Position numbers and translations under genes: made by a program. A DNA stretch of 59,454 nucleotides, taken from positions 1-59,454 of the forward strand of contig DJLT01000064.1 of the NCBI GenBank assembly GCA_002435145.1, in the 5' to 3' direction. Below, one piece after another: positions 1-59,454 of the stretch. Every line of letters starts with the position of its first letter. Positions within the stretch are counted from its first letter, which is position 1. The notes beneath the pieces are model-generated. The model saw only the letters and a program-made list of their open reading frames with translations. It did not search any database and was not told the origin of the DNA. This stretch comes from Neptuniibacter sp. UBA6509. GTDB taxonomy: Bacteria; Pseudomonadota; Gammaproteobacteria; Pseudomonadales; Balneatricaceae.

Positions 1-1
1 C

Positions 2-2206
<2,205 letters not shown>

Positions 2207-2229
2207 ACGCGACCTGTTAAGGAGTAATC

Positions 2230-2739
2230 ATGATCAAGCATTGGAAACAATTAACGGGCAATATCGTCATTGTCATGGCTGTATTTAGTCTGTTAAGCGC
2301 CTGCGGTTTTCAGCTTCGAGGTGCACAAGATGTATCTGAAGATAAAAAGCTGGTCACCCTAATTGCAGGAAATGCTGATCAACAACTCCTTAGCAGCTTA
2401 CGCCAGAATATGAAATTTAACGGCATCCGCGAAGTCAGCGGTGCCGATTATCAAATTCGTATTCTTGATTCCCGTTACAAAAGGCGTGCAGCAACTATTA
2501 GCAGCAATGCTGATGTGGATGAGTATGAGATCTCTGTAGAGGTCAAAATACTCATAGCCAACAAACAGGGCCAACCGCTGACGAATGATATTAACATCCA
2601 ACGCGAGCGCATCTACTCCTACGACAAAGATGCCGCTGCGGCAAGTTCGAAGCAGGAAGAGCTGCTGCGTAAAGAGCTGTATAACTCTATCGCGCAAACT
2701 ATTCTTCGACGCTATCTAGCGACTAAGCCTGCACAGTAA
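2230..2739 (+). CDS. lptE: LPS-assembly lipoprotein LptE
   Basis: Outer-membrane lipoprotein that plugs the LptD barrel and helps insert lipopolysaccharide. The 169-residue protein has an N-terminal membrane segment ending in a lipobox (LLSAC, Cys at about residue 25) followed by GFQLRG, typical of LptE/RlpB. A spaced ribosome site (AAGGAG) precedes the ATG. Identification rests on that start and on position between leuS and holA; the rest of the sequence is fast-evolving. It is probably cotranscribed with both neighbours. Confidence 0.93.
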   Translation: MIKHWKQLTGNIVIVMAVFSLLSACGFQLRGAQDVSEDKKLVTLIAGNADQQLLSSLRQNMKFNGIREVSGADYQIRILDSRYKRRAATISSNADVDEYEISVEVKILIANKQGQPLTNDINIQRERIYSYDKDAAAASSKQEELLRKELYNSIAQTILRRYLATKPAQ

Positions 2740-2759
2740 AAGCGGCCAATGAAGCGACA

Positions 2760-3794
2760 ATGAAACTGCGCCCCGAACAACTGAGCTCTCAGTTAAAAAA
2801 AAGTTTATCACCGGTATATTTGATTACCGGAGATGAACCTCTCATCTCTGAAGAGTGCTCAGACCTAGTTCGTATCAATCTACAACAACAGGGCTTTAGC
2901 GAACGCGAAGTCCTTCATGTAGATGCCAAATTCAGCTGGGAATACCTGCTCGAATGCGCCAACGCACTATCTCTATTCGCTGAAAAAAAGATTATTGAAC
3001 TACGCTTAGGTAGTCAGAAGCTAAATAAGAAATCCAGCGAGATCCTACAAAGCTATTTAGCTAACCCTTCCCCCGATAATATTTTATTAATTACCGCTGA
3101 CAAGATAGATGGCAACGCTAAGAAAAGCGCTTGGTTTAAAGCGGTTGATAAAAGCGGTGTCGTTGTAGAAATTTGGCCGGTAGAAGCTGAGCAGCTGCCT
3201 AATTGGATCAGACAGCGCGCAGCCCAAATTGAGCTACAACTTGACGAAGAGGCGATACAGCTACTTTGCGATCGTATTGAAGGCAATTTACTTGCAGCGA
3301 AACAGGAGCTGAGTAAGCTCAGTTTACTTTTCCCTCGCCAAGTCGTAACCGCTGATGATGTAATTGACTCAGTATCTGATAGCTCAAGATACGATATTTA
3401 CGGCCTTACCGACGCTGCGCTTAACGGACAAGCACCCCGCTGCTACAAAATACTCCAAGTTCTTAAACAAGACGGCACCGAACCTCCGATCATTCTGTGG
3501 GCCTTATCCAAAGAACTTCGTACCCTTGCAGCAATACAACAAGCGCAACAAAACGGACAATCATTTGATGCAGTCTGTCAGCGTGAAAGGATATGGGGTA
3601 AAAGAAAGCCCTTAGCCCGAAAAGCCGCTCAACGTCTATCTACCCAACAAATCAATACGGCACTGAAACAGTGTGCGGAGGTTGATAAAACCGTTAAAGG
3701 GATGGCGATTGGAGATGCGTGGCTTTTACTATCTTCTATTGCGCTAACTTTAGCTGGCCAGCCGTTAGATCATCTAAATACAATAACGAGCTAA
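2760..3794 (+). CDS. holA: DNA polymerase III subunit delta
   Basis: The delta subunit of the clamp loader opens the beta sliding clamp. The 344-residue length matches the family. The N-terminal part carries the expected VYLITGDEPLISEE segment, followed by the AAA+-like fold and a C-terminal helical collar domain. It lies 20 bp after lptE in the leuS-lptE-holA operon. No clear intrinsic terminator follows it. The order is conserved in gammaproteobacteria, so confidence is high. Confidence 0.95.
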   Translation: MKLRPEQLSSQLKKSLSPVYLITGDEPLISEECSDLVRINLQQQGFSEREVLHVDAKFSWEYLLECANALSLFAEKKIIELRLGSQKLNKKSSEILQSYLANPSPDNILLITADKIDGNAKKSAWFKAVDKSGVVVEIWPVEAEQLPNWIRQRAAQIELQLDEEAIQLLCDRIEGNLLAAKQELSKLSLLFPRQVVTADDVIDSVSDSSRYDIYGLTDAALNGQAPRCYKILQVLKQDGTEPPIILWALSKELRTLAAIQQAQQNGQSFDAVCQRERIWGKRKPLARKAAQRLSTQQINTALKQCAEVDKTVKGMAIGDAWLLLSSIALTLAGQPLDHLNTITS

Positions 3795-3887
3795 CCGTCT
3801 ATTCAATAGTCGAAATTCAAGCCTCTATCATTTGTGAACACCGAGCACTTAGCTATACTTCTTATATATCAATGAGATAATTGCAAT

Positions 3888-4220
3888 ATGCGATACATAA
3901 AAGTAAGTGCACTCTTTCTATTCTCTGTATTCCTACTGGGTTGTGATAACGAAATACCGCCTGAAAGGATGAAGTCAGGAGAAGACCTATACAATTATTA
4001 CTGTAAAGACTGCCATATGAGAAAAGGCCCTGGCGCCTATATGGAGCATTATGCTGGAAGCAAACCAATGAAGCCCTACAAAATACTTTTGTTGATTAAG
4101 TATGACTTCAAAAAAGGCCAACACAGCATGCCTACTTTTAAACAATTATCTGATAAGCAAGCTGATGCACTGGCCGAGTACATTATAGAACTGCAGAAAG
4201 CCAAAATAGAGAGTCGTTAA
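3888..4220 (+). CDS. small c-type cytochrome lipoprotein
   Basis: A 110-residue secreted protein with an N-terminal hydrophobic stretch and lipobox (LLGC), then one haem-binding CKDCH motif at about residues 43-47. A Met in the QHSMPTF segment near residue 80 could be the distal haem ligand, as in monohaem class I cytochromes c. It is probably a membrane-anchored periplasmic electron carrier. Its redox partner cannot be named: neighbouring genes are replication and lipid functions, with no oxidase or reductase nearby. It sits 94 bp downstream of holA, perhaps with its own promoter. Confidence 0.8.
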   Translation: MRYIKVSALFLFSVFLLGCDNEIPPERMKSGEDLYNYYCKDCHMRKGPGAYMEHYAGSKPMKPYKILLLIKYDFKKGQHSMPTFKQLSDKQADALAEYIIELQKAKIESR

Positions 4221-4255
4221 AACTGACAAATAGCCTAAAACTTTACACTTGGCGG

Positions 4256-4816
4256 TTATAGATACGGCTGATACTGTGCCTGTATCGCTTTTAGATCACT
4301 TTCATAATCACCTGTCGTTTTGAAGCTCCCTAATACGCCGCCCACCTTGTTCTTATAATCAATAAAACCCAACACAATAGGAACATCTGCCCCATGAGCA
4401 ATATGGTAAAAGCCGGATTTCCAGTGAGGCACAACTGATCGAGTCCCTTCAGGCGACATCATGATACGCAGTTCATCAAACTGAGAAAAAGCCTCTACAG
4501 TAGCGCCCACCATATTTGTGGACCGTGAACGGTCAACAGGAATACCTCCCATCCAACGCATCAGCCCACCAAATGGGAATTTAAAAATGGAAGCCTTACC
4601 CATCCAATTAAGCTGAGTATTAAACGCAAAGGCGAGCATTAGACTGAACGGCATATCCCAATTCGTTGTATGAGGCGCAGCAATCATCACGCATTTTTTA
4701 AACTCTTTAGGCACCTCACCTTGGACTTTCCAGCCGAGCAACTTTAGTACCGACAATGATATAAAGCGTAAAATAGGATAGACAACGGGGGTTGAGAACA
4801 TGGTTTTATGCTGCAT
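4256..4816 (-). CDS. PlsC-like 1-acylglycerol-3-phosphate acyltransferase family protein
   Basis: A 186-residue lysophospholipid acyltransferase-type protein. The catalytic HX4D motif is visible as HTTNWD at about residues 49-54, the substrate motif as GGIPVDRS, and the third block as SPEGTRS. The short form resembles small proteins annotated as 1-acyl-sn-glycerol-3-phosphate acyltransferases or phospholipid acyltransferases; the exact acceptor is not deducible. It converges with the cytochrome gene upstream on the map, with 35 bp between stops and no hairpin. Confidence 0.85.
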   Translation of the reverse strand: MQHKTMFSTPVVYPILRFISLSVLKLLGWKVQGEVPKEFKKCVMIAAPHTTNWDMPFSLMLAFAFNTQLNWMGKASIFKFPFGGLMRWMGGIPVDRSRSTNMVGATVEAFSQFDELRIMMSPEGTRSVVPHWKSGFYHIAHGADVPIVLGFIDYKNKVGGVLGSFKTTGDYESDLKAIQAQYQPYL

Positions 4817-4851
4817 AGCGACTCCCCAATACAGATACGCACATATGATAT

Positions 4852-5244
4852 TTAGTTTGACTCAACAGCAATTATTTTAGCTTTACCATCAGCGGTTAGA
4901 TTAAGGTCCAAACTAACTCTATACCAGTCAAATGAGATATCTACCTCACTAGCATCGATTGACACCTGCCATTCTTGATCACCCATCTGCCAATCAACCT
5001 GTGCAGTTTCCCCACGTAACTCTCTTTCCTTAAAACGGAAAGCACAGAATCCTTCAGGGGCCACTTGCTTACAGACTATCTTACTGCGTGTAGACAACAC
5101 CTCGATTTTAACGCTAGTTAAAGTCTGATTAGATAGATTGACAACGTTGACCTGATCAAGCTGAACTGGCCCTCTTAAAGGCTGTGCATTCTGAGCACAG
5201 CCAACTAAAACGAGTAAAGTAAGAGCGATCAGTAATTTAATCAT
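4852..5244 (-). CDS. hypothetical lipoprotein
   Basis: A 130-residue protein of unrecognised family. It begins with a signal peptide and lipobox (LVLVGC, Cys at residue 16) followed by a polar beta-rich region, so it is probably a lipoprotein. Asn/Gln follow the Cys rather than Asp, which would favour the outer membrane under the +2 rule. It lies 35 bp before the acyltransferase and may be in the same transcript. No catalytic motif was seen. Confidence 0.75.
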   Translation of the reverse strand: MIKLLIALTLLVLVGCAQNAQPLRGPVQLDQVNVVNLSNQTLTSVKIEVLSTRSKIVCKQVAPEGFCAFRFKERELRGETAQVDWQMGDQEWQVSIDASEVDISFDWYRVSLDLNLTADGKAKIIAVESN

Positions 5245-5418
5245 AGGATTGGTATCACGAGCGACCTATAAAGAGTTAAAAACAGTTACCTTCCTAAGCT
5301 ACACCTAATACCCAAGCCATTAAAGGAATCCAAGTATCTTTTACTCTTTTCACTACCAAAAAACTGCTAGAAATAGCTCAAGCTTCCGTGACTGACACTC
5401 TATATAAAGCAGTCGGCG

Positions 5419-5856
5419 CTAATCTACGTACTGATGCACGACCTCTGTCGCCCACTTAATATTGTCATGCAAAGGACAGCGCTCACATACCTGATCAAGA
5501 AACACCTGTTTCTCCTGATCATTTAAATCAGCATCAATATGCGCTTCTACTCTTACCTGCTGAAACCCTACACGATCATCCGTTGATTGCCCCATTAACC
5601 CCTTAGGATTAAGGTCAGCTTCAACCTTAATTTCCATCGAGCGCAGATTAATTTTTTGCTGACCTGCAGCAATACGTCCAATACTGCCAATACAACCCGC
5701 TAAGGAAAACAGGAAAAATTCCAATGGAGTAGGACCTTCATCTGTACCGCCACTTGCCCGAGGTTGATCAATGGTGACTTTATGATCGCGAATATCTGCG
5801 CGTATAGCCCAACCTTCATTCATATTAGCGGTAACAGAAATTGTTTTTGTACTCAT
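5419..5856 (-). CDS. OsmC-family protein
   Basis: OsmC/Ohr-type thiol protein, 145 residues from the chosen ATG. The two family cysteines are visible, LAGCIG in the middle and CERCPLHDNI near the C-terminus, so a peroxidase-like redox role is possible; the substrate is unknown. An in-frame start 17 codons upstream exists, but the ATG at 5856 has AAGG seven bases before it and gives the normal family N-terminus (MSTKTISV). It stands alone between the lipoprotein and lipA. Confidence 0.88.
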   Translation of the reverse strand: MSTKTISVTANMNEGWAIRADIRDHKVTIDQPRASGGTDEGPTPLEFFLFSLAGCIGSIGRIAAGQQKINLRSMEIKVEADLNPKGLMGQSTDDRVGFQQVRVEAHIDADLNDQEKQVFLDQVCERCPLHDNIKWATEVVHQYVD

Positions 5857-5933
5857 AATGAACCTTAAAACCATTAAATTAGGCAAATCTAATATATAGA
5901 ATTTCAAAGTTAAACGGTAAGATTAAAAAGCAA

Positions 5934-5963
5934 TAAAAAAGGCCGTTATAAGAACGACCTTTG
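5934..5963 (-). terminator. intrinsic terminator after lipA
   Basis: Read on the minus strand just past the lipA stop, AAAGGTCGTT and AACGGCCTTT form a 10-bp stem with one G-U pair and a 5-base loop, followed by a run of T. It probably ends the long ybeD-lipB-lipA transcript. Confidence 0.8.
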
Positions 5964-5986
5964 TGTAAAACTACTAGGCTAGAAAA

Positions 5987-6970
5987 TTAACCAACCTTCT
6001 CACCTTTAGCTTGTAGATCAGCATGATAAGAAGAACGTACTAATGGACCACAAGCGGCATGGGTAAAACCAAGCTCTTTTGCTATACGTCCAAACTCATC
6101 AAACTCCTCAGGAGTCACAAAACGCTCAACTTTAAGATGATTACCACTCGGCTGTAGATACTGGCCAATAGTCAACATATCAACATCATGGGCACGAAGA
6201 TCCTTCATCACCTCGATGATTTCCTCATTTGTTTCACCAATGCCCACCATCAAACCTGACTTAGTACGTACCTCTGGGTTCTTCGCTTTATATTTTTTCA
6301 ATAAGCGTAAGGACCATTCATAATCAGAGCCGGGACGAACCGCTTTATATAAACGCGGTACCGTCTCCATATTATGATTCAATACATCTGGAGGAGTTTC
6401 GGTCAGAATATCAATCGCGATATCCATGCGCCCACGGAAATCGGGCACCAAAATTTCCATCTCGATCGTAGGTATTTGCTGACGTGTCTCGCGTACACAA
6501 TCTGCGAAATGCTGCGCGCCACCATCACGAAGATCATCACGATCTACGGAAGTCACCACTACATAACGAAGCCCCATATCTGCGATAGCGACCGCCATCT
6601 CATAAGGCTCATTCTTATCAAGCGCATTAGGGCGGCCATGTGCCACATCACAGAATGGACAACGGCGCGTACAAATGTCCCCCATAATCATGAATGTTGC
6701 AGTACCGTGGCTGAAACACTCACCAAGGTTCGGACAGCTAGCTTCTTCACAAACAGAGGATAGCTTGTGCTTTCTCAGTTTATCCTTAATACGTTTAACT
6801 TCTGCACTTGAACCCATTCGAACACGCAACCAATCTGGCTTACGTGGCATATCGCTTTTCTCAGTAGGGATCACCTTAACTGGAATACGATCGACTTTGT
6901 CAGCACCACGTAATTTTACGCCCTGCTGTACACGCTTTTTAGCTGTCGTTTGTTTTTTTTCTTCAGACAT
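5987..6970 (-). CDS. lipA: lipoyl synthase
   Basis: Radical-SAM enzyme that inserts two sulfurs into octanoyl groups on lipoyl domains. The 327-residue protein shows both iron-sulfur cluster motifs: the auxiliary [12 protein letters not shown] and the radical-SAM CTRRCPFC (CX3CX2C). It also has the C-terminal RSSYHA segment that ligates the auxiliary cluster. It lies 6 bp after the lipB stop, with ybeD upstream, as in Escherichia coli, and a terminator follows. Confidence 0.98.
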
Positions 6971-6976
6971 TTAGGC

Positions 6977-7624
6977 TCAATCCAGTGTGTTTAGCCGAGT
7001 AACTTCTGAATACCCGAGCTTGCTTATCAAATTAGTTAGTAAACGCTGGGTAGCGTCGACCTGATCAAGATCATCTACCAGCATTCCTAACTGTGTCATC
7101 GCCATGCCAGCATAACCGCATGGGTTTATTCTTAAAAACGGCTCTAAATCCATCGAAAGATTTAATGCCAGCCCATGAAATGAGCAACCGCGTCGAACCC
7201 TTAAACCCAACGAGGCTATTTTACTATTATCAACATACACACCCGGCGCATCAGGCTTAGCATAAGCATTCACCTGATACTCAGCCAATGTATCAACAAT
7301 AGCGTCTTCCATAATCGTGACGAGTTCACGAACACCCATTTTCTTTCGTTTCAAATTCAACAAAAGATAAATGATTGCTTGCCCAGGCCCGTGGTACGTT
7401 ACCTGTCCACCACGGTCAACCTGAACCACTGGAATGTCTCCAGTGCCTAGCAAGTGCTCAGCTTTTCCAGCTTGGCCTTGAGTAAAAACAGGCTCATGCT
7501 GTAACGACCAAATTTCATCTGCATCAGTCTCGTCACGCTCATTAGTGAACTGCTGCATTTTATGCCATGTAGGCTCGTAGGGCTGTAAATCTAGCTCACG
7601 TACAATCAGCTGAGAAGATGTCAT
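6977..7624 (-). CDS. lipB: octanoyl-[ACP]:protein octanoyltransferase
   Basis: Moves octanoate from acyl carrier protein to lipoyl domains, giving the LipA substrate. The catalytic Cys lies in NPCGYAG and the partner Lys in KIASLGLRV; the conserved [12 protein letters not shown] block is present. The ATG at 7624 shares one base with the ybeD stop (TGATG), so the two are translationally coupled. A TTG one codon upstream is a less likely start. About 215 residues, normal for the family. Confidence 0.97.
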
Positions 7625-7902
7625 CAAATTACCATTTTTACGCGATCAGAAGCGATCAATGCTTCATGCAGAGCAGAAAGCTGCTCTACACCTTGCGCAG
7701 TAATCGTAAATCTTACTGACTGAAAATTGCCATTGCGACTATCTTGCACTGTCACTGTTGATAGGTCTAAATCAGGCACATGAACTTGAACAGTTTCAAT
7801 AACAAACCCACGAAAGCCTTCGTCATTCCTACCGACAACCTTTATAGGGTAGTTAGGGCAAGGAAATTCAATTTTAGGTGCTTCTTGCTGCTTACCAGTC
7901 AT
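7624..7902 (-). CDS. ybeD: YbeD/DUF493 family protein
   Basis: A 92-residue cytosolic protein of the DUF493 family, recognised by [14 protein letters not shown] at the start, an ACT-like ferredoxin fold pattern, and position directly before lipB. In E. coli ybeD sits in the same place between dacA and lipB. Its biochemical role is not established. It overlaps the start of lipB by one base. Confidence 0.93.
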
Positions 7903-7919
7903 CTTTACTCTACCAATAA

Positions 7920-8774
7920 CTACCGACCCGTCATCAGCTTACGCTGAACGTCGGTAAATAATTCAAACATTTTTTGCCACACAGGGCCCTTCTGACCATT
8001 GCCAATCTGCTGACCATCAATCTCAATAACGGGAACAATACCCCGGGTTGAACTAGAGACCCAAACTTCATCTGCTGACAACAGTCGATCATAATCAATA
8101 TCACTCTCTTGAAACTGTATGCCATGCTTATCCGCTAGCTCAAGAATAAGCTCACGGGTGATACCCCCTAAAATCTCAGAACTCCGCTTAGGGGTATACA
8201 ACACACCACGCTTCACAATAAACAAGTTACAGGCAGAGCCTTCGGTTAGTTTTTCGTCGCGTGAAAACAGTGCCTCTTGCACACCTTCATCTTTCGCTTG
8301 CTGTAAAACCAATATATTAGGCAGTAAGCATGTTGATTTAATATCACATCGATGCCAACGAAGGTCTTCTGTAACGATCGCCTTTAACGACACCACATCA
8401 TCAACACCAGCCTGCCAAATATCTTTTATTTCTGTGCAGCATGCAAAAACTGTGGGCTGTAGAGAATCATCATAAGCATGACTACGCTTACCCGCACTTC
8501 CCCGAGTCACCTGTAGATAAACAGAAAGATTTCCCCCTCCATTTTTACTCACAAGCTGCTCTAATATTCCAACCCAATCCTGATCATTCTGTATGCGTAC
8601 CGCTCTTAAACTGTGATTCAAACGGCCAATATGCTCATCAAGGCGAAAGCCGACTCCCTGATAAAAAGGAATCACTTCATAAACGCTATCACCAAAGAGA
8701 AAACCTCTATCGAAAACAGAGACTTTAGCTTCCTGCTCCGGTAAAAACTCACCGTTAAGATAAACTATATTCAT
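7920..8774 (-). CDS. D-amino acid aminotransferase, class IV PLP enzyme
   Basis: A 284-residue PLP-dependent fold-type IV transaminase. The PLP lysine is likely in RCDIKSTCLLPN, and the protein opens with NIVYLNGEFLPEQEAKVSVFDRGFLFGDS, split here for length, as in D-alanine aminotransferases. It probably makes D-glutamate or D-alanine for peptidoglycan, fitting its place between dacA and ybeD, though a branched-chain or aminodeoxychorismate role cannot be excluded. The ATG at 8774 has AGGTG before it; an 18-codon longer frame runs across a hairpin and is rejected. Confidence 0.9.
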   Translation of the reverse strand: MNIVYLNGEFLPEQEAKVSVFDRGFLFGDSVYEVIPFYQGVGFRLDEHIGRLNHSLRAVRIQNDQDWVGILEQLVSKNGGGNLSVYLQVTRGSAGKRSHAYDDSLQPTVFACCTEIKDIWQAGVDDVVSLKAIVTEDLRWHRCDIKSTCLLPNILVLQQAKDEGVQEALFSRDEKLTEGSACNLFIVKRGVLYTPKRSSEILGGITRELILELADKHGIQFQESDIDYDRLLSADEVWVSSSTRGIVPVIEIDGQQIGNGQKGPVWQKMFELFTDVQRKLMTGR

Positions 8775-8790
8775 ATCACCTAAACGCAAA

Positions 8791-8819
8791 TACCCGCATC
8801 TACTCAGTAAATGCGGGCA
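8791..8819 (-). terminator. weak hairpin between dacA and the aminotransferase gene
   Basis: CCCGCAT (8793-8799) and ATGCGGG (8811-8817) form a 7-bp stem with an 11-base loop. On the minus strand it follows dacA and is trailed by TATTTG, not a full T-run. It could be a weak terminator or attenuator reducing read-through into the transaminase gene. Confidence 0.4.
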
Positions 8820-8871
8820 TCCTTGCAATTATCAAAGGGGCTCCGACTAAAGAGAAGCCATCTTTGACGCA

Positions 8872-10035
8872 TTAACCAATCAAGCTAGTAAAAAAAAGCA
8901 AAATTGCATGCCAAATTCGTTTTAGCAATCCAGCTTCAGGAATCGCATCCATCGAGACTAGAGGGACTTCCGTCACCAACTCACCTTCTAAAGTAACTCG
9001 CACTTTGCCAAGTTCTTGCCCTTTAGCAATCGGTGCAGTAATAACTCGGTCTATATCCATTGTAGCTTGTAATTTATCCGCTTGGCCGCGAGGAATAGTG
9101 ACAGATAATGATTCCGTCACTCCCATACGCAGTTGATCACGCGTACCCGACCACACTTTTGCGGTATTTAAGACCACATCATTTTCATAAAGCTTGTGTG
9201 TACGATAATAACGGAATGCATAAGAGAGTAATTTCTGACTTTCACGGGCACGTGCTTCTTCATCTTTAGTACCCAATACAACTGAAATCAGCCGCATACC
9301 ATCACGTTTAGCTGAAGCGACCAAACAATAGCCTGCGGCATCGGTATAACCTGTTTTCAAGCCATCAACGGTTTTATCACGCCAAAGCAATTTATTACGG
9401 TTTGGCTGACGAATTTTATTGTAGGTAAAGTACTTCTCCGAATACATTCCATAATGTTCAGGGAAATCCTGAATAATCGCTTTTGCTAAAACCGCAAGAT
9501 CAAAAGCAGACGAGATATGACCCTCCCCAGGAAGACCTGTCGCATTCAGAAAGTTGGTATTCTTCATACCAAGTAAACGGGCATGCTGATTCATTAGATC
9601 CGCAAATGCCGCTTCACTGCCTGCGATGTGCTCTGCTGCAGCCACTGATGCATCATTACCCGACTGGATAACGATTCCTTTCATCAGGTCACCTAAGCGC
9701 ACTTGAGTACCCTCACGGATAAACATTCGAGAGCCCTGAGTTCTCCAGGCCTTTTCGCTCACTAGAACTAAATCTTCTTCGCCCACATTCCCTTTGCTTA
9801 GCTCATACTCAAGAATGTAAGCCGTCATCATCTTCGTCAGACTAGCAGGCGCAAAACGAGTGTTCTCATTACGAGCAGCAATCACCTTTCCCGTGTCCGC
9901 ATCGATAACCAGATAAGCTTTAGCGGCAATCTGTGGCTCCGCTGGAATTAAGCTCGTCGCAGCACCGGCACTGAGCACTGAAAATGCAAAAAATAATGTA
10001 CAGAAAAACTTTGAAGCCTTATTAAACATTGTCAT
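8872..10035 (-). CDS. dacA: D-alanyl-D-alanine carboxypeptidase, PBP5/6 family
   Basis: Trims the terminal D-Ala of peptidoglycan pentapeptides. The 387-residue protein has a signal peptide, then the penicillin-binding triad: SLTK (SxxK), SGN and KTG (GLKTGYTDAAG). A PBP5-type C-terminal beta domain follows, then an amphipathic or hydrophobic tail (IWHAILLFFTSLIG) that anchors the protein on the periplasmic face of the inner membrane. An internal ATG two codons in is an equally possible start. Confidence 0.96.
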   Translation of the reverse strand: MTMFNKASKFFCTLFFAFSVLSAGAATSLIPAEPQIAAKAYLVIDADTGKVIAARNENTRFAPASLTKMMTAYILEYELSKGNVGEEDLVLVSEKAWRTQGSRMFIREGTQVRLGDLMKGIVIQSGNDASVAAAEHIAGSEAAFADLMNQHARLLGMKNTNFLNATGLPGEGHISSAFDLAVLAKAIIQDFPEHYGMYSEKYFTYNKIRQPNRNKLLWRDKTVDGLKTGYTDAAGYCLVASAKRDGMRLISVVLGTKDEEARARESQKLLSYAFRYYRTHKLYENDVVLNTAKVWSGTRDQLRMGVTESLSVTIPRGQADKLQATMDIDRVITAPIAKGQELGKVRVTLEGELVTEVPLVSMDAIPEAGLLKRIWHAILLFFTSLIG

Positions 10036-10158
10036 CCAAACTGGTTAAAGAGATCTGCTGACCTGTACACATACCCCTATAAGAGGTAACAAGGTACTGA
10101 CTGATCTCATCGTTATTTAAAGTCCACTTATACGCCGTGAATTACTCTACTTAAGCAA

Positions 10159-10989
10159 TCAAGGGAAGTCTACAATACGTGGGTTAGCATAGCCCATTTG
10201 TTCCACTTGCTGGACTAAACCGGATAAAGAAGTAGTACTCTTTAGCGGTCCGACCTGCACTCTATGTAATTCGTGCCCTTGGCTATTTTTTACAGGGCGA
10301 ATAATGACGGCAAAATCCGTCAGTAAAGGCCGCAGTTGGCTTTCAACATATTCAGCTGCTGAACGTGTAGAATACGCACCTACTTGTAAATACCGCCCAG
10401 TCACCGATGGCTGGACAGCATTTGAAGCTGGCGCCACTACAGCACCTGTCTTTTGCCAAGCACGTGGATCAATCGCTTCAATACGGACATTCGCCGTACC
10501 TTTACTCAGCATATCTAATCTAGAGGCCGCCGCATAAGACAGATCAATCATTCTATCTCCATGGAAAGGTCCACGATCATTTACCCTTACAACAACCTGA
10601 CGGTTATTATCGACATTGGTCACCTTCAAGTAGGTAGGTAAAGGTAAGGATTTGTGAGCAGCGGACATTTTATACATATCATAGACTTCACCATTAGATG
10701 TTTTATGTCCATGAAACTTGCGACCATACCAAGAAGCGGTACCTGTAGCGACATATCCCTGCGCGTTGGGCATCACATAATACTGTTTGCCGAGTACAGT
10801 ATAAGGGCTTTTATTTCCGCCCCTACTTTTAGGTTCAACTCGAGGAACAGCATCTTTTACACGAGACACATCTACAGGCCGTTCCGGCGCTTTATCATGC
10901 TTCATCGAGTAGCGCCCGCTATTACTGCCAGTTGAAGAACACCCGACCAACATAACGATAAATGCAAAAACCAATAGTTTGTTTAACAT
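10159..10989 (-). CDS. rlpA: septal ring lytic transglycosylase RlpA
   Basis: Outer-membrane lipoprotein that cleaves peptidoglycan strands lacking stem peptides in the better studied Pseudomonas enzyme. Signal peptide with lipobox (MLVGC, Cys at 17), a double-psi beta-barrel domain with GTASWYGRKFHG and VNDRGPFHGDRMIDLS, and a C-terminal SPOR domain (about residues 195-276) that binds denuded septal glycan. It lies 9 bp after mltB and was probably transcribed with it. Confidence 0.96.
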   Translation of the reverse strand: MLNKLLVFAFIVMLVGCSSTGSNSGRYSMKHDKAPERPVDVSRVKDAVPRVEPKSRGGNKSPYTVLGKQYYVMPNAQGYVATGTASWYGRKFHGHKTSNGEVYDMYKMSAAHKSLPLPTYLKVTNVDNNRQVVVRVNDRGPFHGDRMIDLSYAAASRLDMLSKGTANVRIEAIDPRAWQKTGAVVAPASNAVQPSVTGRYLQVGAYSTRSAAEYVESQLRPLLTDFAVIIRPVKNSQGHELHRVQVGPLKSTTSLSGLVQQVEQMGYANPRIVDFP

Positions 10990-10998
10990 TATCTACTC

Positions 10999-12132
10999 TT
11001 AATTTTTGTTAGCCGTAGTAACAGATTTGTCATAAGCCATTTTAATCTGTTCGCTCAAGCGATAAACAGCCATCGCATAAAGTTTGCTGTGGTTATAACG
11101 AGTTATCACATAAAAGTTATGCAAACCTAACCAATATTGTTCATCCTGACCTAATTCTAAACGCATTAAAATAGCTTTTTCATCGGGTAATAAAGTCAGC
11201 TGCGGATCCACCCCCCGCTGCTGCCAATCGGCGAGTGTAAGTTCAGGAATTAGTCCCGCACGACCTTTACTAAGCCAAGCATCATCTACTTTCTGACTAA
11301 ACGAAACACCACTGATAACGGGTTCACCTGGCGTCCATTTATGCTCTGCAAAATAATTAGCTACGCTGCCTATCGCATCTTTCTTATTTGCCCAAATATC
11401 TCTTTGACCATCTTGATCAAAGTCGATTGCAAAGCTTCGATAGCTTGACGGAATAAATTGACCAAAACCCATCGCGCCAGCATAAGAACCTTTCAGCGCG
11501 GTAACATCAACACTCTCTTCTCTAACCAATATTAAATATTCTTTTAATTGGCCTAGAAAAAAATCACTACGGCGCGGGTAATCAAACCCTAAGGTCGCTA
11601 ATGCATCGAGTACTCGGTAGCTACCCATAATCCGACCATAACGAGTTTCTACACCAATAATAGAAACAATTATTTCCGCTGGTACCCCGTAAGTTTTTTC
11701 AGCTAAAGCCAAGGCCTCTTTATTTTCTTTCCAAAACTGGACGCCTTGATTAATACGCTTCTGACCTAAAAATATCTTTCGGTACTCGCCCCAAGTTAGG
11801 CTTTTTTCTGCTGGACGTGAGATCGCTTTTAGAATGGACTGCTGTCGCTTAGCTTGGCCGAGTACATCTTTAACATAAGCCTCATCAAAACCTTCGGCTT
11901 TCATATCTTCAATAAATTGTTGAGCGCGAGGGTAATCTACATATGACCCAGCCCCTACAGGAGCCGCTATAGCAGGAGTTGAAGTGAGTTTAACCTTAGA
12001 CGATGACTTGTCTTTACTACTGTTTTCAATCTGTACAGCAGGTTCTGCTGCGTTCTTCTCAGCGGTTGCTGAACAACCGGTTAAAACTAAGCCCGCTGTC
12101 ACAACTGCGGTAAATAATGAACATGGTTTCAT
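10999..12132 (-). CDS. mltB: lytic murein transglycosylase B
   Basis: Cleaves the glycan backbone of peptidoglycan to form anhydromuramic ends. The protein of about 377 residues has a signal peptide with lipobox (LVLTGC) and an SLT-like catalytic domain with the Glu in IGVETRYGRIMGSYR; AMGFGQFIPSSYR is the other conserved block. The ATG at 12132 has GAGGG upstream and puts the signal peptide at the N-terminus; the frame extends 10 codons further without a better site. It lies between rodA and rlpA in the usual order. Confidence 0.95.
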   Translation of the reverse strand: MKPCSLFTAVVTAGLVLTGCSATAEKNAAEPAVQIENSSKDKSSSKVKLTSTPAIAAPVGAGSYVDYPRAQQFIEDMKAEGFDEAYVKDVLGQAKRQQSILKAISRPAEKSLTWGEYRKIFLGQKRINQGVQFWKENKEALALAEKTYGVPAEIIVSIIGVETRYGRIMGSYRVLDALATLGFDYPRRSDFFLGQLKEYLILVREESVDVTALKGSYAGAMGFGQFIPSSYRSFAIDFDQDGQRDIWANKKDAIGSVANYFAEHKWTPGEPVISGVSFSQKVDDAWLSKGRAGLIPELTLADWQQRGVDPQLTLLPDEKAILMRLELGQDEQYWLGLHNFYVITRYNHSKLYAMAVYRLSEQIKMAYDKSVTTANKN

Positions 12133-12238
12133 TCCTGAACCCTCAACAAAAAATAGACACATAAAAACACATACTAGATTCTACTTAATCAATCACTACG
12201 GGAACCTTATTAGCGAATCTAGCTGTACACAACACCAT

Positions 12239-13381
12239 TCATTTTAAAAGCATGGTTCGGTAACTATGAACAGACATTATCATGCCAAACCCCGCCATTA
12301 ACGTTACTATCGACGTACCACCATAACTAACCAAAGGCAGGGGCACCCCCACAACAGGTAGCAAGCCACTCACCATACCAATATTCACAAAAACATACAC
12401 AAAGAATGTTAAAATCAAACTACCCGCTAGCAACCGTCCAAAGCTATCTGGTGCCCTTGCTGCTATCACCAAACCACGCGCTATAATAAGCAGATAAAGC
12501 GTTAGCAGAATACTGACACCGATAAAACCAAGCTCTTCGGCAACAACGGCAATAATAAAATCGGTGTGCGACTCGGGTAAAAAGTCCAACTGTGACTGAG
12601 TCCCGCTTAACCAGCCCTTACCATCAATACCACCGGAACCAATCGCTGTCTTTGATTGAATAATATTCCAGCCTGATCCCAACGGATCACTCTCCGGATC
12701 AAGAAAAGTAAGCACTCGCTGCTTCTGATAGTCCTTCATTACAGCCCACAGCCCCGGTAGTGCTGCAGCTGCCAAACCTAAAGCAGTAAAGATATATCGC
12801 CATAAAATGCCCGATAACAACAATACAAATACACCCGAAGCCGCAATCAGCAGTGATGTACCAAGGTCCGGTTGCTTCATAATAAGTAAAGTTGGCATCC
12901 CAATTAATACCAAACTAATAAAGATGTGCTTAAATCGGGGTGGCAAAGGTCGATGAGCCAAATAAAATGCAACGGTGAGCGGCAAAACAAGCTTCATAAT
13001 TTCAGAGGGCTGAAACCTAAATCCAGGCAATGCAATCCAGCGCTGCGCCCCTTTTGCACCCACACCAAACAAGATAACGCAAACCAGTAAACCGATCCCA
13101 ACTACGTACAACCACGGAGCCCAACGCCCTAATAAGCGCGGAGTCAGCTGCGCTAAAAAGACCATCACACAGAATCCAGCCCCCATGCGAATCGCCTGAC
13201 GGTTAACGTAACCCATATCCTGTCCGGAGGCGCTGTAAAGAACAAACAAGCCAAAACCACAGAGCATTAGCAATAACAGCAACAGCCATCCATCTAGTCG
13301 GGTATAACTCCAAAGGCTTGGGCGCTGCCGAAGATGATCATGAGCTTCCGGCATATAGCGCTCAAATTCGCGACTATTCAT
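12239..13381 (-). CDS. rodA: rod shape-determining SEDS glycosyltransferase RodA
   Basis: Polytopic inner-membrane enzyme that polymerises lipid II for cell elongation, paired with PBP2. The 380-residue protein has about ten membrane spans. Family motifs seen are KGAQRWI, QPSEIMKL, KQPDLGTSLL, FLPESHTDFIIAVVAEELG and PLVSYGGTS. Its start overlaps the mrdA stop by 8 bases (ATGAATAG), showing coupling with its partner. Confidence 0.97.
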   Translation of the reverse strand: MNSREFERYMPEAHDHLRQRPSLWSYTRLDGWLLLLLLMLCGFGLFVLYSASGQDMGYVNRQAIRMGAGFCVMVFLAQLTPRLLGRWAPWLYVVGIGLLVCVILFGVGAKGAQRWIALPGFRFQPSEIMKLVLPLTVAFYLAHRPLPPRFKHIFISLVLIGMPTLLIMKQPDLGTSLLIAASGVFVLLLSGILWRYIFTALGLAAAALPGLWAVMKDYQKQRVLTFLDPESDPLGSGWNIIQSKTAIGSGGIDGKGWLSGTQSQLDFLPESHTDFIIAVVAEELGFIGVSILLTLYLLIIARGLVIAARAPDSFGRLLAGSLILTFFVYVFVNIGMVSGLLPVVGVPLPLVSYGGTSIVTLMAGFGMIMSVHSYRTMLLK

Positions 13382-15272
13382 TGCTCGCGACCTCTTCCTC
13401 TGATGGGTCTATTCCTAACAGATATGCATCCATAACCTTACGCGCTATCGGCGCCGCAGTGGTTGATCCACCCCCACCATTTTCCACAATCACAGCGACC
13501 GCTATTTGCGGATCATCGAGAGGGGCAAAGGCAATAAATAACGCATGGTCTCGATGAATTTCCGCTAGTTTTTCCGCATCATAAACTTCATCTTGCTTAA
13601 TGCCGACAACTTGGGCCGTACCCGTTTTACCTGCTATTTCATAACTGGAATTCGCACCTGAACGACGTGCGGTACCGCGCTTAGAATGCATTACATCACG
13701 CATACCTTTAATGATGTCATCCCAATGTTCATCTTTATTAAGAACCACATCCGCAGGCGGAGACTTACTGCCAGAAAAATCTGCCATTTCAAGCACTTCA
13801 GTACCCGCATCATTAATTTTTTTAGTCCCTTTTAGCATACGTGGCGCAATCCATTCACCTCGATTAGCTATCACGGCCGTTGCAGTCGCTAGCTGAAGTG
13901 GCGTTGATACAAAGAAACCTTGCCCGATACTCATATTCAAAGAGTCACCTGTATACCAAGGCGCTTTACGGGCGCGCTTTTTCCACTCTTTCGAAGGCAA
14001 AATAGCACCCAGCGCTTCTGGTAGATCCAAACTAGTGACTTGCCCAAAACCAAACATACCAAGGTATTTAGACATCGGATCAACACCCATTTTATGCGCT
14101 ACATCGTAAAACCAAGTATCACAAGATTGGGCAATGGAATCATACATATCGACACGTCCATGCCCTGTTTTTTTCCAGTCCCGATATTTACGACCGCCAT
14201 GGGTCAATGTATACCAACCATGGTCAAAAATAGAATAAGTCGGTTTAACAATGCCACTATCAATCGCAGAGAGCGCCACTATTGGCTTTATCGTAGAGCC
14301 TGGAGGATAACGCCCCCTGATAGCACGGTTAAATAGAGGAAGATCCGCTGATTCACGCAAAGCGTTATAATTTTTATAAGAGATTCCCGTCACAAACATA
14401 TTAGGGTCATATGCAGGTGTAGAGACCATTGTCAAAAGCCCACCGGTTTTGGGATCAATCGCAACAACAGAGGCTCGACGCCCGACCAAGAGTTTCTCTG
14501 TGATCTGTTGCAACCGAAGGTCTAAATGCAGAACAATATCTTTACCAGGTCTTGGGTCTGTCCGCTCCAGTACGCGCATAACTCTGCCACGCGCATTGGT
14601 TTCCACTTTTTGAAAACCCACTTCGCCATGAAGTTTATCTTCATAAAACTTTTCGATGCCTAACTTGCCAATATAATGCGTCGCGGCGTAGTTAGTTGGA
14701 TCAACCTTTGCTAATTCCTTCTCGTTAATTCGCCCAACATACCCCATTGCATGTACAAGAGAAGCACCATAAGGATAATAACGAATCAACTCGGCCTCTA
14801 CCCTAACGCCCGGGAGTCGATGATAATTAACAGAGATTTTAGCGATCTCATCTTCACTTAAGCGAAAACGAACGGGAACCGATTGGAAAGGCCTGCGACG
14901 TTGAGATAAACGTTTTTTAAAGCGCTCAACTTCCCGATCGGTAATGGGGATAAGCGTTTTTAACTGGGCAAGGATCTCATCAAGATCCTTCACCTCTTCT
15001 TTCAAAATAGTCACACTGTAGCTTGGCCTGTTATCGGCTAGCAGCACACCATTACGATCATAGATAAGCCCGCGGGTCGGGGGAACCGGTTGTAGTTGAA
15101 CGCGATTATCTTCAGACATTGCAGAATAACGTTCATGCTCAACAACCTGAAGATAGTATAAGCGCCCAATCAATACACATAGCATCACGATCACAACAAA
15201 AAAAGCCAAGACCGCACGTACTTTAAATGTCCGACTTTCTTTAGAGTGATCCTTCAGGCGTTCTGCTGCCAT
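13374..15272 (-). CDS. mrdA: penicillin-binding protein 2
   Basis: Class B transpeptidase of the elongasome. The 632-residue protein has an N-terminal membrane anchor (about residues 19-40), the dimerisation (pedestal) domain, and the transpeptidase triad: PPGSTIKP (SxxK), SCD, and GKTGTAQVV. It ends in a short acidic tail that overlaps rodA by 8 bases. It lies 27 bp after the rlmH stop. Confidence 0.97.
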   Translation of the reverse strand: MAAERLKDHSKESRTFKVRAVLAFFVVIVMLCVLIGRLYYLQVVEHERYSAMSEDNRVQLQPVPPTRGLIYDRNGVLLADNRPSYSVTILKEEVKDLDEILAQLKTLIPITDREVERFKKRLSQRRRPFQSVPVRFRLSEDEIAKISVNYHRLPGVRVEAELIRYYPYGASLVHAMGYVGRINEKELAKVDPTNYAATHYIGKLGIEKFYEDKLHGEVGFQKVETNARGRVMRVLERTDPRPGKDIVLHLDLRLQQITEKLLVGRRASVVAIDPKTGGLLTMVSTPAYDPNMFVTGISYKNYNALRESADLPLFNRAIRGRYPPGSTIKPIVALSAIDSGIVKPTYSIFDHGWYTLTHGGRKYRDWKKTGHGRVDMYDSIAQSCDTWFYDVAHKMGVDPMSKYLGMFGFGQVTSLDLPEALGAILPSKEWKKRARKAPWYTGDSLNMSIGQGFFVSTPLQLATATAVIANRGEWIAPRMLKGTKKINDAGTEVLEMADFSGSKSPPADVVLNKDEHWDDIIKGMRDVMHSKRGTARRSGANSSYEIAGKTGTAQVVGIKQDEVYDAEKLAEIHRDHALFIAFAPLDDPQIAVAVIVENGGGGSTTAAPIARKVMDAYLLGIDPSEEEVASNE

Positions 15273-15299
15273 ATCCGTCAGTGCTTCTTATATAGAACG

Positions 15300-15767
15300 T
15301 TATTTATGATAAGGGTGGCCTTGAATGACAGTCCACGCTCGATAAAGTTGTTCAGCCAGCATCACACGTACCAATGGATGTGGCAGGGTCAAAGCGGAAA
15401 GTGACCACTTTTGATCTGCCATCGCTGAACAGCGGCTATCTAGACCATCAGGCCCACCGATTAGTAGGCTAATATTACGCCCATCCATACGCCAATCTTC
15501 TACTTGTGCAGCCAATTGTTCAGTCGACCAATTTTTACCAAGAACTTCTAAAGCGATGACTTTATCCCCTTTAGGAATAGCCGCTAGCATTTGGTCACCC
15601 TCCTGCTTTTTCGCTTTAGCAATATCTGCGCTTTTACCACGATGCCCAAGCGGCAGTTCGATCATCTCAATTTGAAAATCATTCGGTAAACGCTTGGTGT
15701 ATTCACGGTAGCCATCGTTAACCCACGATGGCATTTTGCCGCCAATAGCTATGATTCGGATTTTCAT
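15300..15767 (-). CDS. rlmH: 23S rRNA pseudouridine-1915 N3-methyltransferase
   Basis: SPOUT methyltransferase that modifies helix 69 of 23S rRNA on whole ribosomes. The 155-residue length is exact for the family. The SAM-binding trefoil-knot segments LLIGGPDGL and the C-terminal [14 protein letters not shown] are both visible. It is between rsfS and mrdA, the canonical order. Confidence 0.97.
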
Positions 15768-15775
15768 AAAAAGTT

Positions 15776-16108
15776 CTATGCGTCTTTTTCAACGCCCCAA
15801 AGGCGTTCAAGATCATAAAACTCACGTGCATCCGGCATCATCACATGTACAACAACATCACCCAAATCGACTAAGATCCAGTCACTAACGCCCTGTCCTT
15901 CAGAACCTAAAGGCAAAAGACCTGCTTCCTTGACCTTAATAATAACCTCTTCAGCCACAGCCCCGACATGACGTTTAGAAGTACCACTGGCGATAATCAT
16001 ATGATCCGTCACAGTCGAACGACCGCGCACATCAAGATCAATAATATCCTTAGCTTTCATATCTTCTAGGGCGTTTTTAACTATTTCTATTACTTTTTCA
16101 GTTTGCAT
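15776..16108 (-). CDS. rsfS: ribosomal silencing factor RsfS
   Basis: Binds ribosomal protein L14 and blocks joining of the subunits when nutrients are low. The 110-residue sequence has the family core with [24 protein letters not shown], and [16 protein letters not shown]. It lies 8 bp from rlmH and 9 bp from nadD, so it is part of one operon. Confidence 0.96.
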
Positions 16109-16117
16109 TATTTCGCT

Positions 16118-16768
16118 TCAATTAGTTAAACCGTATAAACGGTTGTCTTGGATATAGTGCCAGACACTATCTGGAAAAAGATAACGCGGAGAGTCGCCCC
16201 GCGTAATCGTCTGACGAATTTGTGTGGCTGAAATCCCTAGAGGGGTCAGCTCATGGAAAAGTACTGCGCCTGCTGGAGATGTTAAAACATGTTCAATACT
16301 TTTTGTTCTGTGTTTTTTGGTAAATTCACCTAAAACATTGCAATCAGGCTCTTCATAACCGGGCCTTTTAACAACAATCAGATGAGCTAACTCTATAAAC
16401 CTTTCCCATTCATGCCAGCTAGGCAGCGTTTGATACGCATCCATCCCCATAATCATACATATAGGATGCTGTTCGCCTAACTCTTGTCGTAACGATAGCA
16501 GCGTGTGTAGTGAATAAGAGGGCTTATCGGAACAAACCTCTCTATCATCAGCAACCAACGCAGGTTCATTTTCTACTGCTAATCTCACCATAGCTAAACG
16601 TTGATTCGCTGAGCGTCCAGGGGTAGAGCGATGAACTGGATCTTTAGAGGGGATTAAGCAGATATGCTTAACCCCCATCCATTGCTGAATTTCTAAGGCC
16701 GTTCTCAAGTGTCCGTTATGGATAGGATCAAATGTTCCTCCCATAAAAACATAGGCATCATCATTCAT
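16118..16768 (-). CDS. nadD: nicotinate-nucleotide adenylyltransferase
   Basis: Makes nicotinate adenine dinucleotide from nicotinate mononucleotide and ATP in NAD synthesis. The nucleotidyltransferase motif GGTFDPIHNGHL is at residues 10-21 and the second block ISATQIRQ near the C-terminus fits the ISSTxIR motif. 216 residues, typical. It follows proA by 6 bp. Confidence 0.97.
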   Translation of the reverse strand: MNDDAYVFMGGTFDPIHNGHLRTALEIQQWMGVKHICLIPSKDPVHRSTPGRSANQRLAMVRLAVENEPALVADDREVCSDKPSYSLHTLLSLRQELGEQHPICMIMGMDAYQTLPSWHEWERFIELAHLIVVKRPGYEEPDCNVLGEFTKKHRTKSIEHVLTSPAGAVLFHELTPLGISATQIRQTITRGDSPRYLFPDSVWHYIQDNRLYGLTN

Positions 16769-16774
16769 GATTGA

Positions 16775-18031
16775 TTACTGACGAATATGACCATCACCCA
16801 AAACCACATACTTTTCAGAGGTCAAACCATCTAGCCCTACAGGGCCACGAGCATGAATTTTATCAGTTGAGATACCAATCTCTGCACCCAAACCATATTC
16901 AAAGCCATCAGCAAAACGTGTTGATGCGTTTACCATTACTGAACTGGAATCGACCTCACGTAAAAAAGAACGTGATTTAGTGTAATTCTCAGTAATAATA
17001 GAATCCGTATGGTGCGAACCATAACGGTTAATATGACGAATCGCTTCATCCATATTTTCAACCAGTTTGATCGACAAAATAGGCGCTAGATACTCTGTTT
17101 CCCAATCAGCTTCTGTTGCTTCATTAATGAGCGGCAACAATTCACGCGTCTGCTGACAGCCACGGAGTTCAACACCCGCTGCTTGATAACGCTCAGATAA
17201 AGCTGGAAGAACCTCTGCAGCAACATTGGCGTGAACCAATAATGTCTCCATCGTATTACAGGTGCCGTAACGGTGCGTCTTTGCATTCAGCGCAACATTC
17301 ACCGCTTTACCGTGATCAGCTTGATCATCAATATACACATGGCAGATGCCATCAAGATGTTTAATCACCGTCACTTTGGCATCGCGACTAATACGTTCAA
17401 TCAGGCCTTTACCGCCGCGAGGAACAACAACATCCACATACTCAGGCATTGTAATCATCTGACCAACCGCTTCTCGATCCGTTGTTTCGACAACTTGAAC
17501 CGCATTTTCAGGCAAACCGGCAGCTTTTAACCCCTGTTGAATACACGCTGCAACCGCCTGATTAGAATTAATCGCTTCAGAACCACCACGTAAAATTGTC
17601 GCATTCCCTGATTTGAGGCATAAACTCGCTGCTTCCACTGTTACATTTGGACGCGACTCATAAATAATACCGATAACACCTAAAGGCACACGCATCTTAC
17701 CTACCTGGATACCGCTCGGTAGGTATTTAAGGTCATTAATTGCACCCACTGGATCAGGTAATGTAGCAACCTGACGCAGGCCTTCAATCATCGTATCGAT
17801 TCGAGCATCAGTTAACTCAAGGCGATCAAGCATTGCCGCATCTAGACCGTTATTACGACCATTTTCAAGATCTATCGCATTCGCTTCAGTCAATGCCGGT
17901 CGGCTACTATCGATTGCATCAGCCATTGCTAACAACGCCTGATTTTTCAGGTTAGTGTCTGCTTTTGCTACTAAACGAGCCGCATCGCGTGCGTTTTCGC
18001 CTAATTCGATCATGTATTCTTGTACGTTCAT
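16775..18031 (-). CDS. proA: gamma-glutamyl phosphate reductase
   Basis: NADPH-dependent reductase that makes glutamate semialdehyde for proline synthesis. The catalytic Cys is in [13 protein letters not shown], and the aldehyde dehydrogenase-type core includes [14 protein letters not shown] and ILRGGSEAI. The ATG at 18031 has AGGA upstream and gives 418 residues; the frame could extend six codons further. It is first in the proA-nadD-rsfS-rlmH-mrdA-rodA run. Confidence 0.97.
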
Positions 18032-18172
18032 AGCCGTCCTTCCTATCATTAAGCCCTATATTATACCCGCCAGATAACCTGCGGTCATGGTCCGAATGCA
18101 ATTGATATTCACACTCCCCTCAATGAACTGCTATTATCTGCCTTTCGTTCCCATTTTGAGCCTATTTTTCCT

Positions 18173-19804
18173 GTGACATTTAGCCCATCCCAAAGCCACA
18201 GCTCTAAACGACAACATTTAGCGATTGTCGGCTTAATCCTTTTTTTAGGATTTGTGTTGAGTGCTGCTTATATGAATTTTGCCACCAGCAGGCAAGCGCA
18301 AAATGAAACACGCACATTAGGGAACACGCTAGCGAAGCAAAGTGATATCCTGATTCGCCCACTACTCTTATCGAATGATCGTGTTAGCCTGAACTTTTTA
18401 TTGAATGAACTGAAGAACCTTTCATATATAAGCGGACTTCAGATTCAGAACAATTCAGGCATTATCATCGCAAGAGCGGGTAATATAAGTGATTTAAAAC
18501 TGCAAAAACGCCTATTACAGCAAGATAGAAACCTTGCAACTGTCACTTTATGGCTAAACCCTGCACCTATTGAAAGTATGCTTCGTAGCCAGCTATGGCC
18601 CTTAGCTATTATTGCACTCGCTTCAATCATCTTAGCCCTGTCGGCGCTATGGCTATTCGGCTATCGCTCAAGCGAAGACGAAGACGAAGACGAAGAGACA
18701 GAACAAAGCATTACCTCAGACCTATCTTTTTCAGAAACCTTAGCGATTCAGACCGACATAGTAGAAACAGAAGAGACCGAAGCAGCCGATAATTCACTTC
18801 CTTCGGCCACAACGTCAAACACACCTGAATTTCGAAGGACAGAACAACTAGACTCGGCCCAGCATAAAGCAACTGATTCAATGGGCAGTCATACTCAGAG
18901 AGATGTGCAAGAAAAAGCCCCTACACTAGACCAAGCAGCACCGCAGGTAGACCAGCTACAAACCGAATCATTAGTTGATCTATTAAAGCCGGAACAGAGC
19001 CTCGCGACTAAGATGCCTAAGTTCGAGCATCAACCGCAAGACCTAGAACCGGATGACAAAGAGACAAACAGTGACGATTTCGCTGTCGAAGAGGGCCTTG
19101 TTACAAACGCACCTCCCCCTCCCACTCAAGAAAACGCGCCTCTCTCCCAAAACCCACTTTTAAAACAGAGAGATGAACGTGAAGAGGTGCAACTTGGGCT
19201 TTATTCATTTGAAGATGAACTTGAGCTGATATTAGCCCCACAAGATGCAATTTATCTTTTCTATATAGATAGTAATACCGCCAGCTCAGATAACATGCCG
19301 CCTGACGAAAAGGCCACCCTGCTCAACGTATATCTTTACTTAGCTAAACAAGTCGCCCGAATCTATCATGGTGAAGCTGAACAGCTTGATAACCACGATA
19401 TTTTATTACGCTTTGAATTAAGAGATTCAGACGACAACCATGGTACAAACGCCCTCTGCGCAGCCATGCTATTTAGCTTGCTATATAAAGGCTTTAACCA
19501 AGCACGAATAAAAGGCTTCCAACCCGTACTCAGCCTACAGATGTCTGTTTCAAGAGGACATCATGACAAATATGCATTGGTGAAAGAGGAAGCTCATTTT
19601 CTAACACGCACCACGCACAGCAACGAGCTAATTAGCCACACAGCACTGACTGAAGCACCCAAGTTAAAACAAGCACTGCTAAAAGAAGCTGAAATCCGTC
19701 GTGAAGATGAAGATAAGGTACTACTCTTAAAGATCACACCTAACCATCAGGCTCTTCTACAGAAGCAAGCAAATCACCTATTAACTAAAATCTTTAAGAA
19801 ATAG
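18173..19804 (+). CDS. membrane protein with Smp-like N-terminus and degenerate nucleotide cyclase-like C-terminus
   Basis: A 543-residue protein starting at GTG. Two membrane segments (about 17-37 and 142-164) enclose a periplasmic domain of ~100 residues that resembles the Smp/YtjB sensor-like region (RTLGNTLAKQSDILIRPLLL). A long acidic, low-complexity linker follows, beginning with an EDEDEDEE run. The last ~190 residues have the pattern of a class III cyclase homology domain: YLFYID, then HDILLRF, NALCAAMLFSLL and SLQMSVSRG. Canonical catalytic residues are not all evident, so a catalytic role is doubtful. Family resemblance is by eye. Confidence 0.7.
   Translation: MTFSPSQSHSSKRQHLAIVGLILFLGFVLSAAYMNFATSRQAQNETRTLGNTLAKQSDILIRPLLLSNDRVSLNFLLNELKNLSYISGLQIQNNSGIIIARAGNISDLKLQKRLLQQDRNLATVTLWLNPAPIESMLRSQLWPLAIIALASIILALSALWLFGYRSSEDEDEDEETEQSITSDLSFSETLAIQTDIVETEETEAADNSLPSATTSNTPEFRRTEQLDSAQHKATDSMGSHTQRDVQEKAPTLDQAAPQVDQLQTESLVDLLKPEQSLATKMPKFEHQPQDLEPDDKETNSDDFAVEEGLVTNAPPPPTQENAPLSQNPLLKQRDEREEVQLGLYSFEDELELILAPQDAIYLFYIDSNTASSDNMPPDEKATLLNVYLYLAKQVARIYHGEAEQLDNHDILLRFELRDSDDNHGTNALCAAMLFSLLYKGFNQARIKGFQPVLSLQMSVSRGHHDKYALVKEEAHFLTRTTHSNELISHTALTEAPKLKQALLKEAEIRREDEDKVLLLKITPNHQALLQKQANHLLTKIFKK
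18674..18697 (+). repeat. hexanucleotide run in the acidic linker
   Basis: GAAGAC occurs three times in tandem followed by GAAGAG, encoding EDEDEDEE just after the second membrane segment. Such in-frame repeats may change in number by slippage without breaking the frame. Confidence 0.7.
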
Positions 19805-19847
19805 TTTTAGTTAAACTACCAACAAGTCAAATACAGATAATAACTGC

Positions 19848-20546
19848 TCAAACTTCCAATAAGCAGATCCCATTTTTACCATTCTTTTTCACCTGATACA
19901 TGTGCTGATCTGCCACGTTTATCAGACTCGCAAGTGACTCACCCTCTTCAGGATAGGCGGCCCCTCCGACAGAGCAACTCACCTGCAATCCATCAGAAAC
20001 ACATTCATAACTCTGATTTAAACTACTAAATAACCGCTCAATGATTGCATCAATATAGCAAGCGCCTTCAGAACATTGAAGAATAGCTGCAAACTCATCA
20101 CCGCCAATGCGCGCGACAATATCCCCTTTATTGAGAGAGTCTTTCAACCTAGCAGCAATCTCGATCAGAACTTTATCTCCAACCTCATGCCCATGCTTAT
20201 CATTAATGAGTTTAAAATCATCCACATCAACAAACAGAACAGTGAAACAAGCGTCTGTAATTTTGGCATTATCCAAAACAGCCTGCCCCATCTGCATAAA
20301 AGCCTTACGATTTGAGACCCGAGTTAAATCACAATGATTTGCTTCATAGGTCAACTCAGTATGCTGAGCGGCTGCTTGAGCCTCTACATTTTCTAACGCA
20401 CGCTCAACTTTTTGTTTTTCGTGTATTAATGCAAGAAAACTATTCATCACATCATGATAATGATAAGCAATCATCACGATAAAAGGCAGGGACAGCACTC
20501 CTAAGAGCAATACATTTATTAGCAACGAAATTCGCTCACTCATCAC
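19848..20546 (-). CDS. GGDEF-domain protein, downstream half of split gene
   Basis: The 232-codon downstream part of the interrupted gene. It starts at GTG (20546) or the next ATG (20543), neither with a visible Shine-Dalgarno site. One membrane segment (about 8-29), a short helical linker, then a full GGDEF domain: VDVDDFKLINDKHGHEVGD and RIGGDEFAAIL are intact, so diguanylate cyclase activity is possible if it is made. The product-inhibition site (RxxD) five residues before the signature reads NKGD, lacking the Arg. Confidence 0.7.
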   Translation of the reverse strand: MMSERISLLINVLLLGVLSLPFIVMIAYHYHDVMNSFLALIHEKQKVERALENVEAQAAAQHTELTYEANHCDLTRVSNRKAFMQMGQAVLDNAKITDACFTVLFVDVDDFKLINDKHGHEVGDKVLIEIAARLKDSLNKGDIVARIGGDEFAAILQCSEGACYIDAIIERLFSSLNQSYECVSDGLQVSCSVGGAAYPEEGESLASLINVADQHMYQVKKNGKNGICLLEV

Positions 20547-20570
20547 ACTAGAAACAGAGTGATTATAACG

Positions 20571-20879
20571 CTAGGTTTTCTCCTGCAAGACACCCAGCGC
20601 ATTCAACGCAGGTGTAGTATCATCAATGCGCACAAGACCATCCACTTCATGGATAGGTAGATCTAATTGGAGAGAGGTTTTAGCCAGATCAATATTGCTA
20701 GCATAAAGCAATAAAGTGGTTCGCTCAGCTGAAACGATACTAAAGTTACTCCAAGCATCTCTGACCCCTGAAGAAAGATAGAGCAACAAACCGCCGACTA
20801 GAAGAATTCCAATCGACAAAGAGGTCGCAAGCATCGTAATTTTACGACCTGAACGCTTGCGAATAATATGTCCCTCCAT
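20571..20879 (-). CDS. N-terminal half of split diguanylate cyclase
   Basis: A 102-codon frame with one membrane segment (about 16-38) and a short periplasmic stretch ending at TAG. As a free protein it has no recognised function. It reads as the first membrane segment and sensor region of the GGDEF gene that follows in the same frame. Confidence 0.6.
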   Translation of the reverse strand: MEGHIIRKRSGRKITMLATSLSIGILLVGGLLLYLSSGVRDAWSNFSIVSAERTTLLLYASNIDLAKTSLQLDLPIHEVDGLVRIDDTTPALNALGVLQEKT

Positions 20880-20983
20880 GACATGAGCCGCCTTACAAAC
20901 TGGCTGTGCCTTATCCTATAAAAATAGCTTTCGAACAAGACACTAAATAGCAAATAAATACATCGCCTTATAGCATAGCTGAA

Positions 20984-21616
20984 TCATTCAATCTTAACAG
21001 CTGAACAATTGTAATAAGTCGCACTGTAATCCTTGGGTGCTACGATTAAATTAAGACCAGCGGTCAGCCGCATTTGCCCCTCCACTGCGCCGCCTAATAC
21101 ATGAAACACGTCAGTATGACTTGCTTGCACAGGAGTGACATCTTTATGCCCAGGGATAACAAAATCGGCCCAACAAGAAATCTGAACTTCCTCGACCTCA
21201 GCCTGAGGAACAACTAGATGAAAGTTCACATCCAAATAACAAGTAGATCCGATACTTACTCCCGCTTTATCGACGCATACTGTCTGCTTCGCTGAAACAT
21301 CTACTTGTAATTCATCCTTAGAACTAGGCTCACCTGACAACACCTGAGGAACTAAATAAGTATTATATATCCATCCCTGTATTTTTGTTTTTCGCCTATC
21401 TAGATAAAACACCTCAGACCAATAGCCCTGTCGGCGAGTCTCAAGCACTAATTGACCATCATCGACCTTAGAAAGTACTCGCCACTGCTGCCCTGGGCCC
21501 TTACGAATATTTACATTGCCGCCTTCAACCAGATAAAACTCTATAGCACTTGCTGAGCAGGGCAAGACAGTCAGCACCAATAAGAATAAGTTCCTGATCA
21601 AGGCTAATTTATTCAT
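20984..21616 (-). CDS. SH3-domain (SH3b) periplasmic protein
   Basis: A protein of about 210 residues with a signal peptide and one bacterial SH3 domain (about residues 25-90: [13 protein letters not shown]). The rest is a beta-rich region with cysteine pairs that may form disulfides. Such domains often bind cell-wall peptides, but the ligand is unknown. The chosen ATG at 21616 overlaps the parC stop by 8 bases; the frame continues 37 codons into parC but without a signal peptide there. Confidence 0.8.
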
Positions 21617-23888
21617 TAGTTTCCACTGTTTCCTGCTTAGCAACGCATACTTCAAGACTATCAACACGCTGATAACCTCGCGGCAACTTATTACCACGCC
21701 TACCACGCTCCCCCTGATAATGCTCAATATCAGATGGCTTCAGTTTCAAATGCTGTTTACCTGCATGCACAAGCAAAGTGTCCTCGGCAGACAATATGCT
21801 CGTTGCAACAACCAGCTCATCTCGACTAGATGCTCTTGCAGAAGGGATATTAATAATCTTATTCCCCTTACCTTTAGCAAGCTCCGGCAACTCACTCACG
21901 GGGAAAACTAATAAACGTCCCTCATTCGTCACAGCAGCTAACAGTGCATTCGCCATATCATGAACAACGGTTGGCGCCAATATTTTCGCATTTTTAGGCA
22001 GGGTTAACGCGGCTTTGCCGTTCTTCGTTTTACTGGTCAGATCACTAATCTTAGTAATAAAACCATAACCCGCATCCGACGACATCAGCACCCGATCACT
22101 GTCCTTACCAGATATCGCCGCATCAATGGTAGAACCTTTAGGCAAAGTAATTCGCCCAGTTATAGGCTCACCCTGCCCACGCGCAGACGGTAGATTGTGA
22201 GTATCGATGGTAAAACTTCGTCCGGTGGTATCAAACAAGATAGTCGGCAGATTAGTACGCCCTTTGCAGACCAATTTAAAGGCATCGCCGGATTTATAAT
22301 TCAAACCGGTCGCATCTATATCATGCCCTTTAGCCGCTCGAATCCAACCCTGCTTGGAGATAACCACGGTCACAGGATCGGAGGTTAGCAGATCTTTCTC
22401 ACTGAAGGCTTGAGCCTCATCGCGTGAAACGATTGGAGAACGACGTTCATCTCCATATTGTTCAGCAGCATCTTTAAGCTCTTGCTTGATAAGCTTACGC
22501 ATCTTACTGTCTGAACCAAGAATACCTTCAAGCTTTTTACGCTCAGCATCTAACTCATCTTGCTCAGACTGGATCTTAAACTCTTCCAACTTAGCCAAAT
22601 GACGTAACTTAAGATCAAGGATGGCATCAGCCTGAATCTCCGTCAGACCAAAGCGTTTAACCAGCTCAGCTTTTGGCTCATCTTCGTGACGAATGATGGC
22701 AATGACCTCATCAATATTGAGATAAGCCACCATTAAACCCTGAAGGATATGTAACCTTTCTAAAACTTTTTCTAAACGGTGTTGTAGCCTTTTTCGTACA
22801 ATACCCGTACGCCAACCTAACCACTCGACCAAGATTTGGTGTAGGTTTTTAACTTGCGGTTTACCATCCACGCCAATCATATTCATATTGACACGGTAAG
22901 TGCGCTCGAGATCTGTTGAAGCAAACAGGTGAGCCATCAACTGCTCTACGTCCACTCGATTAGAGCGGGGAATAATCACCAACCGCGTAGGGTTTTCATG
23001 ATCAGACTCATCACGTAGATCACTCACCATCGGTAATTTCTTCTGCTGCATCTGAGCGGCAATCTGCTCCAGAATTTTAGCCCCTGAAACTTGATGCGGT
23101 AGTGCAGTGACAACAATCTCACCCTGCTCTTTCATGTAAACCGCACGCATACGAACAGAACCACGTCCTGTTTTATAGATCTGTTTCAGATCACTAGGAG
23201 AGGAGATTATTTCCGCATCCGTTGGCATATCAGGGCCAGGAATAAATTCACTGATCTCTTCAAGATCCGCACGCGGATTATCTAGCAGGTGAATGCACGC
23301 ATTCGTTACTTCATTCAGGTTATGCGGCAAGATATCCGTTGCCATACCCACAGCAATACCCGTTGTACCGTTGAGCAATACATTAGGTAAGCGCGAAGGA
23401 AGTATTGCAGGCTCATCAATCGTGCCATCAAAGTTGGGAACCCAATCAACCGTTCCCTGCTTTACTTCAGCTAGTAATACTTCAGCATAAGCGGCTAAAC
23501 GAGACTCGGTATAACGCATCGCTGCAAACGATTTAGGGTCATCAGGAGAGCCCCAGTTGCCCTGTCCATCAACGAGAGGGTAACGATAACTGAATGGCTG
23601 CGCCATCAGCACCATCGCTTCATAGCACGCAGAATCACCATGAGGATGAAATTTACCTAAGACATCACCCACCGTTCTTGCGGATTTTTTAAACTTAGCC
23701 GTCGCTTTTAAGCCAAGCTCTGACATCGCATACACAATACGGCGCTGTACGGGTTTCATCCCGTCACCTATATGTGGCAAAGCTCGGTCCAAGATCACAT
23801 ACATTGAGTAATCTAAGTAAGCTTTTTCAGTGAAATCTTTAAGGGCTAAACGTTCAGTCCCATCTTCAAAAGTCGTTTGTACCGTCAT
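21609..23888 (-). CDS. parC: DNA topoisomerase IV subunit A
   Basis: Cleaves and rejoins DNA to decatenate replicated chromosomes. The 759-residue protein carries the active-site Tyr in [10 protein letters not shown] and the quinolone-pocket region [14 protein letters not shown] with Ser and Glu as in sensitive wild types. A GyrA/ParC-type C-terminal beta-pinwheel follows. It is followed at once by the SH3 gene and preceded by parE, 106 bp away. Confidence 0.97.
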
Positions 23889-23994
23889 ATCTACGTGTTA
23901 CCGCTTATCCATAAGGCCTTATCATTAAAACATCGAGATTGATAAGCCACTTAATGCATCAAAAAATGAACATCAGCATTTAAAATACTGACGA

Positions 23995-25887
23995 TTAAAT
24001 ATCAGCCAAATTGCCTTTACTTTGCAGCCAAGTCTTACGATCACCGGAACGCTTCTTCGCAAGAAGCATATCCATCATCTCGTTCGTACCATCGCCAGGC
24101 TCTACGGTTAACTGAACTAGTCGGCGTGTATCAGGCGACATAGTTGTCTCCCTCAACTGCAAAGGGTTCATCTCACCCAATCCCTTAAATCGCTGGACAC
24201 CAATTTTTGCATTCTTTCGATCAGCACGAATACGCTCAATAATGCCATCTTTCTCTGCATCATCTAGCGCGTAAAAAACCTCTTTAGCCACATCAATACG
24301 GTACAACGGCGGCATTGCAACATAAACATGCCCCTCGCTTACAAGATGTTTAAAGTGCCTAACAAACAGCGCACATAACAACGTAGCAATGTGTAAACCA
24401 TCGGAATCGGCATCAGCCAGTATGCAAACTTTACCGTAACGCAAACCTTCTAGATTATCTGACCCAGGCTCAACACCTACCGCCACCGATATATCATGGA
24501 TCTCTTGCGACCCTAGCACTTCACTGGGATCGACCTCCCAAGAGTTCAAGATCTTACCGCGTAATGGCATTATCGCCTGAAACTCACGTTCCCTCGCCTG
24601 CTTAGCAGAACCGCCTGCCGAGTCACCCTCTACTAGAAACAACTCAGACTGCATCGCATCACCACCGGAACAATCCGCCAGTTTCCCAGGCAATGCAGGG
24701 CCTTGAGTCACCTTTTTACGCACCACCTTTTTATTGGAGCGCATACGCTTTTGAGCATTAGCAATAATTACTTCGGCAAGCTGCTCGCCCTCTTCAACAT
24801 GACGGTTAAGCCATAAAGAGAAAGCATCTTTAATTGCTCCTGAAATAAACGCTGCTATTTGGCGAGAGGACAGACGCTCTTTGGTTTGACCTGAAAACTG
24901 CGGATCCTGCATCTTAGCGGACAAGACATAACAGCACTTATCCCAAACATCATCTGCTGTAAGCTTTACACCACGAGGCAGCAAGCTTCTGAATTCACAA
25001 AACTCCCGCATCGCTTCCAACAAACCGGTTCGACAACCATTAACATGAGTTCCGCCTTGAGCTGTAGGGATCAGGTTAACGTAGCTTTCGCACGTCATTT
25101 CACCACCCTCAGGTAACCACTGTACAGCCCATTCAACCGCATCTTCTTCACCCTGAAGGGAGCCCGAGAATGGTTCCAACGGTAAAGACTCAAAAACCTG
25201 AGTAGTTCCCTTTAGATAATCCACCAGGCCATCTTCATAAAACCATTCATCTTTCTCTTTCTTGGCACCGCTCAGGTCAGTAAAGGTCACTTTAAGGCCC
25301 GGGCATAACACCGCTTTTGCTCGCAGGTTATGCTTTAAACGGGTGATACTGTATTTGTGGGTATCGAAGTATTGAGGGTCAGCCAAGAAACGAACCGTTG
25401 TCCCCGTGTTTCTTTTACCGCAAGTATCGATCACTTCAAGCTCTGATACCTTTTCACCATCCGCAAAGGTGATTTGATAAACCTGACCTCCACGGCGAAC
25501 TTGTACCTCTAAGAGCTTGGATAGCGCGTTAACAACCGATACCCCTACGCCGTGCAAACCACCTGAGTAGTTATAATTCTCATTATTAAACTTACCGCCG
25601 GCATGCAGCTTAGAAAGAATCAGCTCAACACCACTGACACCCTCTTCAGGGTGAATATCTACAGGCATACCTCGCCCGTCATCCGTTACACTCAAAGAGT
25701 TATCTTTGTTCAGCACAACATCTAACTGCTTAGCGTGACCGGCCAACGCCTCATCAACGGAGTTATCAATAACCTCCTGTGCTAAATGGTTAGGACGATC
25801 CGTTTCGGTATACATTCCCGGACGACGTTTAACCGGATCTAAACCACTTAATACTTCAATCGAACCTGCATCATATTGCTGGGACAT
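23995..25887 (-). CDS. parE: DNA topoisomerase IV subunit B
   Basis: ATPase subunit of topoisomerase IV. GHKL ATP-site motifs VIDNSVDEAL, DDGRGMPVD and GLHGVG are visible, as are the TOPRIM motifs LVEGDSAGG and DADSDG, in order. The ATG at 25887 has AGGA upstream; the frame extends eight more codons. About 630 residues, typical. It follows a decayed tandem repeat after yqiA. Confidence 0.97.
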   Translation of the reverse strand: MSQQYDAGSIEVLSGLDPVKRRPGMYTETDRPNHLAQEVIDNSVDEALAGHAKQLDVVLNKDNSLSVTDDGRGMPVDIHPEEGVSGVELILSKLHAGGKFNNENYNYSGGLHGVGVSVVNALSKLLEVQVRRGGQVYQITFADGEKVSELEVIDTCGKRNTGTTVRFLADPQYFDTHKYSITRLKHNLRAKAVLCPGLKVTFTDLSGAKKEKDEWFYEDGLVDYLKGTTQVFESLPLEPFSGSLQGEEDAVEWAVQWLPEGGEMTCESYVNLIPTAQGGTHVNGCRTGLLEAMREFCEFRSLLPRGVKLTADDVWDKCCYVLSAKMQDPQFSGQTKERLSSRQIAAFISGAIKDAFSLWLNRHVEEGEQLAEVIIANAQKRMRSNKKVVRKKVTQGPALPGKLADCSGGDAMQSELFLVEGDSAGGSAKQAREREFQAIMPLRGKILNSWEVDPSEVLGSQEIHDISVAVGVEPGSDNLEGLRYGKVCILADADSDGLHIATLLCALFVRHFKHLVSEGHVYVAMPPLYRIDVAKEVFYALDDAEKDGIIERIRADRKNAKIGVQRFKGLGEMNPLQLRETTMSPDTRRLVQLTVEPGDGTNEMMDMLLAKKRSGDRKTWLQSKGNLADI

Positions 25888-25930
25888 CAATCCTGTTTCC
25901 TGTCTTAGCAAGCATCACTAAATTTATATA

Positions 25931-26045
25931 GGCTGTACTATTTATTCAAAGCAGTACTACTTATTTAAAAGCCATATTACTTATTAAAAGCCGTACCGTT
26001 TATTAAAGGCTGCGCTATTTATAAGGACAGCACCTTTTCATAAAG
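25931..26045. repeat. decayed tandem array of ~19-20 bp units
   Basis: Six units in a row, at 25931, 25951, 25971, 25990, 26009 and 26028, each variants of GCCGTACTATTTATTAAAA (18-20 bases). A partial seventh (GCCGTACTTC) runs into the yqiA 3' end, so the last codons and stop of yqiA are made of repeat sequence. Copies differ at several positions. It lies in the yqiA-parE spacer on the transcribed strand. Confidence 0.8.
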
Positions 26046-26649
26046 GCCGTACTTCGGGCAACTCTACACGCCCCTGGCCAAAAGCCAGAATAGTTGGAAT
26101 CATTTTCTCAAACTGCTCAAACCCATGACACCCGCCAGATTGAACAAATTGTGGTGAAGCAGCAAACTTATCAACTGCTTCACGGTAATCTAAGGTTTCA
26201 TCACCTGTCTGCGTTAACAGTAAGAATGAATCTGGCTTCGTTACAGCTTCACAATTAAAACGTAGCAACTGTTCCAAATGCTCTGTGGTCAACTCGTAAC
26301 ATTCACCACTATAGTAGTTTTCATTAAGACCTAAATATTGCGGCAACAACTCAAACGGGCGCACTGAAGGGTTAATTAACACACATCTTACATTCGCGTA
26401 ATGCTCAGTTAGCCATGTACTGTAATATCCACCTAAAGAACTCCCAAGAAGCACCACTGTAGTGGATAAATTAGCCTCGACTAACGTTTGCAATGCTGCC
26501 ATCGCCTGCGCCGGACAATGAGACAAGTCAGGAATCAACACCTGATCTTCTTGCCCTCTTTTTTGCATCGCCTGCAAAAAGATTTGGGCTTTCATCGACT
26601 GCGGTGAGCTGTTAAAACCGTGAACATAGATATAGATAGGTCTAATCAT
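26038..26649 (-). CDS. yqiA: YqiA-like alpha/beta-hydrolase esterase
   Basis: A 203-residue serine esterase of the YqiA family. IYVHGFNSSP forms the oxyanion region and LLGSSLGGYYS the nucleophile elbow; GGCHGFEQF supplies the His. The ATG at 26649 has AGAGGA six bases upstream. A longer frame overlapping cpdA exists but lacks this site. Position between cpdA and parE matches E. coli. The natural substrate is unknown. Confidence 0.93.
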   Translation of the reverse strand: MIRPIYIYVHGFNSSPQSMKAQIFLQAMQKRGQEDQVLIPDLSHCPAQAMAALQTLVEANLSTTVVLLGSSLGGYYSTWLTEHYANVRCVLINPSVRPFELLPQYLGLNENYYSGECYELTTEHLEQLLRFNCEAVTKPDSFLLLTQTGDETLDYREAVDKFAASPQFVQSGGCHGFEQFEKMIPTILAFGQGRVELPEVRPL

Positions 26650-26707
26650 TTTTTTCCTCTGAAAAGAACTTACCGGAGGGAAAAGGTTGGTGCAATAGCT
26701 AGAACGT

Positions 26708-27505
26708 TTATGCGGGTAATCTAATAACTTCTGCCTGAATATTTCCGTCGTCAAAAAGCTGGTAACGGCCATAAGCAGCACCTCGAAAACGGGTATCGGT
26801 CTCTACAACAGGCCTCTCTGTACGTGCTTTATACTGTGGCGCAGTCGCCGGAGTAGAAAACAGTTTTACCTGACCGCGCTCAAGACTCCATTGTTGATGT
26901 ACATGACCAAACATAACAGCGTTCACACAGGAATAACGATCAACTATACGCCAAAAATCATCTTTATTGGCCAAATCTATATTATCTTGCCAAGCACTTT
27001 CCACTGAGACAGGATGATGATGCATAACAATAAGAACGTGCTGTTCAGGTGTTCTTTTATCTAACGCTTGTATCAAAAAGTCCAACTCAGAATCAGCCAA
27101 TGAACCACTCCCCTTCCCATCAGGGTTTGATGTGGTATCCAATAAAAGAAGACTCCAACGGCCTAACTCTATAATCTTTCTTCCATAGCCCTGCTCGGAG
27201 AAATTCGACATCTCTGACAACAGATCATGGTTTCCGGGAATCCAAGCACTGGGAAATGCGAGCTGCTGAAGAGAATTAGAAATACGCCCATATGCGGCTG
27301 GCGCATGATGTGACAGGTCACCGGTTAAAAGCAGAAGGTCTGCTTCTTCTGTCTGTACGCAGGCCATCACTTCTTGGAAGCGCTGCTCAACGTTATACCC
27401 TTTCAATTGAGTTTCAGCATCTTGCTGAAGGTGCATATCGGTTACTTGAAGTAAACGAAAAGAGGGTGAATCATGCACTGAAAACAGGCTCCATTGAGTG
27501 ACCAT
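26708..27505 (-). CDS. cpdA: 3',5'-cyclic-AMP phosphodiesterase
   Basis: Calcineurin-type metallophosphoesterase that hydrolyses cAMP in relatives. All metal motifs are visible: VTDMHL, LTGDLSHH, PGNHD, MHHHPV and FGHVHQ. The 265-residue size fits CpdA. Its start overlaps yqiB by 35 bases. The conserved nudF-yqiB-cpdA-yqiA-parE cluster supports the name, although the family includes other nucleotidases. Confidence 0.92.
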   Translation of the reverse strand: MVTQWSLFSVHDSPSFRLLQVTDMHLQQDAETQLKGYNVEQRFQEVMACVQTEEADLLLLTGDLSHHAPAAYGRISNSLQQLAFPSAWIPGNHDLLSEMSNFSEQGYGRKIIELGRWSLLLLDTTSNPDGKGSGSLADSELDFLIQALDKRTPEQHVLIVMHHHPVSVESAWQDNIDLANKDDFWRIVDRYSCVNAVMFGHVHQQWSLERGQVKLFSTPATAPQYKARTERPVVETDTRFRGAAYGRYQLFDDGNIQAEVIRLPA

Positions 27506-27914
27506 GACTTAAGCATTCACTCAACCACTCTCCTAAATACTCATTAAGCTGTAACTTTTCATCCGGTAGATGCATATTTCGATTGGGATAAGGGTATACG
27601 CCAGACAGTTGCTTTCTTTTCTGTAAACAGATCACCTCAGCCATCGAAGCATCATGATATAGACGCACCACCAGCCCAGGAGATTCTAGCCAAGGAGAGG
27701 TTTTCTCATAGCGATGGCTAACCAAAACAGTTGAGGTATATTTGAAACGCTCATCAACACGAAAACGTAAGTATGCACAATGTTCAGGCCAGCTCACTTG
27801 AAACTCACGCTCGTTACAACTATCCAGATCCGGCAACAGTTTCATAATGCGTAGGTAATTTGCCTCGCACTGTGACATCTGCCGACTTAAATCTGGAATA
27901 TACTTACGCTTCAT
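27471..27914 (-). CDS. yqiB: YqiB/DUF1249 family protein
   Basis: A 147-residue cytosolic protein of the DUF1249 family, recognised from its opening YIPDLSRQMSQCEANYLR and the HDASMAEV block, and from its place between nudF and cpdA. No enzymatic motif is apparent and its role is unknown. Its 3' end overlaps cpdA by 35 bases. Confidence 0.92.
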   Translation of the reverse strand: MKRKYIPDLSRQMSQCEANYLRIMKLLPDLDSCNEREFQVSWPEHCAYLRFRVDERFKYTSTVLVSHRYEKTSPWLESPGLVVRLYHDASMAEVICLQKRKQLSGVYPYPNRNMHLPDEKLQLNEYLGEWLSECLSHGHSMEPVFSA

Positions 27915-27998
27915 AGTATCACCAAGGGGTTACAACCGGCCCTAACAGCGGGCTACTCGTCTATTTCTAAACGAAAGGACTTATTCTAAACCTATGAA

Positions 27999-28649
27999 CT
28001 AAGTCCAACGCTTATCTAATTCACTTTTGTTAATCTGCAGCCACTGTATAGCAATTATGGCAGGTGCATTGTTTATCGTACCATTTTTTACCAATTCAAA
28101 GGCATCGTTAACAGGAAGCGTATGTACTTTAATATCTTCCCCCTCTTCTGCTAGCCCATGAAGACCCTCAACACCGCTAGAGTCTACGTTCGCACACAGT
28201 AGATCGATATACTCTCGTGTTCCGCCCGAACTCGGAACAAAACGACTTATTGAAACGACTTCACCTAACTCCGCCCCCGCTTCCTCTACAGACTCTCGGC
28301 GCGCTACATCTTCAGGTGTTTCGCCTTTTTCGACAATTCCAGCCACGAGCTCCAACAACCAAGGTCCTTTAGGATTGTCATAAGTCCCTACCCTAAATTG
28401 CTCGACCAAAACAACCGCTTGTTTTACCGCATCATAAAGCAGTACACATACCGCATCATCTCGATAAAACAACTCACGTTGAATACTTATTTCACCGCCT
28501 GCAAATGTTTTATGCGTTAGATGAAGCTTTAGCATTTTGAAAAAACCATCATAAAGCGATTCTTGTTTATCAATGCTGAAATCTTTTTGACTAAAAGTAG
28601 ATCGCCATAGTTCCGAAGTTGAAGGCGCTATTTTCGTTTGTTCAGACAT
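27999..28649 (-). CDS. nudF: ADP-ribose pyrophosphatase
   Basis: Nudix hydrolase that splits ADP-ribose to AMP and ribose 5-phosphate. The Nudix box reads GIVEKGETPEDVARRESVEE followed by AGAEL, matching GX5EX7REUXEEXGU. The ATG at 28649 (MSEQTKI) is chosen over one six codons upstream; it has only a weak site (GGGAT). It is the first gene of the nudF-yqiB-cpdA-yqiA-parE run. Confidence 0.93.
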   Translation of the reverse strand: MSEQTKIAPSTSELWRSTFSQKDFSIDKQESLYDGFFKMLKLHLTHKTFAGGEISIQRELFYRDDAVCVLLYDAVKQAVVLVEQFRVGTYDNPKGPWLLELVAGIVEKGETPEDVARRESVEEAGAELGEVVSISRFVPSSGGTREYIDLLCANVDSSGVEGLHGLAEEGEDIKVHTLPVNDAFELVKNGTINNAPAIIAIQWLQINKSELDKRWT

Positions 28650-28790
28650 GCTTTTGATCCCAGTCAATATCTATAGAAGAAACAACTATAGCAATCACTA
28701 GCCTCATAGCTAGCAGAAGCCATATAATCAGTTAGAATATACTTAAACCTTAAAGAAATAAGAGGCTCTACTAGAAACAATGGCAAATCA

Positions 28791-30512
28791 ATGGGATTCT
28801 TAAACCAATATTTCCCCGTGCTCGGCTGGCTTAACACCTACACACGCCAAACCTTAGTGAGCGATCTCATAGCAGGGGCTATTGTCGCTATAATGCTTAT
28901 CCCACAAGCAATGGCCTATTCGTTATTAGCAGGCCTACCTGCAGAATATGGCTTGTATGCAAGCATACTCCCACTGCTCATATACTCTCTACTTGGAAGC
29001 AGCCGCTCTCTTGCTGTTGGGCCCGTAGCTATAGCGTCTTTAATGGTTAGCACCGCCATAAGTACAGTCGCCACTCAAGGTAGTAGCGAATACCTAAATG
29101 CTGCCGTTAATCTCTCATTTCTGGTTGGAATAATCTTACTGTTTCTACGCATCATACGACTCGGCGCTATTGTTAACTTCATCAGCCATTCTGTGCTATC
29201 AGGCTTCACGAGCGCTGTAGCTATCATCATTACAATAAGTCAGTTAAAGCATGTACTAGGAATTGAGTTTCCTAGAGCAACAGGTCTAGATCAAAATATT
29301 GTTGCTCTCTATACCCACCTGCATCAAACCAATCACATAACCCTTTTACTCTCATTACTCGCGTTCGCCATACTATGGCTATGCAAAAGTAAACTCTGCC
29401 AAACTCTCAACCTATTAAAATTACCTCTATGGTTTGCCCAACCGCTCTGCAAAACGGGCCCTATGTTTGTTTTATTGATAGGATCTATACTCGTTTGGCA
29501 CTTCAATTTAGACCAAACTAAAAATGTTGATACCGTTGGCATAGTCCCCCAAGGACTTCCTAACATCGGAGGCATCCAGATTGATCTACAGCTATGGCAA
29601 CAACTGTTTATACCTGCTCTTCTTATTGCACTTATTGGATTTATTGAGAGTGTCTCAGTAGGTACCGCACTAGCTAGTAAGCGACGAGAAAGAATTGATC
29701 CAAACAAAGAGTTAATTGCACTTGGGGCTGCCAATCTAGGGGCGGGGTTTAGCGGAACCTATCCTGTAGCAGGGGGTTTTGGGCGCTCGATGGTAAACCA
29801 TAGCGCAGGCGCTCAAACAACAATCGCATCCGCAATCAGCGCCACATTAGTCGCGCTTGTGGTTGCTTATTTTACCCCTCTTTTTTATTACCTCCCTAAA
29901 GCGGCACTTGGGGTCATCATCATTATGGCGGTTATTCCTTTAATCAGTATTTCAACATTTAGAGAGTGCTGGAAATTCAATAAAGCAGATGCCTTAACCC
30001 TCATTGCCACATTCATACTTGTACTTATATTAGGGGTAGAACTAGGTATTTTATTCGGCATCGCCATATCAATTGCACTATTACTCTACCGCGCCAGCCA
30101 GCCACACATTGCGATTGTAGGAAGGTTAGGTAACAGTGAACAGTTTAGAAATACCGCTAGGCATGATGTCAAAACTGAAGAAACCGTACTCGCATTAAGG
30201 GTCGATGAAAGTCTCTACTTTGCGAATACCCGCTTTGTCGAAAAATTTATTTTGCATCAATGTACAGACAACCCTCGTTTTCAACATGTCGTCCTTATTT
30301 GCAGTGCGATCAACTTCATTGATGCTAGTGCACTAGAAACCTTAGAAACACTCGTCTCTAACTTGAAAGATAAAGGGGTGATACTTCATCTTTCAGAGGT
30401 AAAAGGCCCAGTTATGGACCAATTCAAAAACACTCATTTCCTAAAAAAACTTGAGCCTGGGCAGGTTTTTTTTACGACAGACCAAGCCTTACGCACTCTG
30501 ACCAAAACATAA
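28791..30512 (+). CDS. SulP-family anion transporter with STAS domain
   Basis: Inner-membrane permease of the SLC26/SulP family, 573 residues. About 12-14 hydrophobic segments are followed by a cytosolic STAS domain from about residue 440. The signature regions DLIAGAIVAIMLIPQAMAYS and GGFGRSMVNHSAGAQT are visible. The substrate (sulfate, bicarbonate or another anion) cannot be told. No sulfate-assimilation or carbonic anhydrase gene adjoins it. It converges with the next gene, 30 bases between stops. Confidence 0.92.
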   Translation: MGFLNQYFPVLGWLNTYTRQTLVSDLIAGAIVAIMLIPQAMAYSLLAGLPAEYGLYASILPLLIYSLLGSSRSLAVGPVAIASLMVSTAISTVATQGSSEYLNAAVNLSFLVGIILLFLRIIRLGAIVNFISHSVLSGFTSAVAIIITISQLKHVLGIEFPRATGLDQNIVALYTHLHQTNHITLLLSLLAFAILWLCKSKLCQTLNLLKLPLWFAQPLCKTGPMFVLLIGSILVWHFNLDQTKNVDTVGIVPQGLPNIGGIQIDLQLWQQLFIPALLIALIGFIESVSVGTALASKRRERIDPNKELIALGAANLGAGFSGTYPVAGGFGRSMVNHSAGAQTTIASAISATLVALVVAYFTPLFYYLPKAALGVIIIMAVIPLISISTFRECWKFNKADALTLIATFILVLILGVELGILFGIAISIALLLYRASQPHIAIVGRLGNSEQFRNTARHDVKTEETVLALRVDESLYFANTRFVEKFILHQCTDNPRFQHVVLICSAINFIDASALETLETLVSNLKDKGVILHLSEVKGPVMDQFKNTHFLKKLEPGQVFFTTDQALRTLTKT

Positions 30513-30541
30513 ACGCGAAGCAACTCCGCATCTCGAAAAGT

Positions 30542-32389
30542 CTATATAGATTGCGACGTTGCAGCTCTCTGGTAAGAAGCGTCATTTAGACATGAACACT
30601 CACGCATATCTTTCTCAACTTGAGTCGCTCTTCTAGCAGAGATATACAACGAACTATGAACATTCTTTTTGGCTTCTTTTTTTGCCATAGCAGCTAACTC
30701 CGCAACCTCATGAAAGCTTTCACAACGATAGGGATCCGGATGCACCACGCCTATTGCAAGACCTAAAAGCGGGAAGAATTGGCGGGAGCCTTTACGATCA
30801 GTTGACCATGTTCCTTCATGTTGTAAATCTTTTGGTGTGTAAAAAGCCCTCACCTCACGATCAAATTCTCGCAAAATACGCTCACAACTTAACTGCCAAT
30901 CTGACGTTCGGTAAACAACAACAAAGTCATCTCCACCGATATGACCAATAAAGTTATGCTCATGCCCAGCAAAACGACCTAGCAACTCTCCTAACAAACG
31001 GATCACTTGATCGCCTTTAGAGTAGCCATAACAATCATTGAACGGCTTAAAATTATTTAAATCAAAATAGGCAATATGAAAATCAGCTGTACTTTTAAGC
31101 AAACTATCTACTTTATTATTAATCGGCACGTTGCCCGGCAATAAAGTCAGCGGATTAGCGTACTGTGCATTTTGTATTTTCAATTCAGTTAAACGCTTTA
31201 GAAGGTCACGCAAGTTGCCCATTCCAAAATAACAATCATCTTGAGTGATAATAATATCTTGCTGTAAAGCACTATTCTCTTGATCCGTAACGAGTCTTGA
31301 AACCTCAACCAAGCTCAACTCACGATCAACCAGCAATACATCTTTACTCATGATCCTAGAAACAGGCTTTTTCTCATAAAGAGCGCGCCCATATTGTGTG
31401 GAAAATAGCTCTAATAGATCAGATTTCTTGACCACTCCTAATGGCACGCCTTCTCTTATAACAGGCAACGCACTCAACTCAGGATTTGCTTGAAACTGTT
31501 CACTAACAAACAGTACTGAATCATCAGCAGATACCGCAGGAGCTTGACGTAATAACGAAACCGCCATTTCCCCATGTTCCAGTAACGCTTTCTCATTATT
31601 AGATGAGGATGAATCGCAAAAAACCAAAGAGCAGAGCGCAGGCTCAGGGTTGGGATAACCTAAGTAAAACCCCTGACCAATACTGATACCTAGTTCAAGC
31701 AGTGTAGCGACCTCTTCCTGACGTTCAATCCCCTCGGCGATAACCTTACAGCCCATTGTATGACTTATATTGTAGATCGCCCGCACAAACTCTCTTTTCA
31801 CTGGATCCGTATCAATATACGAAACAAAGTGCCTATCAATTTTCACATATTCAGGGTTTAGTTCTGACCACAACTTTAAACCTGAGTAACCAGTACCTAA
31901 ATCATCAACAGCTACTTGGAAACCCTCATTTCGATAATATTCAACGGCACTATTCGTCAGCCCGTATTTATCAAAAGGATGCTGTTCTGATAATTCAATC
32001 ACAATATCCTCAATCGATATCCCCAATTTCTGCAACAGTTCAGCAGTAAAACCTTCCGTATGCTCCGGAGTACCTAATAAGGACGCACTAATATTAAGAA
32101 AAAGCTTACCGCCCGGTTTCAGTTCAGCAAAGCGTTCTAAAGATCGACGACGGGACAATAACTCTAAAGAATGGAGTAAATCATTCTCTATTGCAGTTTG
32201 AAATAACGCACCGGGGGATCTCATTACACTGTCAACAGGGCCACGAATTAAGGCCTCATGACCAATCACATCATTTTTTTTAAGATCAACAATAGGCTGA
32301 AAGTGAGGGTAAAGAGATTTTTTCTCAAGAATATCTAAAAGCAGCTTACGACGTGTTTCAGCGTCGACTTCATCCGTTGCGAGTAACAT
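30542..32389 (-). CDS. EAL-CBS-GGDEF cyclic-di-GMP signalling protein
   Basis: A 615-residue soluble protein with the order EAL (about 15-265), a CBS pair (about 285-400) and GGDEF (about 420-590). The EAL part has EALIRGP, IELSE, DDLGTGYSG and GQGFYLGY, so phosphodiesterase residues appear intact. The GGDEF signature is GGDDF and may be active or only bind GTP. The CBS pair suggests adenine nucleotide sensing. No membrane segment. It stands alone. Confidence 0.92.
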   Translation of the reverse strand: MLLATDEVDAETRRKLLLDILEKKSLYPHFQPIVDLKKNDVIGHEALIRGPVDSVMRSPGALFQTAIENDLLHSLELLSRRRSLERFAELKPGGKLFLNISASLLGTPEHTEGFTAELLQKLGISIEDIVIELSEQHPFDKYGLTNSAVEYYRNEGFQVAVDDLGTGYSGLKLWSELNPEYVKIDRHFVSYIDTDPVKREFVRAIYNISHTMGCKVIAEGIERQEEVATLLELGISIGQGFYLGYPNPEPALCSLVFCDSSSSNNEKALLEHGEMAVSLLRQAPAVSADDSVLFVSEQFQANPELSALPVIREGVPLGVVKKSDLLELFSTQYGRALYEKKPVSRIMSKDVLLVDRELSLVEVSRLVTDQENSALQQDIIITQDDCYFGMGNLRDLLKRLTELKIQNAQYANPLTLLPGNVPINNKVDSLLKSTADFHIAYFDLNNFKPFNDCYGYSKGDQVIRLLGELLGRFAGHEHNFIGHIGGDDFVVVYRTSDWQLSCERILREFDREVRAFYTPKDLQHEGTWSTDRKGSRQFFPLLGLAIGVVHPDPYRCESFHEVAELAAMAKKEAKKNVHSSLYISARRATQVEKDMRECSCLNDASYQRAATSQSI

Positions 32390-32652
32390 AAACTAACCAA
32401 TAAAACTGTTTATAAAGTTCAGGTTAGATTAAAGCGCTGATATTACATTTGAGTGAAAATGTTTAAATCTACAACTTTTATTGGTCTTACATATCCAGAA
32501 GACTCGCATTTAAAGCCCCTTTACTTTTCTATATCCAGCCATAGCTAACAACTAACTGGGCAAATGATGATACAAGCTAAGCGCTATATCTCTTCCAAAT
32601 CAATAACCATCAGAAATGAACTACTACTCATCTAAATCTCACATCAAGCTAA

Positions 32653-34677
32653 TTAATTATGTATTAACATCCCAAGTTTCATTGAAATCTCATTCATAAG
32701 CATAGAAGCACCTACGCTACTCAAATGATCATCATCCCTGTAATAGGAATTTTCCAGATCATGTGTCACACACCTTCCATCTACTACTGTATTACAAAAA
32801 AGTCTATGCGGATAAACCCTAGAAATATTTCTGTGCATGATTCCGTCCAACAGAGAAAAGCTATCCTTTGATCTTTCCTGATAGACATCAAAAGACGTTG
32901 TTATTGGTTTTTTAGATAACTCGCTCTCTATTTTATTCGGAGGAACGCTTTGAATTATATGCTTTAAACGCTTAGGGACATTCCAACCAACCTCAGGAAT
33001 TGGATATATCAAAATGACTTGATGTCCGTAATTGGCTAACTCTAATACGGTCTTTTTATACTCTATAAAAATAGCTTTTCTTCTATCCTCATGCGATGAA
33101 AGGCGCTTTTTATCATATTGCAAGAACTCTTTCATTTCGCCTTCATATGCGCCTTCTTGATTGTCAAATCTATCTTCTGAAAGTATCAATGGTAACCTCC
33201 CCCCTAAAATTACTATAGAAGGGTCAGAAGACAATAAAACTCTCTGCCTAACCTTTTGTAATTTGCTGGAACACTTGCTAATTGCCCCTGACGTCTTACT
33301 TACTCTCTCTAATTTCAAAATATACTGACAGCCAGGAGCATTCAAAACATTTAGGTTAATGCCATTACCCTTTGAATACTTCAACAGTGATGATTCTAAC
33401 GTCATCATGTGTGAATCGCCGACCAAGAAAAGCTTTTTCGTTCCTCTTTCATTAAAAGAGCAATGAAGACCTTCCTTACAGATTTTGTCCTTCAAAATAT
33501 TAGTTTCGATATTTGAAATTATAGGCGGGTATCGAAAAGCGTAACCGTTACTTTCAACACCGTAATAAGAAAAAATTCCTATTATAAGAACAAAAGCAGA
33601 GATAAAAGTAATAAAAAACCTATTTGGTACCAGTGCCGACGATCTAAAAAAGGTTTCAATGAATCGATAACTAATCATGGAGCACAGAAACGTAGCAACT
33701 ATCGCAATAACTTTATCTAAATAATTGCTAAATAATGATTCTATTCGAAGAAATGCAAAAATTGGATAATGCCATAAATATAATGAGTACGATATTAAGC
33801 CAATTAACACAAATGCTTTACTTGAAAGAATTCTTGTTATCACCTCTCCTTTACTAGCAAAACCGATAATCAGCATTGTGCCTATAACAGGTATTAAAGT
33901 TGTAAATCCGGGGTGATTAGAATCAAACTCAGTAAACAGTACTGAATATAAAACCAATATAAAACCCAATTTAGGCATGGCCTTATTTAAAAACGAGTTA
34001 TTTTCATTTTGAGGATAGAAATTAAGAAAATATGCTAAAACACCACCAGCTAAAAGTTCCCAAACCCGACTTGGCAGCATATAAAATGAGAATGAAGCAT
34101 CTTTAGGAGTCATCCAATCAGCAAATAGCAAGCTAAAAAGCAGTCCTACTGCAAGCAACAGAAATATGTGGGATTTACACCAGCGAAAGGCTGCAAGAAG
34201 GAGAAGAGGAAATGCTATGTAATACTGCTCTTCAACTGCTAACGACCAAGTATGCAGAAAAGGCTTTAACAGCGCCGATTCTGCACCATATTGTTGCAAA
34301 CTATAATTCCAATAAAAGTTCGAACCAAAAAAAAGTGAAGAAATAAGTGAATTACAGAAATCAATGAGCTGCTCAGGCAACAAATAAAACCATGCAAATG
34401 GAAGAGAAGCGAGCATAACAACCAGCAGTGCAGGTAACAGCCTCCTCGCTCTCCTTTCATAAAAATTAGTAATTGAAATCGTACCTGTATGATGAAACTC
34501 ACTCATCATGAGAGAAGTAATCAGGAACCCTGAGATAACAAAAAATATATCTACCCCTAAAAAGCCACCAGCTAGTAACTTTCCGCTACCTAGCACAAAT
34601 TCAGCATGATAGATAATCACAGAAAGAACAGCTAAAGTTCTAAGACCATCAATTTCTGATCTATACCTAATTTCCAT
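32653..34677 (-). CDS. OafA-type O-acyltransferase with SGNH domain
   Basis: A 674-residue membrane acyltransferase. The N-terminal acyltransferase-3 domain has about ten spans (YRSEIDGLRTLAVLSVIIYH, FFVISGFLIT). The C-terminal third is an extracytoplasmic SGNH domain with VGDSHMM as block I and DDHLSS as the block V Asp-His. Probably O-acetylates lipopolysaccharide O-antigen or another surface glycan. The DNA is AT-richer than its neighbours and the gene has a long gene-free flank, which suggests acquisition. Confidence 0.9.
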   Translation of the reverse strand: MEIRYRSEIDGLRTLAVLSVIIYHAEFVLGSGKLLAGGFLGVDIFFVISGFLITSLMMSEFHHTGTISITNFYERRARRLLPALLVVMLASLPFAWFYLLPEQLIDFCNSLISSLFFGSNFYWNYSLQQYGAESALLKPFLHTWSLAVEEQYYIAFPLLLLAAFRWCKSHIFLLLAVGLLFSLLFADWMTPKDASFSFYMLPSRVWELLAGGVLAYFLNFYPQNENNSFLNKAMPKLGFILVLYSVLFTEFDSNHPGFTTLIPVIGTMLIIGFASKGEVITRILSSKAFVLIGLISYSLYLWHYPIFAFLRIESLFSNYLDKVIAIVATFLCSMISYRFIETFFRSSALVPNRFFITFISAFVLIIGIFSYYGVESNGYAFRYPPIISNIETNILKDKICKEGLHCSFNERGTKKLFLVGDSHMMTLESSLLKYSKGNGINLNVLNAPGCQYILKLERVSKTSGAISKCSSKLQKVRQRVLLSSDPSIVILGGRLPLILSEDRFDNQEGAYEGEMKEFLQYDKKRLSSHEDRRKAIFIEYKKTVLELANYGHQVILIYPIPEVGWNVPKRLKHIIQSVPPNKIESELSKKPITTSFDVYQERSKDSFSLLDGIMHRNISRVYPHRLFCNTVVDGRCVTHDLENSYYRDDDHLSSVGASMLMNEISMKLGMLIHN

Positions 34678-35236
34678 TTAGAATAAATCCCAATATCTAT
34701 TCGAAAGCAGCAGATGATAACAGAAACAATTAGGGAATTGGGATGCAAGCAGATTACACTTAATGCGAATAAGAAAAAGGAATTACCGATCAAGCCGTTC
34801 AAGGCCTATCAGTTATCACTAACATAAAAAAGTTGGCTTCTCCATATTTACTATAGTGCTAACCCGTAATATGGTCTCTGTAGCAGTTTTTACTATCAAT
34901 TTAACATCTTCAATAAGGACTATAAAACCCAAAGAATACAAAAAATTATATTCTATCAGCTATGTTTCTACTGAAAGCCTTTGTAAGACTCTCTATTAGG
35001 GGCATCATAATATATGCATTAAATCCAAGGCATAAATAAACCACCATTTACGGTCAGCCCTTCATACCAAATAGCTTAACAAGTACAGAATCGAGATCTT
35101 ATGACTTTACAATCTCTATCTTCAAGTAACTTTAATATCTTCATTTAATTATCCCCTTATCGAACTAATTTATGAGGAGGCCGGGGGGAAGGGATAATTT
35201 CAGAAGGTTTCTGAGACATTAAAATTTCTGCGTGCT
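34678..35236. other. gene-free AT-rich stretch with an imperfect inverted repeat
   Basis: No convincing frame on either strand in 559 bases. The notable structure is an inverted repeat: AATTATCCCCTT (35147-35158) against AAGGGATAATT (35189-35199), which pair with one bulged base around a G-rich loop. It probably also holds the promoter of the acyltransferase gene; I cannot place it firmly. It may be the edge of a transferred segment. Confidence 0.6.
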
Positions 35237-35824
35237 CTAAGCTGTCCCTTCAAGCTGGGATAGCTGGTTGATATTTATTAAGGTGTGGGCGTAAGGAGAT
35301 GTATCAATTTCAGTAATAGGATACTGTTTATACCAACGATAGACAGCCCTAACACCCTGATCTAATGAGGCGTTCAAATTATCCGCATACTGTGTTGGAA
35401 TAATGGCATGTAAAAAATGCGCACGACCCACCTCATTCAAGTAGATAATATCTTGTGGAGACTCCAAGCTCTGCTGTATTAAACGCCGTAACAAATGGTC
35501 ACTCACTAAAGGCGTATCACAGGGAAGTATTAACAGATGAGTATGACGTGCTGACAGCTCATTTAAAGCGGCTTGCACCCCAGCCAAAGGGCCCAAAAAA
35601 CCTGTTTTTTGATCACAAACAACACCAACGCCGAATGACTCATATTGATCATAATTACGGTTACAGCTGATTAACACCTCGTTCACCAAAGGTGAAATCT
35701 TATCAAGCGTCCAGCTAATCATAGGCCGCTGTTGAAAATGAACTAAACCTTTATCCTCGCCGTCCATACGGCGGCCTTCACCACCCGCTAAAATAACCGC
35801 AGCAACAGATAATTCATTACTCAT
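35237..35824 (-). CDS. mobA: molybdenum cofactor guanylyltransferase
   Basis: Adds GMP to molybdopterin to form the guanine dinucleotide cofactor. The nucleotide-binding motif LAGGEGRRMDGEDKG is at about residues 12-26, and LPCDTPLVS fits the family metal site. About 195 residues. The ATG at 35824 is preceded by GGAG; a GTG three codons upstream is less likely. No other molybdopterin gene is in the window. It follows a small gene after recJ. Confidence 0.93.
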   Translation of the reverse strand: MSNELSVAAVILAGGEGRRMDGEDKGLVHFQQRPMISWTLDKISPLVNEVLISCNRNYDQYESFGVGVVCDQKTGFLGPLAGVQAALNELSARHTHLLILPCDTPLVSDHLLRRLIQQSLESPQDIIYLNEVGRAHFLHAIIPTQYADNLNASLDQGVRAVYRWYKQYPITEIDTSPYAHTLININQLSQLEGTA

Positions 35825-35892
35825 GAGCTCCACCCATTTCTAACGCGCTATTTATAATCAACAACATCAACCAACCTAAGAGAACCTTATAA

Positions 35893-36075
35893 TTACAGTT
35901 TACACGCCCCACCTAAGCAATCATCAAACTCCATGCTATCTAACTCTTGACGGTTTTCCTGCGCCGCTTTAACGCGTTGTAACATTTCGCCTTCAGCACC
36001 ATTCTCAACGGTAATTCCCGCTTTTTCAAATACGCTTAAAAGTAGGTTAAGTTCGTCTAAAGTAAATTCGTTCAT
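35893..36075 (-). CDS. hypothetical 60-residue protein
   Basis: A small acidic protein between recJ and mobA, 18 bp after the recJ start side on the same strand. It is largely helical (DELNLLLSVFEKAG) and ends in DDCLGGACKL, with two Cys. I do not recognise a family. The ribosome site is weak. It is retained because it is well spaced within a tight same-strand run and has coding-like composition. Confidence 0.6.
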   Translation of the reverse strand: MNEFTLDELNLLLSVFEKAGITVENGAEGEMLQRVKAAQENRQELDSMEFDDCLGGACKL

Positions 36076-36093
36076 TTCTATGATTCCACGTTT

Positions 36094-37833
36094 TCATTTA
36101 TCGAGAGTTAATAGATGATCAACTAACATTTGTACTGTTTTTCGCCCACGAAACTCATTTACATCTAACCGGTATATAACCCGCACATGGGTTTGAGATT
36201 CATCCGGCCACTGCTCCATGTCCGCATTAAACTGAATCGCATCAACCGCTAAGCCTGATATTGGTTCCATTAGCACCATTTTCAGATGACGATGACCAAC
36301 GATTCTCTGCTGCAATAATGTAAATTCACCTTCAAAGATAGGCTCAGGAAACTGGTGCCCCCAAGGACCTGCGTCACGCAGCATCTCGGCAAGTTCAATG
36401 GTCATATCATTTGCATGTAACGCCCCATCAGTCAGTACCTGTTGCTGCAAGTCACTCTCTGATAACTGCCGCCTGACCTCCTGATCGAAAGCGCTCTGAA
36501 ACAGGGTTAGATCCGTATCGCTTATCGTTAAACCAGCTGCCATAGCGTGCCCACCAAACTTACGCAACAGTTCAGGATGCTGAGCCGCGATCGCATCAAG
36601 ACCATCACGGATGTGAAATCCAGGAATTGAACGAGCAGAACCTTTCAGCTCCCCCTCATCCCCTTGGGCAAAAGCGATTACCGGTCGATGAGTACGCTCT
36701 TTAATTCTTGAAGCAAGTATACCAATGACTCCCTGATGCCATTCAGGTTCATAAAGTGATAACCCATAGGGAAGCTCTTCATCATCAAATTGCAAACGAG
36801 CCAACAGATCTAATGCTTGTTGCTGCATTTCCTGCTCAATACCCTTTCGCTCTTGATTGAGCTCATTCAGTGTTGCGGCAAGCTCTTTTGCTTTATGTTC
36901 GGAGTCCGTTAATAAGCACTCAATGCCTATCGACATATCTTCTAAACGGCCCGCAGCATTAAGGCGTGGAGCCAACGCGTATCCCAGGTCTGATGACGCA
37001 ATCTTATGCTGCTGCCGCCCAGAAAGTTCAATTAACGCTTTAATCCCAGGACGGCAACGCCCTGCTTTAATTCTCTGTAAACCTTGATACACCAACACTC
37101 GGTTGTTCTGCTCTAACGGAACTACATCGGCTACTGTTCCCAACGCCACTAAGTCTAATAAACTACCTAAATTGGGTGTAGGCAAGCCTTGCTGTTCAAA
37201 CCATCCTTGCTGCTGTAGTGAGCGACGCAATGCGATCATCACGTAAAAAATAACACCGACACCACAGGTAGATTTAGCATTAAACTGGCAATCAGGTTGG
37301 TTAGGATTAACAATCGCATAAGCTTCTGGAAGCGTATTTCCAGCTAGATGATGATCAGTCACTACAACATCTAAATTCGCCAAATTGGCCGCAGCAACGC
37401 CTTCGATACTAGAGATGCCATTATCAACCGTAATCAATAGATCAGGGTGCTGCTTAAGTGCTTCAACAACAATTTCTGGGCTCAAACCGTAACCATACTC
37501 AAAACGGTTCGGCACTAGATAACAGACATCAGCGGCGCCCATCATGCGCAGCGCTAAAACAGCAACAGCCGTGCTCGTCGCGCCATCACAATCAAAATCA
37601 CCAACAATCATAATTTTTTGACGCTGCTGCACTGCTTGAATAAGCCGCTCTACCGCTTTTTCGATACCCGTTAAGCCGGTATCGGGTAACAGCTCATTCA
37701 GATTCCGCCCTAAGCCTTGTAAATCATGAATACCGCGTGAAGCATAAATACGCGCCAACACTGGGTTCTCCTGTTTAAAAACAGGTAGGCTTAAATCAGG
37801 TGTTTCCCGTTGCGCAATAACGAGCTGTTTCAT
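36094..37833 (-). CDS. recJ: single-stranded-DNA-specific exonuclease RecJ
   Basis: 5'-3' exonuclease in recombination and mismatch repair. The DHH phosphoesterase core shows IVGDFDCDGAT, TVDNGIS, VVTDHHLAG and the DHHA1 motif GGHAMAAG. 579 residues, typical. Its ATG shares one base with the stop of the upstream gene (TAATG), so translation is coupled. Confidence 0.97.
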   Translation of the reverse strand: MKQLVIAQRETPDLSLPVFKQENPVLARIYASRGIHDLQGLGRNLNELLPDTGLTGIEKAVERLIQAVQQRQKIMIVGDFDCDGATSTAVAVLALRMMGAADVCYLVPNRFEYGYGLSPEIVVEALKQHPDLLITVDNGISSIEGVAAANLANLDVVVTDHHLAGNTLPEAYAIVNPNQPDCQFNAKSTCGVGVIFYVMIALRRSLQQQGWFEQQGLPTPNLGSLLDLVALGTVADVVPLEQNNRVLVYQGLQRIKAGRCRPGIKALIELSGRQQHKIASSDLGYALAPRLNAAGRLEDMSIGIECLLTDSEHKAKELAATLNELNQERKGIEQEMQQQALDLLARLQFDDEELPYGLSLYEPEWHQGVIGILASRIKERTHRPVIAFAQGDEGELKGSARSIPGFHIRDGLDAIAAQHPELLRKFGGHAMAAGLTISDTDLTLFQSAFDQEVRRQLSESDLQQQVLTDGALHANDMTIELAEMLRDAGPWGHQFPEPIFEGEFTLLQQRIVGHRHLKMVLMEPISGLAVDAIQFNADMEQWPDESQTHVRVIYRLDVNEFRGRKTVQMLVDHLLTLDK

Positions 37834-38711
37834 TATTTCTCTGCTTCCATCATTGAACTAGGACTAGGTTGTTCTACTGCGATTTCAGGCTCAACATTTG
37901 GCTCCATTTCAGGCTTAGGCTTAGGCTTAGGCAGCCATTCTGGAGTTTTGTCTGTTAGATAATACGCAGCCAAACCGATCCACTCTCTGACCGCTATATT
38001 TAAATCTGACATATTGTCATTCATGTTGATGCGTAATCGGTTTTCAGCCACCATATAATCAACAGGATAAGGAATTACCTCAATGCCTACTTGTCGAAAC
38101 ACACCAACAGAACGCGGGAGATGAAATGCTGAGGTCACTAATAACCATTTCCCTTCTGGAGCAACCTCCATCTCCTCAATAATTTCTCGCGTATAGATTG
38201 CATTTTGAAACGTATTTCTTGAATCTCTCTCTACGATTAGGCGAGCGCTCAAGCCCTGATCGGCCAGCCACTGCTGCGCAACATCACCACCACGATAGTT
38301 AGGGCGACTTAAAGAGCCGGAACCACCGGTAAAAATAACCTTCAACTGTGGATATCTGAGCATCAAACTAGGAACTACCATTAACCGCTCAGCAGATCGG
38401 TTGAACTGCGGCATCCTATGAAGGGAGCTCAATTCCGCTTCTTCCCCTCCCCCTAAAACGATAATGCCAGCAATCGGCTCCTCTTGAGTGAGCACCGGCT
38501 TTGGAAAAAGCTGCTCAAGTGGCTCTAATAGATAGTTAGCAACAGGAAAGAGGGCAATAACGCCCATGCAAAGCACTGAACTCCAGACCAAAAAGACACC
38601 TAAAGCCCTGCGCCAAAGTAGCAAACCAAACACAAGCATCAGCAGCAAAAAATGGTCTGGTTGAACAATTGCCCAGAATATTTTCGACAGATAAAAAAAC
38701 AGGTCCGTCAT
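37833..38711 (-). CDS. YdcF/ElyC-like DUF218 membrane protein
   Basis: A 292-residue protein with two N-terminal membrane segments and a DUF218 domain (IIVLGGGEE, IFTGGSGSLSR, RDSRNTFQNA, VTSAFHLPRS), the architecture of ElyC, which affects envelope and lipid-carrier metabolism in E. coli. The C-terminus is a proline-rich tail (PKPKPKPEMEPNVEPE), unusual for the family. It overlaps the recJ start by one base. Confidence 0.88.
   Translation of the reverse strand: MTDLFFYLSKIFWAIVQPDHFLLLMLVFGLLLWRRALGVFLVWSSVLCMGVIALFPVANYLLEPLEQLFPKPVLTQEEPIAGIIVLGGGEEAELSSLHRMPQFNRSAERLMVVPSLMLRYPQLKVIFTGGSGSLSRPNYRGGDVAQQWLADQGLSARLIVERDSRNTFQNAIYTREIIEEMEVAPEGKWLLVTSAFHLPRSVGVFRQVGIEVIPYPVDYMVAENRLRINMNDNMSDLNIAVREWIGLAAYYLTDKTPEWLPKPKPKPEMEPNVEPEIAVEQPSPSSMMEAEK
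37911..37932 (-). repeat. hexanucleotide run encoding the PKPKPK tail
   Basis: AGGCTT is repeated three times and then AGGC, coding Pro-Lys repeats on the minus strand in the C-terminal tail of the DUF218 protein. The count could vary between strains. Confidence 0.7.
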
Positions 38712-38756
38712 CGCCTTGCTATCCCCTCGCTAACGAAAAAATTTAATCATAGAAAA

Positions 38757-38792
38757 CAAAAAACCCGGCGTTATTAACACCGGGTTTTGAGA
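38757..38792 (-). terminator. intrinsic terminator after thrC
   Basis: On the minus strand after the thrC stop, AAAACCCGGTGTT pairs with AACGCCGGGTTTT around a short loop, followed by T-rich sequence. Strong stem, so it probably ends the hom-thrC transcript. Confidence 0.88.
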
Positions 38793-38813
38793 GTATCACA
38801 CTATCCTGATTAA

Positions 38814-40208
38814 TTACTCAGTATGAACGTGACTCGCAATAAACTGCTGTACTGTATTCAGATCGTTATCCAATACATCCAACTTCTCTTCACGCTCAAA
38901 TAGGTCAACCATATGAGCCGGTAACTGAGGAGATTCTAAGCCCGCTTTAACAACAGGCTCTGGGAATTTCACTGGATGAGCCGTAGCAAGCGTAATCATC
39001 GGTACGGACTTATCACGATTGCACTCACGTGCAGCATGAACGCCAATAGCCGTATGTGGATCAAGTAAGTATTCAGTCTCTGCGAATACCTGCTTAATAA
39101 CATCACAGGTTGTATCATCATCAACTGCACAGCTATCAAATAACTCGCGTACTTTATTCCAACGGTCTGAATCAAGCTCAACGGATTCTTTAGAGAAGCG
39201 CGCCATAAGGTCACTAATTGCTTCGCCATCGTTACCGTAAACATCAAACAGCATACGTTCGAAGTTTGAAGAGACCATGATATCCATTGATGGAGACAGT
39301 GTATGAACAAGGTCACCCTTAGACATATCATTGCCGGAAATTACACGGTGCAAGATATCATTACGGTTAGTCGCAACAACTAACTGCTTAACAGGTAACC
39401 CCATCTTCTTCGCTAAGTAACCGGCGAAAATATCACCAAAGTTACCTGTCGGCACAGAGAAGCTTACTTCACGATGCGGACCACCTACAGCCAAAGATGC
39501 AGAGAAGTAATAAACGATCTGGGACATAATACGCGCCCAGTTGATCGAGTTAACCGCACCAAGCCTCATACCTTTTAGGAAGGACTGATCAGCAAAGCTA
39601 TCTTTAACCATCTGCTGGCAATCATCGAAGTTTCCTTCAAGCGCCACATTAAAGACATTGTCTTTAATAACCGTTGTCATCTGACGACGCTGTACTTCGG
39701 ATACACGGTTATGCGGATGCAGAATAAAAATATCTAGATGCTTACTATGGCAGCAGCCTTCAATCGCAGCAGAACCCGTATCACCTGAAGTCGCACCCAT
39801 AATAACTAAGTGCTCTTTACGCTTCTCAAGTGCGTAATCCATCAAGCGGCCAAGCAACTGAAGCGCAAAATCTTTAAACGCTAATGTCGGACCATGGAAA
39901 AGCTCCAAAACCCACTCATTTGTACCTAGCTCTTTTAAAGGAGCTACAGCGATGTGATTAAAACCTGCGTAGGTTTCATCGATCATCTGCTTAAGATCAG
40001 CATCTTCAATGCAATCATCCACAAACGGCTTAATCACTTTATAAGCTAATTCGTTATATGGAAGTCCAGCCCAAGAAGCGATCTCCTCTTTGCTGAAAGT
40101 TGGTAAAGTTTCAGGCACATATAAACCGCCGTCACTTGCCAATCCAGCAAGAAGAACCTCTTCAAAATTCATTGCCGGAGCCTTACCCCGAGTAGAGATA
40201 TATTTCAC
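38814..40208 (-). CDS. thrC: threonine synthase
   Basis: PLP enzyme that converts O-phosphohomoserine to threonine. The PLP Lys lies in LAFKDFALQ, and the phosphate-binding loop in PTGNFGDIFAGY; GATSGDTGSAA is also clear. 464 residues, the longer fold-type class of gammaproteobacteria. It is 12 bp after hom, so both act in the same operon and pathway. Confidence 0.97.
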   Translation of the reverse strand: MKYISTRGKAPAMNFEEVLLAGLASDGGLYVPETLPTFSKEEIASWAGLPYNELAYKVIKPFVDDCIEDADLKQMIDETYAGFNHIAVAPLKELGTNEWVLELFHGPTLAFKDFALQLLGRLMDYALEKRKEHLVIMGATSGDTGSAAIEGCCHSKHLDIFILHPHNRVSEVQRRQMTTVIKDNVFNVALEGNFDDCQQMVKDSFADQSFLKGMRLGAVNSINWARIMSQIVYYFSASLAVGGPHREVSFSVPTGNFGDIFAGYLAKKMGLPVKQLVVATNRNDILHRVISGNDMSKGDLVHTLSPSMDIMVSSNFERMLFDVYGNDGEAISDLMARFSKESVELDSDRWNKVRELFDSCAVDDDTTCDVIKQVFAETEYLLDPHTAIGVHAARECNRDKSVPMITLATAHPVKFPEPVVKAGLESPQLPAHMVDLFEREEKLDVLDNDLNTVQQFIASHVHTE

Positions 40209-40220
40209 GAGGTTAACCCC

Positions 40221-41522
40221 TTAACTGTCAAAATGTTCAACGCGGATACGAGTAACGCTGCCGTTAATCTCATCCAATTCTTCAATTTTTTCGATCGCAT
40301 CATTCATTTTCTGCTCAAGTACAGACTGAGTCAGAATAATCACAGGAACCTGCTCTTCGCTAGTCTCTTTCTGAATGATCGCTTCAATGTTGATATCTTC
40401 ACCACCTAGGATGCTTGTGATCATCGCAAGTACACCTGGCTTTTCCTGAGCATTCATACGCAGATAGTACGCAGACTCAGTCTGATCCATTGGAAGAATA
40501 GGCGTATCAGACAACTCAGAAGGCTGGAATGCCAAGTGAGGAACACGGTTATCACGATCTGCTGTCAATGTACGTACAACATCAACAATATCAGCAACAA
40601 CAGATGAAGCAGTGGCTTCAGCACCGGCACCTGGTCCGTAGTACATAGTTTGACCAACAGCATCACCATCAACCAATACTGCATTCATCACATCATTTAC
40701 ATTAGCGATCAGTGCAGATTCAGAGATCAATGTTGGATGTACACGAAGTTCAACACCCTTTTCAGTTCTGCGGCTCACACCTAAGTGCTTGATGCGATAA
40801 CCCAGTTCATCCGCGTATTGAACATCTTCGCGAGTCACTTTACTGATACCTTCAGTAAACGCTTTTTCAAACTGTAGCGGAATACCAAACGCAAGTGATG
40901 CAAGAATCGTCAATTTATGTGCAGCATCGATCCCTTCAACATCAAAAGTAGGATCTGCTTCAGCATAGCCAAGCGCCTGAGCTTCAGCTAAAACGTCATC
41001 AAAGTCACGACCTTTATCACGCATCTCAGTCATGATGAAGTTGCCAGTACCATTGATGATACCCGCCAACCAATTAATCTTATTCGCAGAAAGACCTTCG
41101 CGGATCGCTTTGATAATTGGAATACCGCCTGCAACAGACGCTTCAAAAGCAACCATCACATTCTTTTTCTGAGCGGCTTCAAAGATCTCATTACCATGTA
41201 CAGCAATAAGCGCTTTGTTCGCAGTTACAACATGCTTACCATGCTCAATCGCCGTTAGCACAAGCTCTTTAGCAACGTCATAGCCACCGATCAATTCTAC
41301 AATGACATCAATTTCTGGGTTTTTCGCTACCTCAAAAATATCCGCTGTAATCTGCGTACCTTTGGTATCACAGTCTGGATTTAGGTGACGTGCACCTACC
41401 TCTTCCACTATGATTTTACGTCCTGCTCTGCGAGCAATCTCTTCAGCATTACGCTTCAGCACATTATATGTGCCACCGCCGACTGTACCTAATCCACAGA
41501 TACCAACTTTGACCGGTTTCAA
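40221..41522 (-). CDS. hom: homoserine dehydrogenase
   Basis: Reduces aspartate semialdehyde to homoserine. The NAD-binding GICGLGTVGGG is at the start, catalytic regions ANKALIA and YAEADPTFDVEGIDAAHK follow, and an ACT regulatory domain covers the last ~85 residues. I chose TTG at 41522 because AGAGG lies six bases before it and 434 residues starting KPVKVGICG matches the Pseudomonas enzyme. An ATG at 41537 would add five codons. Confidence 0.93.
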   Translation of the reverse strand: MKPVKVGICGLGTVGGGTYNVLKRNAEEIARRAGRKIIVEEVGARHLNPDCDTKGTQITADIFEVAKNPEIDVIVELIGGYDVAKELVLTAIEHGKHVVTANKALIAVHGNEIFEAAQKKNVMVAFEASVAGGIPIIKAIREGLSANKINWLAGIINGTGNFIMTEMRDKGRDFDDVLAEAQALGYAEADPTFDVEGIDAAHKLTILASLAFGIPLQFEKAFTEGISKVTREDVQYADELGYRIKHLGVSRRTEKGVELRVHPTLISESALIANVNDVMNAVLVDGDAVGQTMYYGPGAGAEATASSVVADIVDVVRTLTADRDNRVPHLAFQPSELSDTPILPMDQTESAYYLRMNAQEKPGVLAMITSILGGEDINIEAIIQKETSEEQVPVIILTQSVLEQKMNDAIEKIEELDEINGSVTRIRVEHFDS

Positions 41523-41668
41523 ACCTGCACCTCTCATGCTGTTGAACGAAAGAAATTGCAGCAACCCTGATTAATTTTTGGGTACATTCTGCAATTTACA
41601 AAAAATTAGGCGCTCATTATAGCCAAAACAAGGCAATAGCTCTATCTTTGTGCGGCTTATGAACCAAC

Positions 41669-41697
41669 AAAAAAAAGGGAGCCATTTGGCTCCCTTC
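41669..41697 (-). terminator. intrinsic terminator after dsbC
   Basis: On the minus strand after dsbC, GGGAGCCA and TGGCTCCC form an eight-pair stem with a short loop and eight or more T follow. Typical rho-independent terminator separating dsbC from hom. Confidence 0.9.
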
Positions 41698-41710
41698 ATA
41701 CATTCCACTT

Positions 41711-42463
41711 TTACTTAATACCAAGGACCTTAGCAAGCTCTTTAGCAGGACGATAACCCGGCATAAGCTCACCGCTCTCCAAGATCATTGCGGGCGTACC
41801 TCGCACCCCCAAATTCTGACCTAACTCCATCTGTTCAATTACTGAAGTCTTACAATCTGAACCTTTAATACCCCCAGAAAGCTTAGCTTGATCCATCGCA
41901 TCACGACGCTCCTGATCATTGCCCGCACACCAAATAGCATTCATCTGTTTATGCGCAGCAGAACCGTTCCCAGCACGCGGAAAAGCCAAATAACTAACCT
42001 CAATACCCAACTTATTTAACTCTGACATTTCTTGATGCAACCTTCTGCAGTAACCGCATGAAATGTCAGTAAAAACATGAATCCGGCCTTTCACCTCCCC
42101 TTCAGGGGAATAGGTCACTTTATCCTTAGCATCAATATCAGCCAGCGCAGCTTTACGCTCAGTATTCTTCAGGCTACTTAACTCTTGCTTCTTCTGCTGG
42201 GTCAAATTGATCACCCCAGCTTCTTCAGAAAATGACATCAACTGCCCGGAGAGAAAAGATTTTGACTTAGGATCAACGTAAAGTATATCTCCGTTACTTA
42301 AAACAACTTCATAAAGACCAGAAACCGGCGTCTCTACGGCAGTTTTTGACTTTAAATGCGCTGGCAACAACTCATCAACAAATGCCTTCGCTTCATCATT
42401 GGCATATGATGTTGTTGCAAAACAAGTAATCAGCAATACAGCCGCGCTTAATATTTTTTTCAT
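41711..42463 (-). CDS. dsbC: thiol:disulfide isomerase DsbC
   Basis: Periplasmic isomerase that corrects wrong disulfides. Signal peptide (MKKILSAAVLLITCFATTSYA), N-terminal dimerisation domain, then a thioredoxin-like domain with CGYC at about residue 120. A second Cys pair (WCAG and DCKT) matches the structural disulfide. The ATG at 42463 has AGGAAAG upstream; the frame extends 22 codons further. It lies after xerD, as in many gammaproteobacteria. Confidence 0.96.
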   Translation of the reverse strand: MKKILSAAVLLITCFATTSYANDEAKAFVDELLPAHLKSKTAVETPVSGLYEVVLSNGDILYVDPKSKSFLSGQLMSFSEEAGVINLTQQKKQELSSLKNTERKAALADIDAKDKVTYSPEGEVKGRIHVFTDISCGYCRRLHQEMSELNKLGIEVSYLAFPRAGNGSAAHKQMNAIWCAGNDQERRDAMDQAKLSGGIKGSDCKTSVIEQMELGQNLGVRGTPAMILESGELMPGYRPAKELAKVLGIK

Positions 42464-42549
42464 GCTTTCCTCATAAATAACAACCCAAGTGCACCTTGGT
42501 CTTAAAGAACTGACCACACAAAAGATCAAAAGTTCACTATTCTAATACA

Positions 42550-43476
42550 TCATCCTCGAGGATGATGCTGTTGATGTAAAGACTGTAATCGCTGCTGCGC
42601 AACATGCGTATAAATCTGAGTGGTTGATAAGTCACTATGGCCTAACAACATCTGCACTACACGCAAGTCAGCACCATGATTTAGAAGATGGGTCGCAAAT
42701 GCATGCCTCATCACATGGGGAGACAGGGGCTTATCAATACCCGCCACCAGCGCATAATGTTTGATACGATGCCAGAACGTTTGACGCGTCATCTGCTGAC
42801 CTCGGCGGCTCGGAAACAAAACATCACTAACAGTTTCACCTAACAACAAAGGTCGCACCCCTGCTATATAGCGATGAAGCCAGCTAATCGCCTCCTCCCC
42901 TAAAGGTACCAAGCGCTCTTTTCCACCTTTACCCATCACCCGAATTACACCTTGATTCAGATTGACTTCAAAGAGTTGCAAGCTTACCAGCTCTGTCACG
43001 CGCAAACCGGTAGCATAAAGCACTTCAAGCATCGCACGATCACGAAAATGGATTGGATCCTCCACCTGAGGAGCGTTTAGTAAACCCTCAACATCATCCT
43101 CCGTCAGGGTTTTAGGCAAGCTCCGCCCCTTCTTTGGGCTATCGATCAAAAGGGTAGGATCCTCACTAATATGCTCTTCACGTAATAGATAGCGATAGAA
43201 GCCTCTAAGGCACGATAACATTCGAGATGTAGAGTTTGCACTTAGCCGCTCTTTAACTCGCCAGCCAAGATACTGCTGAATATCTCCACGGGAACCATGC
43301 AAAAGCTCACCAGAGCAGCCTTTAAGCCAATGGGAGAACTGAGAAAGGTCACGCCTATAGGATTGTAGAGTATTGTCACTTAGGCCTTTCTCCATCCAAA
43401 TAGCATCAAGGTAAGTATCAATAAGCTTCTGATCTGCTTCACACAGAGGCGTAGAGGCAACTCTTTTACTAGACAA
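42550..43476 (-). CDS. xerD: site-specific tyrosine recombinase XerD
   Basis: With XerC resolves chromosome dimers at dif. The 308-residue protein has a SAM-like core-binding domain and a catalytic domain with ATGLRVTEL (Arg), GKGGKERLVP (Lys), HVMRHAFATH (HxxR) and LGHSDLSTTQIYTHV (His and nucleophile Tyr). Position before dsbC supports XerD over XerC. Confidence 0.95.
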   Translation of the reverse strand: MSSKRVASTPLCEADQKLIDTYLDAIWMEKGLSDNTLQSYRRDLSQFSHWLKGCSGELLHGSRGDIQQYLGWRVKERLSANSTSRMLSCLRGFYRYLLREEHISEDPTLLIDSPKKGRSLPKTLTEDDVEGLLNAPQVEDPIHFRDRAMLEVLYATGLRVTELVSLQLFEVNLNQGVIRVMGKGGKERLVPLGEEAISWLHRYIAGVRPLLLGETVSDVLFPSRRGQQMTRQTFWHRIKHYALVAGIDKPLSPHVMRHAFATHLLNHGADLRVVQMLLGHSDLSTTQIYTHVAQQRLQSLHQQHHPRG

Positions 43477-43544
43477 AAAACATTCCCATCTACAAATTAT
43501 GAAGGGCAGGCGTTGGCTGAAATCTAGCTACCGATAACTAAAGA

Positions 43545-44966
43545 TTAATAATATAAACGCGCGCTTTGAATTTTATTACGAGCGATCGGGTAAGTTGCCG
43601 TACCTCGACCATCAACCAAGCGATGCTCAACCGTAACAACCTTTTCCGTCACGGTAATAAGCTTACCCTGAACTTTACGACCAAAATATGTATACAAAAT
43701 AACAGGCTCGCCTATATGCGATGACAACTTAGGCAATTCAACTGTCTTAAAAGATTTCTCTGCTTTCTTGCTGCTTCTATTCCGAAAATAGCTAGGCCCT
43801 TTTTCATACACAGGAGCTCCCGCCTCAACAACCTCTTCAGCCTCTAGCCTCTCACCTAACACAAGCCCCTCTTGGTCATCACCTTCTGCTGAGTCACTCA
43901 TATTTAGCTCATGCAAAAGTCTTTGGCCATCTGGATCGGGCTCACTCCATGATATGCCATCCAAAATGATAGGCTTACCATTAAATTCAACGTAAGGGTT
44001 TAAAGCATCAATCAGATCAACCGGAGACTGCACCATCGCCATTGATTGCATCCCAAAACCTTGCGGCAGATCCACCCGAAAATACATGGAACCTCCAGGT
44101 TTATTTATACTATCTAATGCACTCAATAATGATTCAGGAACTGTCCAACCGTCATATTCTAAACGCTGATTAAACAGCTCTGCATAACGTAGTCGATAAT
44201 CAGCAACACTCTCTTTGTTCAGGTCCGCACAGAAAGTACTACGGCGCTTGTTATAGCCTCGATCATAAAAGCGTGCTTCAACCCTTTTTAACTTGGGCTG
44301 AGCAAACACAATGGTTTGCATATTCAGCGAATCACTGGCAACCCCAATATCCATCGACATGCTCATATCAGCCATATTGGTAGTTTTACTTTGCATATCG
44401 AAATTAAGTTCTTTATCCACCGTATCAAAACTGTACTGTACTGACAGATCGCTACGAATCCGGCTATAACCCATTTTTCGCATATCAGCGACTGAGAAAT
44501 GCTGCAATTTACCACAACCTAACGTATCGTAACCGGGCCCCGCCTGACGCTGAACATCACTCGCCATTCGCCCCCAGTCCTGCATATAACCACTTTTCAG
44601 ATCGATATCTAACCCTTTGATATCGACATTAAACTCTTCAGGCAGCTCCCCTTGTGAAAGCTTTTCCTCTAAGCTTAAAATAAAGCCCCAAGAGGGTGCT
44701 TTTAAGATGGCAGACTCTAAACCTATATCACCCTCCATACCCGTCGGGGTGAAGCTCATACCACGTAAACCCACCTCGGCCTCAGCAAGATCTATATGAA
44801 TCTGTTTATATTTCATCTCCGCAAAAGGTGAAATATCGCGTGAAAAACCATCTGCAAATTCAGAAACTTTCCACCAGACAAAACCATAAACGCCAGCAAA
44901 CAACAGCACAGGAATTAAAATTATTGATAATAAAGTTGCTACACGTTTAATCAGTTTATTCTGCAT
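43545..44966 (-). CDS. hypothetical membrane-anchored protein
   Basis: A 473-residue protein of unrecognised function. One N-terminal membrane segment (about 9-32), then a large, mostly extracytoplasmic beta-rich region with a few Cys (TLGCGK, STFCADL), an acidic linker near residue 370, and a C-terminal ~60-residue SH3/LSm-like stretch (FGRKVQGKLITV). It is immediately upstream of xerD on the same strand, but a shared role is not evident. Confidence 0.75.
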   Translation of the reverse strand: MQNKLIKRVATLLSIILIPVLLFAGVYGFVWWKVSEFADGFSRDISPFAEMKYKQIHIDLAEAEVGLRGMSFTPTGMEGDIGLESAILKAPSWGFILSLEEKLSQGELPEEFNVDIKGLDIDLKSGYMQDWGRMASDVQRQAGPGYDTLGCGKLQHFSVADMRKMGYSRIRSDLSVQYSFDTVDKELNFDMQSKTTNMADMSMSMDIGVASDSLNMQTIVFAQPKLKRVEARFYDRGYNKRRSTFCADLNKESVADYRLRYAELFNQRLEYDGWTVPESLLSALDSINKPGGSMYFRVDLPQGFGMQSMAMVQSPVDLIDALNPYVEFNGKPIILDGISWSEPDPDGQRLLHELNMSDSAEGDDQEGLVLGERLEAEEVVEAGAPVYEKGPSYFRNRSSKKAEKSFKTVELPKLSSHIGEPVILYTYFGRKVQGKLITVTEKVVTVEHRLVDGRGTATYPIARNKIQSARLYY

Positions 44967-45112
44967 AAATTAGCCTAACCATCGTTTCTGAGCACAAAAC
45001 CTTGTAAAAACTCTAATTATTATGGGCTTGAACCCATAATTCTGTCCAACCTTTATAGCAGAATAATCTAAACATTTTATACAAAGGAATCTATAAGCAA
45101 GCGCCAAGCACA

Positions 45113-45139
45113 AAAAAAGCGGCCGAGGCCGCTTTTTCA
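45113..45139 (-). terminator. intrinsic terminator after rplS
   Basis: AAAAAGCGGCC and GGCCGCTTTTTTT form a perfect GC-rich stem with a two-base loop, read on the minus strand after rplS. It ends the rpsP-rimM-trmD-rplS operon. Confidence 0.9.
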
Positions 45140-45157
45140 ATAAAGATAAAGAAGAGC

Positions 45158-45514
45158 TTAGCTCAACTTCTCTTTAATACGTGCAGACTTACCGCTACGC
45201 TCACGCAAGTAGTAAAGCTTAGCCTGGCGAACATCACCACGACGCTTAACTTCAATGCTATCAACAGTTGCGCTGAAAGTCTGGAAAGTACGCTCAACAC
45301 CCACACCGTGAGAGATTTTACGTACTGTAAATGCAGAATTTACGCCACGGTTACGTTTGCCTAGCACTACGCCTTCAAACGCCTGTAGACGGGTACGCTC
45401 ACCCTCTACAACTTTAACCTGGACTACAACGGTATCACCCGGTGCAAATTCTGGTACTTCTTTATTCATTTGTTCAGCTTCAAGCTGCTGAATAATTAGG
45501 TTTTTGCCGCTCAT
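45158..45514 (-). CDS. rplS: 50S ribosomal protein L19
   Basis: Ribosomal protein at the 30S-50S interface. 118 residues with [30 protein letters not shown] and [15 protein letters not shown] all conserved. Last gene of the rpsP operon, 17 bp after trmD. Confidence 0.98.
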
Positions 45515-45531
45515 CGCTTGCTCCTAAACAT

Positions 45532-46281
45532 TCAACCTTCGGACCCGTGGGTCTCCCGGATAAAATCGTTTAACAATGACCTTTGCTCAGCGTCTAACTC
45601 AAGAGATTCCAGCATATCAGGGCGGCGTAGCCACGTTCTTCCTAACTGCTGTTTCAGACGCCAGCGTCTGATCTCTTTATGGTTGCCGCTTAGCAACACA
45701 TCAGGTACCTGCCTATCATCATAATGCTCTGGTCGTGTGTAATGCGGGCAATCTAGTAATCCATCGCAAAAAGAATCCTCGGTTGCTGAATCCTGATGTC
45801 CTAAAACACCTGGAACTAAGCGAGAAACCGAATCAATCATAGTCATTGCTGGCAGTTCACCACCACTAAGGACAAAGTCACCTAGCGACCACTCTTCATC
45901 AATCTCTGCTTCAATTAGACGCTCATCAATACCTTCATAGCGTCCAGCTACCAAAATCAGCTTCTTGCGTGAAGCCAGTTCCTGCATTCCCTTATGATCC
46001 ATTCGGCGTCCCTGAGGGGAAAGGTAAATAACTACTACCTCATCACCCGCAACGTCTTTAGCCGCTTGGATAGCATCCCGTAGAGGCTGAACTTTCATCA
46101 GCATGCCTGGGCCACCACCGTAAGGGCGGTCATCAACAGTTTTATGCTTATCATGCGCGAAATCACGAGGACTCCAGCACTGCATCTGTATCAAACCATT
46201 TTTAACCGCTCGTCCTGTTACGCCATAGCAACGAATTGCATCAAACATTTCAGGAAAAAGCGTTACCACTCCAAACCACAT
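45532..46281 (-). CDS. trmD: tRNA (guanine-N1)-methyltransferase
   Basis: Methylates G37 of tRNAs to prevent frameshifting. 249 residues with the SPOUT knot ([34 protein letters not shown]). It follows rimM by three bases and precedes rplS, the standard operon. Confidence 0.98.
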
Positions 46282-46284
46282 GAA

Positions 46285-46818
46285 TCAGAATTCCGGGTCC
46301 CAATCGACCCGCATAGTACCTGTTTCAAGGTCAATATTTTTTATCACCTGATCAGGAAGATAGGGCAACAGTCGCTCTTTTTGATCGATACTGTCTGCCG
46401 TTCCCTTCACAACTAGTACATCATTTGAACCAGTTTCTAATAGGTGGCTTACCTTGCCCAATAATTGATCAGACTCGGTATAAACTAATAGGTCTTGCAA
46501 CTGACTCCAGTAGTACTCGCCCGCATCCAAAACAGGAAGCTGACTCGCTGCAACCGAAATGTTTAACCCGCAATATTTGCGTGCGATATCTCGATCATCT
46601 ACTCCAACCAGTTTTGCAACTAGGCCTTTACCATGGCGTTTGCTGGTTTCCACCTCAAGAGGCTTCAATACACCACCAACTTTCACTAACCAAGGTTTGT
46701 AGTTAAAGATGTTTTCTATTGGGTCAGTGTGTGAAAATATTTTCACCCACCCTTTAATCCCATAGACCGCAGTAATTGTTCCGACAATGAGATGTTCATT
46801 ACTTGGATTACTGCTCAT
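46285..46818 (-). CDS. rimM: ribosome maturation factor RimM
   Basis: Assists 30S head assembly through S19. 177 residues, with GTITAVYGIKGWVKIFSHTD, the PRC-barrel region YYWSQLQDLLV and the tail LLPYLPDQVI. It lies between rpsP and trmD. Confidence 0.97.
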   Translation of the reverse strand: MSSNPSNEHLIVGTITAVYGIKGWVKIFSHTDPIENIFNYKPWLVKVGGVLKPLEVETSKRHGKGLVAKLVGVDDRDIARKYCGLNISVAASQLPVLDAGEYYWSQLQDLLVYTESDQLLGKVSHLLETGSNDVLVVKGTADSIDQKERLLPYLPDQVIKNIDLETGTMRVDWDPEF

Positions 46819-46845
46819 TTTTAACCCTGACCAAAAACCTAAAAA

Positions 46846-47094
46846 TTACTTAGCTGCTTTAGCTTCTTTAACTAGCTTAGCAACGCGCTCAGAAAGCTGT
46901 GCGCCTTTACCCTGCCAGTACTCAACACGATCAAGATCGATGCGAAGACCTTCTTCTTGACCACGTGCTGTAGGGTTGAAGAAACCCACACGCTCAATAA
47001 AACGACCATCACGTGCATTACGTGAGTCAGCTACTGAGATGTGATAGAAAGGACGCTTTTTGGCGCCGCCACGAGACAAACGAATAGTTACCAT
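46846..47094 (-). CDS. rpsP: 30S ribosomal protein S16
   Basis: 82 residues with [20 protein letters not shown] and [10 protein letters not shown], both diagnostic. First gene of the operon; the upstream gap holds an ffh terminator and so probably its own promoter. Confidence 0.98.
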
Positions 47095-47175
47095 GCGTTA
47101 GATCCCCTTATTGAGTGGGTTTTAAAATCGCCCACAGTTAGATAAAACAGCCCGCTTTTAAGGCAGACTGAGCCA

Positions 47176-47220
47176 TTAAAAATTAGGGCGGAAATTCTAC
47201 TTGAATTACCCGCCCTAATA
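47176..47220 (-). terminator. long hairpin between ffh and rpsP
   Basis: TTAGGGCGG (47183-47191) pairs with CCGCCCTAA (47210-47218). Past one A-A mismatch, AATTC pairs with GAATT inside. On the minus strand the stem is followed by TTTTT, so it terminates ffh. Confidence 0.85.
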
Positions 47221-47250
47221 AAGTCTTTTTATGTATTAATTTTAACCGGC

Positions 47251-48654
47251 TTACATGCCCGGGAAGCCACCAGGACCACCCATACCGCCAGGACCGCCAC
47301 CCATACCAGGAGGCAGCATTCCTTTCATACCGCGCATCATTTTGGTCATGCCGCCTTTGCCGCTAAACTTCTTCATCATCTTCGACATCTGCTTATGCTG
47401 TTTAAGCAAGCGGTTAACATCTTGAATCTGAGTACCTGAACCTTTAGCAATACGCTTTTTACGTGAACCAGAGATCACATCCGGTTTACGACGTTCCATA
47501 GGCGTCATAGAGTTAATAATCGCTTCCATCTGATGCATGCCTTTCTCAGCATTAGCCGTATTAGCTGCCTGGGTTAACTGCCCCATACCCGGAAGCTTAT
47601 CTAGCATGCCCGCCATACCACCCATGTTTTTCATCTGGGAGATCTGCTCGCGGAAGTCTTCAAGATCAAAGCCTTTGCCCTTTTTAATTTTCTTGGCAAA
47701 TTTTTCAGCTTTATCTTTATCTATTTTCTGTTCAGCTTCCTCGATAAGAGAAAGTACATCACCCATACCTAAGATACGTGATGCAACACGATCAGGATGG
47801 AACGGTTCTAAGGCATCGACTTTTTCGCCCACACCCAAGAACTTAATTGGCTTACCAGTAATTTGACGAACAGACAGTGCCGCACCACCACGGGCGTCAC
47901 CATCGGTCTTTGTCAGGATAACACCGGTTAGCGGTAGTACTTCATTGAATGCTTTAGCCGTATTAGCTGCATCTTGACCAGTCATAGCATCAACAACAAA
48001 CAGCGTCTCAACCGGAGTAACTGCTTCATGTAGGCGCTTAATCTCGCCCATCATGTCTTCATCAACGTGCAAACGACCTGCTGTATCGACTAACAGAACG
48101 TCATGGTGTTGAATTCGAGCATGAGCAATCGCAGCATTGGCGATATCAACTGGATCTTGATCCGCTGACGATGGGAAGAAGTCGACTTCAACCTCTCCTG
48201 CCAATGTTTCTAACTGCTTGATCGCTGCAGGACGGTATACGTCGGCAGATACAACCAATACTTTTTTCTTTTCACGCTCGCGTAGATGGCGACCTAACTT
48301 AGCAACAGAGGTGGTTTTACCCGCACCCTGCAAACCAGCCATCATAACAACTGCAGGTGGTGTAGCCGCTAGGTTCAGCTGTTCGTTCGCCTCCCCCATC
48401 ACCTTGACCATCTCTTCATTGACGATCTTGACGAACACCTGACCCGGCGTCAGGCTTTTGGTAACTTCCGTTCCAACAGCACGTTCTTTAACGCTGTTAA
48501 CAAACTCTTTAACAACAGGAAGCGCTACATCAGCTTCCAATAACGCCATACGCACTTCACGCAACGTACTTTTAATATTGTCTTCCGTCAGTTTCGCCTG
48601 ACCGGTCACTGAGCGTAACGTATGCGTAAGTCGTTCTGTTAAATTCTCAAACAT
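47251..48654 (-). CDS. ffh: signal recognition particle protein Ffh
   Basis: GTPase that binds signal sequences and 4.5S RNA. 467 residues: helical N domain, G domain with GLQGAGKTT, DTAGRLH and TKTDGDARGG, then a methionine-rich M domain ending in a Gly/Met/Pro tail (GGPGGFPGM). It is divergent from ypjD, as in relatives. Confidence 0.98.
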   Translation of the reverse strand: MFENLTERLTHTLRSVTGQAKLTEDNIKSTLREVRMALLEADVALPVVKEFVNSVKERAVGTEVTKSLTPGQVFVKIVNEEMVKVMGEANEQLNLAATPPAVVMMAGLQGAGKTTSVAKLGRHLREREKKKVLVVSADVYRPAAIKQLETLAGEVEVDFFPSSADQDPVDIANAAIAHARIQHHDVLLVDTAGRLHVDEDMMGEIKRLHEAVTPVETLFVVDAMTGQDAANTAKAFNEVLPLTGVILTKTDGDARGGAALSVRQITGKPIKFLGVGEKVDALEPFHPDRVASRILGMGDVLSLIEEAEQKIDKDKAEKFAKKIKKGKGFDLEDFREQISQMKNMGGMAGMLDKLPGMGQLTQAANTANAEKGMHQMEAIINSMTPMERRKPDVISGSRKKRIAKGSGTQIQDVNRLLKQHKQMSKMMKKFSGKGGMTKMMRGMKGMLPPGMGGGPGGMGGPGGFPGM

Positions 48655-48742
48655 GTCCTGCCTCGACTTTCCCCTACGAAAGAGCTTTGCTGACGAGCAT
48701 ACTAATTTAGGGAAAAAGATAAACTTAGTTAATTATTGGCGC

Positions 48743-48771
48743 ATTATAACGTACTAGAAGCATCCTGAGCA
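48743..48771 (-). promoter_or_regulatory. candidate ffh promoter
   Basis: On the minus strand a perfect TATAAT (48748 down to 48743) lies 17 bases after TGCTCA, a weak -35. It is about 90 bases upstream of the ffh start. No experimental support. Confidence 0.45.
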
Positions 48772-48893
48772 GCCCCTTTAGCATAACCACTTATAACTGG
48801 CCCGAACTTCTTTAATCCAATGCCTAACTGTGACAAACTAGCACCTCACGCCAATACACTGTTCTACTGGAACTTTGGACAGAAGAGATATAG

Positions 48894-49679
48894 ATGTTAG
48901 CTATTTCAACACTTGTTGCAGTCATGCTTTATAGCGCTTCAGGATTCCTGCAATGGCAGGTCATGCAAGGCAGCCGTCAACAGCCTCGTTATTTCAACCA
49001 ACTGCTTGGTTTACTCGGTCTATGCTCGCATACGTTAGCGCTTTATATTGTGCTGCACCAACCGGCCGGGATTAATCTCAGCCTATTCAGTGTAGGCTCG
49101 CTTATCTCATGGCTTGTCGCAAGTATCGTACTGCTCAGTAGCTTAAGACAAAATATCGACAACCTTTTTATTGCTGTTTTCCCAATGGCCGCTGTCACCG
49201 CATTGGCCACTCTAGTTGCCGGAGTTGCTGAAGGTAAGGTCTATGCAGGAGGAGTGATTGCTCACATCCTTCTATCTATATTGGCTTACAGTATTTTCAC
49301 CATTGCTACATTGCAGTCAATTCTTCTCTCTCGTCAAATTTCTGCCCTTAAACAGCATCATACTCGTGGCTTGGTTTCATCCCTGCCGCCTCTTCAAACA
49401 ATGGAACGTCTGTTGTTTGAGATGGTGTGGACCGGTTTAATTCTGTTAACTGCATCATTGATTACCGGTTTTATTGTATTTGATGACCTATTTGCTCAGC
49501 ACCTTGTTCATAAGACCGTATTCTCGCTCTTTGCTTGGTGCCTCTATGCAACATTAATATTTGGCCGCATCAGTTTTGGCTGGCGCAGCAATACTGCTGT
49601 CCGATGGAGCATTGCCAGCTTCGTTTCACTTGCGTTAGGTTTCTTTGGCAGCAAAATGGTTATTGAATGGCTTGTATAA
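48894..49679 (+). CDS. ypjD: YpjD-like cytochrome c assembly (CcsA) family membrane protein
   Basis: A 261-residue integral membrane protein with about eight spans, of the CcsA/HemX-like family. HILLSILAYSIFTIA and HKTVFSLFAWCLYA keep the histidines of the group. In E. coli ypjD lies between ffh and the corB-like yfjD, as here. Role not established. Confidence 0.9.
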   Translation: MLAISTLVAVMLYSASGFLQWQVMQGSRQQPRYFNQLLGLLGLCSHTLALYIVLHQPAGINLSLFSVGSLISWLVASIVLLSSLRQNIDNLFIAVFPMAAVTALATLVAGVAEGKVYAGGVIAHILLSILAYSIFTIATLQSILLSRQISALKQHHTRGLVSSLPPLQTMERLLFEMVWTGLILLTASLITGFIVFDDLFAQHLVHKTVFSLFAWCLYATLIFGRISFGWRSNTAVRWSIASFVSLALGFFGSKMVIEWLV

Positions 49680-49792
49680 GCATAAAATAATGGCTTTACG
49701 GCTAAATACATAACGCGTAAAGCTATTATCTCTTGACAGTTTTAACCCCAAATTTGAAAATACCTCTCCATTCATAAGATAGGCATACCGTC

Positions 49793-51070
49793 TTGGAAGA
49801 CGCATCGATAGGATTTCTCCTTGGAGTTCTCTGTTTTTTAATATGTAGCTCTGCTTTTTTCTCTAGCTCTGAAACAGGCATGATGTCCCTTAACCGCTAC
49901 CGGTTAAAACACCTCGTTAAAAAGAAGCACCGCGGTGCACGCAAAGCCAGCAAGCTACTAGAACGCCCTGATCGACTTATTGGCGTCATCCTCATCGGTA
50001 ATAACTTTGTTAACATCCTTGCTTCAGCCATCGCTACTGTTGTCTGTGTTCGCCTATGGGGTGACGCTGGCATTATGGTTGCTACTTTAGGTTTGACGGT
50101 TGTTATTCTTATCTTTGCCGAAGTATCACCTAAAACCATGGCTGCGCTCTATCCAGAGAAAATAGCCTTCCCTGCTGCCTACATATTGGCGCCACTGCTT
50201 AAGCTTATCTACCCGCTTGTATGGATCATCAACGGCATTACCAACACCTTCCTTAAAATGTTTGGTGTCAACGTTACAGGCGATAACAACCACCATTTAA
50301 GCACCGAAGAGCTCCGCACCCTTGTACATGAAGCTGGTGCACTGCTGCCACAAAACAACCAGAACATGCTGTTAGGGGTTTTAGAGCTTTCAGAAGTTAC
50401 CGTTAACGACATTATGATCCCGCGAAATGAAGTGCTCGGGATCGACCTTGACGAAGATATCGATACGATCATTCAGCACTTAAGCCAAACAGAACATACT
50501 CGTCTACCTGTATACCAAGGTGAACTCAACAAAGTTGTTGGCCTACTGCATATGCGCAGCTTGGCACAGGTTTTCCACGAAGGGAAAGTCACTAAAGCGG
50601 CGATTCTGCAGGTTATTCGTGAACCCTACTTCATTCCAGAAAGCACACCACTGCAAACACAGTTAGTGCACTTTCAATCTCAAAACCGCCGCATAGGCCT
50701 TGTGGTCGATGAGTATGGTGATATTCAAGGTATCGTAACGCTTGAAGATATCTTAGAAGAGATCGTCGGTGAGCTTTCATCTAACAACAAAGAATCAGAT
50801 CAAGATATCTACCCGCAGGAAGATGGCAGTTTCTATATTGATGGTAGTGCTTATATACGTGACGTTAACAAAGCATTGGAGTGGGAACTTCCTACTGACG
50901 GGCCTAAAACCATGAATGGCCTAATCACTGAAACACTGGAATCAATACCGGAAGCCAATGTCTGCTTACAACTAGAACATTACCGGATCGAAACCTTGCA
51001 AGTGAGCGATAACGTGATCAAAACAGCACGTATTATTGCCATGCCTAAAGCCGTTGAAGACGACGAATAA
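49793..51070 (+). CDS. CNNM-type (DUF21) transporter-associated protein, CorB-like
   Basis: A 425-residue protein with an N-terminal DUF21/CNNM membrane domain, a pair of CBS domains (IMIPRNEVLGID and LVVDEYGDIQGIVTLEDILEEI) and a C-terminal CorC/HlyC domain. The family contains Mg2+ exporters. The start is TTG, as judged from family alignment (MEDASIGFLL); no ATG lies close by. It matches E. coli yfjD/corB by content and position. Confidence 0.92.
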   Translation: MEDASIGFLLGVLCFLICSSAFFSSSETGMMSLNRYRLKHLVKKKHRGARKASKLLERPDRLIGVILIGNNFVNILASAIATVVCVRLWGDAGIMVATLGLTVVILIFAEVSPKTMAALYPEKIAFPAAYILAPLLKLIYPLVWIINGITNTFLKMFGVNVTGDNNHHLSTEELRTLVHEAGALLPQNNQNMLLGVLELSEVTVNDIMIPRNEVLGIDLDEDIDTIIQHLSQTEHTRLPVYQGELNKVVGLLHMRSLAQVFHEGKVTKAAILQVIREPYFIPESTPLQTQLVHFQSQNRRIGLVVDEYGDIQGIVTLEDILEEIVGELSSNNKESDQDIYPQEDGSFYIDGSAYIRDVNKALEWELPTDGPKTMNGLITETLESIPEANVCLQLEHYRIETLQVSDNVIKTARIIAMPKAVEDDE

Positions 51071-51087
51071 AGCGCTTTAACCGATTA

Positions 51088-51118
51088 ATAAAAAAGGTCC
51101 TATGGGCCTTTTTTATTG
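51088..51118. terminator. bidirectional intrinsic terminator
   Basis: AAAAAAGGTCC and GGGCCTTTTTT form a stem with one G-U pair and a short loop, flanked by A- and T-runs. It can terminate the corB-like gene on the plus strand and the thiamine-binding gene on the minus strand. Confidence 0.85.
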
Positions 51119-51139
51119 ATTAACGACTAAACGTTAATT

Positions 51140-51442
51140 TTAGCCTTCAAGCTTCTTAATAACACTCCGAACTTTATCATTCATGCTTTGAGCTTTATCA
51201 GTACGTGTACCTAACCGCATCGATGTTGTAATGCGCGGAGCGCCCATCTCATGGACCACCTCATGGCAACGCTTCACCGCGGCCATGACATCATCCCAAT
51301 CGCCTTCAACATTAGTGCCGTAAGCATGCATCTCATGTTTCAACCCTGCCGCTTGTAACACTTTTTGACAGGCTGCCACGTAGTCAGAGACTGAAACGCC
51401 AACACCTAAGGGAACAATACAGATATCAATCATGACATTCAT
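51140..51442 (-). CDS. MTH1187-family thiamine-binding protein
   Basis: A 100-residue ferredoxin-like protein of the MTH1187/YkoF group, recognised by IDICIVPLGVGVSVSDYV, HAYGTNVEGDWDDVMAAVK and RITTSMRLGTRTD. Some members bind thiamine. It ends the nudL-carbonic anhydrase-DUF1289 run. A second ATG three codons in is also possible. Confidence 0.88.
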   Translation of the reverse strand: MNVMIDICIVPLGVGVSVSDYVAACQKVLQAAGLKHEMHAYGTNVEGDWDDVMAAVKRCHEVVHEMGAPRITTSMRLGTRTDKAQSMNDKVRSVIKKLEG

Positions 51443-51473
51443 TTCACGTACACCATTTCACGTACAAAAGGGA

Positions 51474-51665
51474 TCACTCTGACAAATCCCCAGCTTCTCG
51501 CTGCTTAATTTTGACCAAAACAGCCTTTTTCTCTTCATTGCTGTAAACACCCCACTCACCAATCTCAATCCCGCTGCGCTGGCAGGCGATACAAAGATCG
51601 TTTTCATCTAGTGCACACACACCTACACAAGGGCTAGGTATAGGCTTATTCACCTCTTCGTTCAT
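51474..51665 (-). CDS. DUF1289 family small protein
   Basis: A 63-residue protein with the DUF1289 pattern PSPCVGVCALDENDLCIACQR, four Cys that may bind metal. It lies 3 bp after the carbonic anhydrase gene in the same operon. Role unknown. Confidence 0.9.
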   Translation of the reverse strand: MNEEVNKPIPSPCVGVCALDENDLCIACQRSGIEIGEWGVYSNEEKKAVLVKIKQREAGDLSE

Positions 51666-51668
51666 GAC

Positions 51669-52196
51669 TTACCTTTGCTTTTCAAAACTGGAGTTAAAAC
51701 GACGCATATTCTCAACATAGTGGGCTGCATTCTCTTTAAGGCCTGCGACTTGCTCATCTGACAACGTGCGCTTCACCTTTGCAGGCGATCCCACCACTAG
51801 AGAATTATCCGGTATAACCATCCCTTCAGGAACAAGTGCATTAGCACCAATCAGGCAGCCTTTGCCTATTTTAGCGCCATTTAACACCACAGCACTAATA
51901 CCAATCAGAGATCCATCACCCACCTCACAACCGTGTAGCATCGCTTGATGACCAACCGTCACATCTTTACCTAGAGCCAGCGTATATCCCGGATCTGTAT
52001 GCAGGATCGCACCATCCTGTACATTAGTTCGTTCCCCAATAATAATTGGATCATTATCACCGCGGATAACGACGTTAAACCAGATGCTACTGCAATGATG
52101 CAGAGTCACATTACCTATAACCGTCGCATTGTCCGCAACAAAATGCTCTTCACCCACCAATTGAACCTTTTGCCCTGCTACAGAATACAACATCAT
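51669..52196 (-). CDS. gamma-carbonic anhydrase family protein
   Basis: A 175-residue left-handed beta-helix with hexapeptide repeats. Candidate zinc histidines are visible in [29 protein letters not shown] is the other signature. Related to YrdA/PaaY/CaiE; activity is not certain. The start overlaps the nudL stop (ATGA). Confidence 0.93.
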
Positions 52197-52816
52197 CTAT
52201 CCTCAGAATCGTTCGAAAAATAACGAATTTTATGTTCTGGCCTCGGTTTCATAGGGATACCCGCACCACAGCCTTCATTTAAAAGTTCCACCAGCATATA
52301 AGCGGTTAATCCCCATATGATATGCCCCTCATACTCCCAAGCGGGTACATAAACGGCTTTGCCTTTAAAGCGAATCTCATCCGTCGCATAACGCTGATCC
52401 GCCATAAAGAAGCTAAGCGGGACGCTGAACACCTCATCCAACTCACCGGGATTAGCCGTTAACTCAACAGACTTAGGAATAATCCCAACCCAAGGTGTAA
52501 CCTGCAAACCATGTTTAGACATCACCTGCCCCAAGGGCGCGACTATATCTACTTGATCAGGTGACAAACCAACCTCTTCATGGGCTTCACGAAGCGCTGT
52601 AAATAACAGATCCGGATCAGTCTCATCATATTTACCGCCGGGAAAAGCGATCTCTCCACCATGACTGGACAAGCCAGAAGCCCGCTTAGTCAAAATAACT
52701 TCCGGGTCCTCATGATCAGTGAGTGCGATAAGCACACTGGCTTGCGGCCTATCCGATGGAAACGGAAACCTTCTAGGCTTAAAGTTAATTAAACGTTTTT
52801 TAATTGTCGTTAACAT
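52193..52816 (-). CDS. nudL: CoA pyrophosphatase, Nudix family
   Basis: A 207-residue Nudix enzyme with the UPF0035/CoA-diphosphatase signature [19 protein letters not shown] followed by the Nudix core [11 protein letters not shown]. Likely splits coenzyme A to phosphopantetheine. First in the minus-strand run and divergent from the next Nudix gene. Confidence 0.9.
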
Positions 52817-52909
52817 CGCATTATCATTTTCACAGAGCTATCTCTTAATCATACCCCTAAGCTGAGCAATAACTTAAGTCGATTTCTACAAAAACTGAAG
52901 AAGCACTCT

Positions 52910-52939
52910 TTGTTCAACAGTGGAGAATCACGTTAGAAT
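52910..52939 (+). promoter_or_regulatory. candidate promoter of the zinc-ribbon Nudix gene
   Basis: TTGTTC (52910-52915) and TAGAAT (52934-52939) with an 18-base spacer, 25 bases before the chosen ATG. It runs through the longer 5' extension of the frame, which supports the shorter start. Confidence 0.55.
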
Positions 52940-52964
52940 GATGCTTCATTATCAGGAGTTCACC

Positions 52965-53510
52965 ATGAAATACTGCTCAAATTGCGCAGAACCTATCCGC
53001 ATAGGCATCCCTGAAGAGGATAATTTGCCACGCCATATCTGCGACTCCTGTGACCTTATCTACTACGAAAACCCTAAAATCATCACCGGGTGCTTAGCGG
53101 TTTATGAAGACAAAGTCCTACTATGCAAACGTGCAATAGAGCCAAGAAAAGGCTATTGGACGCTACCCGCAGGCTTTATGGAGAATAATGAATCAACCGA
53201 GCAAGGCGCTTTAAGAGAAACATTTGAAGAAGCCAATGCGCAGGTCCGTATCAGCCATCTATACACGCTGACCTCCATCGTACATGTGAATCAAGTACAA
53301 ATGATCTACCTTGCCCATATGGATAAAGCAGAATACGCCCCAAGCAATGAATCCTTAGAAGTCGAGCTTTTCAGCGAAGAAGAGATCCCTTGGGATGAGC
53401 TGGCATTTCCAACCATAAGAAACGCACTGAAGTTTTACTTTGCAGACCGCGTTAACAACGTATTCCCTTTAAGAGAGCGCAGCGTCGACATCAACAGAGC
53501 GTCAGACTAA
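52965..53510 (+). CDS. Nudix hydrolase with N-terminal zinc ribbon
   Basis: A 181-residue Nudix protein with an N-terminal CSNC...CDSC zinc ribbon (residues 3-27) and a Nudix box GFMENNESTEQGALRETFEE followed by ANAQ, where the usual Gly is Asn as in this subfamily. Substrate (ADP-ribose or FAD-like) uncertain. The ATG at 52965 has AGGAG upstream; the frame extends 15 codons back across a promoter. Confidence 0.9.
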   Translation: MKYCSNCAEPIRIGIPEEDNLPRHICDSCDLIYYENPKIITGCLAVYEDKVLLCKRAIEPRKGYWTLPAGFMENNESTEQGALRETFEEANAQVRISHLYTLTSIVHVNQVQMIYLAHMDKAEYAPSNESLEVELFSEEEIPWDELAFPTIRNALKFYFADRVNNVFPLRERSVDINRASD

Positions 53511-53618
53511 ATGGGTTGCCTACCCCTTAATAATTAAGCTAAAAGCCTTATAGATAGGGCCCAAAGCAAAACCTCTGGATGCCCTTCTGTGAACTAGAAA
53601 ACGCGACAAATCCGCACA

Positions 53619-53650
53619 TGTGGCACTCTGTCGCGCGACACTGTGTCACA
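53619..53650. promoter_or_regulatory. 32-bp near-perfect palindrome next to the receptor promoter
   Basis: The centre TGTCGCGCGACA (53629-53640) is perfectly symmetric, flanked by CT on each side, and outer arms TGTGGCAC and GTGTCACA mirror each other with one mismatch pair. In all, 26 of 32 bases are symmetric. It ends directly at the -35 element of the receptor promoter, so it is a strong operator candidate. No known regulator box was recognised and no regulator gene adjoins it. Confidence 0.75.
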
Positions 53651-53679
53651 TTGTCTGCCTTTCTAAAATCATCTAATTT
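53651..53679 (+). promoter_or_regulatory. candidate promoter of the TonB-dependent receptor
   Basis: TTGTCT (53651-53656) and TAATTT (53674-53679) with a 17-base spacer, 32 bases before the ATG. It abuts the palindrome. Confidence 0.55.
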
Positions 53680-53711
53680 CCGCGCCAATATATACTACGG
53701 ACGGAAACACG

Positions 53712-55850
53712 ATGCAGCCTTCACTAAAATCATTTCCAATTAAAAAACTCGCCATTCTAGTCTCTGCGGTGATCACCCCCATCTCTGTATTTGCAGAAGA
53801 GATCGCTGTTCCCGACACAATAACAGTGACTGCAACCCGCGCAGAACGTAACTCGGCAGAAGTGCCTGAAAGCATCGCCATCATTGATCAGAAACGAATA
53901 GAACAAGAGAAGATGTATAACATCGCCGATGCCCTGAAAGGTACGCCCGGCGTATTAATTGAATCCACCAGCGGTGGTTACAGCTCACGTATGATCGTCC
54001 GTGGTGCTGGGTTAAAAGCGCAATACGGTATTCGTGAAATTATGGTGCTTAGAGACGGCGTGCCCATTACCGATCCAGACAGCTTCACCCGTATGGACTT
54101 TATCGACACGCAAGACATAGAACAGATAGAAGTAAGTAAAGGGCCTGGCAATATTTACGCCACAGGCTCCACAGGGGGCGCGATCCATATCATCTCAAAA
54201 TCAGTATTTGATGATAGACGCGACCAGATACGTTTAGGCGCAGGCGAAGAGGGTCACAAGAACGTTCACCTTCGCAAGTCACTTATGTCCGATGAAGGTC
54301 ATGCTTTTGCATTTACCGCATCCCACCGCAAAGCCGACAACGACTGGCGCAGACATAATGAATTTGAATCTAACCAGTTCAGCCTTAAAGGTGGATTCCT
54401 TCTCTCTGATAACAGTGAACTAGAAACAGAGTTCAGCTACACCAAAGCTAAGCTAAACCTGCCCGGTGATATGAACGAGAGTCAATTTGAAGAATACAAA
54501 CGTACAGGTAAACAAACCGACAACGACAGCGCGTTTAAACACTCGGCACGTGATTCCGAAATATTCTTTTTCAATAGCCGACTCAACGTCGAGTTAGGGG
54601 CACTCACACTAAAACCTCGCCTTTACTACAACCACTGGACACACTTCCACCCTGTCACTGGCGCGATCAATGACACACCGGGTGTTGATATCTGGGGCAC
54701 AGATTTAGAGCTTGAATACGCACACGAGCTACTCGGTAAAGACACGCTGGTCAGCGGCCTAACCTACCGCCAAGACAGAAACATGAATGCGAAGAAATAC
54801 GCCTACGCAGACATTGCCACAGCGGGCCCCGTTATTACCAGTACTCTATCTGATAGAAAGGGCGATCTGCTAGAGGAGCAAGATGAGATCAATACCGTCT
54901 ACGGCGTCTTCCTTCAAGAAAACCTAAGGCCTAACGACAAGCTATTGATCGATGCAGGCTTTCGCTACGACCACATCACAATAGAACAAGACACCTGGAG
55001 CAGCGATACCTCTTATAACTATGGGATGGGCGGCTACCTAACAGTGCCTGGTAGCGGCGGCAATAGTGAACTGAAGCACAGCTTCGACCTATTCTCACCT
55101 CGTATTGGCGTAAGCTATAAGCTAAACCAAAACTTCACCCTATTCGGCAATATTGCGCAAGGCGAGCAAGTCCCTTTTGCCAGCGAACTGGAAAGTAACG
55201 ACGACCTTAAAAACGCCACCAGCCGTAGTATAGGGATAGGGATTAAAGGCCGGTCGCATACATGGCAGTTTGATCTCAATGCTTATGTCAGTGAAGTAGA
55301 AGATGAGATCATCAACGTACGCACAGATGGCGAAAGCATCTACCAAAACGCAGGAAGTACCGATAAAAAAGGTATCGAGTTCAGCGGTTCATTCCAAGTA
55401 CTAAAGGAACAGATTGCCGGTCAACTCGCGCTAGGCTTTAACTATGCCTATAGCGATTACAGCTACAACGAATTCTCAGAAATCGTTTACGGCATGGGTC
55501 CACCGACCAACTTTGATCGTTCAGGTAACCAACTCCCCTTTATCCCTGAGCACTACTACAGCATCAATGCAGACTATACGCACCCAAGTGGTGTTAAAGC
55601 GCGCATTCAAGCGGATAGCTGGGGTGAGTATTACCTAGACCACGCAAACAGTGAGAAGTATGGCGGTTATGACTTTGTCACTAGCGTTAATCTTAGCTAT
55701 GCCAAAGGCCCACATGACATTAGCTTAAACGTGCAGAACCTGTTCGATAAACGTTATGCCGTTGAAGTTACCAAAGATACCAGCGGAGACAAAGCGTTCT
55801 CAGCAGGAGCACCCCGTTCAGCCATGCTGAGTTATCGTTATCAGTTTTGA
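53712..55850 (+). CDS. TonB-dependent outer-membrane receptor
   Basis: A 712-residue receptor: signal peptide (cleaved near VFAEE), a TonB-box-like DTITVTA, a plug domain (about 40-150: NIADALKGTPGVLI, GPGNIYATGSTGGAIHI) and a C-terminal barrel ending in YRYQF. Ligand unknown. No Fur-box-like sequence was seen upstream; instead a large GC-centred palindrome lies beside the promoter, which argues against simple iron control. Confidence 0.92.
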   Translation: MQPSLKSFPIKKLAILVSAVITPISVFAEEIAVPDTITVTATRAERNSAEVPESIAIIDQKRIEQEKMYNIADALKGTPGVLIESTSGGYSSRMIVRGAGLKAQYGIREIMVLRDGVPITDPDSFTRMDFIDTQDIEQIEVSKGPGNIYATGSTGGAIHIISKSVFDDRRDQIRLGAGEEGHKNVHLRKSLMSDEGHAFAFTASHRKADNDWRRHNEFESNQFSLKGGFLLSDNSELETEFSYTKAKLNLPGDMNESQFEEYKRTGKQTDNDSAFKHSARDSEIFFFNSRLNVELGALTLKPRLYYNHWTHFHPVTGAINDTPGVDIWGTDLELEYAHELLGKDTLVSGLTYRQDRNMNAKKYAYADIATAGPVITSTLSDRKGDLLEEQDEINTVYGVFLQENLRPNDKLLIDAGFRYDHITIEQDTWSSDTSYNYGMGGYLTVPGSGGNSELKHSFDLFSPRIGVSYKLNQNFTLFGNIAQGEQVPFASELESNDDLKNATSRSIGIGIKGRSHTWQFDLNAYVSEVEDEIINVRTDGESIYQNAGSTDKKGIEFSGSFQVLKEQIAGQLALGFNYAYSDYSYNEFSEIVYGMGPPTNFDRSGNQLPFIPEHYYSINADYTHPSGVKARIQADSWGEYYLDHANSEKYGGYDFVTSVNLSYAKGPHDISLNVQNLFDKRYAVEVTKDTSGDKAFSAGAPRSAMLSYRYQF

Positions 55851-55874
55851 TGATTGAGATTAGCATGTAGCAAC

Positions 55875-55902
55875 AAGCCACCTATTAAAGGTGGCTTTTT
55901 TG
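55875..55902 (+). terminator. intrinsic terminator after the receptor gene
   Basis: AAGCCACC (55875-55882) and GGTGGCTT (55890-55897) form an eight-pair stem with a seven-base loop followed by a T-run. Confidence 0.9.
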
Positions 55903-55930
55903 ATTCACGCGATTCGTTTTTAAGAAAGTT

Positions 55931-56157
55931 CCCTTTGTAGGAAGCCACCCCGTGCGCGAGCTTTTGATTTTTTCTTTTAGGCTTTCAGCCTTTAAGGGGG
56001 AACAACAGCTCTTTCCCTTAAAAATACACTCTTGTAAAAACAGCCGCCTATTCCTTGTTTCGCTCCGCTCAATTCCCCGCTGGAGCTCAGCCCCCTGAGC
56101 GAGGTTTGTTCTTTTCGATACTCGGCTGCGTCAAAGGTGTTTGATTCCGTGCCAATT
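55931..56157 (+). repeat. ~228 bp structured repeat, copy 1
   Basis: Shares long stretches with the other two copies: CAACAGCTCTTTCCCTTAA, GATACTCGGCTGCGTC and GTGCCAATT at the end. Hairpins seen: TTTAAGGG/CCCTTAAA with G-U pairs inside, GCTCAG-CCCC-CTGAGC (56085-56100), and TCAAA/TTTGA. CAGCCG (56041-56046) can pair with CGGCTG (56123-56128). It fills most of the gene-free 55851-56276 stretch after the receptor; the remaining bases hold nothing recognised. Confidence 0.85.
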
Positions 56158-56276
56158 CCAGAGTAAATCCCAATAACATATCATGCGATTTAATTGGAAA
56201 GCTTTTCCTAAGCGCGATTACTTCGTAATTCCTATTAACTCCGCTTAACCTCTAAAACTGAACACCGCGCTTTCGC

Positions 56277-56738
56277 TTAATTAGATTTAGCCATTGAAGT
56301 CATTTGCTGCCTAATGCTCTCAATTCGTTTTCGGTTCACACCAAAATCGAAGTACCCCTCTCTTGCAGAAGACCGCACATGAATCAATACGTCATCAGAG
56401 TTATCCACATTAATAATTAAAAACTCAATATCATCAACGAAACCAAAAACTTTGGATGCACACTCAGCCCTAACATAGTTTCCTTCCGCTGAGGTGATTA
56501 CGGTTCGCTCGATCCCTTCCAATATCGTTAGCAGATCTTTTTTAACTGCCGACACAGAACCTGTCGCTTTAATTGGCTCAATATAATGAGCTTCATCGCT
56601 GGCCTGACTACTGACACACTTCGGTGATGATGGGCATGCTTCCAACAGGCTATTCTGAACGCCTAATTTTGGCATAGCTCCTGAGCAGCCGGTTAAGATT
56701 AGCAAGCAAAAGAAAGCGGTGAGGGTTTGTTTATTCAA
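56277..56738 (-). CDS. DUF1499 family lipoprotein
   Basis: A 153-residue protein with a signal peptide and lipobox (LILTGC), then the DUF1499 core: ACPSSPKCVSS, HYIEPI, VFGFVDDIEFLI and VRSSAREGYFDFGVNRKRIE. The role of the domain is unknown. It lies between repeat copies 1 and 2, on the minus strand. Confidence 0.88.
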   Translation of the reverse strand: MNKQTLTAFFCLLILTGCSGAMPKLGVQNSLLEACPSSPKCVSSQASDEAHYIEPIKATGSVSAVKKDLLTILEGIERTVITSAEGNYVRAECASKVFGFVDDIEFLIINVDNSDDVLIHVRSSAREGYFDFGVNRKRIESIRQQMTSMAKSN

Positions 56739-56814
56739 GGGAGTCTCCAGAAATTAGGGTGGCGCTTTTTATAAGCTCGCATAGGGTAAATATAGGGGAA
56801 GTTGTTGGAATATG

Positions 56815-57042
56815 CCCTGTTGGAAGCCACCCTTTATGCCCGGAGGGTGCCAGTGCGAGGTTTTGATTTGTTCTTGTAGGCTTTCAGCCCTTAAGGGAAA
56901 ACAACAGCTCTTTCCCTTAAGAATACACTCTTGTAAAAACAGCCTCCTGTTCCCTGTTGGAGCTCAGCCTCTGAGCGAGGTTTTAGTCCTTGTCTTTTTT
57001 GTGATACTCGGCTGCGTCAAGATGTTTGAGTCTGTGCCAATT
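56815..57042 (+). repeat. ~228 bp structured repeat, copy 2
   Basis: Begins CCCTGTTGGAAGCCACC, as copy 1, and ends GTGCCAATT. Contains the perfect stem CTTAAGGGAAA / TTTCCCTTAAG (56890-56921), GCTCAG-CCT-CTGAGC (56962-56976), and CAGCC (56940-56944) that can pair with GGCTG (57010-57014). It occupies most of the gene-free 56739-57247 interval; the rest holds no gene I can support. Confidence 0.85.
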
Positions 57043-57247
57043 TTAAAAAACTTACTCTGCCCCAAATTATCTTCTTGGCTGTGTCTACTTTGGCATTTTC
57101 GAACTCCTCGTTAGTTTGAGGTGTTTGTTTTAACGGGTGAGATTCAGCGTCCTAATTGACGCGCTTGTTACATATCTGCTCCAGCCATTTAATCAAGCCA
57201 CGAGCGACTAAAAACTAATATTGATCTACAGCCCAGCACAAGTTTTT

Positions 57248-58459
57248 TCATTCGAGTTCACGTCGTTCCTTACTAATAGCGTTCGCTAGCATTTTGTCCG
57301 GCGGAGGCAGCATTCGTTGATACTCAAGTGCTTTGAGAACCCCGTACATTAATTGTGGATGAAGATAGTTAACTTGATAGATACGACCTCTTCTTGCCTT
57401 CGTTTTAATCAGCCCCTTTTCAAGCATAGCGCCAAGCAATCTTGATCTGTATGCAGGGGCCAGCTTGAGGTCTTCGGTATCACCTGTTTTGAAACTTTCC
57501 AGATGATAGACACATCTCAGAATTTTATGATCATTCTGCTCAATCTTCCCTTGTTCATAAGCGCCGTTGATGGCTGAAAGTAGGATATGTTCTTTCACAA
57601 ACTCAAAATCCATAAGATTTGTAACCTTTTTGAATTCTTTAACGATTCCACCCAATACGTATACAAGCCACTCCTCTTTAGCAGTATCGTTTGATAGGTC
57701 GTCACAGGCAGATAATCTAGCATTGTATTCTGATCTATCTCCACAAAATATGGACGATGGAGTAAGCAATCCCGCGACGCTAAAATTAGCCTTGATTAAC
57801 ATAGCATGAGTAAGTAATCGTCCGACTCGACCATTTCCGTTATTGAATGGATGAACCCAAGCAAAAGCTTGGTGCGCCTGTCCGATCTTTATAGCATCAT
57901 ATTTCTTACCATGATCCGCTTCGATAAACTCAAATAGACGCAGCATATATTGGGCATTATCTGGAAAAACTGGCGGGTAGTGATATTTTCCGGTTGTTTC
58001 GCTCCCTACACGCCTGACTCCCTCTTCCTTGATAAATGAATATTGCCCTGGATGCATATCGCCGTCGCCGCCAGCCTGTACGGGTGTCAGTCCATCCACA
58101 ACAATTTCATGAAGTTGACAGATAAGATCACCGTCTATATCTCCTTCATTCTCAAGATGCTTCATCGTGTACGTCAAGGCCTTCTCATAATTGGAAATTT
58201 CCTTGATAGGCTCTTTCACAAAATCACCGGATTGCCTAGCTTGGGCATACTCAACTATCTCTGTTGTGTTGCCCTCAAGTCTAAGGGACATCAGGCTTTC
58301 TGCAGAATGAAGAATGTCTTTGAGCTGGAAAAAAAGCCAGTCCGGTGTAGTACCATGAGGCCTATAAGCCCTAAGCTCCTCAAGCTCGAAGCCCAAATCA
58401 ACAACAGGGCTATCGTAAGAAATTGGCCAAAGACTGAATGATTTGACATTGGAACTCAT
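57248..58459 (-). CDS. Fic family protein, class II architecture
   Basis: A protein of about 403 residues that probably transfers AMP from ATP to a target hydroxyl. The catalytic motif HPFNNGNGRVGR is intact (57820-57856), and the inhibitory helix motif S-x3-E-G is present in the N-terminal half as SLRLEGN (about 58267-58288), which marks class II. The C-terminal winged-helix region is basic. The ATG at 58459 has GTGAG upstream; a GTG 4 codons earlier is less likely. No toxin-antitoxin partner is visible, consistent with self-inhibition. It lies between repeats 2 and 3. Confidence 0.93.
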   Translation of the reverse strand: MSSNVKSFSLWPISYDSPVVDLGFELEELRAYRPHGTTPDWLFFQLKDILHSAESLMSLRLEGNTTEIVEYAQARQSGDFVKEPIKEISNYEKALTYTMKHLENEGDIDGDLICQLHEIVVDGLTPVQAGGDGDMHPGQYSFIKEEGVRRVGSETTGKYHYPPVFPDNAQYMLRLFEFIEADHGKKYDAIKIGQAHQAFAWVHPFNNGNGRVGRLLTHAMLIKANFSVAGLLTPSSIFCGDRSEYNARLSACDDLSNDTAKEEWLVYVLGGIVKEFKKVTNLMDFEFVKEHILLSAINGAYEQGKIEQNDHKILRCVYHLESFKTGDTEDLKLAPAYRSRLLGAMLEKGLIKTKARRGRIYQVNYLHPQLMYGVLKALEYQRMLPPPDKMLANAISKERRELE

Positions 58460-58471
58460 AAAAAAACTCAC

Positions 58472-58606
58472 TATATGACATTAACCGAATCAGAAAAGTG
58501 ACATACAAATACAATAAAGGCAATATATACGGGAGCTTAGGCCATACTGTCCATTTAAATAATATGTTACTGGGGTAATGACATGGCCTACTATTATATG
58601 ACATTA
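58472..58606. repeat. paired 12-bp direct repeat upstream of fic
   Basis: TATATGACATTA occurs exactly at 58472-58483 and 58595-58606, with a related TAATGACAT near 58576. The spacing places both in the fic promoter and leader region. They may be operator sites, possibly autoregulatory, but this is only inferred. Confidence 0.5.
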
Positions 58607-58670
58607 GCTCGAGAGATTAATTGATATGAAAGGTTCCTCCATATAATAAAATTTACTCAGACCCCGATTA

Positions 58671-59105
58671 TTACTTAACGACTAACCTCGCAACTACATA
58701 ATCAAAATGCTCTCTTTTAATGCTGATTACAGCCCAATGTGATGAATTATTATCACTGGCGATAAATAACGTAGTGTAATCATCTACATTAACTGCGAAT
58801 CCAAACCCATCATTAGCCGTATCAATAACCGTTGGCTTGTTTGATCCCTTTTGAGCTTCAGTAAAGCCTTCCTTCAAGGCTTCGACCGCCGTATAACCGT
58901 TTATTGTCGGCACTCTCTGTATAGAACCTACCAGTGCTTTTTCTTGGTAGATGTAAATTTCAGTATCTTGCATTTGTAGTCGAAATTTACTCTCCATTGG
59001 CAAGGAGAATTTAATGCCATTAATGGGTTCTATATCGATAGATTGGTTAGAGGAGCAACCCAGTATCAAGATACTTAAGATAAAGATTGAAATGATTTTT
59101 CGCAT
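58671..59105 (-). CDS. hypothetical lipoprotein
   Basis: A 144-residue protein with a signal peptide and lipobox (LILGC, Cys at 17) followed by Ser, and a compact alpha/beta-looking region. No family recognised. It is 66 bases downstream of the fic upstream region on the same strand and may be expressed separately. It is the first gene after repeat copy 3. Confidence 0.75.
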   Translation of the reverse strand: MRKIISIFILSILILGCSSNQSIDIEPINGIKFSLPMESKFRLQMQDTEIYIYQEKALVGSIQRVPTINGYTAVEALKEGFTEAQKGSNKPTVIDTANDGFGFAVNVDDYTTLFIASDNNSSHWAVISIKREHFDYVVARLVVK

Positions 59106-59164
59106 CTAGCTGCGGCCTATTTTGCTCAATGAGAGCCAACGCTTGAGCCCTGTCCATGAATGCA

Positions 59165-59394
59165 TTTTTTCTTTTAGACCTTCGGCCCTTAAGGGAAAAC
59201 AACAGCTCTTTCCCTTAAGAATCCCTTAGCCGCCTGTTCCTTGTTTCGCTTCGCTCAACACCCTGCGTTTCTCTAACTCAGTGGGACGGATATAAACTCG
59301 TCTTTTATATCTTAAGAAGGCTCAAACAAATATCCATCTATTCCAATGAGTTATGCGATACTCGGCTGCGTCAAAGGTGTTTGAGTCTGTGCCA
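59165..59394 (+). repeat. ~228 bp structured repeat, copy 3
   Basis: Same element as copies 1 and 2. It keeps CTTAAGGGAAA / TTTCCCTTAAG (59188-59219), GCCGCCTGTTCCTTGTTTCG, the final GATACTCGGCTGCGTCAAAG and GTGCCAG. AGCCG (59228-59232) can pair with CGGCT (59363-59367). The middle (about 59257-59352) is unrelated to the other copies, lacking the GCTCAG hairpin. Nothing else was seen in 59106-59454. Confidence 0.8.
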
Positions 59395-59454
59395 GCAGGA
59401 AGCTTTTTGGCTACTGCACAATGCAAGACCTGATAATCATATAGTCGCCTCCTC

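Follow-up and report, generated by a model that had tools for sequence, protein, structure and literature searches.

The window (the whole 59,454-nt stretch of DNA that was analysed) carries three copies of a repeat between positions 55931 and 59394, all on the same strand. As the first-pass annotation had reported, they form one family. In the analysis of repeat families within the window, a block of 59 nt recurs with 90% and 92% identity relative to the reference copy, and the copies also have the 3' block GATACTCGGCTGCGTCAA in common. Copy 1 (55967..56154, minus strand; repeat families D1-D5) is of a short type and is matched by our covariance model R1 at 55992-56154 with 95.9 bits. Copy 2 (56866..57039, minus strand) is likewise short (R1 match 56891-57039, 67.9 bits). 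Copy 3 (59164..59394, minus strand) is of the long type and is a complete unit; it reaches 210.3 bits with R1 (59189-59394), being one of the 23 sequences from which that model was built, and 148.6 bits with a second model, R3.

Three genes, all on the minus strand, lie between the copies. A DUF1499 lipoprotein-like gene (56277..56738; PF07386, E 4.4e-33) separates copies 1 and 2, and a Fic-domain protein gene (57248..58471; PF02661, E 7.1e-14; SoFic, E 2.7e-40) stands between copies 2 and 3. It is followed by a small gene (58671..59105), lipoprotein-like by eye, for which a Pfam search gave no family and whose DNA is 92.6% identical in a second Neptuniibacter genome (G006).

A pattern scan also found REP-like hairpins (GTAG/GTTG-type) on the plus strand, both beside and inside the two short units. 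Hairpin A (GTAGGAAGCCACCCCGTGCGCGAG) directly precedes copy 1 (55937..55965) and a variant of it precedes copy 2 (56819..56858); these neighbours are separate from the unit. Hairpin B takes the place of the central hairpin in copy 1 (56079..56104) as well as in copy 2 (56956..56980). Where hairpin A precedes copy 1, the matching place of G006 (locus L033) has a different REP-like hairpin, GTGGGAGGGGCCACTGGCCGCGA.

The copies had been described as almost equal in length (227, 228 and 230 bp), which does not hold for one and the same unit. The lengths quoted for copies 1 and 2 take in an upstream REP-like hairpin that is missing at copy 3, and the redelimited units measure 188, 174 and 231 bp. 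Since copies 1 and 2 have a REP-like palindrome instead of the main hairpin, the equal lengths are partly coincidence. That is, only one of the three copies has the long central hairpin that characterises the wider family. In copy 3, its domain spans 59260..59371 (minus strand, positions read from the sequence), with outer arms 59274-59284 and 59343-59353, inner arms 59288-59293 and 59330-59335, and the apex TGTTTGAGC...GACGAGT. The tail hairpin of copy 3 (59188..59219, minus strand) is helix 8 of our alignment A1; its counterpart in copy 1, which A1 excludes, was read from the sequence at 55991..56022 (minus strand; TTTAAGGGGG..TTTCCCTTAAA on the plus strand).

Structure conservation

We evaluated whether the structure itself is conserved beyond sequence alone, using two main alignments; a further one, A5, holds 30 hand-chosen cores. 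A1 comprises 23 of the 24 copies that had been classed as long, aligned with MAFFT, with the structure predicted on that same alignment. A6 comprises 43 sequences, aligned by fitting to the model, from matches at E up to 1e-7 in 26 selected sources; the match at L034:5922 is partial. In A6, both-sided changes with pairing kept occur in 39/43 pairs, 91.2% of the cells are paired, and covariation scores 0.620 compared to 0.080-0.119 with slid partners. In A1, both-sided changes are found in 15/43 pairs with a score of 0.295 vs. 0.018-0.081, and one of five measures fails to beat the shuffles. The structural claim of the first-pass annotation is thus borne out.

Several of its details are confirmed as well. 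Read from the sequence, the outer pair of the stem differs between the copies, being U-A in copy 1 and C-G in the other two, and the 5'-arm change of AAA to GGA in copy 1 stands opposite TTT, giving G-U on the plus strand. The AGCC/GGCT helix joining the two ends is also present: it is paired to 100% in the 23 long copies of A1, where 3/5 pairs are invariant, and to 81.9% in the wider A6, where 3/5 pairs show both-sided change.

Taken on the minus strand, the unit is about 190-230 bp long. Its base helix surrounds a long hairpin made up of two stems that are free to differ in sequence and yet pair; the 5' arm carries a bulge of 4-6 nt, the apex includes a short GC-rich stem, and one or two tail hairpins follow. 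With the stem sequence nearly free, the constant parts are the apex, the one-arm bulge and the base, and the apex and base motifs recur from genus to genus. The apex reads TGTYTGA, then a mini-hairpin whose loop is usually GNA, then GAGT. This motif is found in 98/106 model-matched units outside Neptuniibacter, whose apices carry 76 triloops (71 of them GNA), 9 GNNA tetraloops and 13 other loops. Among 152 apices found by motif alone, 115 of the 122 triloops are GNA. The 5'-arm bulge is the larger one in 20/21 Neptuniibacter hairpins and in 128/135 other hairpins.

Within the window, Rfam gave no match at the gathering threshold. Lax thresholds gave three weak matches in 55800-59454, one of which overlaps copy 3 (E 4.5). 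Elsewhere, MIR1437 was matched over two units of locus L063 with E 0.0061, yet with 38.1 of the 168 bits needed.

Strand preference

The G-U pairs had been taken as evidence for a plus-strand RNA. This argument rests on copy 1 and is not supported over the family, for which the minus strand is favoured. The consensus energy of 24 copies is -42.2 for the minus strand vs. -26.8; this folding comparison excludes 3/35 copies that lack a recognisable 3' block. Taken alone, copy 3 folds about as well on one strand as on the other. We also compared G-T with A-C counts read on the minus strand. The fitted alignment A6 yields 95:13 and an unfitted arm alignment 13:0 and 55:21, while two cruder arm alignments yield 0:25 and 51:96 in one case and 11:8 and 69:49 in the other. 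The first of these cruder alignments also gave 17:8 for the tail hairpin and 7:1 for viral sequences; for the latter, the second cruder and the unfitted alignment both gave 3:0. That is, the three arm-alignment methods disagree. On balance we lean towards minus-strand polarity, and the data fit RNA and single-stranded DNA alike. The terminator-like sites listed for 55800-59454 number seven, all on the plus strand (shuffles 3.1) with three inside units, and none was found on the minus strand of this region.

Copy number and distribution

Copies 1-3 belong to a structured interspersed-repeat family that is spread through Gammaproteobacteria. Searching the host genome (G000) with R1 gave at least 20 matches with E < 1e-10 on nine contigs, and at least 18 such matches were obtained in G006. 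Both counts are lower bounds from part of the genome sequence, and 23 of the matches are R1's own sequences, the model having been built from 23 copies out of these two genomes. A 301-bp query around copy 1 has 48 whole or partial BLAST matches in the same genome; this number includes the query's own place and matches to REP-like parts, and is more than expected by chance.

Respective surveys of other genomes scored 6 or 7 candidates per genome. The R1 structure was found in 30/390 sampled genomes of the order, and R3 located the structure in 78/369 genomes of the class (63/272 genera). Within a sample of the phylum, 23/398 genomes were positive, every one of them in Gammaproteobacteria. A further model, R2, did not capture the inner stem; the searches were run without it. 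At the sequence level the distribution is patchy: BLAST with the unit gave nothing in 54/57 genomes, and of the three genomes with a match, that of G004 covers only 33 bp in the REP-like part. Some units occupy corresponding positions in two or three congeneric species, which indicates that many units are old and stable.

Plasmids and phages searched with the window unit gave no match. A four-unit cluster of G382 had no match in phages; in plasmids, it matched seven records over 48-50 bp, outside the units. Viral contigs searched with the 21-mer of the 3' block and with the tail pattern gave none, and TTGTYTGAGCGNAGCGAGTT is present in 54 IMG/VR contigs. Hairpin counts used six of these, chosen for visible stems (L130, L135, L142, L144, L154, L160), and the 5'-arm bulge is the larger one in only 4/7 of their hairpins; the commonest viral form (L132-type) has no such stem. 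R1 finds weak matches on the viral contigs (best E 0.00067), such that any kinship with the units is tentative. Lax Rfam matches on these contigs lie away from the motif, the best being manA with 54.3 of 55.2 bits needed.

Genomic context

Units lie mostly at gene 3' ends. In other genera, the flanking genes of 78 clusters are convergent in 29, codirectional in 43 and divergent in 6 cases (11 further clusters lack a flank); in Neptuniibacter, the respective numbers for 38 places are 12, 21 and 5 (2 more lack a flank, and a few weak matches are included). Both counts exclude orthologous and duplicate loci. Of 35 Neptuniibacter single copies, 25 have a 5'-side gene that is directed into the unit, and a same-sense 5'-side gene is found for 24/42 single copies of other genera. 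Inverted pairs ('-+') make up 23/78 clusters of other genera, and the two units of such pairs are found swapped between related species.

The alternation with accessory genes described for the window fits the Neptuniibacter loci examined, which carry Fic, DUF1499, MqsRA, HicB, OmdA, DUF6708 and Septu genes. Outside Neptuniibacter, many copies adjoin long genes that look ordinary by eye. In G006, loci L034 and L036 are one-direction gene-unit-gene-unit arrays, with stop codons at L036 placed 10-11 nt ahead of the conserved block, and in G1111 a KAP NTPase gene is flanked by direct units. The block of copy 1, DUF1499, copy 2 and Fic is absent at the matching G006 locus (L033), where a REP and 21 nt resembling the end of a unit tail are found in its place. 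This stub is the sole junction read, and as it ends inside a unit tail, it points to no fixed recombination point.

At the sites examined, we saw neither a target-site duplication nor a clean empty site. The yicC site resembles an island hotspot, a Stenotrophomonas-like site without unit has unrelated sequence in its place, and divergence at the G422 site is too great for an empty-site comparison. A MITE would carry terminal inverted repeats matching those of a resident IS; long ones are not listed for the window units, and several G482 units have long complementary outer arms by eye.

No mobilising enzyme was found to track the family among 12 carriers searched. A Y1_Tnp match is present in G000 and G006 and absent in 5/12 carriers (G087, G221, G158, G203, G014), whose assemblies are not all complete; we thus rejected REPs mobilised by a RAYT. 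RVT_1 has one match in G000 and none in 6/12 carriers, including G006, and with it a retroelement (retron, DGR or group II intron RNA) was rejected. The integron integrase (TIGR02249) is present in 5/11 genus members, but nothing passed the cut-off in G000 (a draft, 91% complete) or G006, and an integron was rejected on these grounds.

Discussion

We favour, with a probability of roughly 0.45, the reading of the unit as a strand-polar, non-autonomous interspersed repeat (ERIC/BIME/BOX-like) that sits mostly at gene 3' ends and alongside which accessory genes come and go. The fold would be kept because a single strand is recognised by whatever copies or moves the element, and its mobility would be in trans. 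Settling mostly at gene 3' ends would reflect the least harm done there. In Neptuniibacter, copies may pile up at variable loci, where recombination between them would cause the gain and loss of the intervening accessory-gene blocks. A repeat that is purely parasitic would not usually be conserved across a class, which counts against a dispersed element, and old, stable units at shared positions also suit a host function.

A serious rival, to which we give a somewhat smaller chance, is a host-selected RNA: the unit would form the 3' part of the upstream gene's mRNA and fold there, controlling mRNA stability or termination or binding a protein at the apex. The favoured minus-strand fold, the covariation across genera and the tolerance of wobble pairs (95 G-U among 1480 standard pairs in A6) agree with this, as do the 5'-side genes running into Neptuniibacter units and the few divergent, i.e., promoter-side, positions (6/78). 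However, the sense bias is weak in other genera (24/42), inverted pairs are frequent, the terminator-like sites listed for 55800-59454 all lie on the plus strand and nothing in the window passes an Rfam threshold. GNA triloops, moreover, are noted for their stability in DNA.

We consider it improbable that the unit is a cassette recombination site, attC-like in principle, at which an undescribed recombinase cuts the folded single strand and moves single accessory or defence genes between units. A bulge on one side only and an unvarying apex, on a stem whose sequence is free, would suit such a site, and so would the G006 arrays, the cargo (MqsRA, HicB, DUF6708, Septu, and the KAP NTPase between direct units) and the block missing in G006. 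Yet the integrase stays below cut-off in both Neptuniibacter carriers despite its presence in 5/11 genus members, the L033 junction lies inside a tail, many units of other genera stand between ordinary-looking genes, and homologous recombination between 190-bp repeats would give the same result. Equally doubtful is the bolder version in which an undescribed gene-moving system of Gammaproteobacteria recognises the unit. Here the folded, strand-polar hairpin of single-stranded DNA, with its GNA-capped apex and one-sided bulge, would serve outside integrons to capture and exchange genes singly (accessory, toxin-antitoxin, DUF6708 and anti-phage genes), and the scattered solo copies would be its relics.

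Finally, the arms might covary without function or selection if quasi-palindromes are kept perfect by correction on a hairpin template as the DNA replicates, which would suit the prevalence of Watson-Crick pairs in the long stem of A6 (838 vs. 37 G-T and 9 A-C) and the swapped units of inverted pairs, as if palindromes recombine easily; but it should erase the one-sided bulge kept in 128/135 hairpins, and the motifs at apex and base turn up in different genera, so we think it unlikely.

Among known systems, the interspersed repeat that we favour resembles ERIC, a non-coding, intergenic, long imperfect palindrome of several genera. ERIC is about 127 bp long and keeps its sequence, and it is this description that sets the unit apart, whose stems vary by genus with pairing kept. 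Integron attC sites, strand-polar hairpins with extra bases on one arm, are alike in favouring structure over sequence and in forming gene-site-gene arrays; they differ in that the unit shows neither an integrase over cut-off in either Neptuniibacter carrier nor a site-specific junction. ERIC is counted among the MITEs in a passage of PMC3733652. REP/BIME, as outlined in parts of PMC3733652 and PMC2718517, likewise lie outside genes, chiefly where the neighbours are codirectional or convergent, frequently form inverted pairs and are probably non-autonomous. They are, however, 20-40 bp long, carry a GTAG/CGTC tag and are associated with RAYT enzymes, whereas the unit spans 174-231 bp with conserved base and apex, and inspection by eye showed no tag in it. 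BOX and SPRITE of Streptococcus pneumoniae are, in the sections of PMC3049150 on them, structured interspersed repeats enriched between convergent genes, BOX being modular; they belong to another phylum, and the likeness is one of description. The same holds for R178 and R200 of Pseudomonas fluorescens, intergenic interspersed repeats of 101 and 320 bp according to a part of PMC2718517.

We recognised no earlier description of the unit in text searches of 5.39 million open papers, where its sequence strings gave five unrelated papers or none; one may exist in subscription papers or preprints. A structured repeat occurs in about a fifth of the class genomes sampled (78/369), with pairing kept across genera and no Rfam match in the window. 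The covariance model makes RNA vs. single-stranded DNA, and parasite vs. host element, testable. The unit may move or mark defence genes, and it probably breaks assemblies.

Copies of the unit and their spread

The repeats near the end of the window belong to a large, genuine family of structured interspersed repeats that is best filed with the ERIC/BIME/BOX kind; no named family matched. Delimited by their shared ends, the three minus-reading units of the window, which is the entire contig C80 of the host draft genome G000 (3.88 Mb, 134 contigs), lie at 55967-56154 (copy 1), 56866-57039 (copy 2) and 59164-59394 (copy 3). All are on one strand, as the first-pass annotation had claimed. Their near-equal lengths, also pointed out there, are partly a coincidence of boundaries, since copies 1 and 2 carry an additional REP-like hairpin in front and a second REP-like palindrome in place of the central hairpin, which is complete in copy 3. 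Sorting by script yields 24 long copies (with central hairpin) and 8 short copies (with the palindrome) among 32, with three further copies omitted. Several other units found in the class-wide search described below are located at contig ends, and thus the repeats probably break assemblies. After copy 3, 60 bp (59395-59454) remain before the contig end.

A search of host and related genomes, suggested along with the initial claims, did reveal further copies. That is, a 301-bp query around copy 1 matched G000 at 48 places, wholly or partially (self included), and among 57 genomes (G000 and 56 relatives) the only responders were G000, a second Neptuniibacter carrier (G006) and G004, the last through no more than 33 bp of the REP-like part. 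NCBI assigns the genus Neptuniibacter to the Gammaproteobacteria. In the GTDB collection, nine stretches contain the exact 21-mer of the 3' block (8 from Neptuniibacter sp. PT1, 1 from an Amphritea MAG), a search from which the window's own genome was possibly left out. Using covariance model R1, built from the long-copy alignment A1, we obtained matches in 30/390 genomes and 13/142 genera of the order (E up to 0.01; the weakest rows may be chance), where those in other genera are distant relatives scoring up to 91.5 bits. Model R3, built from the model-fitted alignment A6, matched 78/369 genomes and 63/272 genera of the class (E up to 1e-4) as well as 23/398 genomes of a phylum sample, every one in the same class. 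Genome samples were drawn evenly, overlap and include G000, with 6 or 7 candidates scored per genome.

One G006 unit (L032:4284-4474) is near a ~380-bp stretch beside a gene we take to be smpB. Four other members of the genus (G000, G002, G003, G004) share this stretch, presumably the tmRNA gene by our naming, at 96-97% identity.

Fold and covariation

Read on the minus strand, the unit starts with TGGCAC..., followed by the base arm GACGCAGCC, GAGTATCGC, and a stem, bulge and second stem leading to the apex (TGTYTGAGC..GCGAGT). Two stem parts, GAGAAACRCAGGG and a small hairpin come next, and the 3' part consists of the base arm GGCGGCT and the tail hairpin TTAAGGGG..CCCCTTAA. In G482, an additional pair of long complementary arms apparently encloses the units (L216-L221) beyond their usual base, as judged by eye.

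Covariance modelling, proposed as a check of the structure, supports it. The 23 long copies of A1 (a MAFFT alignment that also served for the structure prediction) have 97.6% of cells paired and double changes at 15/43 pairs, and score 0.295 for covariation versus 0.018-0.081 with slid partners; of the five measures, one (further pair types) is not above shuffles (471/500 reach the value). For A6 (43 matches), the double changes rise to 39/43 pairs with 91.2% of cells paired and a score of 0.620 (slid partners 0.080-0.119). In A5, a model-free MAFFT alignment of 30 hand-chosen cores, 12/14 predicted pairs are doubly changed.

The larger bulge is on the 5' arm in 128/135 hairpins of other genera across the class (2 equal, 5 reverse); respective values are 20/21 for Neptuniibacter and 4/7 for viral-contig hairpins. 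The apex motif is present in 98/106 model-matched units outside Neptuniibacter, capped by a GNA triloop in 71, another triloop in 5, a GNNA tetraloop in 9 and a different loop in 13. A motif-only search, in units or not, gave 152 apices (115 GNA, 7 other triloops, 8 GNNA, 22 others), where N of GNA is A in 53, C in 42, T in 17 and G in 3. For Neptuniibacter, 11/24 apices are GNA and 11/24 are loops of at least 10 nt as peeled.

Favoured strand and proposed mode of dispersal

The family leans to the minus strand. Consensus folding of the 24 long copies gives -42.2 for minus and -26.8 for plus, and model-fitted minus-strand G-U versus A-C counts in A6 are 95:13 overall. Those in A4, which include weak rows, are 36:8 and 33:12 for the long stem, 50:5 and 20:2 for the tail hairpin, and 8:6 and 28:1 for the base (Neptuniibacter, then other genera). 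In strand-neutral arm alignments, affine gaps give 13:0 and 55:21, linear gaps 11:8 and 69:49, and an initial, less refined version 0:25 and 51:96. The earlier argument that G-U pairs imply a plus-strand RNA is not supported for the family; it rested on copy 1, which is an exception (two A-C on the minus strand). Copy 3 alone folds near-equally on both strands as RNA (z -2.49 and -2.45), with -1.98 for its minus strand folded as DNA. In 55800-59454 there are 7 terminator-like sites versus 3.1 (sd 1.7) in shuffles; every one is on the plus strand, and three are inside units.

Our favoured reading, given a probability of about 0.45, is that units would disperse in a parasite-like manner with single-strand recognition. 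It is ranked somewhat above the main alternative, that the unit is a host RNA element. Because a GNA cap makes DNA mini-hairpins exceptionally stable, we keep single-stranded DNA among the forms that may be recognised. With regard to enzymes, a Y1 transposase was not found in 5/12 carriers and a reverse transcriptase not in 6/12 (25 genomes tested); thus, neither family is needed by current carriers. Integron integrase is over the cut-off in 5/11 genus members searched (among L052-L058), none of them a repeat carrier (G000, G006), with partial matches in G003 and G009.

In six viral contigs (L130, L142, L144, L154, L160, L135), long hairpins share the apical sequence TTGTYTGAGCGNAGCGAGTT with the units; their kinship to the family is uncertain.

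Neighbouring genes and locus turnover

The alternation of units with accessory genes, as initially described, fits the Neptuniibacter loci that were covered; in other genera, many flanking genes are long and ordinary-looking by eye. Genes beside or between units are DUF1499 and Fic in the window and, elsewhere in Neptuniibacter, MqsA/MqsR, DUF6708, OmdA, YcxB-like, alpha/beta hydrolase, 2-thiouracil desulfurase, a HicB-like antitoxin (from a set of 10 proteins of which 9 are without Pfam family) and PtuA/PtuB (Septu; between units at L035:8101-9841, G006). In other genera, a KAP NTPase (PDC-S20 by PADLOC) is found between two direct units (G1111, L229:2484-4004), and three between-unit proteins (L231, L232, L194) matched nothing in Pfam or PADLOC. 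Most Neptuniibacter units stand alone, and the gene on the 5' side points into the unit in 25/35. Other genera often show inverted pairs with facing 5' ends ('-+' in 23/78 clusters, '+-' in 5); across the 78 clusters, flanking genes are convergent in 29, codirectional in 43 and divergent in 6 (raw counts from scripted ORF calls of 100 aa or more, some weak matches included).

At L036:4116-9089 (G006) and L027:12116-15750 (G000), tandem genes are each followed by a unit; the one gene tested per locus is DUF6708 in both. Stop codons at L036 are 10-11 nt before the conserved block, and neighbouring genes resemble T6SS parts by eye.

Units are old in place yet recombine or invert, as judged from three Stenotrophomonas-like genomes (G1037, G1118, G682; one genus, named by GTAG-tagged REPs). 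In these, unit pairs that each combine the two stem types are found at shared loci within ~85-95% identical DNA, and the order is swapped between species at 2/3 pair loci (L236/L243/L246, L244/L247), a pattern consistent with inversion of the pair. At a fourth locus (L238/L242/L248), a single unit is on the opposite strand.

The window locus was compared with G006, which shares the TonB receptor region and a small lipoprotein-like gene (92.6% identical) and is without the block copy 1-DUF1499-copy 2-Fic. In its place, a REP-like hairpin and TTTTTTTCTTTTAGGCTTTCA, which resembles the outer end of the unit tail, are joined to the lipoprotein flank. This shows gain or loss of the block, one of its two boundaries falling within unit-like sequence. 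In the genus of L092-L099, the sequence after yicC differs between species and several stretches resemble integrase genes by eye, i.e., the yicC 3' end seems to be an island hotspot there.
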